Source: Coptis chinensis (lineage: Eukaryota; Streptophyta; Magnoliopsida; Ranunculales; Ranunculaceae). From it: a stretch of 64,000 nt of DNA. This document shows, piece by piece, positions 1-64,000 of the stretch (within the stretch, counting starts at the first letter, position 1; each line of letters starts with the position of its first letter). Made by a program: the position numbers and the translations under genes. The notes beneath the pieces were generated by a model. The model was not told where the DNA came from. It ran no database searches and saw only the letters and a program-made list of their open reading frames with translations. Where the stretch lies: positions 72,883,501-72,947,500 of the forward strand of contig CM027384.1 of assembly GCA_015680905.1 (NCBI GenBank). The letters are read 5' to 3'.

Positions 1-1869
1 CGGAGATGTTAGAAATCATAGGCTTTTATTTTGAGATTTAATACCTCCTTTTACAGTAGACTCTTTTATTCGATACAAGAATGAGATTTACTTTTCACCT
101 ATTTATTAGGGATTTTTTTCGATTTTGTTGGAAACTAGAAATTACCTGACTTCGTCACGATGCGCCGCAGGTTTACCGTCTATGTGCATGTTTATTATTG
201 TTCGTTTGACTTTACTTAAAATTTTCTGAAAACTCATTTAATTTGTGACGATATGCTAGAGGTAATATAACTTAAACTGATTTGACAACTAATTTTACTA
301 AACTTAATAGCTTCTATCACCCACCGAACACTCTCAACATAATTCAAATTGCCGAACTCGTACGTGGGTATATAACTTGTAACAACTATGGAATGCCACA
401 AAGAAAGGTTCGCACAATTAAACTGCCACGCACATTACGAAATGTACTCCACTTCCGCCCAAACATCTTATGAATGACTTAATGGAAGAACATCATGAAC
501 CCCTCCCAACCCTTTCAAGCTTTAGTCCAAACAGACAAAACATTAGACATCATCTACATTATCACACTCTCCATACATATTTTCCCTTGGTTAGGAATTC
601 TCCCAAGGAAAGAAACTTCAAACCAAGTCCAGTGTTAGCATCTGATTAGTCCCCAAATGTGCATTTTATTACCTTTACAATGTTTCAAATACGCCCTTCT
701 TATGTTTAATGAACAGACAACTTATAGCTTTTGCTACCGTTTGCAGGATACAGGCCATTTAGGATGCATATTCATAATACGTGCATTTTAGCACAAAAAT
801 GATGGCTATTTACGCTACTTGGGAAGATTCCAGCTTAGGAGTAACATTGTCGGAAAGTCAAAAGTCAAGTCAACTGTCAAAGTTAAAGACTCAAGGACTC
901 AATACTGAAAGCTACTGACTCAGGGACCTAAAGCAAAAATCAAGACTTCTATTGTATGGGCTTAGGTGAAAAGCCCATAAGATTGTTTCTAGAAGGAAGG
1001 GTATAATTATAAATGGTGTCCTATATAAACCAAAGAGATGTAGAGAATTAACCATCCAATGTTTTAGGGTCCAAACCATTTAGGAGTAGATTTAAGTAAT
1101 TTTACATTCAAGTCTTTTTATTTTATTTTAATTGCTTTATTTCAATTTCCAATGTTGTCTTTCAAGTTCTTCAATCAAAGTTCAATCAAGTTTCTTTCAC
1201 TACAAGTTCTTGTCTTCAGTGTCTTTCATTCATACTTTAATCTTGTTTTCATTTCATGTTTTAAACCCCATCCGTTCAACTAGTGTTTTCCACCATTAGA
1301 AAAGAGAGAGAGTTTTCAACCATCCAACCATTCCTCCCACCATAAGAATTTAAGATGAACAACAAACCCAACTCCCACTTTCTCAACTTGTCAGCATCCA
1401 TCTTGAGTTATATCAATTTAGATTTCTATGTCCTACATATTTTAGCACTGTAAAAACTTCTCAAGCAGTCTAGTAAGTAGTATAGCGCATATATTTGTCC
1501 CTAAAAACCTAACTCGTATTCTTTTTTTTTTTTTTTTTTTTTAAATGAACTCATACAATGTGAATGAATTGATTTAAATTGAATGAGCAATCCCAAAACC
1601 ATAAAATTTTGTCTATAACAGTGTCATATAACAACTCTTCATGGCTGAATGAAACATATATACTCTTATAATGCAATTGCTACGTTGCATTCGTTAGTAT
1701 TTGGCCTGGGTACCTGTAGTAGAAATTATTGTTTGTAAAAATTCTTTGCTAGCTCTTTCTACGTGATATTATAACTTCGTAAATTTGGTAAATTTCATTG
1801 TGTATTATAAGGGTTCTTATATAGACACCACTGATTTTACCAAGGGCACTACACACTAACCACAAAACA
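1..1869. other. Intergenic, no gene seen; possible old LTR around 848-1300
   Basis: AT-rich DNA with stops in all frames and no recognisable protein. From about 848 the sequence begins with TG and contains a TATA-like CTATATAAA near 1021, resembling a retrotransposon LTR promoter, but I found no paired LTR or target duplication. A T-run lies at about 1520-1543. Confidence 0.35.
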
Positions 1870-2640
1870 AACGGGTCCTAGATTTTTTTTTTTTTTTTTG
1901 AAACGTTTATGAGGGGTTTGGCAGACCCCAACCTGTATTAATCAAACTCTCTGGTACAACTTACCAATAGCATATTCCTCTACTATTACATTAAGCTCAT
2001 ACGTAAGAGGAGGCATGCTTACAAAAGTAACTCCAGGATTTATAATTCTATCCCGAGTAGTACTAGACTTAGCCATCAAGTCTGCCGCTTCTATTCTTTT
2101 CCCTATACACATGGGACACACTAACCGACCCACACTGGTTCATTAGCCTCCAGATGCCTTCCACTGTATCGAGACAGTACCAAGGGCTCATCTCCTGTCT
2201 GTTAATAACTTGGACTGCTCTTAGAGAATCGGATTCAACCAGAATCATATTACAGTTAACACTGAGAGCTGCCAGAAGACCCGCCTCAATTCCTTTTAAC
2301 TCTTGGATAATCACCGATCGTAAGTTCACATTTCCCATGTATAAGAGTATAGGAGACCCCTCATGGTTCCTCAATATACCGCCATAACCAGCACTATCTT
2401 CAGTCACCGACCCATCCGAATTAATCTTGACGAACCCAAAAGGTGGTTTGGTCCACTTAACTAGCTCAGACGCTCGCTGCCTTATAGTGATCTCAATACC
2501 AAGTCTCGAATCAAATTCTTTGTCATTTGAAGAAGAGTCCTCAGTGGACTTGATTACTCGCTGCAAGTAGGTTTTCATCTTCTCCATGATGTAGCTGCTA
2601 ATCGACTCTGCAGAATGCACTCTGCAGAACGGGTCCTAGA
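1870..2640 (-). mobile_element. 5'-truncated LINE (RNase H domain end) with 13-bp target-site duplication
   Basis: On the minus strand a 183-aa reading frame (2620-2069) carries the plant LINE-type RNase H fold: KINSDGS (first Asp), an ELKGIEAGLLAAL helix, and ILVESDS (another catalytic Asp). It then shifts frame into EAADLMAKSS, the normal end of this domain. The plus-strand T-run at about 1883-1900 is the poly(A) tail of a minus-strand insertion. The 13-mer AACGGGTCCTAGA occurs at both borders (1870-1882 and 2628-2640), which is the target-site duplication. The copy is about 745 bp, so most of the element (endonuclease and reverse transcriptase) was lost on insertion. It is non-functional. 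The intact duplication suggests a fairly recent insertion. Confidence 0.88.
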
Positions 2641-3207
2641 ATTAGGAATGAAAAGAATAATTTTTTAAAATAATTTATTAATAATCAAAACACAATTTTT
2701 CTTTTACAAAATTTCATAATATTCAAAAACAAACAAGAAAGATTTATAAAGTTTATTACTAATTGAAAATACCCATTGATTTATTGAAAAATGATTGAAT
2801 TATGAAAAAATTCAAAATTTGGAGGAACCCCAACACGAAAACAAATATGTCTCATAATAATTTACGAATCAAATCCATAATCATTTCTCCACATTATCAC
2901 AATTGAAATCAAAACAAAACTTTTAATGAAATTATTCAATAGCGCATTTGAATATACCCATTCGTTTAATTTTATGGAAAATGATTGAAATTTTGAATTT
3001 TGTCAACATTGAAAAGGCACATTGATTTAATTGAACGTAAGATAAAACCAAACTAACCAAAATTAAACAATTTTTTTTATATATAAAAAAAAAATCTTAA
3101 GTGGTGCCTATTTAATTTTCAAGTGGTGCCCATTTGGTCTTAGGGTCGTACGTCCATTTGGTTTTGTTTTGGGTGTGGGCAGCCCTTAGTAAAGTAAGTG
3201 GTACTGT
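2641..3207. other. Intergenic AT-rich DNA, nothing recognised
   Basis: Very AT-rich, with no coding potential and no structured repeat that I can support. Confidence 0.4.
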
Positions 3208-3467
3208 CTTTGGGTATGTTTGGCAACCAAGATTTTAGGGTGGAATTCATAATATATTTCCGAAATTTAAGAATCACCCTGTTTGGCAATCTTTTCTGCA
3301 CTTAAATGGAAACCTCAAATCCCCAAAATCAAGGAATTGTAAGTTTCTATAGGGGCAGAAACTTGAGATTTCCATATATTCAGGAATTTTAACTACTTAA
3401 AATTGTAAGTCTTGGAATTATATTTTCAATTCCAATTCCAAATGAAAACTTCCAAACAGACCCAAAG
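3208..3467. mobile_element. Small inverted-repeat element (MITE-like)
   Basis: The left end CTTTGGGTATGTTTGG and the right end CCAAACAGACCCAAAG are near-perfect inverted repeats about 260 bp apart, with no coding capacity between them. This is the architecture of a non-autonomous DNA transposon. I could not identify a convincing target duplication, so the superfamily is open. Confidence 0.5.
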
Positions 3468-3665
3468 GTTGGGCCTAATTTGGCCTTGCAATCATATAAT
3501 CTTAAATTACCATATTAGTTTTCAACTCAACCTAATTTAGTTAGAGAATGACAATTTAAATTTCAGCGTGTATTATATAAGGTTGGGCCTAATTTGGCCT
3601 TGCAATCATATCATCTTAAGTTACCATATTAGTTTTCAGCTCAACCTAATTTAGTGAGTGAATAC
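3467..3665. repeat. 114-bp tandem duplication
   Basis: A segment starting GGTTGGGCCTAATTTGGCC at 3467 is repeated at 3581 with only a few substitutions. A shorter third match (AATTTGGC..ATGCATTCA) follows at about 3667. It is non-coding. Confidence 0.7.
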
Positions 3666-3699
3666 CTAATTTGGCTATGCATTCACCTATTGTTTAGCA

Positions 3700-5620
3700 C
3701 ATGTACCATACCAACTCAACCAAATTTAATAAGAGAATGCCTTATTAATTTCTAGCGGATACAATTTCTTCTGGAATTAATTACTATTGTTTGATCTTTT
3801 TGTTCCCTAATAATTTGGCTTTAATTAAGTCTTAATTAGTTTCCTTATTAGACTTCTATTACTTTATTTTAGTCAACACAAATCTCGAGGCAAGAGATTT
3901 AATCTCAACCACCACTTAGCTTTCACAAGATCAAATCCAGACCACCACTCAGAACAACCCTATATTGAATATTGATATTGATTTGAGGCCTTCTCAAACT
4001 CAAGTCCTTAAGCAATTTCCTAACTCGTCTATGGAAGGGACAAGCCGACTCTTTCTTGTCCTAATGTAAAATTTGACATTAGGAAAGAAACAAGTTGAAT
4101 CTGGTTGGCCACAATATATATACCCAAATAGGAATTTCAAATTCCACTCAATCAATCGTATGATTCCACTCAAACCCCATATAAACTCGATTGAGTCATC
4201 ACTTATTTTTATTGTGGCCATTTTACCACTTCAAGCCATACTTTGGGCTCAGACATTTAGGTGGCTTATTATTAAGGGCAATATTCATTGTGGACAATGT
4301 GGTGGATGGTTATAAATTTGGTAAAAATATGAGCAAAGCTCGCTCTTAAGGTATTGATTTGGCATAGCAATTCCACATTGGTTTAGAAGTTGTTTAATAT
4401 TATGGATAAATTGTTTAAGATTACAGGTTGGGATCTACCATAACCCAAAATATATTCAAAAAAAGATAATGGATAAACTTTATAGGGTCATATATACTTG
4501 TGTGAAAGCTTTTTTAAGAAACTTTGAGATTCGGACACAAATGGGTCCAGTTGATTTTGGTTTGGACTTGGCAAGAACATAACTACCCACACAAATTGGA
4601 TAGATAACTCATACAACATCTAACAAAACTCCTCTTAATTAACATTCAGTTGACCGGATTGTGGGTCCCACACACGCTAGGTACCCACCTAACCACATAC
4701 ACAAGGCGACCTTACACCCAACCCAATAATGGGTTATTATTTCATTTAAATTGGAATCAAAATCGGGGAAGTATATATCAATATGGAGGATAAATTTGGA
4801 AAGCATCTGATGCCAGATAAATATGCCAGACTACAATTGCCACGTACCCTAAATATGTATGCATGCTTTTAAAAAACCATGTATTGAGATTTGAAATCTA
4901 ATACTTTTCCATTAAAGCTCGCCTCTACTCAATCTTTATATGAAACCATTGATAATTTTCTTCTCACATTTTGTTTTCTTTTTCTGAAACCATTCTGACG
5001 GATAATGGAAGAAGAGCCCGATTATACTAAAAAGAAAGCATATGTAAGTATCCGCCTCCAAAACATTCTCTATATATGTTTTACAATATTGTACTACATT
5101 TTTCTTCGCTATTTGATCACAATTTTTTGCTCATCTTAGATGACAAACATTTCTTGTGGTAAGAAAAGATACATTTAGATTTCTCCATGTTGTAGCAAGT
5201 AGTCACAATAAAAAAACTAAGTACGACACCATTTGGTCGTTTATTTGAAATTTAATCATTCTTATTATTAAGATATGTCTAAAAACTTTCATTGCAATTC
5301 CCTTTCGTATTAAAAAAAATGAAAATAAAAACATATATGTTATCCACCATACAATAAAGCCATACATATATTTCTTATATATATAATACAGTAAAGCCAT
5401 GTATACTTATCTATCTATTACATACTATCCTACATTAACGAGAATTGTCATACATGTTTGGTGATCGATTCCACAAACTTACCATTTTTTTTAATTAATC
5501 AAAACGTACATTGTTTCAAAGTAATATTTTCTGTTTTAAAAGCAAATATATATTATAGGACAACTTTGTTGGAATTTCTAAAAAAAAAAAAAAAAAACAC
5601 ACGAAATATTTAAGGGCAGG
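3700..5620. other. Intergenic, no gene seen
   Basis: AT-rich DNA. The short reading frames at 4000-4315 overlap on opposite strands and resemble no family, so I do not call them. An A-run lies at 5580-5597. Confidence 0.4.
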
Positions 5621-5629
5621 TAGATAGGG

Positions 5630-6850
5630 ATGGTCATTGAGTAGAGCTACTCACGAGTAACTCGAGCTCGACTCTCTTTTCTTTTTGTTGAAAGGGTAAT
5701 TGATTAATATAGTAAACGAATGAAAATAATGTTACAAGGGAGTGAGTTAAGATAGTAGTAGATGACTTGCAATAACATGTCACTGATTTGTCATTACATT
5801 ACAAAACAATAATAGGTATTGTGTTGGTTCTCGAGATTAAGCATGAAACTCAGTCTTGAGTCCCACCACATTTGTGTCCCTTTAGCCATATTTGCTCCAT
5901 GTCGTGCACACCTATCTGCCCATAAGTTGGTCTCCCTCCAGGTTGTGGTGATGTTAATCCATTATGCCTTTTCTTTTAGTGATGACCATACTGCTTTTGC
6001 TCATCACCAATGCACGTACTCTATCCTTTTGAAATGATTGTACTGCTAATTTGGAGTAAGATTTGATCCAAATCTTGCTCCACCCTAGTTTTAGAGCTTT
6101 CTTTATGCCCTCTGTAATGACTATAGTCTCAACAATGTGATTTGTTGTTTTTATCGGAAAAAAAAACTATGTGATTTGTTGAGACTCTAAGCCCGGCCTC
6201 CAACTGTTGCACCAAGAAAAGCACCATTGTGGTCTCTATATACCGTTTCCCAACCTGAGTTGTTTGGGTTCCCTTTGGAGCACCCGTCAATGACGTGTTT
6301 TCTTTAATCATATCAAGTGGAGGAGTGGCCCGGTAGCATTCAAGGATTTGTGGAGCCTTTCTGAGCTTGTGTTGTAGGTGTAACGTATGTAAGATGGATA
6401 CGTCCTGCACAGCCCATCGAAGGCTCGATTCAAACTTGTCCGCACAAAAGTATGAGTCAAAGCAAGCTTGAACTTAATTTAAAATTCGTTCTAGATAGCG
6501 AGTAACTCGAGTTCGAGCTCATGAGCTACTCATTTTATAAGTCCATATCCAATATATAATTCATAATTTATACTCTTTCTATTCTTTATACCCAACTATA
6601 ATTTACAATTTATACCACTTTTAATGTTTTATACACATTTTTTTTTCGAGTTCAAACGAGCATAGCTGAGCTTGAGCTTGAGCCTGTAGTGCAAAATGAG
6701 TCGAGCTTGAGCTATTAGTAGAATTGGATGAGTCGAGTTTGAGCCCAATATTAAACTTGAAGTCGAGTTCGAGTCGAGCCTCTACAGGTGCGAGTCGAGC
6801 TTGAGCATGACAAAACTCTACTCAGGTAGCTCGATGACCGGCTACTAGTG
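5630..6850. mobile_element. CTCGAG-rich hAT-like non-autonomous element with nested LINE fragment
   Basis: The left end (GGTCATTGAGTAGAGCTACTC, about 5634) and right end (..CTCTACTCAGGTAGCTCGATGACC, about 6810-6838) are imperfect inverted repeats. Between them lie many copies of GAGCTCGAG/GAGCTTGAGC-type words, a composition common in plant hAT-like elements. The centre (about 5690-6420) is a LINE fragment on the minus strand, described separately. The target duplication is not clear. Confidence 0.5.
5680..6420 (-). mobile_element. LINE RNase H remnant nested in the hAT-like element
   Basis: Reading the minus strand, pieces in different frames give PPLDMIK followed by an NT-x-GAPKG-like stretch (start of a LINE RNase H domain), then GAFLGATVGG-like residues. 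At about 5925-5890 comes ADRCARHGANMA, the characteristic end of the same domain. Frameshifts separate the pieces, so it is a dead 3' fragment. A T-rich stretch near 5677-5690 is consistent with a degraded poly(A) tail. Confidence 0.65.
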
Positions 6851-7600
6851 GATCTAAATAACTAAAAGCATCAATTTGATGTTTTTTCATTGGCTACTAG
6901 TGGATCTAAACGTACATAAATAATTTTTCTAAAGTAGTTTATAGTTTATTTATTCTAAAACTAAGCAATGAATAATTGTTCAAGCCTTAAATGACCTTGT
7001 TGTCGTGGTTGGGCCAAAGTCCAGAGTGATAAAATTCCTTTTTTTTATTATTTTTTTTTTTATCAATTTTAAAGCCTATTTATAATTTAATTGTGGTTGA
7101 TGCTTATAACCCACGTAACTTCATGTAAAGAAATGATATAAGATATGATGGAATCTAATCCAAGACCTCCAAATACAACCACAGATTTAACAGAGATTGG
7201 GCATAAAGCCCACAGTTCCAATTTAATTATGGATAAAAGACATTGACTTTTGTAATTATGTCAAAAGCCCACCTGATCCATTTGTTGGTAATATTACAAA
7301 TTTGTCCTTTACCCCGTCTTCCGACCCAAACAAAAATCTAAATAAATCAAAATTGGAAAACTAAAAAACAAATCCTAGTTCCCCCAAATTGAACCGAAAG
7401 TGCAACATAGAAATCCAAAATGAAGGAAATTGATGATGATTTGGTTGATTTTGTGCAACAAAAATCGAGATCTATTCGAAACAAACTACAACCAACTTCT
7501 AAAAACATTGAGAAACTAAATTTTCATCTTCATATATATGTTTAATTTACATTCAACCCATTGTTAATTTCACACTCTAGGGTTTCGATTAAAGTAACAT
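6851..7600. other. Intergenic, short direct repeat only
   Basis: The 19-mer GGCTACTAGTGGATCTAAA occurs at about 6839 and again at about 6892. Otherwise this is AT-rich sequence with no gene that I can support. Confidence 0.4.
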
Positions 7601-7639
7601 TTGCAACAATGAGATAGTGCTAGAGAGTGTTGGGTCGAA

Positions 7640-8180
7640 TGCAACATGAGTGTTGCACTGAAATCAACACTGCAAATTGGAAATACATTTACATTAATCT
7701 AATATGTTGGTTTATGTTTTATTTTGTGCTTTAGTTGAACTTGCTTCTTGCGTAGCTGAACATGAGGCTTAATTGCTCATGTTTGTTGTTTGATTTTACA
7801 TGTTTTCCACTACAACATGGATGTTGCACTGTCAACTCTACTATAACATGGATGTTGCATTGTGAACTACTACTACAACATGGGGCAAGGTGCAACATGG
7901 ATGTTGCAGTGTCAATTCTACTATAACATGGATGTTGCATGGATGTGCAATGCTAAACTACTACATATAACAACATGGGGTAAGGTGCAACATGGATGTT
8001 GCACTATCAATTACTACATGGACATTGTGAACAACTATCGCAATATGAATGCCAACTCCAACTCTAGTGCAACATGGATGTGCAATGCTAATTACTACTA
8101 CATATAACAACCACTGTCAACTCCCACTGTAATATGGATATTGCACTATCAACTCTACTGCAACATGGATGTTGCATTAC
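7640..8180. repeat. Array of short palindromes TGCAACAT-N2-ATGTTGCA
   Basis: About nine copies of a 16-18 bp near-palindrome occur within 540 bp. Perfect TGCAACATGGATGTTGCA copies sit near 7891, 7988 and 8160. Variants sit near 7640, 7812, 7850, 7925, 8070 and 8128. Copies are separated by similar short spacers of the type CTGTCAACTCTACTATAA, so it is a degenerate tandem array of hairpin-forming units. Related half-sites (GCAACATCAAAGTTGCA) recur at 8907-9000. The apparent reading frames through the array are repetitive and are not called as genes. Confidence 0.75.
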
Positions 8181-8269
8181 AACATGAACTCACACTTGAC
8201 ACCGAAGTTCAACAAAATGAATGTTGCAATTGCTAATTCAACATGCATCATGGTTTGAAAATAAATACA

Positions 8270-9323
8270 CTTATAAATAACTAAGTGCAAAAAACAAAAC
8301 TACTATTAGGTAGCAACCACTTTCAATTCTTCAAATTTGAAGAAATGCGCCGGAACTCGAATTCCAATGTTGCATTGTGGTCGTGATAACTCTCGCGATT
8401 CTTGTTCGCAAACTGAGGTTTGATGGATGTTGCATCTAATGTCGCCCCAAGTTTTTTTACTACTACAACATCCAAAACAACATCACACTTGAATGTCGCG
8501 TGAGTTTTTTGAAGTTCTTTTAACGACAAATGAATGTTGCAATTAATGTCATCAGGTCATCTCAAATAAACATGAATATTTCTTGGGTTTAGAAAATAAA
8601 TACACTTATAAATAACTAAGACTGCACAAAAACAACATATAAGCAATCAAAATGATAGCTATCGTAAATCCTATTGTTTAGGAGTAATAACATTAATTTC
8701 TTTATAAACCTACTATAAATTTCGATTAGATGACATACAAATGTTATCATCGCAAACACTACCATCGAACCATATTTCTTTTCTAACTAAAACTAGTAGT
8801 AATAACTGGCCAGATGTAGATGGATTTCAACCATCGCCCTCTCACTTAACAATAATTCTACAAAATAAAAAATAAAAAAAATGACACATTCAACCAACAC
8901 AGTGACATGGCACTGCAACATCAAAGTTGCACCATGAAAAACCACCACTGCAACATCAAAGTTGCACTATGAAAAACCACCACTGCAACATCAATGATGC
9001 ATTGAAAACTTTCTTCCCTCCTCGAACCCCATCTCCACATCGAGTCCAGTGGGATCTCACTCGCTCACTAGACCGTGCCTATTTAAGGCCCAACTGTAAT
9101 TGGGCTAGGGTGAGCTTGTCCTATTTGCAGACAAGTTGGTGAAGGTCAAAGGGCTTAGAAAAGCAAGTCAAAACTTGTTTTATACGTTTCATTGCCATAT
9201 AAAAAACTTTTTTCGCGGCAAAAATTGTAACCCTTGTTCTCACAGATTCCATTAAGTGATGAGAATTTTATTCACTGTAGAATGGTAACTAGGGTATTGA
9301 GTGTTACAAACCTTATACTAATA
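8270..9323. other. Upstream region of the ADA3-like gene
   Basis: AT-rich, with three spaced GCAACATCAA(A/T)G(T/A)TGCA units at about 8907-9003. No exon could be identified confidently, but upstream non-coding or N-terminal exons of the next gene could lie here. Confidence 0.35.
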
Positions 9324-12300
9324 ATGGAATCTGAGAAGCAAGAATGTTTTAAAGCAATTGCGGTAAAGACCTTTAACAAGGCCAGGTATATTTCTCAACT
9401 AAACTGATTAGACATAAAATTTTATTGTTATAACATGCCAAGTCTGAAAGTGGATGTTTATATTGCTTATTGGTTCTCTCTCCATTTTATTTCAGTCGGA
9501 AGGTAGTAGAGATGCTTTATCAAGGCAACATGTGGTCATGGAGAAGGGTAGATATGTTCTCATCAAGACCGACAGTGGAACTTCAGTTCAATTTGAAGAA
9601 CTGGATGATGAAAAGATGGGATACGAGAAGAAAATGATGAGCAAACAAGTTTCTGTACAGGAAAGTGGAAAGAAAGGCTTGGATGATGCGTTCGAACCTA
9701 GGTCAAGGTCTTTCCATGCCTATGAGTTTGGGTAACTTCATTTGCACTTTTGTAGCTCATATGCTTGTCTTCATTAACTCTAGATCATCATTCTATACAT
9801 AAAACTTTGTATACTTTGGCATAACCGCATTGCAAACAAGATTTTTATATGTCACAAACTATTCTTGTACCAATAAGCCATTAGATGCTCCTCTCGAGGT
9901 TGCACACTGGGAAAATGGCAAGACACCTCTGTTTTTTATTTTTTTTATTTTTTTTTATTTTTCTTTAGGGGGGGGGGGGTGTTGTTCCCGGAAGAGAACA
10001 AATGAGAAACTGTTGCTACAACACATGGTCGTGGATGAGACCCTTACAAGTGACAACTTTCTCACTTGTAAGTAGGTGGAGAATTGGTTTCTCAAGCTGG
10101 TGAATTAACAAGGAAGATTTCAGCACACTTTGAGAGTTTCTTTGTATTAAAGAGATATGAGTGGTCATCTTGACAGGTTTTAGATGCTGGCTGGTGTTTC
10201 TTGGGTATATATGTAGATTCCCTATGCATTTGAAAATGGTTAACCATAGAAAACGAAGGGATCTTAGTGACAGTTATGGGCTTAGGTTTCTTTTGACCTG
10301 ATCCTATGGACCAGAGATATGATGATTTTAAGGTTAGGGTGGGAATCAGGAAATGTTATACTGGCTTAACTTTTCCTTATGTCCGAGTAGAATTTCTCCA
10401 GGATCGAATGACAGTTATGGGCTTGGGTTTCTGTGATATACTAGGGACCGGAGATCCGATGATTTCATTGTAAGGTAGGAAAATGTGATGTTGGCTTTAA
10501 ATCTACTTGTATCCATGTATACTAGTGCAACTTTTTCCTTCGCAATGAAGGACACCGCAAAATAAAAAGTTGGAGACCCATGTGTCCAACAAGTTTGTAT
10601 CCTTAAGCAACTAATAAGCAAAAAACTTTCATCCTCGACTTCTTAAGTTACGTTCAAAATGTGTGTCATATTTGACCATATTGAAAGAAGGGTCATGTAT
10701 TTTTTCTTCTTTATGATGACCACCACTGCTCTTAACTTACTCTTTGTTGGAAGTTTAGGCATTTTGTAACCAATTGTATGTGCCCCATGTTTCGTGCATA
10801 GTTCTCTAGGGCTAGAGAAAGGAAACTTTATTCCTGGATTTTACTTATTCAATAATGATAACATTAACAAATTACACCTCTTTCAGCTCAGGGTCTTCTC
10901 AAGGAATTGGTGTACTAAGCGAGTATGCTGGTACTTCAAAACCTACTCATTCAAACACCTTCACAGTACCCAGGAACAACTTGGGTTATACCTCTCTTTC
11001 TTGTCAGACATGGGACAGTATGGATGGTTTAAATGAGAGAATTGTAGCTCAAGGAAATAGCAAGTAAGTCTAACCGCTTCAGATACTTATGATAAATGCT
11101 GATTTATAACGTTTTCTTTTCGTAACTCTAAAAAGTTTGATAGAACCGTCTCTAGGAATTTTGAATAAGGCTATAATGACTGTTGATGAAAATTGAGAAG
11201 TCATAAGCTATAGAGAAGAACATATAGTAATACAGAGATCAATGAACGTGCTCTCTTATTTGATCATCCTCATGATTTGTGATTTCTTCATGCGTCATAT
11301 ATGTTTTTCCAGGTATATTGTTCGAAAGGGTGATCAGGTTAGTCTAGATACAACACAAATTTCTTCTAATGCAAATCACATGGCTTCTAGTGCAAGAGTG
11401 GCAAACTCATCTTTAAACTTCCTTCACACTCCTGAGACCCTTGATGAGCGGACACAGCTCCCCTGCTCAAAAACATTTGAGTCGCTGAATCTAGAGAACT
11501 TTCAGAAGCGCATTATGCCGAAAGGGCCATCTTCATACCCTATGATTCAGTTGGTTGATCACAGACCCCAGAAAATCTCACAGAAAAGGAGGGAAGATCT
11601 ATTTTCAAATCGTGATGAAGCTCAGTTATCTTTTGAAGGAGTTCCACCACCAGATACTGCTACAATTTTAACATGTATCAGTCCTAATGAACCAGAAGTT
11701 CCCAGGATGGTATCGAGTAGCATTCAGCTGGTCAGAATGGATTCTGAAGACGTTCTATCTCCGGCCTTTATGTTTGAAAGCAAGGAACCCAGCGCTGGTG
11801 AAAACAGATTGAACCAAAACGAAATGCATAATGACAAGGAAGAGGACAGAGCAGCTAACGCTGTACATAAAGTTGGGCCTCTTATGCTGCCTGCAAAGAA
11901 GAATACAGTACTTGATGAACAAATGAGACATGGAGTACAGAGAGGAGGACAGTATGAAAGGGTTTTATCAATCTCACGAGATTTCATTCCTCAAACAAAA
12001 CAAATGTTGGAGAATCCACCAGCAAGAAACGCACTGCAGAGCAAGAAACAGTATTCAAATAACAATAGAAGGTACTATTATATTCGTTAAACTCAAAATT
12101 GCAGCTGTGACTTTAAAATAAGATATTGATTTGCCACATTTTACTTTGTCTTTAGGAAAGTGGACCATTCGCCTTTAAAAGAGCTCTCAGGTTGCAATGA
12201 TTTTAAACATCCTGGCGCCGCTTATAATGGTGGTTCCTCTGATCCTACTAATAGTATGTTAAACATGTGGCGTCAATTATGTCTATTCCCGCAGTTTTCC

Positions 12301-15300
12301 CATTTACCCGCAAATAATTTACCTTTAGGGTCTGTAAAAATAATTGTATTATAGGTATCGTAAGAAAATATATGATCTGCTAAAAACTCAATCGTCTTTC
12401 TTTGGTTTAGTCATGAAAATGAAAGTTTGAATATATATGTTACCCTTCTGGTAAAGACCTGAGATATGGGGCCTTGTTGTGTGTCTTGCAAAAGGCTCTT
12501 CTTGCAGTTACAAATCTATAGATAACTGTACCAGTGTTTTGAAGCTACTACGATAACTCTGAATATAGAAGTATTTCACACTAATAACCCCCCCTCTCTT
12601 TCTCTAAACTATCCTTATTGTGGAGAAATTTTTGTAGTCTCAGTCCACATTAGTAGCTCTCCCTATTTTTCTGCACCTGCACTCTTCTGCAGTGTGGCAA
12701 GCGTACAAATATGTGTCTTTGTTCTGACTCGGTAGAACTGAGAAGCGCGTCTTACATTTTTTTCTCATAATTTTTAACTGAACGGTTTGATCTCCAGGTG
12801 AACCAGATGATGACAATAAAGAGCTTTTGCAAGCTGCAAACTATGCTCGTAGTGCCAGATGTATGCATCTTACTTGCTCAAACTGTTTTCATATTAATCT
12901 ACATAGGAATATATCTCCCCTTTTTCACTCTTTGATCTTGTATTTATAATTGCAGCTCTTGCCTATTCTGAGTTGTTCTGGAAAAGAGTGGAACCTGTTT
13001 TTGCTTTTCCTAGTTCAAATGACAAAACCTTCTTGAAACAACAGCAACAGGTAAGAACCAGGATTTACTTCAAACCTCATAAATGGCTAAAATGTTGGGC
13101 TGTTATTTCCCCTGTATGTTGTCTTTTTCACTTGTCTTCCATTTTCATGTATTTATTTTGGATCAGTTAAGCACTATGGAGCTTGAGAACACACTTTGTC
13201 TCAATTCTGGTGCTAAACATGAAACTGAGGTATCTCTGGTCAATGCAGAATCTGCTGAGTATATAGAGGAATAAAATTTCTCGCAGCTTGTATTTGTTTC
13301 CTTTTTGCTTTGCTTACCTTTTATCAATAATCATCGTTAGGCTTAAATCGGCACTATTATAGACATGATATAGATATTATATTACAGGCACTTCACCAAA
13401 AGTGCAAAATCATAACAATCTATGATTAACGAGCAACGCAGGTAAAAAGTTCAAAGTAAATTATATAGAGAAAATCTGAGATCGACTTAAATTTAGTGAA
13501 TGAGCCAACAATATGTGTAATATCTGGTCATTCTCGAGAATTGATATGTGATTGCTTCTTTGATACAATGTCAATTATTATTCAAGAAAAACTTTTAGAA
13601 CAAAGAATCAATGTTTCAATTGAAATTTAAACATACAAGGAAACACTAGTACTGCTTGTTTGCATTTTAAATTGAACTTTCATTTTGTGTTAAAGTCATT
13701 CTCCATGTGTATAATGAATGGTAACTTTTTGTAAGATAACTATATAAAATAAAAACTCACTGAAACTTCTTGATGGAAATGCTTTTGAATTTAATACTAT
13801 GGTTTGAGTATATGACTTGTGATTAACCTCATTCTGGAAAAAATGTTTGGTCTTTTAGGCTGATGTAGTGCTTATTGAAGAGGCCTCGTCTCAAAATATT
13901 GTTTGCGGTGAGAGGCAAGAATATCAACTAAATGGAACTGGGTCTGATGTATTAGATACTACTGTAGTCGCCCAATCACAAGACAACAGTGCTTCGTGTG
14001 GAGGATTAGTCGCTGATAGAAGTTTTGAGAATATGATCCCACTGTCTCAACTTCTGCTTTCAGCTATGATTGATGAAGATGAAATTGAAGAACTTAATTG
14101 TGATAATGGAGATATAAATGGAACTATGCATAATGCTTTCAAACCTAATGATGGGGACAGTGTGGAATCAGAAGTTGGTAAAAGTGACAGCAACCTGCTA
14201 TATAATGGTGAAAGTTTGCAAGAAACTAATGGTTTGGCGCCTTCAGAAGTTGAAGCGACTTCTCAGTCTGATCAAGACAGTTCTGACATTTCTTCCATTG
14301 ATTATCAAAACATGTCTTTTGAAGACAGATGCAGGTTGGAGCTTCAGAGCATTGGCCTCTACAATGAGAAGGTATATCTTTTCTGTTGAAGCCGTAGTTC
14401 TTTGTTTTTGTTCTAGTTCTTTGCCTGATGGTCGTATGCTTGAGTAAAGCTTTTCGATTGTGTGACCAAGAGGCAGCTTATTATTGGTTTATCTCTAATT
14501 TCCTGTTGTGTGCTTTTCTCCAGCTTTGTGCAGGAGAGCATGAAGAACAGGAGATTGATAGAGATATTACTGAACTTAGAAAGAAGCTTCACCAACAGGT
14601 TCCGTTGTGAAATTTATTTACTACCGTACATAATTTTGACTTTTTGATAATATATAAATGAAAATTTAAACTTCCAAAAAGTTGCTTGCTGTGAGCTCAT
14701 AAATTGACTTGCATGTAGTTTGTCCTGTCCCTTTTAAAACGATGATGAGCATTTTGTGATTAATCATAATTTGTAAATTTTATCTATCTTGTTCTGGAAG
14801 AGTAATTGATTTTTCAATGATTTGATACTTGATAGGTGATTAAAAAGAAAGTGCAGTTGTGTAAATTAGATGAACTTGTTCAAAAGGAAAGAGATGCAGA
14901 AGGATGGTAAGAACGACAGAAATCTGGATAGTTTTCTGACTATTTTCTAGTAAGTTAATTCATTTTGAGGAAATATGCATAATGCACTTGGTCTATGCAG
15001 GGACCTTGAGCATTCTGCATTGAACAAACTTGTTGAAATAGCTTACAAAAGGTGCAAGGTAATCATTCTCTATATGTGCTCTGGCATACAACTGAATGCC
15101 ATTTTCCAGAACTTTGTGACATTAACAAGCCTGTAATGTTGTTATTTTTTTTTCTTTTGATGCCAAGTGAGCGAAGAATGTATCAGCTCCTACGCAAACA
15201 AGATTAGTCAAATCTATCCGGAACTCCAATCTATAAATCCATGCGGGGATGCCTTCTTATAACACCACATCGCCTTGATTATTAGGACCAGCTCCATGCT

Positions 15301-18046
15301 TTGCAGCAACATCTGCAGCAAAATAGTTTCTCTCCATGTATGAGTAACCATATATGACCTCAGCCTAGCTTCCCATCTTTTGATATAGAACCAGATCCAA
15401 AAGCACTGACAGCTGAAGCATAATCAGCCTGTACGTCTACATACATGACACCACTCTTTACTGACTGCTATTTCTGCACTTTGCACATTGGTGTCAACCA
15501 TACAGTTAGTGTTTCTTCCAGTAACTTTCTTCAGACCAAAAGAAACCTGCCATTGAATGCCTGGAGACTGCTACAATACCAACAGGACCACGGTTATCCT
15601 GGTTTGCCTGGTGTTCCCCATGATATAAGTGTCATCGGCTTTTGAATCTTTCTAACACAAGCTTCATATTTTTTATTTTTTTTGTGTTGGGATCATAATA
15701 TACTAATTAATGTGCCATAGTTCAAGGTTTTATTTCAGTTCTCATACTGTGATATGGTCTTATGAGGAACTGATTGAAGCTGTCGACAGTCTGGCATATT
15801 CATTGCTAAAGTAAAAACCAATATATTTAAAAGGATACAGTTTCGGTCAGTGCATAAGCACTAATTAAGTAATTAGTCTCAAAGGGTTGACAAGTATTTT
15901 AATGACAAAAGGGTTACTTCACTATTTTTCTCGCTAAGGTGTTGGGAGAGCGTCTGGAGTGACTACATGGTAACGGGGGGTTACTTGACCATGGTTTTTA
16001 AGGATTGTAGTTTCAACAATACCTTCATTGATTACAATCTTACATCCCCAATTCTCAAAGGGCTTCCAAAAAAACAGCAAAAATAAATAAATAAATAAAA
16101 TGGTGTTTCTGTTGCGGTACACTTATTTGGAGAGGGTCTTAATTTCCAAGTAGAGTATATGTGATCAAATTTATTCTGAGGGTGGTAAATTAGGTGGATC
16201 TGATTGAGGCCTATGATATGTGAATGGTTTACTTTTGGCACGCTAGAACTATTGGTATAGGGGTATGTATTAACCTATAAAAAAATGTGTAGTGTATCGC
16301 GCTTCACGAAAATCACCGTAAAGATTCATTCAAACGGTCTATTTCAACTATTTTCTGGAAACTCCCTATTCCTAGGTGTGATTAAGATCACAATATTTTG
16401 AGAGAATATTTTGAACAGATCAAAACTATTATGTTCCTTTGATATTGAATAGAATATATTTTGAACGCAAGTGGAGATGTTAAAGCTTTAGGTTAATCTG
16501 CGTATCATACCGGGGTGTTCTGTCATAATGTCTTAAACAGAATGTTTTGCAAGGAACTAGGTGACATTGACACCGTAAGTCTATCAGTATCCGACACAGT
16601 GAAGTACCAAATATTGAAGTATACAACCTTCCATATATCCACGTGTCGTATCTGACACAGATGCGTTATTCTTGTAATATACGGAGTCTTGATGTGACAT
16701 TGGCATGGTCGTGTTAGAACAACTGGACTTTGATTTTTTAGTATTTCAATGAAGAATGTAGTTTATGGGAAATTTTTCCACCACAATGAGATGGAAATGC
16801 TACATTTTAGAAATTTGCACTATGTTAGTGATGGACCCATGAAGTGCATCTGCAATCAATTATGTCAGGCCTGTTCAAGGAGGAGAGCCAGAAAGGTTTC
16901 AAAACAAAAGGCTAGAGCTTTTGCTGAGCGAACTATTGCAAGATGTCGGGACTATGAGAAAACTGGTAAAAGTTGTTTCCTTGAGACTGGACCATACAAT
17001 GTCCTTTCATCTCCGTGCAGTGATGTTTCCAACAATGCCGAAAGTGTTGGAGCTATTGAATTTTGTGATAGTCAAGTACAGTCAGGTATGCTTTTCTGAA
17101 TATTCATTTATGTGTGAATTGTGATTTAAATGGTGCCTTCTTCATTTGAAGTTTGAACACATTGCTCTTTGGAAGGACAACGATTTGTGTCCCTCTGTGT
17201 GGTTAAACCTGTCGAGGAGGGCACATAAAATAGCACCTAAAATCTGAATTTTCTGTTTATGTATGGTTGGAAGCCCCACCTCCCACCTTAAACGCTTCAC
17301 CTTCTGAATGTTGCATCATAAGCAGTTTGTACTCATTAAGTGTTTCTCATGTTGGTTCATTTGCAGACAAGGGTGTCTCTTCTACTAGGATTGAGGAACA
17401 TAGTACTCGTGGTCATACACTTATTAGGGTTCCTAATGCTCGACCTCTAAGCAGAAAGGCTTTTCAGAAACTTCAACCAAAGTTGAAAAGAGTGAGAGAG
17501 AGGAAAACCTTTGACAATGCTGGCAATGCTGCCTCTTCTTGCATTGGCACAAAGAGAAGGAGAAATGAGAGGATGAAAGATCAGCATAAAGATATGTCAA
17601 CTACGAAATCTGTTGTCAAAGTTAAAAATTGTTTTCCACCTAGAGATTGCAATGGTAAGTTCATAACAAAACCGAAGTCCAGGAAGAATACAGCTCAGCC
17701 TTCAACCTCAGGGAATGGTGTTCTTGACAGGTTTCCTGGAACAACATATCCAGTTTTCTCTTCTTTGGAAACTCCAGAGACTAATGAAATCGGTAAAGCA
17801 AATGAATCAGAATTGCCAGCATTGAGCAAAATTTGTCAGGATTCAACTGGAAAAGTTGATGAATTCATTGACTTTGAAGACTTGAACCTTTCATATATAG
17901 GCCAAGTAGATCTCAGATCACCTGGTAAACATTTCACTCCTAATGCTGCCTCTTCAGATACTGATGAAGTTATTGTACAAGAGTGTTATACAGACGGACT
18001 TGAAGTACCAACAGATGACCTGTCAGAATTGGATTTATTCATCTAA
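9324..18046 (+). CDS. ADA3-like SAGA subunit family protein (plant At4g29790/At2g19390 family), about 1047 aa
   Basis: Exons read by eye: 9324-9362 (tentative), 9496-9731, 10887-11063, 11313-12071, 12156-12253, 12798-12860, 12956-13050, 13167-13229, 13859-14371, 14524-14598, 14836-14906, 15001-15058, 16869-17085, 17367-18046. All junctions are GT..AG and the phases sum to 1048 codons. Family hallmarks appear in order: HRPQKISQKRR, SEDVLSPA, EPDDDNKELLQAANYARS, FWKRVEPVFAF, MIPLSQLLLSAMIDEDE, RCRLELQSIGLY, a DI-TELRKKLHQQ coiled-coil stretch, ALNKLVEIAYKRCKA and KQKARAFAERTIARC. The LELQSIGLY-to-RTIARC part (about residues 665-790) is the ADA3-like region. ADA3 joins GCN5 and ADA2 in the histone-acetyltransferase module in the nucleus; this role is from family knowledge and moderately certain. 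GTKRRRNER in the last exon is a possible nuclear localisation signal. Family members usually have a longer conserved N-terminus that I do not find. Confidence 0.82.
10260..10560. repeat. Degenerate ~141-bp direct repeat within intron 2 of the ADA3-like gene
   Basis: TGACAGTTATGGGCTT(A/G)GGTTTCT starts at 10268 and again at 10409. It is followed in both copies by diverged but alignable sequence (GGACC(A/G)GAGAT..GATGAT). It is intronic and has no coding role. Confidence 0.5.
15135..15660 (-). mobile_element. LINE RNase H remnant in an intron of the ADA3-like gene
   Basis: This lies within the 1.8-kb intron 15059-16868. On the minus strand, about 15360-15260 encodes ERNYFAADVAAKHGAGPNN, matching the C-terminal signature of the plant LINE RNase H domain (..AAD-x-AAKHGA). 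The T-run at about 15147-15158 fits the poly(A) tail of a minus-strand copy. Stops and frameshifts break the rest. I did not find a target duplication. Confidence 0.6.
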
Positions 18047-19235
18047 AGAGAGTTGATATTACAACCCTGTTAAATTTCAGTAGTCCTCGCATTTTTTAAG
18101 ACAGTAGGAAATTGTTAGGGAAGACGATTTTTATGGATGTGGTTCTCTGAGATATTCTTTTTCTTTCTCTCAGATAAGTAGTTAAAACTTTCTTATACAT
18201 GTATTATTTTCATCGTCGTCATTGTTTTTGTTACACATCAAAGACCTGCTCACATGCCATAAGATGTAGAATTGGCTTCACATCACTAGCTTGCTTGGGT
18301 GTATTTTCTCAAGTCAGCCGTATCGTGAAACTACCTGACGCGTTAAAAGTCATTTGTTTTTTTTATCCTGATTTAGCCACAACTGTCCTTGTAAAACCTT
18401 GCTTGCTAAGACTGTTAGCCAAGGTAGGTTTTCTTTACAGAAAGCAGTAAAAACAAAAACGGTATGTTCCCTCTTATTTTCAACCTTTTAAAATTTTAAA
18501 CATTTCATTATTTTAAAAACAATTTTAGTTTTCGATTTAATCTGTAACTGAGAGGATACAAAAGTTTATTCTTCACCTGAAATACTTGTAAAACCTGGGA
18601 CGCCAAAGTGCCAAACTATCAAAGGCTCTGAATACTCCTAGATAGTGTTGTTGGTGTGTCGCATCTCTACAATATATGTAGCCGGGTTTTCCGGAACTAA
18701 CTCTCACCATGAACAGGCAAATTTTAATCTCTCTATTTATCTAATTGAGAAGTACCTCCCTCACTGAAATTATAACCAGCTCCTTTTTTTATTAATAATT
18801 TAGAAAACCCCTCCCCCTCTTTTTTCAATTAGCCCCCACTGTTTTTATTCCACACAATCAGAATCCATTGAAACCATGCTACTTATCCATCTTGAAAGAC
18901 CGGTTTGAAGATTGAACAATGTGTAGCTCAGTTTGCATACTTGTACCAAAAAATATGGCGATCCTTAATTACGTTCGATAAGGCTGAATAGCTAGAACCT
19001 TTTTTTTTTTTTTTTTTATTGTAGCGCATCTATTCCGATATGATTCTAGAAAAGAAACTTAAGAATTCCTACCTATATCCATCCTATCAACTTTAATTAG
19101 TATCAATATTTAATTCCTCCCTATCCATTCCTAACATTACTGTCACGGCAACTTGGGTGGAATGAGACTTAAAGATAAAAACAAATATACCCAGCTTCTT
19201 GTCTTATATTCCGTTCTTACTTTCTTTGGTCTTCT
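18047..19235. other. 3' flank of the ADA3-like gene and intergenic DNA
   Basis: Presumed 3' UTR, then AT-rich DNA with a T-run at about 19000-19018. The 83-aa frame at 18199-18450 has no recognisable features and is not called. Confidence 0.35.
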
Positions 19236-19243
19236 TATAAATA
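19236..19243 (+). promoter_or_regulatory. TATA box candidate for the small ORF at 19300
   Basis: TATAAATA lies 57 bp upstream of the ATG at 19300, at the end of a pyrimidine-rich stretch. The spacing is normal for a plant core promoter with a short 5' UTR. This is inference from sequence only. Confidence 0.4.
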
Positions 19244-19299
19244 CTCCCTCCCCTGTAACAAATCTAATATCAAATTGTTAGATTGAACTCCATATTAAG

Positions 19300-19518
19300 A
19301 TGAAGTACAAGAGGCTTCACAAATACGTTGTGAAGGAGGATGAATCTGATATTTTGTTGCCTGGAGCTGGTGAGCAGCAAAATTATGATGCTGGAAAGGT
19401 AACCAAACTAGTTCAAGCCATGCAAAGGATTATGTCAATTAAAGAACGACACACGCCAAATGTTGTGCTCCCATTAGGTGCGCCACAGAGTGAGGATATA
19501 CACATTTTGAGACGTTGA
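19300..19518 (+). CDS. Possible small protein gene, 72 aa, unrecognised
   Basis: An intronless frame starts MKYKRLHKYVVKED and ends EDIHILRR before TGA. The composition is protein-like: charged, not low-complexity, with a plausible amphipathic helix KVTKLVQAMQRIMSIKER at about residues 33-50. It has a TATAAATA box 57 bp upstream and an ATG in an AAG-ATG-AAG context. No signal peptide or transmembrane segment is visible. I do not recognise the family. It could be a young gene, a fragment of an older one, or a chance frame. Confidence 0.4.
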   Translation: MKYKRLHKYVVKEDESDILLPGAGEQQNYDAGKVTKLVQAMQRIMSIKERHTPNVVLPLGAPQSEDIHILRR

Positions 19519-20092
19519 GGCCTTGAAGGTCTTACAATCTTGATCTCACTAAGTTAAGAATGTAAATCTCCCCTATAAATAAGATGATTTCAGAACAAAA
19601 TTTGTCGTCCTGTTTTTCCACTACCATATAATTTCGAATCTTAAAAAAACCGAAATTTATAAAAAGGAATTGAAAAGATAAGTAAAATACAAGTTAATAA
19701 TGGAGTTTCCCGCACATGTGACCCCTTCCCAACCTACAACTTGTGCAAGGTAATTCAGGAGCTTAAAGAGATTTTCAAGAGCTATGACTGCAAGGTTAAA
19801 AGATGGCAAAGCATGAAAGCACCATAGTTGAAAAGGAACATAAGAAAATCTCCATTTATCTAAAATTACAGCAACATGGGTAGGAACTAAATAGCATGAA
19901 CAAATGTCAAAATTTATGTAGCACCACCGAGTTCAACCAAGTAACATTAAACAATTTATCAATAATAAGAAACACACTACTCTCTACTGTAAATCGGTCA
20001 AACGGAAACATCAAAACAATTTAGGAAAAATATATAAAGAGAATTACAAGTAACAGGAAACGGTACTCTAAAACTGAATCCACACGACAAGT
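19519..20092. other. Intergenic, nothing recognised
   Basis: AT-rich DNA between the small ORF and the inverted-LTR element, with no frame or repeat that I can support. Confidence 0.4.
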
Positions 20093-20097
20093 AGAAC

Positions 20098-20677
20098 TGT
20101 AATGACACTAGCGACAGAGAATTATATGGGAACAGAGAGAATGATCAGAAATTCGACGATGGTTTGAGGCGCGCAGATAACACTATCCTTAAGGTGTTAT
20201 TTGCCCCACTACAAGAGTTTGCTATTGGGTCTAGGCAAATTACCTCCAAGATACAACAAACCATAGAATACTGCGATTAGCAATACTGAAGAATTCTCAA
20301 AGCACTCTAATGAAACTTGCATTTGAAACTAAATATTGGAGGGAGAGGGAGAGAGATAATGAGAACATGACTCATTTCCTTATTACATAGGCTCTCTTTA
20401 TAGAGTTTCAATGTTGAATGAACAAACACACCTCTTCATGGATACCTTTTGGATGTACACACCACTTCAATGTATGACATGTGTATGTTCCTTACATTCA
20501 TTTGAAAGAACACAACAATTCTATTCTATTTAACTGTTTGGGATTCAGTTATAGTAACTGCAATTTCTCTGCTCATACATGAATGTGATCAGGTGCTCTA
20601 ATACATTGGACAGGATCCAATGCATCCAAGTACTACCAATATATAGCTTCTCAAACTATAATACAATCTCACCAATA
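20098..20677 (-). repeat. LTR, left arm (minus orientation)
   Basis: A 580-bp LTR whose U5 end (..CA) is at the outer left edge. Its inner start reads TATTGGTGAG on minus instead of the TGTTGGTGAG seen in the right arm, a one-base change of the terminal dinucleotide. The adjacent polypurine tract identifies it as the former 3' LTR. Confidence 0.82.
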
Positions 20678-21016
20678 ATCCCCCACTAGATTGTAATATA
20701 GGCCAATGCCTTTCCTTGGCAATTAAAATCATAATAACAATCCCCCACTAGATTGTAATATATGTGCAGTCTCAACCTTGGGATATCCTCATGAATACAA
20801 GATGGTGTCTTTCAAGTTAAACCATCAATTAGTGAAAGTATTTCAGAGTTTCAATGAAAACAATGGTGGCCTTAGCTAATTAAACCAAGTTTTCTACATG
20901 TCAGAACTAGAAATACTATGCACATGAATTATCTTTGTTTCTTCAAGATGCTTTCAACTTGTGTTAGCACTATTAAGGCCTTGTGCTTTAACTTGTGTTA
21001 GCACTATTAGCACTAT

Positions 21017-21592
21017 TGTTGGTGAGATTATATTATAGTTTGAGAAGCTATATATTGGTAGTACTTAGATGCATTGGATCTTGTCCAATTAATGTATTAG
21101 AGCACCTTATCACATTCATGTATGAGCAGAGAAATTGCAGTTACTATAATTGAATCCCAAACAGTTAAATAGAATTGAACTGTTGTGTTCTTTCAAATGA
21201 ATGTAAGGAACAGACACATGTCATACATTGAAGTGGTGTTTACATCCAAAAGGTATCCATGAAGAGGTGTGTTTGTTCATTCAACATTGAAACTCTATAA
21301 AGAGAGCCTATGTAATAAGGAAATGAATCATGTTCCCATTATCCCTCTCCCTCCAATATTCAGTTTCGAATGCAAGTTTCATTAGAGTGTTTTGAGAATT
21401 CTTCGGTTTTGCTAACCACAGTATTCTATGGTTTGTTGTATCTTGGAGGTAATTTGCCTAGACCCGATAGCAAACTCTTGTAGTAGGGGCAAATAACACC
21501 TTAAAGATAGTGTTATCTGCACGCCTCAAACCTTCGAATTTCTAATCATTCTCCATGTTCCCATATAATTCTTTGTTGCTAGTGTCATTACA
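21017..21592 (+). repeat. LTR, right arm (plus orientation)
   Basis: A 576-bp LTR beginning TGTTGGTGAGATT and ending GTGTCATTACA. It is the inverted counterpart of the left arm, with scattered substitutions and small indels. No internal retrotransposon sequence follows it; the next bases are the target duplication. Confidence 0.82.
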
Positions 21593-21616
21593 AGAACAAC
21601 CTCAGTTGCTCTACAA

Positions 21617-21965
21617 AGTCAACTACTACTTAACATGTGTATGTGGCATATATCTAACTCGCATTGAATGTTATGGTGTACCTTCAAAACCAAATTTCAT
21701 TGAGCAAATCTACATAGACACTTCCATATTTTTTTTCAAGGCACATAGCACATAAGCACTGAGAGTGATCAGAATTCAAAAAAACATTCTGGATAATGCA
21801 ACTCCCTGACGACCAAAGGAAGCAACACATGAGGACTAAAAAACACAAATCCAACTACTGCTGAACATATGTATATGGCACATATATAACTCGCATTAAA
21901 TGTTATGGAGTACCTTCAATTCATAAACAAATTTCATGGAGCAATATACATAGACATTTCCATAC
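21617..21965. repeat. 232-bp offset direct duplication
   Basis: A block starting AACTACTACT..AACATGTGTATGTGGCA at 21621 recurs diverged at 21853. Both contain ACTCGCATT-(G/A)AATGTTATGG-(T/A)GTACCTTC. It is non-coding. Confidence 0.6.
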
Positions 21966-22746
21966 AAGTGCCAACAAAAGAGGATATAACTAAGAATGTA
22001 GAGCTCAGGATCACAAACAGGGCATCCATCATTACATTTACTAGCAAAATGGCACATGCTATGTACGTGTGATGAAGTTAGTATTTGCGTCGTTCTCTCA
22101 TTTATTTTGACACGGTAGTAGCTCCGTTTGGGTTAAAAGCATTAGTGGTGGGCTCTAATCAAGTCAGCAGAGCGATCGTTCTGGGCCGAAAGGGGGTATG
22201 TGACCCAAAAAGTATTTTGGTTGGTTTCTGTCAGTCCTCATTCTCGAGCAATTTCTCTTTCCCTCTCCTTCCTCAACCAAACCCAACTGTCTCTCTCCCC
22301 ACCACAAACCCATCTCTCCTCTCTCTCTTTTCCACCTCTGCCCCAAGAAATAAAAACAGATAAATATGGGACAAGAAGTAGTTGGTGGGACCTAGGAAAA
22401 AAACATAACAAAACAAATAGTAAATTAGAATTGATAAAGGGACACGTGTTATAAGTAGTAGAGATAAGAGCTTCTCATCATCTAAAAAAATTTATGAGCT
22501 CTACTGCGGCTCAAAGCAGCTCATACCAAATTCTTCCCCCCTCTTTTTCACTTTCAAAATTCAAAATTTTACTGATTAAAGCTTCTACTGTGTAGTTTTT
22601 GTTGTTTTATTTCCCTGTTTAACCTGATCTGGTTTTCCTTTTGGGTTCAAGTAACTAGGTCTCACAAAGGATAAGGATAAGTTTCTTGCTTGATGTCCCA
22701 GTTACTCTGTCAACCTAGATTCTGATAACCTAAGTAGTTCTGGTAG
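21966..22746. other. Region upstream of LINE ORF1, probably including its 5' UTR
   Basis: There is a CT-rich tract at about 22250-22345, then AT-rich sequence up to the ORF1 start. The true 5' end of the LINE lies somewhere here, but I could not find a target duplication matching the bases after its poly(A) tail, so the boundary is unknown. Confidence 0.35.
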
Positions 22747-24915
22747 ATGGCATCGACAGATAGAAACGTAGAAGGGGAAGATGAGCAAGGAGATCTCTCA
22801 AGGGTCAGAATAGAGAAACTCCAAGCTGACATGAAAAATTTATTTTGCTCTAAGGAAAAACATGTGGTGAAGATTGGATGCAAAAACCCCAGAGATGTCC
22901 ACACAGGTCACACAACCTTGGTGGGGAAGCTATATGGAGGAAAACATATATCACTACAGGACTTTGCAGATGAAGTGCATAGATGCTGGCAAATCAAGGG
23001 AGAGACCAAGATAGAAGTTATATCAAAAGGACTCTATAAAATGGTCTTTGCTGAGGTAGAAGAATATCAGCATGTCAAGAAAAATGGACCTTGGGTGATC
23101 CAAGGATTTATTCTCTCCATTAAGAAAGGAGATGATTTGGGTAGCATGGGAGAAGATCGGAGCTTTGATAGAGTGGACTTCTGGGTGCAGATCTTTGGCC
23201 TCCCAAGAGATCGCATAAATGAGAAAAATGTGCACGCAGTGGGTTCAACTCTGGGCAAAGTCAAGGGGATGGATCTTCATTGTTCATCAGCCTTCAAAAA
23301 CCCTGTTGCAAGGGTGAGAGTGCGTATGGACATCAAAGAGAGGTTGCTCAAAGGTATAGAGTTGAGTACGGAATTGGGTGAAGTAATCTTTGTCTCCTTC
23401 AAATATGAAAAGCTATAAATCTTTTGCTATTTTTGTGGATGTATTGGGCATGATATACATTACTGTAGTATCAGAGAAAAACATAGCTTGGAGATGAGGA
23501 AGCTGGGAGGCTCTCCTAGAGATATAAAAAACAATTTCTCTTTTGGTCTAAGAGCAAATGTTTTCTACAATGGCGATGTTGTGCCAATCCTAGCCTCGAT
23601 TACTTTTTCGGGTCCTCCTCAAAAACCTAGGATGGATCAAATTCCAGCTAGGAACAGAAACCCACCTGGGAAGAAGCTATGGAAGGGAGACGGGCTATGG
23701 TCACCACCACTGAAGGATGCTCAGGTGGCGGCGAGTGTGGAGGTCAGGTCAAAGGGTACAGAGGGTATTTCAGAGGGTCTGACAGAGCACATAACGGATA
23801 CATCAGTCTGGATGATCACAGAATCAGTGACCGTTGGGGAGGCTGAGTTGGGCAATGCCTCTAATAGGGGGGTGGACCTGGATATGACTGAGTTGGAAAA
23901 GGCCCATGGCTCAGGGGCCAAAGCTGGACCGCTGGACCCAGATCTGAGATTAGAAGAGTCTTGTGAGGCCTTGGTGCTCTGGAGCCCAAGTTCGGGTATG
24001 ATGGATATGGACCAAGGAAAGGTATTAGAAACAGGGGCTTGCAATCAGAAACAAGAGTATAGGATGATTCTTCGAGAAACCACAGCTGGAGAACTAAGAC
24101 AGATAGCTTTAAAAGATGAGTCTTTGGGAATAGGACCATCTCCTGTGGATGATCAGGCTACGCCGACCTCTCTATTGCTTTTGTCGGAAACCATCATTCA
24201 CAATTTTGAGAACACCAAGCCTGATGTATCTCACCAATCCACCTCACCAGTTGGAAGAGAGAGCGCTTGTTTCAAGTTCACAGGCTTGCCTACACGTGGA
24301 AGGGGTTTTAAAATGGTGGTATCTCGAGAATGGGAAAGGTATTGTTTGAAGATGGTAGCAAAGCAATCTAAGAAGGCTAAGAGGGAGGCTGATGCGCTTA
24401 GGGAACAAGGCCTAGGGCATATGTTAATCCCTGAAGAGGCTCCAGTGATTGATATCTCTAGTGATACTGGGGCGTCTTTGGATCCCTCCACCTCAAGCCG
24501 GTCTCTCAACCCCAACATACCCTCTGATCTCTCAGACCATAGTATTCCAGAAGATCAAATTCCTTCGGATGCCTTCACAGAATGGGGAGAGGATTTATAC
24601 TCTGAAGAGAGGGGCCCAAGCTTGGAAGTTCAGAATGTGGCAATGCAAGAGGAAGTAGCATTAGATTTTGCTCCAGTGGATCTTGTGCAAGGGAGTCTTG
24701 AAGAAGGCGGACATGAATCAGAAGATAGTATCTCTTTGGTCAAGCAACCTCAACCTTTAGTAGTAGATGACTCGTTTGTTAAGAGAAGAGCTTCTTTCAA
24801 AGGGAAGTATCATAGTACAGGGGAGAGTTCTTTTGTCTCCAAGAGTCCAGAGAAGATTCCCAGTGAGTATGAGAAAGCTAAACTGGGTGGGGATAAGTCT
24901 GATAAGTCCGATTAG
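22747..24915 (+). pseudogene. LINE ORF1: DUF4283 / CCHC zinc-knuckle nucleic-acid-binding protein, one internal stop
   Basis: The frame opens at 22747 (MASTDRNVEGED). DUF4283 covers roughly residues 30-220 (GKLYGGKHISLQDF..KGLYKMVF..NGPWVIQGFILSI..DFWVQIFGLP). A TAA at 23416-23418 interrupts it. The same frame then continues at once with FCYFCGCIGHDIHYC, a C-x2-C-x4-H-x4-C zinc knuckle, and runs to 24915 through a long acidic, low-conservation tail. ORF1 proteins of plant L1 elements bind element RNA. The only visible lesion over 2.17 kb is this one stop. Confidence 0.85.
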
Positions 24916-24980
24916 TTGGGGTCCGATGTCTCCTCCGGGGTTCATGTAGTAGCCCCAATAACAAAGCTGCCTTATCAACC

Positions 24981-27900
24981 ATGATACAAGCCTGAAATTG
25001 CCGGGGAATTAGTTCCTCCACGGCAATTCAAAATCTAAAGGACTTAATAGGTAAGTTTGATCCTGATATAGTATGTTTGTCTGAAACAAAAGTGGGATGT
25101 GATAGGATACAGAAGATCAATAGGATGGTAAAGTATAGTGGTTGCTTTAGTGTTCCAACTTTGGGTCGCAGTGGGGGGCTAGCTGTGCTATGGAAAGATG
25201 GGGTGGATCTGGAAATTTTGGGAGCTTCAAATAACCAAGTGACAGGTAAACTTAGCAACTATCATTGTAATAATACCTGATTTTTCTCCTTTGTGTATGG
25301 CGAACCGGTTGCTAGTAATAGGCATAGAGTGTGGAATGAGCTCAGGGAAGTTGCCAATTTGATCCCTGGACCTTGGTGTCTCTTTGGGGATTTCAATGCT
25401 ATTACTTCCCTAGATGAAAAGATAGGAGGGAATAACCTTATTAGTAGAAGCATGGCTGAGTTCACTGAGTTCATTAACGACCTTGGTCTGTTTGACTTAG
25501 GTTTCAAAGGCCCTAAGTTTACATGGAGCAATAATAGAAGACCTCATGACCATATTATTGAGAGGCTTCACAGAGCCTTGGCCTCGGAGGATTGGATTCT
25601 CCAGTTCCCCAACATGAAAGTCACAAATGTAGTTAATGCCACATCTGACCATCTATGTCTTATGATCAACTTAAATACTACTGCTGATGTTAATATGAAG
25701 CATGAAAAACCTTTTAGGTTCTATGAAATCGACCCGGCCCTGATGCCCTGTGATCTTCTAACGCTTGGAACTCTATCACACATGGGTTGTCTGATGTTGA
25801 GGTCATCCTTAAACAAAAAATCACTCAACAACACCTTACTATATGGAATAAAAAGGTGTTTGGAAATATTTTCACTAATATTAATAAAGTAAATAAGGAG
25901 TTGGATCATGTCTTGCAGAAACCCTTCTCTTTAGCCAATTATGAAAGAGCTAAGGTCTTAAAATTAGAGTTGTTGGATTGGTTGGGTAAGGAGGAGAGTT
26001 TCTGGAAACAAAAATCCACAAATCATTGGCTGAAAGATGGTGGGAGGAATACTAGATTCTTCCATCTCTCAACCATATATAGAAGAAGGAAGAATAATAT
26101 GGAGAGGCTCCAAAAGGAAGGGGGAGGCTGGAGTGAGGGTAGAGCTGAAGTGGGAACCACTATCAACTCATACTTTAAAACTTTGTTCAGCTCTGATCAC
26201 CCTCAAGTTAATGAGAATATCCTCAGCCTCTTCCATCCTTGTATCTCTGATAGGGAGAATGAGAATCTCATTGCTGTTCCTACTTCAGAGGATATTTGGA
26301 GAGTGGTGAAGAAGATGGGGAGCCTCAAAGCTCCTGGCCCTGATGGGTTCCAAGGTTGCTTTTACCAAAACACTTGGGATATTGTGGGCAAGAGCATTGT
26401 AGCCTTTGTAAGGGACTTCTTCATTAATAGGGTCCTAAACCCTACCTTTAATGAAACTTAGTTTCGCTTCTCATTAGTAACCCTGAGACTGTGGCAAACT
26501 TTAGGCCTATCAGTTTGTGCAATTTTTGCTACAAAGTGATCTCCAAGATCTTAGCCAATAGGCTGAAGTGCCATTTGAATAAGATTGTTTCCCCCTTCCA
26601 AGGGGCTTTCATTAAGGGAAGGAATATAGGGGATAATACTGGGCTGGCCTGTGAGCTGTTTCATCACATGAAACACATGAAAAATAAAAGGCATGGGTGG
26701 ATAGCTTTAAAATTAGATATGGCAAAAGCATATGATAGGGTGGAATGGTCCTTGGTAGACAATATATTTGAGAGGCTGGGTTTTAATTCATCCTGGAGGA
26801 GTATGATCCAACAGTGCCTATCCACTGTGTCCTTCAGAGTGCTGCTGAATGGCAGCCCTTTGGACAAGATTACTCCTGAGAGAGGCCTTAGACAAGGAGA
26901 CCCCCTGTCTCCCTATCTGTTTATCATCATGTCTGAAGCCCTCTCTAGGATGATTGCTAGAGCTGAGGCTGAAGAACTTATCCATGGGATCAGGATAAGA
27001 AGAGCCTCCCCCCCTATCTCTCATCTCCTCTATGCGGATGACCTCATCTTATTCACTAGAGGAAACCTAGAGGAGGGGGGGCAGCTCAAAAGGATTCTGC
27101 AAGAGTATTGTGCTGCCTCAGGACAGCTCATAAATTTTGATAAGTCCAACATGTTTTGCAGCAGAAATATCAAGTTTAGAACCAAACTCAAGCTGAAAAA
27201 GTTCTGGAAAATGAGGTTGTTTGATCCCAAGGATAAATATCTGGGTATCCCCATTATGCTTTCCCATAAGAAGGCAGAGGACTTTGAATATTTAGTAAAC
27301 AAAATACACAATAAGATTAAGGGGTGGAAAGCTAAGGTGCTATCACAGGCTGGAAGGGCTACCATGATCCAGTCTGTGATACAGGCCACACCTTTGTATG
27401 TCATGGCTACTTATATGCTCCCTGTATCTACCTGTAACAAGATAGATAAAGCTTGTAGAGACTTCTTCTGGCATGGAACTGAGGAATCGAAAAGTGTCCA
27501 CACCATAGGGTGGGATAACTTGTGTACACCCAAATCTGTTGGAGGGTTGGGATTCAGAAAGATGAGGGATATGAACCTAGCTATGCTAGCAAAACTTCCT
27601 TGGAAAGCAGCTACGGATATTAACTCTATATGGACTAAAACCCTTGCTAGCATCTATGGTAAAAACTGGATTGGGGATGTCTAGAAGCCCCCTGAGTATG
27701 CTTCTTTCTTCTGGAAAGGCATACACAAAACTTTCAATCTTATCAGTGGGGGACTGATATGGGGGATTCACAATGGACAATCCATTTCAATTTTGGATGA
27801 CCCTTGGGTTGTTAGTAATGGACTCCCAAAAACTTTGAGAGAGTTAGGAGTAGAGGACTCCAGGCTAACTGACCTCCATGTGAATGAGCTCTTCAAAGAG

Positions 27901-28990
27901 GATAGGACTGGGTGGGATGAGGCTAAAATCACAGCTTTATTCCCCCCTATCCTTGCTAACAGAATAAAATAAGTGGTGATCAGACCTTTGAGTTTGGGGA
28001 AGGACAAGATGGTCTCGGGAGCTGAAAAGTTCCGGCAAATTCATCGCGGAAATCACTTTACAAGTATCTTACCAAAGATAAAATTGTAGGGCAGAGTTCC
28101 AGCTTCAACACCAAGGCAGTTAAGCTTCTCTGGAGAACCAGATTGCCAGCTAATATCCTGTTGTTTTTTTGGAAGGCTTATATGGAGACCTTACCAATGG
28201 GGGATAGGCTGACATCTAGGCATATGCTGGGAGATTTCTCCTGCCCTCTATGTGAAACTATCTTGGAAAATGACACCCATCTATTCTTTGAATGTGAGTG
28301 GTCTAGGGCCCTGTGGTTCACATCAGAACTGGGCCTGAGAATGGAGGTTCATGGAAGGAATGGGGTCAGAGATTGGATTTATAAGTTCCTAAGATGGAGT
28401 CAGAAGAAGAAGCGACAAGAATCCCAAGTCGGGTACAAGCATGCTATCTTCAGATAACATCCGGAAAGCCGTAAAATGAAGCCAAGTTCGAGCATAGACA
28501 AACCTAACAGGGAAAGGATAATAAGAAGAAGTGTTGTAACCAAGCTTAGCCGCATGCCAACTTGAGAACGAGCTTTAACCGCTCATGATCTCCCGATGCT
28601 AACCTTGACTTTGATTCAAAGTTCTTTGTTATACCTAATGAGTGTATTAATATTAGGTTTGATGCCTCTTTTCGTGCAACAACCTGGAAAGGCCAGCAGG
28701 AGCAATTGCTTGGAACAAAGTGAAGGGATGATAGTGGAGCCGGGCACTAGAAGGTACCAAGCCGATCGCCAGAGGAAGCCGAGATGGTGGCGGTTTGAGG
28801 TCAAGCATTAGCACTAAATTCGGGATGGATGAGCTTTTGGTAGAGGGAGATCAGATAGCAAGTATCAAGGCTCTTAATAGGCAAGATTGTGCTTGGCAAA
28901 GATGAGAGTCCGAGAAACTATGTGCTTAGATTAAGCTCTTCTTTATCTTTTGTAATTTTAAGTGGGTTAGCGTAAAAGACAATGGAGAGG
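24981..28990 (+). pseudogene. LINE ORF2: endonuclease, reverse transcriptase, zf-RVT and RNase H, multiply broken
   Basis: The start is probably ATG at 24981. The expected Trp before NCRG is a TGA stop at 24993. The endonuclease follows (DIVCLSETKV, a second stop at 25278, then LFGDFNAI, FTWSNNR, TSDHLC). The frame shifts near 25740-25790 and again near 26455. The reverse transcriptase then shows LKAPGPDGF, ANFRPISLCNF, KLDMAKAYDRVEW, GLRQGDPLSPYLF and the catalytic YADD (27031-27042). A TAG at 27682 replaces a Trp. The zf-RVT domain lies at about 28020-28340 (RLPANILLFFWKA, CPLCETILENDTHLFFEC). Scattered RNase H pieces (RFDASFR, EGDQIASIKALNRQD, NGEAHLLAKWA) extend to about 29000. Confidence 0.88.
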
Positions 28991-29110
28991 CACACTTGTT
29001 GGCAAAATGGGCATACTACTACCAAACAAGTGTGTCATGCCTCCCCCGAACTACAATGTTTTGCCGGTATCGGTTTAAGTTTGATGATATATATATATAA
29101 GGTATTATCG

Positions 29111-29138
<28 letters not shown>
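29111..29138 (+). repeat. Poly(A) tail of the LINE
   Basis: About 28 consecutive A residues directly after TATTATCG mark the 3' end of the element and fix its orientation. Confidence 0.9.
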
Positions 29139-29142
<4 letters not shown>

Positions 29143-29345
29143 TGAGAGAGTGAGATATATATCGGTGAGGCCACCTTGAGTCTGGACAGTTGACACCCCC
29201 TCTAATTGAGTTCCCTATCCAAAACTACTATAATACATTCCAAGCCCATGGCTGTGGTTAGTCCCATCCAAGTGTTTAGCCCAACTGCCCAATACAGATT
29301 ACAGAAGTTGGAATTAGGAATTGGAGTTGAGAAGAAAAAAGAAAT

Positions 29346-32300
29346 ATGGGAATATCGATATTAATTGGTTTGAAGGCAACCAGCTTGTTATTAATATTCA
29401 TTTACCTTAGAAAAACAATTCTATCCATGTTCTCAATCCCCATATTACATGCATCATTAGTTTCATTCTTAGTCTCAATCGCCTCACACCCGTCTATTAA
29501 TCTACCACTATTATTAGGCAAGAGCTCGGACGGTAGTTTCCCACTGTGGTCACTCATTATATTCGGACCATATTTGTTATTCGTTCGAGTTTTCGTGACT
29601 TTACGAAGATTATTAAGTAGAGAGCCACCTTATAGTGAGATATGTGAGGGTGTTTATGTTGGAGGATGGCCTTCTTCTTTGGATAAATTACCACCAGGTG
29701 ACCCTGCTATTATTGATTGTACCTGTGAGCTGCCCAGAAATGTGGCTTTCTTGAAGAATGCTTATTTCAATGTTCCGACTTGGGATACTAGAGCACCTCA
29801 GCCAGCTCAGATTGAATCGGCTGTTCGTTGGGCTTGTAGAAAGAGAGCTCAGAAAAGCCCGGTGTTCGTGCATTGTGCTTTTGGTAAGCACTAGAGCCTA
29901 TCTCTTTAAGATTCTGAATTATGCTGTTTTTTTACTTTTTTATATATTTGCTTATGAGTTAGTGTTTGTAATCGTTCTATACTATATGATTTTGACTACC
30001 TGTGTTATTGCTTTACCAAAGAAAAGTAGACATCCTGTTGTTGATATTAAAGACATAATTCGACTGTAATGGCCTTGTGCAATATCTTGATTCCATGACT
30101 CCTGTTGGAGTAATTTTATTGAAAATGTCTAGTTATGTTGGCGAATCTTATTTTTGGTTTTCTTGCTAGTTACCACATATTTCTATTGTTGTTATTGTTC
30201 TTAGTAATAATGTTATTCCTAGTGTTGTTGTAGTAATTGTTGTTTGTTAAACCACATATTGTTGTTTGTTATACTCTTAGAGGATTTTTATCAACATATG
30301 TATTGTCAGGAGTCTAAATACTAGATTTCTCAGAGTGGGTGAAAACAATTTTAATGTCCCTTTCAGGTTACTCACATATTACTCGATCTCCCGAAAGTGG
30401 AGTTACAGTTAACATGCACCCATATGATAGGTTCATGCAAAATTTGCTCATTGATATCCAGCAGACTAACCAAAATGGCTAGTAAAGACACATGTAAGTG
30501 GACAGACTAGAAGATACACTTTGATTCTCACTCCTTTGGAAAGACCTTCTCTTCTTCAACCACAAACTGTTTTGAACTTCTGTGACAACCCTAATGGTAG
30601 CCTGAAGTACCTGCATGGAAGACTGCCAGTACAGCAAGCCCATGCCATGGGCAAGTCGTTGAGGCTATCCACAAACTGAGGCGATCCACTTTACCAACCT
30701 TGGAAAGAGAAGTTTTAGTCATTTTAGCTCCTAATCTAGATATTGTCTCAAAATCATAAGGGCAGATTTTGCCGCCGAAGGCTGTGATACTAAGACATTA
30801 ATCAAAAGGAGTGTATCATGTGCAATCAGAGGAATGACCATTTTGGGTCTATTAGGAGCAGGTCTGAAATCTCTGTTGTAGCCTAAGTCAACTGCCTTAG
30901 TCACCAACTTGTTTACAGCTTCTATCAAAATATTGTATTAGAACGGAGATATAGTGATGTGGACATAGTAGTCTAGGTCAAGCCCATGGGTGCATGCAAT
31001 AGGCGCCCCCTTTATTTTAATTGTTTTGTTTTATTTTAATTATTTGTTGCTAAGGTCATATTAGTAATTTTCTTTGGTTAGCAGAGAAAACCCTAGGTAT
31101 AAATAAGGGCTTGTAATTCAGTTTAGGGGGAGAGTTGATGTTTAAGAGTTTATGAGAGATTAGAAATAAAAGAACAACCTTTAGGGTTCTTGAATATTTT
31201 CTATAAAGTGTGGATTTTAATTAATTGTTGCTTCCGCCAATTGTTAATCTACATTATATAGGGTCAGCCTGACGCATCCCCCTATGTGGTGGTGCTGTTC
31301 TTGGTGACATGTCACGAGAAGTGATGCTGAGCTATCTAGTAGTGGTACTGCAGGGGCAGGAGATGGCTCAATTGACAATACCGTGTTGGATGATCACCCT
31401 CAGAGGTTGCAGAATGAAAACCTTAATAAAAGAAATGTTGGTAAAATGCGAATAGAATGTACAATTGCCTAAACACTGACGAGTTTCGTGATTGGATCAA
31501 ATTCATGGTCATGCCATTAGCGGACAACTTGGGGATATCATCTGGTTTGGGAAGAGCAAGCCTTGAAAACTCTTTGGGGAAAGACATGCAAATAACAGAA
31601 AGGATTGAACACCAACCAGGGCTTGATTTGGACAATAATCAGCGTATCATGAAGCGGGACCATAAAGATGATCATGTAGATTAACTAACTCAATGTATCT
31701 CTTCTTTGAGTGCCTATACAGCAAAGCACTATGGAATAGTATTAAGCAACATTTAGGATTACCTGCTCAAGCTTCTAATGCCGATAGGGAACGGAATCAA
31801 CTTATGAGGCATTGTCAGAAGATTAGTATGGAAGTAGAAGTATACAAAGTTTATGTCTCTGCAGTGGGGAGCTATACAGTATTTGGAGGAAGAGGAACTA
31901 TAGGAGGTTTAGGAAGACTACTCAAGACTGGATGACAGTAAAAAATAGACTGCTCAGTGATGTGGGAGTCTACTTACAATGTCAATTGACCATAGTGAAG
32001 GACTCTATCCAGCTTAAGGCTTTACTGGAGAGACTGAGTATAACAGTTGAATACAAAACTAGTACTGTGTATATGGAGGAATCATTCGAGTTGCTCAAGG
32101 AATAGTGTTACTTGCATACACTGAAGCGGGAGAGCTAAGATCATTTCAAGAATTTAAAGCAATTCTTAATGGCTTAAAGGGATGTTAGAGGTGAAGATTT
32201 CGAAGGTGGAAGTAACATCAAACTCCCTAAGAGCATTCCCAATGCAAGTCAGTGTTTTTCACCTCCACGTAGGCTCAATTTCCCTTCTTTGCTACCGTTT

Positions 32301-34678
32301 TGGTGAAAAACAAGGTGAGGGTGCCCAATGCAGAGGTGACTTCAAATCTCGGACAGGATGTTTGATTCCGTCTGAATGTAAAAATCGAAAAAACGCGCCG
32401 GACGGAATGAAACATCCCGTCTGAAGTTAAAAAAAAATCGAAAAAACATGCGAGACGGGATTGGGAATGCTCTAAGAGCAGTAAGGGTTGTGACTTAGTT
32501 ACAAGTCACCAACTTTGTCACCCTTGCATTGGGCAAGGGTTTTTTGGTATTTAAAGGTGAAAACTCTCAATTTCCCCTCATAGTGACTTGCATTGGGAAT
32601 GCTCTAAGAGCAGTAAGGATACTGAAGAACCAAGAAAGAACCCCTTGGCAATGTGCTAACATGCAAGCTGCTATCAATGAGCTACTTAAGCAGTTTGTTA
32701 GTGTAAGGTTTACCCATGTGTACAAGGAAACGAATAGAGCTGCACATCACCTTGCCTCTTTAGCAATTGATCATGTAACAAAATATTTTGTACCTCTTCT
32801 GTCTTCAACTCTAATGTCTATTGTTGAGGAGGACAAACATGAAACAATATACTTAAGAATTTAATGCAAGTGGACAAACATGAAACAAATAGAGCTGCAC
32901 ATCACCTTGCCTCTTTAGCAATTGATCGTGTAACGAAATATTTTGTACCTCTTCTGTCTTCAACTCTAATGTCTATTGTTGAGGAGGACAAACATGAAAC
33001 AATATACTTAAGAATTTAATGCAAGTAGAGGTCTTCCATAACCTCAAATATATTCCAAAAAAAAAGCACAGACCAAACACAAAAAAGATTGAATGTATCA
33101 CTAGCGATGTCATATTTGTTAGCGTTTGAGTAGAATATTGGGAACTCTTGTCTAACATTTGGAATGCAGTTAGTCAGGAGCTTGTAGTTGGGTCGCCATA
33201 GGGGCGTAATTGTATTAAAGTAGGACTTGGGAGGTGTATGGTCCTCCAGTGTCTAACGGTTGCACACTTGCACCCTGTTAGTGAGACTTTCTCTCACAAT
33301 TGTATCCCATTTTCATCCTAATCAATAAAATTTACTTGCAAAAGAAAAGGTCAGCCTGACGTGCCCCCCTCTGATTTCTTAAATAATCATTAGGACTTGG
33401 AAGACCCTACCAGTAATACTGAAGTTGTGCATGTGTTTATTTACTTTATGTATCTCTCTCCGAAGCCCATCCTCCTCATCAAGTATCCAAGGATTCAACA
33501 ATGCACATGGCCATACGGCTTTGGTATGTCTAGCTGTCTACCTTGCATAGCACCCCATATCTTTTCATTTTCAGAGGAGAAATTCTGCTCAGAGGAGTGT
33601 CTAAAACTTGTCATCTGCCAACAAGGCATTTTATTTCCATCAGAGGTACCCCCAAGAATCCTATTAGAAAGCACTTTGTAACATATTTTGTAGAAAGACT
33701 GCCATTATTGAAGAGATGAGACGTCTCCTCTCGGGTCTGATCACGTAGTATATATACATGCACATTCTTGCAAAAACTATCTTAGGTAGGGAGAACCCCA
33801 GTTTAATCCTGCCAACACATAATGAATGCTGTAGTACACTCCTTTAGATTAATGTCTCGGTATCACAGCCTTCCTCTTAGTCACAGTCACATTGTGCATT
33901 GTGCCATTTCATCACCCTCTCCTTCCCTGTCATAGCAATGCACCCCAGTACTGCCCTATCTTAGTCAAAGATATTAAAAGTCAGTCCTTTATAGTAATTT
34001 GTAAACCAGTTCAACTTCTTTAGAAGGCTAAGGAGTCTCTGATTTGTTTCTTTGAATTATTGATTAGTTTAAGAAATCTCTGAAATGGTGCTGGTGGGAG
34101 AACAGGACTAGTTTAAGAGATGTGTCTCACTTCACCTAAGAGTAAGAGATTAGATGAGCCTAGAATCAAGTGTAGCAATATCCTTGCTTCAAATAGACTA
34201 CCACGTATAGAATATTGAAGCTTGCTTTTTAGAAAAAACTTCCTGATTATGTAAATCTTATATGGTCATCATTATACTTCATTTCAGTTTACATTCAGCT
34301 GATGCATAGTGTTTTCTAGTTTGGCATTTAGCTAGCTTGTGAAGTTCCCCAAATTAAGTGGTCAAAAGGAGTGTTATTTCATTTGAAGCATGCTAATGAT
34401 GGCTAACTGATTGTGCAGGCCATGGTAGAAGTGTTGCAGTGGCGTGTGCACTCTTAGTCGCACTGGGTGTGGCAGAAGATTGGAAAAATGCTGAGGAGAT
34501 GATCCGAGGACGTAGGCCTTGTATTAGAATGAATGCTCTCCATTGCAAAAATTTAGAAGAGTGGTCAAAACACCGGTTGTCTTCAAAAACAAATGAAGAA
34601 ATGGATGTAAGCTCAGTAATTCTAACTGAGGCTTCTGAAAGACTGCGGCCTAAAAGGTCACAAAACAAAACCTACTAG
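29346..34678 (+). CDS. Membrane-anchored dual-specificity-phosphatase-like protein, 265 aa (plant YnbD-like family)
   Basis: Two exons, 29346-29883 and 34419-34678, join in phase 1 to give 265 aa. The N-terminus has three hydrophobic segments (about residues 5-21, 26-46 and 66-84), suggesting a membrane anchor. ICEGVYVGGWPS starts the phosphatase fold. The active-site loop HCAFGHGRS contains the C-x5-R signature, with nucleophile Cys177 and Arg183. Asp147 in VPTWDTRAP is a candidate general acid. The family removes phosphate from phosphotyrosine/serine or related substrates; the substrate here is unknown. The intron falls inside Gly180, within the catalytic loop, and has grown to 4.5 kb, partly through a LINE insertion. 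The start is the first ATG and gives the full transmembrane region. Confidence 0.85.
30300..31261. other. Intron sequence before the second LINE; possible LTR-like promoter at 30980-31200
   Basis: Non-coding part of the phosphatase-like intron. A TATAAATAAGGG box near 31096 sits in sequence that resembles a retroelement LTR (U3, then a short leader), but no partner LTR or TG..CA boundary was found. A 65-aa minus-strand frame at 30731-30928 is not recognisable. Confidence 0.3.
32231..32604. mobile_element. Harbinger/Tourist-like MITE DNA inserted in the second LINE (possibly two nested copies)
   Basis: The unit starts GAGCATTCCCAATGCAAG and ends CTTGCATTGGGAATGCTC, a perfect inverted terminal repeat. 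It is flanked by TAA on both sides (32228-32230 and 32605-32607), the 3-bp target preference of PIF/Harbinger elements. An internal second right end (ATTGGGAATGCTC-TAA-GAGCAGTAAGG at 32463-32486) repeats the host flank, so two insertions or a partial duplication are likely. Removing it rejoins the LINE RNase H codons for SNSLRAVRILKNQ, which dates it after the LINE. Confidence 0.8.
32733..33026. repeat. 155-bp tandem duplication at the end of the LINE RNase H
   Basis: The segment AATAGAGCTGCACATCACC..TTAATGCAAGT at 32733 recurs at 32888 almost unchanged (one visible difference is CAT to CGT in the ATTGATC(A/G)TG part). It duplicates the coding end and 3' UTR of the dead LINE. Confidence 0.85.
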
Positions 34679-36836
34679 CATTTGAAACTATGATCACATG
34701 ATTAAAACAGTTTTAGTTTCAATCTGTAAATTTTCCCTTCTTAAACTTTGATGATGACATTGGTTTCTTATTTAAAATTTCATGAATGTGCGATGGTCAG
34801 GTTCTTCTGATATTCTTGCAGGTAGGACACACGAAGAGTGAAAACTAGTTGTTAGTGATGCAACAAACAATGATAAGGGAACGCGTCTATTGACGCTTCT
34901 CCAATGTGAGTAAATGTTGATCAAGAACCTGAATGTTGAATATCCTGGACTTATCTTCACACAAAGCATTATTCAATTAACCTAAAACTGTAGTAGTCTA
35001 GATTTGAAAGTTACTTTCGTTGTTTAGTCAAGATTTGTGAACTGACGAAAGATGGATCCAACTCGGTGCATCTTTGAAAACTAACACAGTGTCTCTTTCT
35101 CTGAGGACAATATCTGTTGGCTTTCTCTTCCTTCTTAGGTTTTTGCTATTGTCAGGGTGAATTTCTAATGACGGCAAAACATCCTCCAATACGATTATGA
35201 ATTATTATTTAAGATTCAAACAAAAGGGCTATTAAACATTTAAACCAAATAGCGAATACTATCTTATTATCATACTGATCCAGTCATATATGATTTTGGT
35301 CAAATTAAAATTTAAAAATGCTTCATTATTAAAGCTGAAAGCAATTGGAAGTTCTCAAATTTCACATGAAGAAATCTTATGTTGGAATGAGTTATGCGTC
35401 TAAGTTTCTTTGGACTTATGCCACAGATACATGTGTGCAGACAGTAGGTTCTTTGGACTTTGTTGTTCTTCATTCTTTTGCCTCTTTCCAGATTAGTAGC
35501 AATACACATTATCTTGCGCAACATATATTCAGGTATGCATCTAAGTCAACATCGGAGGCTGTCTAATTACCATCTTGAATGTAATAAGCTCACTTGAAGG
35601 CAAGAGCTTAATCTGTTCGCCCACCTAATATATTTATTTAACAAATTTGAGTACTGAACCATTTCATTGTAGACTTATTCAAATGAATGCAGCAAAAGGA
35701 ATTCATATGTATTCTTTTAGTAATAGATCCAACAACAAATCCTCTTGGATTGTCTTGCTCGTGTGGTGACATCCATATCCATTTTAGAAAAGATGATTTC
35801 AGCCCATCCGCACAACATGCATTTATTAAGAGCAACCTTCCATTATTTTATTCATCTAGTTGGTGTCTTTCTATCAAAAATTAAAGTGAACGCAAATCCC
35901 ATTTTCCTTGTTCCTTTCCTGGATTTCGCGCTGTCTCAACTGCATTTGAGTTTTGAACAAACTCAACTATAATTAAATGCTGCAAAAACCAACAAACACC
36001 ACCACCTTATCTTTCTTTTGTTTTCTAGGTTTGTCTTTTGCCTTGAAGAGCACCTTCTGTTCGTGTATTTGTCCTTGGCTTCCTGCCTTGTACTTATTGT
36101 CACACTTTTAGATAAAACCATTATTTGGATTAGGATAATATGTTTTTTAATGAACCAACTAAGCTACACGGATATTTTCATTTTTCTTCTAAAGAAAATG
36201 ACATTTTCATTGATTTACATTTACATGATTACATCTCTAGCTTTCTCTATATTTCTTTCTCCCCCTTTCAATAACTTAGAACTATCAGATGGTCAGGAAA
36301 TAGAATGGCAAATATAATTTAACTTGATTGCAGCTTGTACTTCATCAGATCTTGATCAATAGTTGGAGAAATGGTTGTGTGAATGTTGAACCATTTGTAA
36401 ATCCGTGGTTGTTTGGCATGAGTTGTCGTCACTGATCATGTTCCTGCCAGAAAAATAAGTAACGAATCAAGTACTTTACTGAACGCCAGGGAATAAACTG
36501 AACTTCCGTGAGCTTCTTAATGGGTTGGCATATGTAGAGGGTTGAGGGAAAACATTATGCAAAATAACAGCCGAAACAAAACTAAATTGGATAAATATAC
36601 TTGCTTCCGGTTTTGGCCCATTAAGTCATAAACAACCACAATATGCACTGAAGATAAGCATATCTTTTAACCTTGGTTCCATGTAATCAGAGGGGCCAAC
36701 ATTTCTGAGGCCAATTTTATATGTATCCTTACAGGTCACTTGGGAAATCGAAAATGTATTGATCCAATTTCTAACTAGAATTTTTCTATCCAAAGTTAAC
36801 TTAAGTATGAACAAAGGTGCAAATCAGGTATAGATC
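34679..36836. other. Intergenic between convergent phosphatase-like and TGA9-like genes
   Basis: AT-rich DNA that should include both 3' UTRs. Several overlapping short frames (35345-36317) lack any protein signature and are not called. Confidence 0.4.
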
Positions 36837-39800
36837 TTACTCTCGTGGTCGAGATGCCCACAAGGAACTGAGTGCTCGTAACCGGTTATAGTACTCTCCA
36901 ATAGCCAAAAAACATCGTGCTGCCTGTCGAACGGTCAATATTCGTCGCAATTGATGAAGGGTTTGTTGTCGTAAATTATCAGCCTACGCAAATGAAAACA
37001 AAGAAATAATTAGAAACCAACATGAAGAAAAAAAATCATATGAATTTCCTATAGAGAAAGAAAAAAATTTAAACAAATCCACAACAACCATCACCAATGG
37101 GCCCTAATACAAGGGGAGATGGCCCAGACCATTAAAAAAAGTAAACCCAATAACTTGTCCTTTTGTGGAACTTGTATTCTTCCAATCATACACCTAAGAG
37201 CATACATATATTATTCAAATCATAATTTAGTTTATTAATTTTTTTTAAGTTTTGATGGGTCTAGCTAGACTTTCTATTTCAAAAAGGTGGCAATGAAATA
37301 TTAGTTATCACTTTCTCACCATTTTTTGATTGAAAAGTAAGTTTGGAGTTAGAACACTTAATATTTGGAGAGGGGCTATCATATAATGTTTTGTAAGAGT
37401 GATGGCTTGGGCAAACCAAATATTCCTTCTTGCCCTCTTCTTTCAATATCATAAGGTCAATGTCAACAATGAAGACAACAGATGTAATAACATAGCATGA
37501 TATTCTGTACCGACCCTAAGATTGCTGTCACAACCTGACATATAAGTTTGAAGACCATCCCCAGATATGCCACGTGTCACAATCCAGTAAATAAGTTGAC
37601 AGCCTGGCCACCAAATGGACCTGATGAAGCTCTATTATCTTGATGTTTGGTTTAAGCGGTCCTCTAATGTGAAAACAAAAATTCATGGACGTTTTCACAA
37701 TCCGGTACAAGCTAGAGTAGTAATGGTGTACCCTACCGAAACAAGTGGTACATGAAAAGGATATTTAAACCCGTTGGAAATGTGAACCATTTTGTTTTGT
37801 AGTAGACAATCTAAGAAAGTCACAGGCTTATCTGATTACTTAAGTACTATAATAGTGAATTCACTTAACATCACGCTGTACTTAAGAAAATTATCATTTC
37901 ATATGCACTTGGCACGCCCCCTATAGGACCGTGAACTTAAATAGCAAGAGCAATTGACTTCTTAATGACCAGGGATATCCTGCGTCAAAACTGTATATGT
38001 TGTTCGGCTATAATTTGTAGATGATGTAAAATAACATGGCCATATTGTTTATGTCAGCAAAAAAGACAGCTCTCCTCTTCCATCTTAGGACCCATACCCC
38101 TAATTAGCATACTGATACCATAAGCAAATTCTGACAATATCTTATTAGGACAATGTCATTCGGTATGAGTTTCTTGTTTTTATTTTTTAGGAAGCATTAA
38201 TTATATGTATCCTATTGTTTATGGTAAATGTGAACCATTTAGGTATATGAGGCATGCTACACTGAAAAACATCTTAAATAGAATTCGCAATGTTAACTTC
38301 GATAATAGATATATCGACCCTAGTCCACGGGTGAGATCACGATCATACCTGGTGCACGAAACCTTCCAGATTGGAGAGCTTGCCTAGAGAAATAGCCATT
38401 TGACCCATATAATCGTCTACATTGGCCCCATCGTTGAGAGACCCACTGGAGATGGTGTCTGCCAAAGATTGATGGAGCTGCTCAAGGCCTTGGGAGAGAG
38501 CTTCCTCTGCCTGGTTTGATGATTGTTGTAGGTTACAAATGCCCATCAGTTGCTGCTCCGTCAATGGGTCTAGTTGAGGCATCAATATCTGATAATACAC
38601 ATTTGAAATAAGTAATAAGAAGAGAAAACCAACCATTTGTGCTTCTAAGAGTTAACATCTGTTAGTGAGGATAAAGAAAGCAAACCAGATTTCAAACCTT
38701 TATGAGTTCAGAGGGACGAAATCCGCCCATCCAGAGGAAACAACGTTCAGCAGGAGTAGTCCACATTCCGGTGATGAGGTGGAAAACATCAGATTTGGCA
38801 GCAACTCCCTTGAGCCGGAAGATCTCATCATAGTGAGAAAGATATCCATCTGTTATCATTCTTAGATCACCATCAGATAGGTGGGCTTGCAATGCAGTCC
38901 GGAGCTCTGACATGTGCCTATGATCATCTTCTAACCACCTTGTGTATTCCATGTCAAAGATGGCAGCATCTGTAAAACAGCAACAATAATTAGTGTAACA
39001 CTAAAAAGACCAGTTATTTAAACTTTTCGTTGATATTTGGATTGCAACACAATCCAAGAGAACTCAACCAATAAGTTGTACAGATGTTCAGGTGGGCTCT
39101 GATTATTGAGTACGATATGTAACATGAGAAAATTTTCAATTATTAAAAGTTATAACTACATCGTGTAGATAAATATCATATTCTGTTTGCATTCCTCTAG
39201 GACCAAGTAGAGAATGTAAGCTTGATTCATATATATTTGTGAAAATCTAATCATCATTTTTCACACAATGTTGGAATGGCTTAATTCACTACGTACGTTC
39301 CTTATACAACAAACATTCCTCTCTAAGTTCTCTAATGGCATGGTGAAAATAGGCAAACAAAAATGCTTAACTTATAAATTGCTTCTGAACCCATAGAACT
39401 AGCTATTAGTTTGTTTCACCCATTTTCACCAAATATTAAAGATTTAAAATGCTCCAACGTAAATATGTCATTCCAAAATTTAGTTTTTTTACAATGATAC
39501 ATTTTAAACATGCCTACTAAATAGTAACTTGGTATAATTCTACCTGAGCTGAGATTTGCTCCTCCACCACCTCCAGCTAAAAATAATCCCTAGAAAAACC
39601 ACCAAATTTCGATGAACAAAAGCATTATTAGTTGTTAAAACACAATAAAAGAATAATTTCATTTTCTCAACCTGCGATCTTGCTCTTTGAAGATCTTGTT
39701 CTAACTGAGTAAGCTTTATTCTACTAGATTCTAGCTGCTGCACATAAGCCTGCATGCAAAGCACAAAACATAAACAAAAGAAGTATCCAAACTTTAGCCT

Positions 39801-42061
39801 ATATCTATTATTTTCTGATAAGAACATGCTGCTGAATATGACCCACCTTTTTTCTCAAGCGACTCTTCCTTGCTGCTTCTCTATTCTGAGCTAAACGTCT
39901 CAATGTCTGAAACAAACAGTTCACAAACAAACAAAAATAAGAGTCTTTCCAACTTGACAAATGGTTCATTGAATCCATAAAAATAATATATAATAATATG
40001 AAAGAGAAAGCAGACCTTTGCATCAAGTTGTTTATCTGAAGTTGAACCAGCACTCTTTCTCTGCAGCATTTAAGATAAAAAATGGTTTTATATATATAGA
40101 TAGTCAAAGTGTCATACAGCTTCTTACTTCCGGTAAAAAAATATATATGCATTAAAAAACTGAAACGAATCCAAGGCAAGTTTTTAGAAGGCTTGATGGG
40201 GTGGTCGTTAAAATCTGATAAGAAATAGGTGCTAAAAAAAATTGTCATGGAAGTTGGTAACAGTACTCTATTATGTCTCTTACGTACGTGGGCACTTATG
40301 TTTGGATAAAAAAAAGTTTAGCATTTAATGAGTTTTGTATAATTTCATCACATATGATTGATTAGAGAGCTAAAAAGAAGTGGGGCTAAGTAATAAAAGA
40401 CATAAATGCTCTTATATTTTCGTTTCTAGTACTTGTTAAAGAATATTATTCTATGGACTCTTACCTTCTTGGAATTTGGTTTATGAAAACTGTTTCAAAA
40501 TGTCAGAACTTGATCAGAAAATAATTGAGAAAGCTGAACGAACAGTGTCTTCATTTTGTTTTACTTTAAAGTCAGTAACAGTAAGATACCTTTTTTTCCT
40601 GAGTTGTTGGGATTTTTAGAGAGAGTAAGGATTGGATAAAGAGTGTTTATGAGTTAAGAACCTTTTCAAGTGTTTTGGGCTGTTGTTGTTGATTCTGCTG
40701 CACTAGTGGTCCTGCTGTTGCTCTTGAAGTATCACTTGCCATCTCTACTAGTTGCTGTTGCTGTTGCTGCTGTTTCTGGTCAAGATTCTGTATTGATGCC
40801 TTTTTACTGAGAGGTGATTCTGGTTCTAATTGAGTATCAGCTTTGTAAGATAGACTATTCTGAGCAGATCCTGAATCAGTACTCCCTTCTGCTGACTTTG
40901 AACTTTCCTGAACAAAAACAACGCATTGTTTCAAAATGGGCATATAAGAGAATCATTCCACAGCCATCAAAAGCACCAAGTCTTTTTCTAACTTTCTGCT
41001 TCTTAACCCAGCCAAAAGATCATCAGTATTCAAGAATCATCCAAGTAACAGTCAAAGCACCTAATAAAACTTTTCATCTCTCAAGCTTAGTTAAAAATCC
41101 AGAATTCAAATAAGTATTCAGGAATAATCTCAAAGCATATGGACACCACATTGAACAGGAGAAAGTTCAGATATTATGGCAAACTGTTCAGTTGTTAACT
41201 TTTTATGCAGGTTCACTATGCAAACAGAAAAAAGTTCATACACAAGAAATGGTCAAAGGGTAGAGAACGTACTCTTGGAGTTGGCTGAAATCTTATTGGC
41301 CAAGAGGGGAACATTTCCAGAGTTGCAGCTGGTCTGGTAGAGTAAAAAGCTGCAAGAATCACAAAAGCAAAATCTCAGAAGATCAGAAAACATAATGACT
41401 TAGAAGATTTTTCTTTCTTTTTTCTCATTTAACAATAGGAAGAATTTATTCCCTTTTTCTGTGGTTAAGAGTCAGTAAAAATAATTGCTTGAAAGGTCAG
41501 GTTTCCATGTTTGATACCTCACACCATTCAAGTTTCTCTGTGTGAGTATGATTACTGTGTTGGAAAAGGCAAAGCCACCTTGAGTCTTGTGTGCTCATTT
41601 TCCAACCTGTTGCTACTCTCTCTCTCTCTCTTCTTTTTGGAGTTTGTTGTGCTTAGCTAAGTAAACATCATAGAAAGAGATAGGATAGTGAGTACTTACT
41701 TTTCTTGGCTTCATCATTTCCAATTGCAACTCCTTGTAGCACAATTGCTTCTTCTAGCTCGCCAAAATCGAAGCCAACTCCTTGTTGATTACTGATCATC
41801 AGATAAACAAAAGCCACTAGTCATATTAGTACAAAAAGTCCATGATCAAGAAGAAAGAAACTACTTCAAAGAAATGATTTTTGTGAAGAAAGGGTAGAGA
41901 AGAAGAACACCAAAAACAGAACAAAAACAGAACAAACAGTACATGAAATTGGTAGCAGGAGATGTGGTGAACCCTCCATGTAACATTGCATATGGGGATA
42001 TATATTGACTTGAAGAAACTGAATCTGTTAAACCAATTACTCCAACTCTATGACTCTCCAT
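36837..42061 (-). CDS. TGA9: TGA9-like bZIP transcription factor, 473 aa, complete
   Basis: Eleven coding exons on minus: 42061-41943, 41791-41700, 41349-41273, 40907-40662, 40060-40016, 39906-39847, 39749-39672, 39589-39544, 38969-38698, 38588-38349, 36983-36837. Phases are continuous and sum to 474 codons. The N-terminus MESHRVGVIGLTDS and the FGELEEAIVLQGV and PAATLEMFPSWP blocks are typical of the TGA9/TGA10 group. A polyglutamine stretch lies at about residues 125-165. The bZIP region (about 194-239) has the N-x7-R basic motif NREAARKSR followed by the leucine zipper. A DOG1 domain runs from about 262 to the end (RWLEDDHRHMSELR, GMWTTPAERCFLWMGGFRPSEL, ASRPRE). It should bind TGACG elements in the nucleus. 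In Arabidopsis, TGA9 acts with ROXY glutaredoxins in anther development (known for the family, inferred here). Confidence 0.93.
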
Positions 42062-45000
42062 GCAGTAAAGGTTCCCTTGAAAGTTCAGACCATGCCCAAC
42101 TTCTTCTCTTCTTTGTTCTGCACTGGAAGGAATGAAGTTAGAGTAAAGAGAGAAACAGTTTTATAAGTTGAAACATCAAAATTTCCACCCAGAGTACTAC
42201 TAGGGGCCTAGGACAGTACCTTTGGTATTTTTGTGGAAACCTCAGGCAAGTCCTCTTTTAATGAAAAACCATAAAAACTCAACAGAAAGAGAGACACAGA
42301 GAGAAGCAAAAGATCATAGCTTTCTTTTCATGAATAGGTGAATAACTACACTGGGGTCTAGTGGTTTTTTTCCTCTCTTTTATATATCACACTTGCACCA
42401 TATAATTCTTCAAACTTGATTATTTTGTTGTGGACTTTGTGGGGTGCTTTCTTTTTATCTAAAACACCCTCTCTAGTAGTAAATATGCACAGAATTTTGA
42501 AACTCATTTATGGTACGATAAGATCTTGTCCTTGTAAATTTGTCCAAAAGATGTGGGGTTCTGAAAAGAAAAATAATAGAAAAATAAATGGTGGGGCCAT
42601 TAACAAAGAATCCACTGGAATCACTGACTCTTACTCCACTCTTTATAACCAACTGGTCTTTCTCATTGGTTCTTGTTGTTATATAGCCTCTTCTGAATTC
42701 TGATATATTTCAGACAGTCTATATTCCAAGTACTTCACTGAGAAGAAAATAAATAAGTAAATAAATTCAACATTCAGTAGGGGACAAAGTCCAAAAAAAA
42801 ACTTAAGTCTCCCTATTTGAGATTTAAGATGGCATATTAGGCATGCCTCCCTGGAAGTTATATAATTAGTTTCATACCTCACCATTCTGACTCAATAGTG
42901 CAAAATGCAAACAAAAAAATCTTAGGAAATTGGTTTTAAAAGTTCAAGTCCCTTGACTATATCACCCCCATGCATGTAGCACACATTTGAATGAATTCAG
43001 CTAAATACATCACTCTCAAGTCTCATGCATGTAGCACACATTTGAGTGCATTGAGCATATAGAAATATATGAGTGTATAATGTGTGGTCCACTGTTTTGG
43101 TATATCCAGACGAAGTCCAGGATCAATAAGCAAATGTTTGTACTTGAAAAGATCACCGAATGAATCACTGAACTTGGACATTGTGTCTTATGTTTTTTGG
43201 AAGGGTCCATCTACATGCCCAGCAAATTGAGATGTAAATCGTACTGGCTTGAGAGTTGAGTGCACCATGCAAAAATATGAGTAAGTATTTTCAATCTTAC
43301 TAGCATCCAACAAATTTACATACCTGACTTGGGTGGGGGACATTTGGCAATGCTGAAATCAAAAAACAGTTTTTGAACCCAAACGACCTCAAACATCTCT
43401 AAATTATTGTTTAAAAAGTGATTAGCTGAAGCTGTGAATTTCGTACTTGTTTCTTTTAGATTGTGTGTCCTTTGCTTGTTTTGAACTTTAAAGTTCAAGT
43501 AATGGAGTTGTAAACCTAGGATTTAAGTTAAACCAAAGCATAGAAAAAAACAAATAGAGATTTTCACCGAGCCCAAATGAGGCCCAGTTCTCAAAAGACC
43601 GAATGCCATCTTTTGTACTCATCAGGTGGAGGAGTGTGATTTAATTTTTATTTGCACCAAAGAAGCTCGAACTCCACCCTTAGAGGAACTGAGGAACACA
43701 AGGGGAAAAGCAAATGAAAGATTTGTCTACCTTCTTTATACTCCACAAGGAAGAGTGATTGAGTTTACTTTCACTTTGACAACTAAGAGCCTTAGCCAAA
43801 AACAATTCTTTTTTCAGTTTTAGTTCATATCTCTCAACCAAAAACATTACAATAATCATCCACAAGCAAACCCACTTATATATTTAATCCTGTCCTTCAA
43901 ATGGATTTGTTTGGTGTTATCCCTTTGTTGATGGGTCAACATCCATTCCATATATCCTTGTCAATACCTAAAACTCTACAAGTCATGGAACGATGCCACA
44001 TCTCTTTACCAGAAAATAAAATTAAGAAAAACAAAATTCGAAGAAAAACTTGACACTACACAAAGATTCCTTTCTAAATATAGAAATTTGTTTAGGGTAT
44101 AGCTATTCAAACATGGACGCCCATGTCTCTTATTAGGGGTACTATTCCCTCATTAGGTATGGGGAAACAGTTTTGACTAACAAAAACTATACATGCAGTT
44201 AGAGTGTTAGATCAGGGTGGTGGTTGTCGAAAAAAAAAAGGTTAGTGTTAGACCAAATAACGGTGTTATATATAAGATTTTTTTTTTAAAAAAAAATACA
44301 TGTAGTTTAGTCCAAATATACATGAATATAAGAACAACTGGACATGCATGAGAGCTAAACAAATAGTTTTGACACTCTTTTCATATTCATTTTGGGATTA
44401 TTTGCCCACATCGCACCAAATATATCAAAATGTGGTCGAAAATTTGCCCTGCAACTGTTTTTTTTTCTTTTTCAAATAGACCAAATAGATCGGACTTTAA
44501 TTTCAAATATTTAAAATAGGCAAGCTCATTAGCAGATGGGTATAACATTTATGCTAAACTCATCTACTCTTGTTTCATGTTAAACTCATCCACTACCTTA
44601 GTAGGTCAAATGTATATGATATACGATTTCAACCAATTATTCCTTTTAGCTTATTGGCCAAGCAAAGAAACAAAAAAACTCGAAAAGATAAATGTTTAAT
44701 GGAAATAATGTTCTAGGATGGGTTAATGCCAATCTCCATTTGTCCCCATAGTTTATCAGATAATTGCAAGTAGCTTGATGCAGCTGACTCAGTTCAGGAC
44801 ATACTCTTTTTAAAATAGAGTTCAAAGATTCTGATACTGCAAGTTCCTTAAATCTTCTTATGCCAGAAAATTTAGTTACCTATTAACGTTACCACAAATC
44901 ATATTGTATCCCGATCAGCTCATTGGTCAAGATCAAATCATGCATCATTTATGTTTAAACTAGATTTAACTCATTGGTTTGTCTATTGAGAGAAGAATGA

Positions 45001-45352
45001 GCTGAAACCTACTGTTCCAGAAATCTATTATGTTGTCTATATATTATAGAAAACTTGATTCAGATATGGTCCTTGATATTATCGCCAAAAGGAGAAGCCT
45101 GAATTTACATGCAGCAATTAGAAATCATGAACAATATGTCCCTGGCCTTATACAAAGATAGATAGACCGCCCGAACCATATATGATCATATATATGTCAG
45201 TGAAGAATCAACTTAAGTTGAGCTTCAAATTATGTAAATTGCCTTTTAAGTCTGAATGCTAATGATACTAAGAAGAACTACTTTTTTCCTATCAAAAAAA
45301 AAGAACGACTTTTTCACCTTCATAGCATATTAGCATGGGTATTCTAGAAAAG
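42062..45352. other. TGA9-like 5' UTR/promoter and intergenic DNA
   Basis: Upstream of the TGA9-like start and AT-rich throughout. A 54-bp direct duplication containing CATGCATGTAGCACACATTTGA lies at about 42970 and 43024. The 65-aa frame at 43626-43823 has no recognisable feature. No gene is called. Confidence 0.4.
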
Positions 45353-45699
45353 TTATAAATAATACGACAAGCTAAATAAGACTTGCGTACCACATGCAAG
45401 AAATAAGTTGCTCATTGAGTCATTGCCCATTTTATATTCTGTTTTGAAGTTGACTACACTATCTAAAAAGACCTTGCTGAATTGGCTCTTGCTGTTGCAG
45501 GCCAACTGATTCAACTCTTTGATGGGCGCTAATTCTGAAATGACCTTGTTCAATGAACATTCCCTCCCATTCCATTGAACCTCGGGCAGGACTTGGAAAA
45601 AAGAATTGAACTGGAATGGTGTGGAAGGATTGCGCCGAATCCAGAACTCATACCAGGAGTGGACTAGACCAAAACTAGGAAGACAGTGTAAAAACAAAT

Positions 45700-46118
45700 G
45701 TCCACATACTTATACAAATACATATGACTATATTTATGTGTTCAATATGTATTAACTTTTTGATCAACAGTTAGTCAAGCATAATGACATGGGATCTAGA
45801 GACTATAGCATTGAATATATTTGTGTTCAATTTCTCCTCTTTCCATTGTTAAAAGTATACAAAAGAATTCATACTTGCAACCAATCTGTATGAATATCAT
45901 AAATATATCTATAAACAGTAGAGAGAAAATATAGGTCTTACAAATTATGTTACCAAAAGATTTCCCAACAAAAGCGAAAGGCAGTTCTGATGTTGGTAGT
46001 TGGTACTTCCAAAAACTCCCTCAGCAACGCTCATCCTTCTTGGTAATTTCTGGAACTGGGATTGTTTATATCCAGAGAGAGGAGATTCTCGCGAGCTCAA
46101 TCTCAGGTTCTTCACATC
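45700..46118. other. 3' flank of the IscA-like gene
   Basis: AT-rich sequence, presumably including the IscA-like 3' UTR. No gene recognised. Confidence 0.4.
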
Positions 46119-48182
46119 CTATTTACTTCCACTAGGCTTAGCAGCTCCGGCACTATTTGTTGTCATAAAGGATTCTCCACAACCACACTGTCCTTTGGAG
46201 TTTGGATTGATAAATACAAACTCAGACCTGCAACACAGAGAGTTTTAGCAAAACAAATGAAACAACTAAAAGAGCAAGTCAGGGGAAGAAACCATGGACT
46301 GAAGGAATGACACAAGTATAGATGGGATCTACAAAATTGAGACACCCTTTGACATTCAACAGAGAACATTAAGCACATTTGGAAACATTTAGAAAAGATA
46401 ACAGCATGTAATAAACAGCAATAAGGAGGCATTAAGCTAAAAAGGTCAGATAGATTGACAAAGTGCCAGCTGAGTGACTAACGATCCAAATATCCAGGTA
46501 TAGCAATTTGGAAGTCTTATTATGTCCGCATGTAACATCCAAATATATGGCACCCACATCAACCACGCAAAACAAAATTTCCAGGTGCGGTAGCAAATCG
46601 CCTACCTAAGGGTGTCATCAACAAAATCCATCTTTGTTCCTATAACATGCATAAGAGCTTTTGGATCAATCAGTATCTTCACACCCTTGTCCTCAACCAC
46701 TTCGTCAAACTTTCCTTTTTCATCTGCAAAATTTGAGAGTATGTAGTCACTAGGAGACAGTTAAATAGATGATGTGTCAGATTTCCATTTGCTTAGTAGT
46801 TCAAAACAGAAGATGTAATTTAAGATCTAAATGTCAATTTATGAGAGAATTATGTACAAAACAATATATGTTTCTACTTTTTAGCACGTACAGTGTATAT
46901 GGAAGTCCATATACATAAAGTTAGTAGCTCATTTATAAGACGAATACACACTTCAAGATAAGAGCACAAATGCGCATACAGTATTACTTTGCAAAGAGGG
47001 GGGCGCGCACCATTGGATATGGCTAGTATTCTAGTCAAGCGAGTAGTGTTTATCTATGATCAAGCTCAGCCCATTTCTCAGACGAGCCTTAGAATATGTC
47101 CAGGTTCAGCTCATATTACAATACAAGCAAAATCAAGCAAACCAGAAACTAGTCAAGGATGAGGCAAGTACAAGTAGCTTGGTTAGTTTGCTACTGTGAA
47201 ATAGTATTTGAGCCAGGCCTAGGCAAACAGCAGTATGCTCAGGCTCGGTTAGTTTTTTCTAAGTGAGCTATGAGCCTTAACATAATTTTAAGCTCGTTTT
47301 ATATAGTAAGTTTGTAACACTTCCCGAGCTTAAGCATGGGGAAAATGAACCTAGCCAAAGCCTACTCGAGTGCTCGACTCATTTACTAATCCTACCGTTG
47401 ACTTCTCATAGAATCCAACTTTTTGAGATGAAATTGGATCAATGTGAACTTCCCATTCCTCGTAAACAAAGAAACTATGAAGCTACCGAGTGCAAAACAA
47501 AAACCAGGGATACCAAAAAAACAGAAAACAAGCTGAGCCAAAGTAAATAGTTTATTGTAATAATTGAAAGACCAACAGGCATTCAATACTGAAAACAAAT
47601 TGTTGTGTAAGGGAGACCACACACTTTTGCATGAAATGTCAAGCACTAGAGACTTGACAAAACTGGATAATAAATTGCCAGTGATGAACAATCGACAAGC
47701 CACTTATGCATCCAAAATGAGTCAAAATAAACGTAGAATCCAAATTATGAAGTTTTAGTCACATGGACCACAAATAAATACTGAATCGATGGAGTAAAAA
47801 AGAAGTCAAAGAATTGCCCACCTCCAAATTCAATACCTTGGAGTACATGCCAAAATATGTAAAACTAATATAAAATCAAGGGTTTTGTCTCTAAGTTCAC
47901 CACACAACAGAACTAGATCAGATAAGAGAAACAATAAAATAATAACAATATGCATATGACAGTACAAGACCAAGTGAGGGCAAAATCTAAACCTGCATAA
48001 TTGAGAGTGTAGGATAAGCCGTTGCACCCACGAGCCTTGACACCAAGCTTGAGAAACTGACGTTGGCGCTGTTGTAGCAGGTGACGTATTCTAGTAGCCG
48101 CTGAATCTGTTAGACTCAAAGCTTGCCGTCTTACAGCGGAGCCTGTCCTCTCCGCCGCTGCTGCTAAAAATGAGGACGCCAT
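46119..48182 (-). CDS. IscA-like iron-sulfur assembly protein, probably mitochondrial, 138 aa, complete
   Basis: Three exons on minus: 48182-47993, 46723-46606, 46227-46119. Phases are continuous, 139 codons including the stop. The A-type carrier fold shows [29 protein letters not shown] (Cys53), the [15 protein letters not shown] region and [11 protein letters not shown] (Cys117, Cys119). These three cysteines bind the Fe-S or iron centre. The short basic, Ala-rich N-terminus fits mitochondrial import. The start at [14 protein letters not shown] matches the usual start of the family; an in-frame upstream ATG would add 13 unconserved residues. It acts late in mitochondrial Fe-S assembly, passing 4Fe-4S clusters to client enzymes (family knowledge). 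Confidence 0.93.
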
Positions 48183-49298
48183 CTCTTTCCCGTCCAAACA
48201 GGCCGAAACCAACGAATACAACTAGTATGTTTTGCAAGAAAATCCGCAGCAACCCAGTTGGAAAACCTTCAAACAGCAGAGGATAATAAACTATACAATG
48301 TAATGGAAAAAAACAGTACTAGTAGGGTATTGATGGTCACAACTGAAAAGAGCATACACAAAACCCTTAACCCAAACACTAATGCATGCTCAGCCCCATA
48401 ACAAACCCTTTTTTATGAGAGTAATTAAGGAGACTTTAAAAATCTAAAAGAAACTATGCAACATAATTAAAAAAATATGTGTTTTTTTCTTATTTTGGGG
48501 TAAGAGTAGGAAGATTATATTATTATGCGAAAACAAAGAATAAGTTTTTTGATAAATTCGAGAAGAAAGAAAGAAAAAGGTGAAGCAAAACAGTAAAAGA
48601 AACTAGCTAAGTTACATCTGAAATAACAGATCCCCACCCTAACATCAAATTCCCTTCAAAAAATGAGGATTTCAATTCAGAGTAATAAACCCTAGATATA
48701 TATACTGCCATGGCCAAGTACATACGACCAAATGTACTATTACATGTTCTCTTAGAACTTAGACCAATTACTACCATTCATTTCGTCAAACAAATATTAA
48801 TCCAACTATCCAAACTACAAACAGGTGGAATGATTAAAAAATTGAATAAAGTTACAAGTATTATTATTTCAAATTTAAACAAATCGAGAGAAATATATAG
48901 TACCTGAGGATCTGATTGTACTACTTTTTTCTTTATGAATGGCGGGAGGAGAAATATATATTATATTATATTATATTAATAGGGAAACAATAGTATGGCG
49001 GTTTGAATTTTCATCACTTTATTGCCTTTCTTTTTTATGTGACGAAAATGCCCTTGTAACACGTCTTTCTACTGCCTTACTTTGGAGAACACTCGCTCTC
49101 AATACGACCGCTACATTGCATTGAAACTCCATCTAGAGCTAGGGCTGTCAAAACCCACAACCGATCCAAACTAAACCCAGCAAAAATGGATTGGGTTTTG
49201 GTAATTTGGTTTTTTCTCGATATTAATTTAGTTTCTGATTTGCCCTCCACCGAACTAATAAGATGGTATTTTAGTAATATTTATGATTAGTTTTGTAC
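48183..49298. other. IscA-like upstream region, intergenic
   Basis: AT-rich with (TATAT) runs near 48957-48980. No gene is supported. Confidence 0.4.
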
Positions 49299-50183
49299 AT
49301 GCTTATAGGGTGTAATACGGGGCGGGCAGGTCAACCGCGGGTCAAATAGTGATGGGTCGGGTTGGAACGGGTCTAGGGGGTACAAATCCAATGGTCCCCG
49401 GCGGGGCGGGTTGAAGTGTCATGTTTTAGTACTATCACCCACCCTGTTGGGTCAGCTTACGGGACGGGTTTTGGGTGGGTAATCCGGGTCGGGTGGAAAT
49501 TATCATTTTAACCAAGTTCACAAAAAAAAATTTCTAATTCTGCAAGTAATATATTTCCAATTCACACCATAGAGAAAAAAATGAAATCAATCAATAAAAA
49601 TAAATAAATAAATAAATAAAAAAAAAAAAAAAAAAAAAAAACTTTAATTTGAACCTAAAACTATATCTGTAAATTTGAAACTTTTTTCTCGTGATTTACT
49701 ATTTGTAAATTTATTATTTTTCATAACATATATAATAAAATAAATATGGGGGCAATGATCTATGGTACAAAATAATAAAATATAAACTAAAATAATTCGA
49801 AATTAATACAAGAATGAATGATTCATCTTCTCCAAAATTCGAAAGTTGAATTTGAACTTTTAATATTTGCCCAATGTTCAAACTTGAATATGTGAAATTG
49901 ATGTTGAACTCATAAGTTTGTATTCATATTTCTCAAATTCCTACAAAAGTTAAAATAAAATATAAACAAAATACAAAAATATTAAAGTTATAGTCTTAAA
50001 ATTGTACTGGTCAACGGCTTTTGACACGGTGCAGGTCAGGCGGCTTGATGGGTCGGGTTTGAGCATAGAACCTACACCCATAGCCCGACCGCGTAAAAAC
50101 AATGGCAGAGCGGGGCGGGTCTGTTTTCGAGTCGGTGTGGGTTTGGGTGGCGGGTGAAGACTGAGTACACTCCTAATGTTTAT
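49299..50183. mobile_element. GC-rich-ended non-autonomous hAT-like element
   Basis: An 869-bp unit (49307-50175) starts AGGGTGTAATACGGGGCGGG and ends GTACACTCCTA, an imperfect inverted terminus of the hAT type. It is bracketed by an imperfect 8-bp duplication, ATGCTTAT at 49299-49306 and ATGTTTAT at 50176-50183. Both ends are packed with GGGTCGGGTT/GGCGGGTT words, while the centre is AT-rich with a (TAAA)n/A-run at 49599-49640. It has no transposase. Confidence 0.65.
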
Positions 50184-50384
50184 CAATTGTGTGACTGATA
50201 TTAATTAATTTAATTTAGGGTTTAATTGATTTTTATAGTTTTTGTTTCGAGTCGGTTTGGTTTCGGATAAAATATAATTTTATATTGTTCGGTTCGATTT
50301 CGGGTTCCCAAATTTTTCATCTGGTTTGAATTTCCCAATCCAAACTAATTCATTTACAGTTCTATCTCATATAGTAAAAAATAT

Positions 50385-51200
50385 CAAGATATGGTAAAAT
50401 ATCGATTCCTGATTTATAGATATGTATCGTTGATACATCTATCTCTTTGGAGATATTTAATATTGTTTAATGTATAAATATTGTGGATATATTGACAAAT
50501 ATCTTAGACATTGTAGATATTTATTGATATATAATTTATATTTATTTTAAATATAGTGATAAATATTAAATAAAATTATTATCTACACAAAATATCGTCA
50601 AATATCACAATATATCATAAAATATCGTAAATATCACAAATATTTATAGTTATATATATATCTCTAAACATATCGTGCTATTTACATATTTTTATTAAAA
50701 TCTCAATATTTATCGCGATATTTTGTACTATAGTACCTAGAGCTGAGAACAAACATTATGGCTGCTTCTCCTTTCCTAAACTAGTTGTACTAATTGGACA
50801 TTGGGAGTGACTAGTCCTTGTGGAGCTATAGCCTTTTTATTTTTGTTTATTTTATTTTTTATTTGCACCAAGGCCCAAAATATCAAATTTGGTGTACCCA
50901 AAAATCGATATATATCAGATATATATTTTTTTTGTGACTAGTCCAAACTATCTAAAATATCATAAATATCGGTAAAAAAATCATAAAATATCATATATTT
51001 ATATTAAAAAATGGTCAAAAAATCAAACGACATATATCATAAATATCAGTTATATTGGCGATATAAAATATTATATCAGAAATTTCGTTATATATCGAGA
51101 AAAAAAAGATTCAATATTTGGTGGAGATATATCGAATATATTAATAACGGTGTACCAAAAAAAGGATATATATATCGGATATATCAACGATATTTTTGGC
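50385..51200. repeat. ATATC-rich degenerate repeat block
   Basis: Dozens of (A)ATATC(G/A) words lie on both strands of an extremely AT-rich tract. A longer unit, GGTGTACC(C/A)AAAAA..ATATATATC(A/G)GATATAT, occurs at about 50891 and 51161. The 64-aa frame at 51011-51205 is just this repeat translated (Tyr/Arg/Ile-rich). Confidence 0.6.
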
Positions 51201-51309
51201 TTTGATCTTCACTAGTTACCTGGCAAAAGTGATGGGAACTTGGGAAGTGCTTTAATTTTGGTTTGTAAGTTCGTCAATCCACTCGACTCAATAACGTCCA
51301 GTAAAAATG

Positions 51310-51350
51310 AATGTTCAAATTGCAACATCATGTTGCAACATATGTTGTAA
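51310..51350. repeat. Palindromic TTGCAACATCATGTTGCAA upstream of the TMN gene
   Basis: A near-perfect inverted repeat of the same TGCAACAT/ATGTTGCA half-sites as the 7.6-8.2 kb array, followed by a second partial copy. It lies about 280 bp upstream of the TMN start codon. Confidence 0.55.
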
Positions 51351-51629
51351 TGAAATGCCGAAGCTACACACTCACAAACATGGAGTTATTTCATGTCATG
51401 TGTCGGGAAGTGTCGAAATTGGAAGTTTCCGAAAAAACTGAATTGACATAATAACATGCACCAGACGGCATCTTACAACAACTTACTACAAAAATCGCAT
51501 CCGTTAAATTGACCTCGAGAGCAGCAAAACTAACATATAAAAACAAAAACAGACACTAGTAATTTTCCACTCTCATTTTCCCTCCATTTCAAGATCCCTC
51601 TCGTTTCTTCACTTTGTGCAACACTAAAA

Positions 51630-54600
51630 ATGACGAAAGAAGAGATTATCTTCATTGCCTTGGTCTCATTTCTTCTCGTGATCTCACTACAACCAGTTAA
51701 AGCTTCGAAATACAATCATCACTATACAGTTGGAGAAATTGTCCCCTTCTTTGTTAACAAGATTGGTCCTTTGAACAATCCAAGGTATACCCTTTTTCTA
51801 ATTCTAGCTTAATCTCAATTTACTTTCAAATCACATTTTCTGATGTTAATTGATATTGTATAGTTGAATTCATTCAAATGTGTGTAATTAGGGTTATTGA
51901 ATCTTGCATTGTTAGGATCACTATTTAAATTACTTTTACCGAAAGATTTTCTGTTGGAGTAGCTGTGATTTAGGGTTTGTCAAGTGTTTGAATAGAATAA
52001 TGCAAGATGGAGTCTGGATTTTGATTTTCTTGAATGGTTTTTAGTAATCTTGAAGCAAGTTAATATATTGTTATGTATTTTATCTTGCGAAATCCGCTGT
52101 TCTTAGGAGAGTGGCTCAAGTAACTGTGTTTTAGTAATGAAATGATGTGAAGTGGTGGACAATATATGAATTAAAACGAATTGATCTATAAACTTTAGGA
52201 GAACTTCAATGGTACATTGATGCCATGTGTTATGTTCACGCATGAGTCTTGTAGGTTTTATGAGGTAGAGTCGTGGGTTTGAGATTCTAGCTCTTTGGTT
52301 GTGTCTTTGTGTTAATTACTAAATCATACTCACATTGCTAGTAATAGACTAAGACTTTATGGTTTTCCAGCTAGTAAAATTTTAGGTTTTGGAACTTTGT
52401 ATTGGTGGAGACAATTAGTCAATATCCTAGGTTGGATAGTGTATACTAGCTAATATTCTTAGTTGTTTTACAAGAGATTTTGGCTCTGTGGAAAGTCCAT
52501 GCGGATCCCGTGAGAGTGTTAACTTTGACTAACTGTAAGGCGAGACAACTGAGTAACAACTAATAGGTGTTAGAGGAATATACAGGTTTTCACATAAAAA
52601 GGAGAGCACATACTGCTCCTTCTAGGGCTACACAGATGATTATGTTATCATCGCTTATTCTTTTCTGCAGTTTACTTTTTCCTTATTTCTGATTGATTTG
52701 AACCCCTGTAGTATCCTTCGAGTCTGCACTGTATATGCTTCTACTTCTTTAATTGAAATACTCTTGTTCTCATACTATCAACTATCAAGTACTGACATAT
52801 AAACAGAAAATTGATTTACATAGATATGCATGACATTGTTGTTATTGATGGTAAGTAGCAATTAATATCTTTTAGGCTGTAGGTTCACTACACTTCCATT
52901 GTTTTGACGTATTCTGTCTTCTCTCTTGCAGTGAAACATATCAGTACTTTGACTTACCATTTTGCCTCCCAGGTTGGTCTTATTCATTAGAAAAAAAGAA
53001 GTCGTGCTAAGATCACTACTAGAATTGGAATTATTTACGTTAATAAGTTTTCATCTGTCAGGTAGACAATATTAGCCCTCAGGAACAACACCAATCGGAT
53101 GATCCAGTCGTTTACTTTAACAGACACTGTGTCGTGTGTGTGTGGGTGTGGGTGTGGGTGTTTGTGTGTGTGTGTGTGTATGAGAGAGAGAGAAAGAGAG
53201 TTTAAACTTTTTACTGCTGCCCTTAGTTTTTTAATGTAAACACAAGCTTTGAATGGTTGGATCATCCGACTGATGATGTTATTGATTTATGCTCCATCTG
53301 AGGTGATATTTCTGTTGTTTACACTCAACTAGAAGATCAGATAAGGGTTAAACTACCTACACCTTTGACAGCCAACAACTGCACATTCATTAAAAGATAC
53401 ATTTTGAGAAGTTATTATTCGAGGCATTCTCAAGCCTGGGGTTATGGACTCACCTTGCTTTTAAATTGCAGATCGGGTAATCGAAGAGACTGAAACCCTT
53501 GGGGAAGTTCTAAATGGTGATCGCTTAACCAACTCTCTGTATGAGATAAGGTTCAGAGAGGACAAAATTCTAGAGAGCATTTGCAACAAGTCTTTAAACA
53601 GAGAGGAAGTGGAAAAGTTCAGGGATGCTGTCAAGAATGATTTTTATTTCCAGATGTACTATGATGATCTTCCCTTGTGGGGGTTTATTGGGAAAGTTGA
53701 AGAGGAACTGTGGAATCATCCTGAGACAGGGCGTTGTTATCAACTCTTTAAACATGTAGAATTCAACATCCTTTACAATGAGGACCGAGTCATAGAAATA
53801 ATTGCTCTTAGCGATCCAAATTCTTCCGTGGATATTACTGAAAATGCTAATACAAACGTTGAGTTTACTTATTCAGTGTCCTGGAATGCAACCTCAATTC
53901 AGTTTGCGAATCGGATGAGAAAGTATCTAAGATCATCCTTACTGCCAGAGCAACAGCAGGCTCATTGGTTCTCAATTATCAATTCCGTTGTCATTGTTGT
54001 GCTTTTGGCAGGGTTGTCAAGCACGCTTTTCATACAGAACCTAAGAAATGAACTTCGCAAGTATGATACTGTTTTTCCTCTTTTAATTTGTATTGCAATT
54101 GTTGTGTGCTAGGTTGTTAATCTTATTGTCTATTATGTCAGTCTAATCTTTACCAAAACTTTTGCAGGTACTCTGACGAAGATGAAGAAACAGAGAAAGA
54201 GGAGGTTGGTTGGAAGCACCTCCATGGTGATGTATTTAGATACCCTCCAAACATATCCTTATTCTGTGCTATCATGGGAAGTGGTACTCAGCTTCTGACA
54301 CTGTAAGCTTTTCCAACTATGAAACAGTCTTATTTTTCCTTGAAGTTTGTGCTCGATCACTGAATGACTTTATACTGTGAAATATACAGTTTATAATTAC
54401 TTTTAGATCTTCAGTTCGAGTCATTTTAAGTCCATTAGATCATTAGTATTGCCTTAGCTACTACATATGTGGCATACATACAAAGTGGTTATGAGTTATG
54501 ACTTCACACTCTAGTTTCTCTGAGTCATGATATCTGGCTGCCTGAATAGTGACTTGGTGACATATATTGGTGTTTGTTGTAAAACTTAGCTGGACTGTGA

Positions 54601-55961
54601 CAAGTCATCTGATGCTTTTACGGTTTTGACACTGGATGTCCATTCATAACCCTTTCTGATGCTCCCTTCTCCTTTATTGACATTGTTGCATACAAACTTC
54701 AGATTGTAACTTAAAAGGTGTGTGTATTCTTTGTTCAGGTTTTGCTTCCTATTCGTTCTGGCATTTCTGGGCGTTATCTATCCTTACAATCGTGGTGCAT
54801 TGTATACATCTTTTGTTGTGGTATATGCTCTTACATCTTTCATTGCTGGGTATACTGCCGCCTCATTTCGCACTAAGTTGGCAGGAACAGGACAGGAAGT
54901 TGTATGTCCACATAACTTTTCCTACTTTGTGTCACTTCATAGTTTCTTAATTATCTAACCTAATATGTCATAATTTGTTTCTTGCAGACAAAAAGTGTGT
55001 ATCTGACTGGTGTCCTCTACCTTGGCCCGCTGTTTTTACATTCGCTGTGCTGAACACAGTTGCCATTTCTTACCGGGCTACAGCTGCACTTCCATTTGGC
55101 ACCATAGCTGCATTATTCCTAATATGGACAGTTGTCGTTATCCCATTTCTCTGCGCAGGTGGCCTAATTGGGCGTCTCTATAGTTCTGATTTTCAGGCAC
55201 CTTGTGCAACCAGGAGAATGCCTTTGGAGATTCCACCATTACCTTGGTACAGAAAGATGCCCACTCAGATATTTCTTGGGGGTCTACTTCCATTCAGTGC
55301 AATATTCATCGAATTACACTACCTGTACGCAAGCATGTGGGGTCACAAGATCTTCATTGTGTATAGCATTCTGTTTATCGTGTTCATCATTCTCATCCTA
55401 ATCACCGTAATCTTGAGCATTGGGTTCACATACTTCCAGCTTTCTGTTGAAGATCATGAATGGTGGTGGAGGTGTGCATCCTTGTTGAGATCTTTTTTAA
55501 CTTTATAATATTAAATTACTAATCATGTTAAAATGTTCTCTGCCGTCTATGCTATTTGTATTTATCTTCTTGGGTATAAGTTTTTAGTCGTCTACTTTGT
55601 TCTTCGTATGGTTATTGCATGCATATTTATACTTAGATGATGACTCACCCTGAACAAAAGCTACACCCTTCTTTTTTATTCTATCTGCTTTACGTTATGA
55701 TCTATATGCCATACTGCTTACATGTATCTCTGACTTTGATGCAGCTCTCTGTTACGTGGAGGCTCAACTTCGGTTTTTATGTATTCGTATTGTTTCATCT
55801 TCTACGGCAGATCAAGCATGAGTGGATTCCTGCAGCTATCATTCTTTTTTGGCTACAATGCTTGCATATGCTATGCATTCTTTCTAATGCTGGGGACCAT
55901 AGGTTTCTACGCTTCCTTGCTATTTGTTCGCCATATTTACCGGGTTGTTAAGTTGGAGTAA
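51630..55961 (+). CDS. Transmembrane nine (TMN/endomembrane 70) protein, about 594 aa, with an apparent 1-bp frameshift
   Basis: Exons: 51630-51784, 52932-52972, 53472-54060, 54168-54302, 54739-54901, 54988-55471, 55745-55961. The order is a signal peptide (about residues 1-26), a lumenal domain (VGEIVPFFVNKIGPLNNPSETY, LPLWGFIGKVE, FTYSVSWNAT), then nine membrane segments including YPYNRGALYTS, ATAALPFGTI, PPLPWYRK, LPFSAIFIELHYLYASMWGHK and EDHEWWWRSSLL. The C-terminal KLE fits the K-x-D/E COPI/Golgi-retention motif of plant TMNs. Within exon 6, KSVYLTGVLYLGPLF is in one frame and FAVLNTVAISY in the next. One base seems missing at the T5 run 55033-55037. Either the allele is broken or the assembly dropped a T. 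Phases agree everywhere else. Confidence 0.87.
53137..53200. repeat. GT/GA microsatellite in TMN intron 2
   Basis: (GTGTGTGGGTGTGG)-type and (GT)n repeats are followed by (GA)n, a compound simple repeat in the intron 52973-53471. Confidence 0.85.
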
Positions 55962-57685
55962 TCCTTGTACTTTTACTCTCAGTGATGGCCCATCTTCTAA
56001 CTGGTTTCCTTCTAACCCAACCTCACAAAGCCCAATTCCTTAATTTTTTTCAATCTTGTGAAGTATGAGAGGCAAGAACCAGTAAGCTACTCCATCGATC
56101 AAATCATGATCTTTGTACTTTTTGTTGAATGTCCCAAAACGCTACGGATTCATACATGTTTAGATTCATGGTCTGTCACCTACACAGAGACTGCATATGC
56201 CACAGATGCCACACATACAGTTCAGATACTTCAAAAATGTAAATTGATTCTTACACTTTTCATACAAATGAAAATATGATTGACATTCGTGAATGTTTGT
56301 CTCATGTGAATGCTTTTTAACTGTGAATGTTTGTGCCTCATACTCCCCGTGTGAATGCTTTTAACGATTTGCTGTTGTTTAGTTGCAGTGTTTGATACTC
56401 TTTTCTTTTCAAATGTAATCTTTGTCCAGAAACCAGGTGCTTCAAAGTTCCCCTAATGTAAGACTTTGATATGAAATATGACTGCTGGTTTTGTTTAGAA
56501 AAATGCATCAGAATCGATTTATAAGCCAATCAAATTAGATACGATGGTTGTACTAGATCAAGACAACGAGAACCAAGACACTAAACTTGGGTACAGTAAA
56601 ATCGTGACTCGTGAGCATTCTGTATGCACTAGGCAGCCGTTTGAGAACGTCGTCATCCAATCCCAGGTAGCCATCATTCATTTGAAATCTATAAGAGTCA
56701 TCCCCTCAGAGAAGGAAATCCCCTATACTGCTGTATTATCTATATAAGTATTAGCTGTGAAGCTACAAACCCAATGGTTTGTTTGAAGTGTTCAGCGAAA
56801 AACTAGATATTCAAGAATGTGTTTGTTCACGTGTAGTCAGAGGCAACAGATTGTGAAGGTTTTGGTTTCGTGCATAGGTCATGATTCTCAAAAACAAAAC
56901 ATTGTTACATGGCTGAATCTCGTTAAACGCATCTTCTCGATTCAAAAGCCTCCTACAGAGCAAGGACAACATTTTTCTTCCTTCAGCAACATTCTGCCTT
57001 AGGCTTTAATTACAGTATGTCTACTGCATTGGGCACCATAACCATACACCACCACCCTGTTAACTTGAAGATGACGGGTCACCAACTAAGTCTTCTTAAG
57101 ATTTAATTAGGATGTATTAATGTTGTAACCTTTAGACCGGAGCTGTTGTGAACTTTCGTTCAATAGCACGCAGAACTTCAGCTTGCATATGCAAACCTTA
57201 TCAAAGTCATTACCCTTCACAGATGCTTGCATGAAGATAAAACTAATCCAGCTTAACAGCTTCGTTGCTCATCTCACAAAGCCAACAGCAGAGTTTGCTA
57301 ACAAATCTAATGTTATTTTCGACCTACCATTCACAATTAAGTTAGATTGAGTAACTACAAAGAAAGGGCAAAGCCACACTTGGACCGAGAAATACCATAG
57401 TGTGACATGAATTCCAATTGTATACCAACCATAATTTGCAAACGTCAAGAATAACTTATCTTACACCACTTCACATTAATGCAAATGTGCGCATCAATCT
57501 CAATATCTTCGGTAGTCAAAATCGTTTTGGAGCAAACGCAATCAAAACCTTATATTGTGGATACAACCAAACTTGCTCCCGCAGATAACATACATGAGAA
57601 TTTCTAGGATGTTGTAAATTGCATAATGGGGAATGAATAACTGCCCAGAGAAAAAGTGACAAGACCAACCGATTACCATGAATCC
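55962..57685. other. Intergenic between convergent TMN and CIA1 genes
   Basis: Holds the presumed 3' UTRs of both genes. Short frames at 56058, 56544 and 56817 show no family features and are not called. Confidence 0.4.
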
Positions 57686-60600
57686 TCAAGGTAAAGAAGT
57701 TAATTCCCATATCTTTATAGTCCCGTCATCACTTGCAGAAGCCAATAGTCGGTTTTCCTGGACAAATTTCAAAACGAAACCAAAAACAAAATGAGTACAC
57801 CTTTGATATGGAAAGCAGACAAGTAGTAAAGACTGCAACCATCACTTGCATGCACATCGACACTGATTCCTACTAATATTCATAGAAAGTTCCCTGGGGT
57901 TTCCCAAAATTGCAGGGCCAGCTCAACCCTATAGCAAAATAGACAATTGCTTAGGAACCCGCTGGAAAAAGGGCCCCAGCCCAATCCGGCCATGCCAAAT
58001 GACATTTCAGGTTCCAACTATAGATCACCATGTGTTGCTATTATAAAGAGAAAGGCCCCCTACTCAATATACAAATTATACACGGTTGAGCAAACTCAAG
58101 ACCCACTTAGTTCTATTTGTTCTGGGCCCTGTGATTACTCCAAGTCTCTAATTAATTTAAGTTTAACATCAAACAACAAGATAAAATTTACAATAACTAT
58201 CATTTCTCTGTACTGCCTATTTTTCTTCATAGAAGAAATGCACATGAATGTGCATACATAATGTAATTATGTCCCATATAGATATTGTGCCAATACTAAT
58301 TTAAAATAGTAAACTTCACGTTTTCAAATTTTCTTTGGGATTTTATTTTCAATATTCATTGGCAAGGTTTTACATTTCGCTAAAACATATTCAGTACACA
58401 AAATTTCATTCATTGATATGCGAAAGCCCATTTTTAACTTTTGCTTAGGGCCCCAGAATGGCTTGAGCCGCCCCTGCATAAATGGACCTACCACAATGTA
58501 TGAAGTATTCAACAGGTCGAACCAAAAGCACATGCTTAAACAACATATCCTTGACTTCTTGATTCCCGAAGTGATGTACAAGGACACATAAGGTGGGTCT
58601 TATCAGTATTAACAGTGAGGTTCTTCGATCCATAGATTTTATATCACATTGTGACCAAAACAAATAGAAGGAATGTAGTTCACATCACAATATAATTAAA
58701 TTTTCAAAATTTCAACATTGCCACATACAAATGCCTCCCCAAAAATACCAAACGCCAATAATTAGGCCTGGAAACCATTCTTTGTAGAAAGTTTATAATA
58801 ACTATGACCAGTTGACTGCTCTATTTCAATAAATCGAAATCTTAGTGAATCATTGTCCGACTTTTCATTTTGGTAAATCAGAATCAAACAAATTTTCTGG
58901 TTAATAACCGATTTAAATTACTGGTATGTGATAACCTTATTCATCTTGATTTTGATTCATGACTTGCGTAAAGGCCTTTTGATGTGTGTTCACAGCCAAC
59001 AAGTATTCCCTTCTCCATACCCTCCCCGTCATTAAATTGAAGCGATGAGTGGTAGTGGGTAAATTGATGTTTAGATACAATTGTACCACAAATTTTCGTG
59101 GTCACTGTGAGAGTATGTAGGATCCTAACCAAGAAGGCAATTCCATCATACTTCAACTATATTATATGAAACATTCCAAAGATGATCCATAAGAGCACAA
59201 GCATACCTTGGAACTCCATTGCACTGCATTTACATCCATGTCATGTGCCTTTTCCTTCTTCAACAACATTTTGTATGAGGGTCCCTCAACCTGTTGCACC
59301 AGAAAGTTAATACAACACCAAAGGCTGACGTGAACCATTTACTAGATATGTACACATGGATAAAAAGGAAAAACATTTTTCCAGCCAGCAATTCCATCAT
59401 TTGCTAAGCAGGATGTCTTTGTTCAGCTATTAAAACAGACACATTGAACATTGGAATTGATAGTAATGCTAACTCATGATTCAATGCTAATTTAATCGAA
59501 CTGAGAGAGTATGATGAAATCAATACAGTTGTTTAATTAAACACCCAGGATATTTAGTGAACTAGATAACAACTTTCTCAACATGAAAATGCATTGGACG
59601 AGTTGCATCCATATTCCCAGCAATCAATCCTAGAAGGCCAGGAACTTTTCCCAGTCAAAAAAGGGGATACTCATGCCTTAATTTGATTATCAGAGTTTTG
59701 GTACTCAATCAGTACCTCAATTACGTTGTTTTTTCTAGATAGAAACTTTGTTAAATCCACAGAAAGAGCCAAATGCAAGCTTCAACCACAACAAACAAAT
59801 CCTCAACCTTTTAGTGTGATCATTAGACTAGTTTATAAAGTCTCAGTCTGAAAACAACATCTATAACCCAAAAAATCCCAGGTACATTTCCAGTTTGACA
59901 ATTAAGTACGTTTATTGGTTATTGACTAAACAAATACCAAGAACTAGATTGTATAGATTACTCTTTTCTCTTTTGCTGGTTGTCCTCTCTTTTTTCTGTT
60001 CTCCCTTCTTTCTTTTTTCTTTTTTTTAATAATAGGTTTTTTGCAGAATAGCACAACCACCACAATGAAAACGACTAGCTCATACATTCCCGACTTGCGT
60101 CAAGTGATGTGACTTGTAAAACTGAGAGAAACACATTGGGCAATCAGACACATCATCGTTAACTTTCACTAATCAAGAGTTACAGGGATATATGGGAATA
60201 CCGAACCATCACTTTCATCAGCAAAAAGACGGATAGCATCGTCAGCCGCAGCACTGGCAATTACACCCTCCCTGTCATTCATAAATGAAAGCATACTTCC
60301 CATTAAAAATGCACCTAAATAAACTGAATGTCAAACAACAATGAACATCCGTAACGATTAGGTGGTTACCAATAATGTTTTTATTTTTTTTTGTGTGTGG
60401 GGGTGCGTGTGTGTGGCGGGGGGGGGGGAGATCCCTAATAAAATTTGCGCCTCAGTGTTATAAAAACTCTAGAAAATCAGGTAACACAATCTGGATTTCA
60501 AAACTAAATTGATAATCCAAAGACGTTAACAATAAAAATTTGTATAAACTCACGAAAGGCTGATTAGCCACAGATTAATGAGACTGAGTTATTAATTTGT

Positions 60601-63600
60601 CAAAAATTAACTTAGTTGATTTAGTTTTAGAAGGAACATCGACATCAAAACAGGTATACATACAATAACTTATGTACCAATTTAGAAACGTAACACATAG
60701 TTTTACAAACCTTTTGCTTAGTTCTGAAAATCTGATTGAAAAGAACATTAACCAAGATCAGAGACACAACCTTGTGTGGGTGGGTGGGTGGGTGTGTGGC
60801 TAATATATACTCTCCACCCAACTCTATAAGTAAACAATATGGGAACCATGTGATAAAGTATTATTTTATGAGTGAGAACTACCTGGACCAGTGAATAGAG
60901 AATATCGTCCTATCATGGACCCCAGACAAAGTACAGAGATGTCTCCTGTGAAAACAAAATAACACACTAATCAGAAGCATATAAAACATGAATAAGCTGT
61001 ACAAATGTGAAAAGGGAGCTATAGGTTACTAACATATGAAATATTGTAAGAACAGTAGGCATTCACCCTAACAGAGATGGGAACACCCTTCAGACTCCCC
61101 TATTACCACATGTCCACAACTGCTGAAGGCTACCCGCTGAGGTGGATCTTACCATATTTTTAAGAGCGAAACAGAATAAGAACTACTCAGGTTCATTTAA
61201 ATTTCTTCCAGTGATCAAAAGAAAAAACTACGAACTAGCCATTCTTTGTGACCAAGGGACTCAATACAAATTTCATTCGCACAACAAACTGAAAAATGTT
61301 ATCTTAACTCGTTGATGCTTCGTGCCACTAGGATATGTTAAGCTTGCCACCAGGTTGCCCCGTACCTGTGTGCTTTCGATAACTAATTGTGTTTTGTTTT
61401 CAAATCTGGTATCGTTCATCGGTTAATTGTGTTTTGTTTTCAAAATTTGGCATCAGTCATCAGTCTCATTGGAAGATCTTAGATACGGCTTCCAACAGTA
61501 CCAACGTCACAAACGAATCTGTGGTGTCATTATGTTCAAAGAGGATGATTATTCGCAATACGTTTTTCTCTCCTTTTGAGTCGACCTACTGGAGCTAATC
61601 TCTTGTAGTTTTTTTCTTGTTTTATGTAATCAGGCAACAAAGCAATAGGAAAGAAAACACCGTCTTAATGTTATATGCTTATAGTGATAAATACTGTCTC
61701 GGTAATTTATGCTTTAGGAGGGAACATTCACCTAGAGTATGTCATCCCTAAAGTCTACCTGTGGACCAGATACTGGTTGAACAGTAAAGCTTGGCCTGAT
61801 ACGGATAATTCCCAGTACCCATCCTAACAAATTATGCAAGCAAAACGGGAGCCAAGACAGAATCAGGCCCAATCAAAATATTTTCTTATTCTACAGTCCC
61901 TTGAAATTAGACACTAGCCAGGCAATTAGATCATGCACATGCCAAGCCTACATGAATATGTTGTCACGGACATGGAAAATCAACAGGAATATTGAGCACA
62001 GGTTCGCAGCTAATAAACTATAGAAGTCTAGACTATAGAAAGCTTTTCCACTGAATGATAGCGAAAAAACTTAAAGTCATTGGCCAACATTGAGTGTTCA
62101 AAGGGAACTTGTTCACTGTTGCTATAATATTCTGCATTTAGTTTAATGAGACAAAATCATATCTAGAGCTAAAACTTAGAGTGGTTGAAGATCCACCCTT
62201 CATCCACCACGAGAAGGGTGGATGAAGGGTGAGCTTTCATGTTTAAGCACCCAAAGAGTGAGCTTTACAGTTTTTAATGGAAACATGTCAAGATCTATTA
62301 TATCAAGAATAAAAACGGGCACACCGAATGAATTGGCTTCCTAGCCTCAACCCTCAAGACATTACTTTGAACCGATAAAACAGAATGTAACTTAAAGAAC
62401 TTTTTTTTTTTTATCGGTAAAGTATAACTTTATTAATATAATTATAGATAGATACATAAGGATGAGATATCCTCCATTACATGCATATAGAAACAGAAAA
62501 GAAAAGAAAAGAAAACCCATAAAGTGACAAGTCTCGTAGCCCAATCATCTCATTATGGACTCCCATCGAAACACAAACGCCTCAAAAGGTATGCATCGTG
62601 TCTCAATATGGACCTTTGACCAGAAACATAAAAGAACTATGATTGCCAACACAACTTTCTCAATATGCACCTTTAAAGAATTTTGAGTGTAACTTAAAGA
62701 ACTCTTTAATGCTCCTGCTGTCTGTATTAAAGGACGTAACCAAATGTACTTCAAAGATTCCACACTGATCTCTCATATAGTCATATTTTAGTAAATGAAA
62801 TAACTGGCATAAATATCTTCAGAGCCCACCAGGATTTAAGATATTTATCCAAGTTTCACTCATTCTATCCATCACCAGTGGGTAACTCAAATGCCCCGCA
62901 TTTCATAGAGCCAAAAGCTATATCTGTTCTTAAAAAATACACACGCACAAAAAAAAACATATCTGGTCCAATGCCTTGTGTAAAATCCTGAAGGATAAAG
63001 AATAGAGAACGGATATCACTTACCAAGGTGCAAACTCGTCACCATTCATTGGGCCGTCAGTTCCCCATATTTTCAAAGTTAGATCGTCACTGCGAAACCC
63101 ATCCACATCATTTCACTTTCAGCCACTAATGTTAATAGGAACAAGATGACTGGTATGCAAAAATGTATTGTTAAGATCACTGAGCATGAGAAGCATAGAT
63201 GATAGTACCTACAGGTAACCATCTTGTCTCCTGCAGAGTTAAAAGACAGCGCCCAAACAGTAGATGAGTGTCCACTGCAAAACCCAAACATGAACAAGAT
63301 ATAAACAACTTATCTGGGCATAATATCCACAATCGGGAGCAAAACTGATAACAAAAAAATACTAAACTAACAGTCTGATTACCCTCCTCTCCTTCTTTTC
63401 ATATATTTAGCAATTAGTAAGAAGCGCTTCAGTTATGCATACATGTCAAGGTTCAGTTAAGCCATTCCTAGTTTCATCAATATATGTAACACCTACTACG
63501 TACATGAGTAGACTAATTTAGACTAACTGGTTCTCATAAGTATACTATTTGGCTCCCATATTTAAAAACTCCATTGGTTTGTCTAAATTTCTTCTTTCCG

Positions 63601-64000
63601 ATGTGACTTCATGCTTCACCATTGCAAACCATTAATACTAGGCCAAAGAAAAAACGACATGCACACCCTGGAAACCAATTACAAATGATAAGATTCGGAC
63701 GTTAAGGTGTTACATACTTATTAGCTTCATTCAGTGTCTGTAAACATTCCCAATCATCACTATCACGATCATCAGCCCAAACCTGAAAATACACAAAACA
63801 AAAAACACACATTCATCATCTAAAATCACTTAGCATCACAAAATAATGTTATACCTTAATTGTATTATCATAACCACACGAAAACAAAACATCCATAAAC
63901 GGATGCCACTGAACCATCTTCACATCCTGCGTATGCCCCGTCAAAACCGACACACAATCAAATTCATTCCCAGGCAATACTTCCCATATCCAAACCGACT
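57686..64000 (-). CDS. CIA1: CIA1 (CIAO1 homologue), WD40 protein of cytosolic iron-sulfur assembly; 5' end beyond window
   Basis: Exons on minus, from the edge inward: 64000(+)-63855, 63782-63718, 63274-63209, 63089-63024, 60945-60883, 60271-60202, 59290-59207, 57757-57686. Phases are continuous to the TGA at 57686. WD40 blades are visible: [100 protein letters not shown] and [19 protein letters not shown]. These match CIA1, a scaffold of the CIA targeting complex that delivers 4Fe-4S clusters to cytosolic and nuclear apoproteins with MMS19 and AE7 (family knowledge). About the first 70 codons are outside the window. The 57758-59206 and 60946-63023 introns are long, and the latter carries a LINE fragment. 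Confidence 0.92.
61389..61470. repeat. Short tandem duplication in a CIA1 intron
   Basis: TAATTGTGTTTTGTTTTCAAA occurs twice about 43 bp apart (about 61385 and 61428), followed by similar sequence (T(C/T)TGG(T/C)ATC). It makes a chance reading frame that is not a gene. Confidence 0.55.
62194..62231. repeat. Perfect 15-bp hairpin in a CIA1 intron
   Basis: CACCCTTCATCCACC (62194-62208) and GGTGGATGAAGGGTG (62217-62231) are perfect inverted repeats with an 8-base loop. Confidence 0.85.
62386..62703 (-). mobile_element. 5'-truncated LINE 3' end with 16-bp target duplication in a CIA1 intron
   Basis: The 16-mer TGTAACTTAAAGAACT is present at 62386-62401 and 62688-62703. Between them is a 286-bp insert. 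Its plus-strand T-run (62402 onward) followed by ATCGGTAAAG is the complement of a LINE tail ending TTACCGAT(A)n. Only 3' sequence is retained. It is in the opposite transcriptional sense to nothing essential and lies well away from the splice sites. Confidence 0.8.

Follow-up and report, generated by a model that had tools for sequence, protein, structure and literature searches.

Two inverted Copia LTRs with outward U5 ends inside one target-site duplication: a candidate chimeric cDNA insertion in Coptis chinensis

Results

The locus and the two arms of the unit

The window, that is, the whole stretch of 64,000 nucleotides analysed here, corresponds to positions 72883501-72947500 of contig 8 in the Coptis chinensis assembly (936 Mb, 116 contigs), and this same assembly was the genome searched. 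It contains a unit made of two long terminal repeats (LTRs) in opposite orientation, bracketed by the 5-bp sequence AGAAC at 20093-20097 on the left and 21593-21597 on the right. To the right of the unit, the plus strand carries LINE-type pieces at 22747-28457 (DUF4283, RVT_1 and zf-RVT, with Exo_endo_phos below the cut-off). Exon-like pieces of an EMP70 (endomembrane protein 70) gene are found further on, at 53465-55508, also on the plus strand.

Inverted arms were located mechanically at 20098-20679 and 21015-21592. Using the alignment of the two arms, the LTR edges of other copies and a junction query, the inner LTR edges were corrected to 20677 and 21017. The left LTR (20098-20677, minus strand, 580 bp) is a 3' LTR, as indicated by a polypurine tract at its U3 end and by its match to the 3' ends of other copies. 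The right LTR (21017-21592, plus strand, 576 bp) has TGTTGG as its U3 start. In both, U5 points outward, the outer edges of the unit reading TGTAATG... on the left and ...CATTACA on the right; an earlier note had described two opposite-facing LTRs with U5 at both outer edges, and mechanical repeat detection and arm alignment alike bear this out. The LTRs have TG..CA ends and a 5-bp target-site duplication (TSD), the U3 start of the left LTR, TATTGG, being one base off TG.

Aligned in the U3-to-U5 sense, the arms are 92.8% identical over 587 columns (545 identical columns, 28 substitutions and 14 gap columns), or about 95% identical at aligned bases. The substitutions comprise 21 transitions and 7 transversions, and the K2P distance is 0.051, which would correspond to 2.0 to 3.9 million years by two substitution rates from the literature. 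By context, 6 of the transitions fall at CG, 6 at CHG and 8 at CHH, with 1 unclassed; as raw counts without a computed background, these are compatible with decay of methylated DNA. The divergence of about 5% between the arms (28 of 573 aligned bases) makes an assembly artefact from a hairpin read unlikely.

The interior of the unit is asymmetric: polypurine tracts and 3' internal sequence lie beside the left LTR, and neither lies beside the right one. A motif search of the unit, made with the motif generally known for primer-binding sites (PBS), found no PBS of the initiator-tRNA type, the best site having 3 mismatches of 12. The unit is therefore not a direct LTR pair with a PBS and a polypurine tract between its members, since its LTRs are inverted and the polypurine tracts are confined to the left side.

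The left half is the end of a Copia element, and the right half begins at a natural U3 terminus

The left half of the unit represents the 3' terminal part of a Copia element of low copy number, broken at 20987. A polypurine tract, AGTGGGGGAT on the minus strand (20678-20687), adjoins the U3 start and occurs at the same place, with small changes, in copies L010-L013. The 300 bp that follow, up to the breakpoint (20688-20987, minus strand), have counterparts in the 3' internal region elsewhere in the family: the copies on contigs 9 and 4 match without a break, and that on contig 6 is split. Past 20987, all four copies that hold this place (L010, L011, L013 and L018) run on alike; local alignments of the unit reach 20995, beyond the breakpoint, by weak likeness. 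A further polypurine tract lies within the internal region at 20740-20749 (minus strand). It is 62 bp upstream of the tract at 20678-20687, and LTR edges show that it marks the LTR start of some family members. Both tracts are apparently used in the family: the element on contig 4 (L012) and L022 start at the upstream one, and L015, L019, L025 and the right arm of the unit at the other.

The right LTR starts at TGTTGG with no polypurine tract before it. The same six bases begin L009, L015, L016, L017, L025 and L027, each lying beside unrelated DNA, although L016 and L017 seem to derive from one duplicated insertion; L019 starts at the same edge with one base changed (TATTGG). As this start recurs in other copies, the right edge is the natural U3 terminus of a cDNA, and not the edge of a random deletion.

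Parent family and copies in the genome

A search with the unit returned at least 81 matches in the genome. Among those listed, the best matches elsewhere were at C4:27249048-27249942 (91%, query 6-903), at C9:17844676-17845444 (95%, query 132-903) and at C6:29879079-29879881 (92%, query 17-807), where query 803-903 matched separately at 29880368-29880468. The Copia assignment of the parent family, made earlier from the letters of the window, was supported by the domains of the copy on contig 9, whose open pieces are broken and were each read separately. They follow the Copia order, namely Retrotran_gag_2 with zf-CCHC, Pol_BBD, rve, SH3_retrovirus and RVT_2; in L029, Retrotran_gag_2, rve and RVT_2 stand in separate open pieces in that order. 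This copy (C9:17839861-17845444) has an apparently split 3' LTR, the U5 end of which lies about 39 kb off, at 17884850-17884996; the split was probably caused by nested insertions. If L026 is indeed the far end of this LTR, the sequences on the two sides of the copy are GAGTT and CAGTT, matching at 4 of 5 positions.

Five other members of the family have 5-bp duplications, read by eye: TGAAG for the element on contig 4, and CTAGG (L015), GTAAC (L019), TATTA (L025) and GCTGG (L022) for solo LTRs. The members flanked by CTAGG, GTAAC and TATTA share both LTR edges with the right arm, while those flanked by TGAAG and GCTGG have the same U5 edge and start 62 bp further upstream. Since duplications are found at the edges of these members, the edges of the unit are true LTR edges.

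An LTR tree was built from 17 rows, made up of both arms and 15 of 19 LTR stretches (L021, L023, L026 and L027 were excluded as split or short); L028, which has no LTR edges, was also left out. The arms came out as sisters, weakly (63/84), with a path length of 0.052. A similar divergence was seen between L009 and L010, which we treat as the LTR pair of the element on contig 9, with end branches of 0.031 and 0.024. Judged from the tree, the sisterhood of the arms would fit two cDNAs of one parent, and the arms may also stem from two different parent copies.

At the place of the PBS just after the 5' LTR, L009, L014 and L020 lack the initial TGG. In these three of the four copies, 13 to 15 bases there are complementary to their own U5 (with one mismatch in L009), which were not seen in L012. 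This complementarity hints at an unusual primer or a stem between U5 and leader.

A templated filler at the junction

Between the breakpoint of the left element and the start of the right LTR lie 29 bp (20988-21016, plus strand) that are absent from the parent copies at that point. They are a templated filler, and the source is the last 40 bp of the left element itself. It was copied in two steps: 22 bp from around 20953-20975, of which 20 bp are exact with 20956-20975, followed by 7 bp, GCACTAT, from 20967-20973. The 20-base exact copy was reached in none of 10,000 shuffles, the longest match obtained being 13. As read by eye, the first jump has a TGCT overlap with one source base missing, the second a TTA overlap, and the joint of filler and LTR a shared T, or ATT if the cDNA kept two bases before TG. 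This pattern is of the kind that iterated short priming leaves. In a report on Arabidopsis, filler made by repeated short priming is called a hallmark of theta-mediated joining, with a microhomology of about 3 bp (PMC10923293). The junction agrees with such a scar in having a templated filler with short microhomologies, the overlaps being those read by eye.

The filler bears on the proposal, also made in the earlier note, that the unit arose by autointegration, that is, by insertion of the element into itself before or during integration. Autointegration does invert segments in Ty1 and retroviral circles (PMC4751563). However, it yields a circle in which no U5 end is free, the strand transfer is clean where the unit has 29 bp of templated filler, and the right LTR is not followed by a PBS. 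We consider this origin improbable.

Uniqueness of the junction

It had been suggested that other copies with the same inverted junction be sought; among the matches listed, none of the 22 other places spans it. A 201-base query covering the junction gave 23 listed places, and the junction was spanned at only one of them, the unit itself. Four of the 22 other places match the element side, three stopping at query base 96 and one at base 90. The remaining 18 match the LTR side, 15 of them beginning at 115-118 and the others at 120, 132 and 155. Likewise, among the 39 LTR matches listed, only this unit forms an opposite-strand LTR pair within 20 kb. There is no sign in the assembly that the unit has multiplied, and it looks like a single-copy accident. 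A non-autonomous fold-back family moving in this form would have ends and a duplication that suit a Copia integrase, but it is hard to reconcile with a junction spanned at one of 23 listed places, and is the least probable of the origins considered.

Outside the genome, plasmid sequences gave no match to the unit, and phage sequences yielded four records only, at 2-3% coverage and an E value of 0.5. Exact 18-base and 21-base patterns had no match in viral contigs, nor did the 21-base pattern in genome contigs. No Rfam family matched within the unit at gathering scores.

A second rearranged member, L018 (C1:83362531-83363857), combines an inverted LTR piece with internal 3' sequence that has an interruption of about 600 bp. 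The two are joined by a 3-bp overlap, CAC, without filler. Its ends are truncated, the order of its parts differs from that in the unit, and a duplication is unreadable. This shows that other kinds of inversion occur in the family.

Evidence for insertion as one molecule

The earlier proposal that a single AGAAC duplication encloses the whole unit was found to be correct, AGAAC being present at both outer edges. The chance of any match between flanking 5-mers is about 0.0013, based on composition. The flanks were also compared with the genome. The left flank had one other listed match, at C8:73430194-73430488 (77%). For the right flank, 19 rows were listed, including itself, and two fall at the place of the left-flank paralog: C8:73430513-73430695 (82%) and C8:73430046-73430157 (88%). 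Contig 8 thus has, at a distance of 0.53 Mb, a paralogous site that lacks the unit. When the flanks were joined with one AGAAC and compared with this site, they formed a gapless block of 207 columns, 173 of them identical, with the single 5-mer AGAGT in the paralog at the place of the duplication. The alignment score was 402.5 with one AGAAC, 399.5 with two and 397.5 with none, so that the preference for one is small. As the joined flanks align without a gap, the host sequence is complete, which fits a single insertion. The insertion of the unit as a single molecule, argued earlier from the duplication, is therefore supported by one TSD and by a gapless empty site, although the comparison is with a paralog rather than an ortholog, and in repetitive flanking DNA.

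The host DNA beside the unit is tandemly repeated (21613-21728 and 21845-21964), and the paralogous stretch, L048, also matches the second tandem copy in part. The right flank aligns with L048 at 3-131 with 594-722, against 255-443 with 614-796. Only the first copy, which adjoins the unit, covers the 20 bases at the joint.

These data can be set against two explanations in which the inverted arrangement arose in the chromosome. In the first, an element and a solo LTR of opposite orientation were inserted independently and then joined by a deletion. Plant genomes commonly contain solo LTRs and deletions (PMC1950507, Table 1), and a filler junction can mark a deletion. Such a history would nevertheless require a chance AGAAC match (about 0.0013, as above) and a deletion endpoint placed exactly at an LTR edge, and it conflicts with the lack of missing host DNA relative to the empty paralog; it is strongly disfavoured. 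In the second, a normal element was inserted at AGAAC and an internal inversion followed. This would retain one target duplication, and L018 does have an inverted LTR piece beside internal sequence, but with truncated ends and a different order of parts. An inversion would also require a break exactly at the border of LTR and TSD, and leaves unexplained both the 29-bp templated filler and a right LTR with neither PBS nor polypurine tract on either side. We regard it as still less probable than two insertions.

Discussion

Proposed origin

Taking the two halves, the filler and the single duplication together, we propose that the unit arose when a chimeric cDNA of a low-copy plant Copia retrotransposon was inserted, and put the probability of this reading at roughly 60%. 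In normal integration, the ends joined to the target are one U3 and one U5. Here, a plant Copia integrase may have carried out one concerted insertion by way of two U5 ends, the cDNAs having been fused by theta-type joining before or during integration; we hold the odds on this more specific scheme to be even. One cDNA, broken or unfinished, would have had an open internal end; microhomology priming, at TGCT and then at TTA, would have extended this end, which would then have been joined to a second linear cDNA at its free U3 end. The joining agent would most likely be host end joining of the polymerase theta type, the alternative being jumps of the reverse transcriptase; from the junction scar alone, the two cannot be told apart. 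Integrase would then have inserted the fused molecule by two U5 ends, each the 3' LTR end of its cDNA. In an equivalent order of events, integrase would insert the two U5 ends first, and the host would join the distal ends later. Finally, the direct LTRs of the second cDNA would have recombined, so that the right arm became a solo LTR without PBS or polypurine tract. We infer this chain of joining and solo-LTR formation; the last step would be traceless, and neither a third LTR nor a second PBS or internal region remains. Today the unit is probably inert.

Of the other origins named in the earlier note, autointegration and later inversion fit poorly, as detailed above, whereas template switching may have contributed but does not on its own give the exact U3 start of the right LTR. 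A fuller version, in which the unit is a single aberrant product of reverse transcription, deserves attention. An unfinished minus strand (U5-U3-polypurine tract-internal) would be linked, following template jumps, to its own plus-strand strong-stop LTR at the 5' end of the latter, yielding a hairpin, then a linear duplex with two U5 ends, which is integrated. Neither a second cDNA nor a solo-LTR step is needed, and arms identical at birth, the restriction of polypurine tracts to the left, the exact U3 start of the right LTR and the absent PBS are all accounted for; the filler repeats could be slippage of the reverse transcriptase. Against this, a ligation and then a duplication of the hairpin must precede integration, and filler that runs in the same sense as its source requires that the complementary template strand was still present. 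We judge this route unlikely, though well above the chromosomal and autointegration origins.

Comparison with known systems

DIRS elements have inverted terminal repeats, encode a tyrosine recombinase and make no TSD. The unit resembles them in having inverted terminal repeats on a retroelement, but its 5-bp TSD and the rve integrase encoded by its relative speak against membership.

Closer parallels exist among LTR retrotransposons. Complex insertions produced by template switching, Copia included, were described by Sabot and Schulman (2007, PMC1950507). As proposed here, more than one RNA or cDNA was fused before a single integration, leaving one outer 5-bp TSD. Their insertions, however, have three direct LTRs and result from a jump between R regions (PMC1950507), while the unit has inverted LTRs and a filler at a cDNA end. 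A third internal LTR and two direct core regions, as in their insertions, are not found in the unit, which lacks one internal region. The autointegration products of Ty1 and retroviruses share with the unit the inverted LTRs derived from cDNA, but they are circles with clean strand transfer (PMC4751563), and the unit is linear and chromosomal, with a filler junction. EVD in Arabidopsis ddm1 mutants is likewise a plant Copia element with truncated or chimeric cDNA and a TSD on some insertions (PMC10462705); in that report, truncated insertions have two LTRs, and its main text nowhere uses the word 'inverted'. The capture of T-DNA by polymerase theta leaves templated filler and microhomology of about 3 bp (PMC10923293), the substrate being T-DNA according to that report, whereas in the unit it would be retrotransposon cDNA.

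In the titles and abstract openings covered by the literature search, no plant insertion with inverted LTRs and one TSD was found. Where wording on inverted LTRs did turn up, it concerned a marker method (PMC2151762) or recombining yeast LTRs (PMC5065131). Complex plant Copia insertions with one TSD, autointegration, and truncated or chimeric cDNA insertions are known; the unit, with its inverted LTRs, U5 ends and templated filler, is a variant of these.

Significance and the predicted hairpin

The unit preserves a datable record of an abnormal integration. It suggests that an inserted molecule may have U5 at both of its ends, and that templated filler may link cDNA ends while the locus is still unsealed. 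If this is general, pairs of LTRs with outward U5 within one TSD in plant genomes would gauge how frequently host end joining competes with integrase for retrotransposon cDNA.

As RNA, the unit would form a long hairpin, with a predicted fold of -1009.8 kcal/mol (given without a shuffled comparison at that length). A TATA-like motif, CTCTATAAAGAG, presumed to be a TATA box, is found in the right LTR (21293-21304, plus strand), and the left LTR carries its counterpart in mirror position (about 20394-20405, minus strand). Both putative LTR promoters face outward, so that a transcript across the unit would require an outside promoter. If such a promoter read through, the long inverted repeat might act as a silencing seed, and silencing in trans by the hairpin is a possibility.
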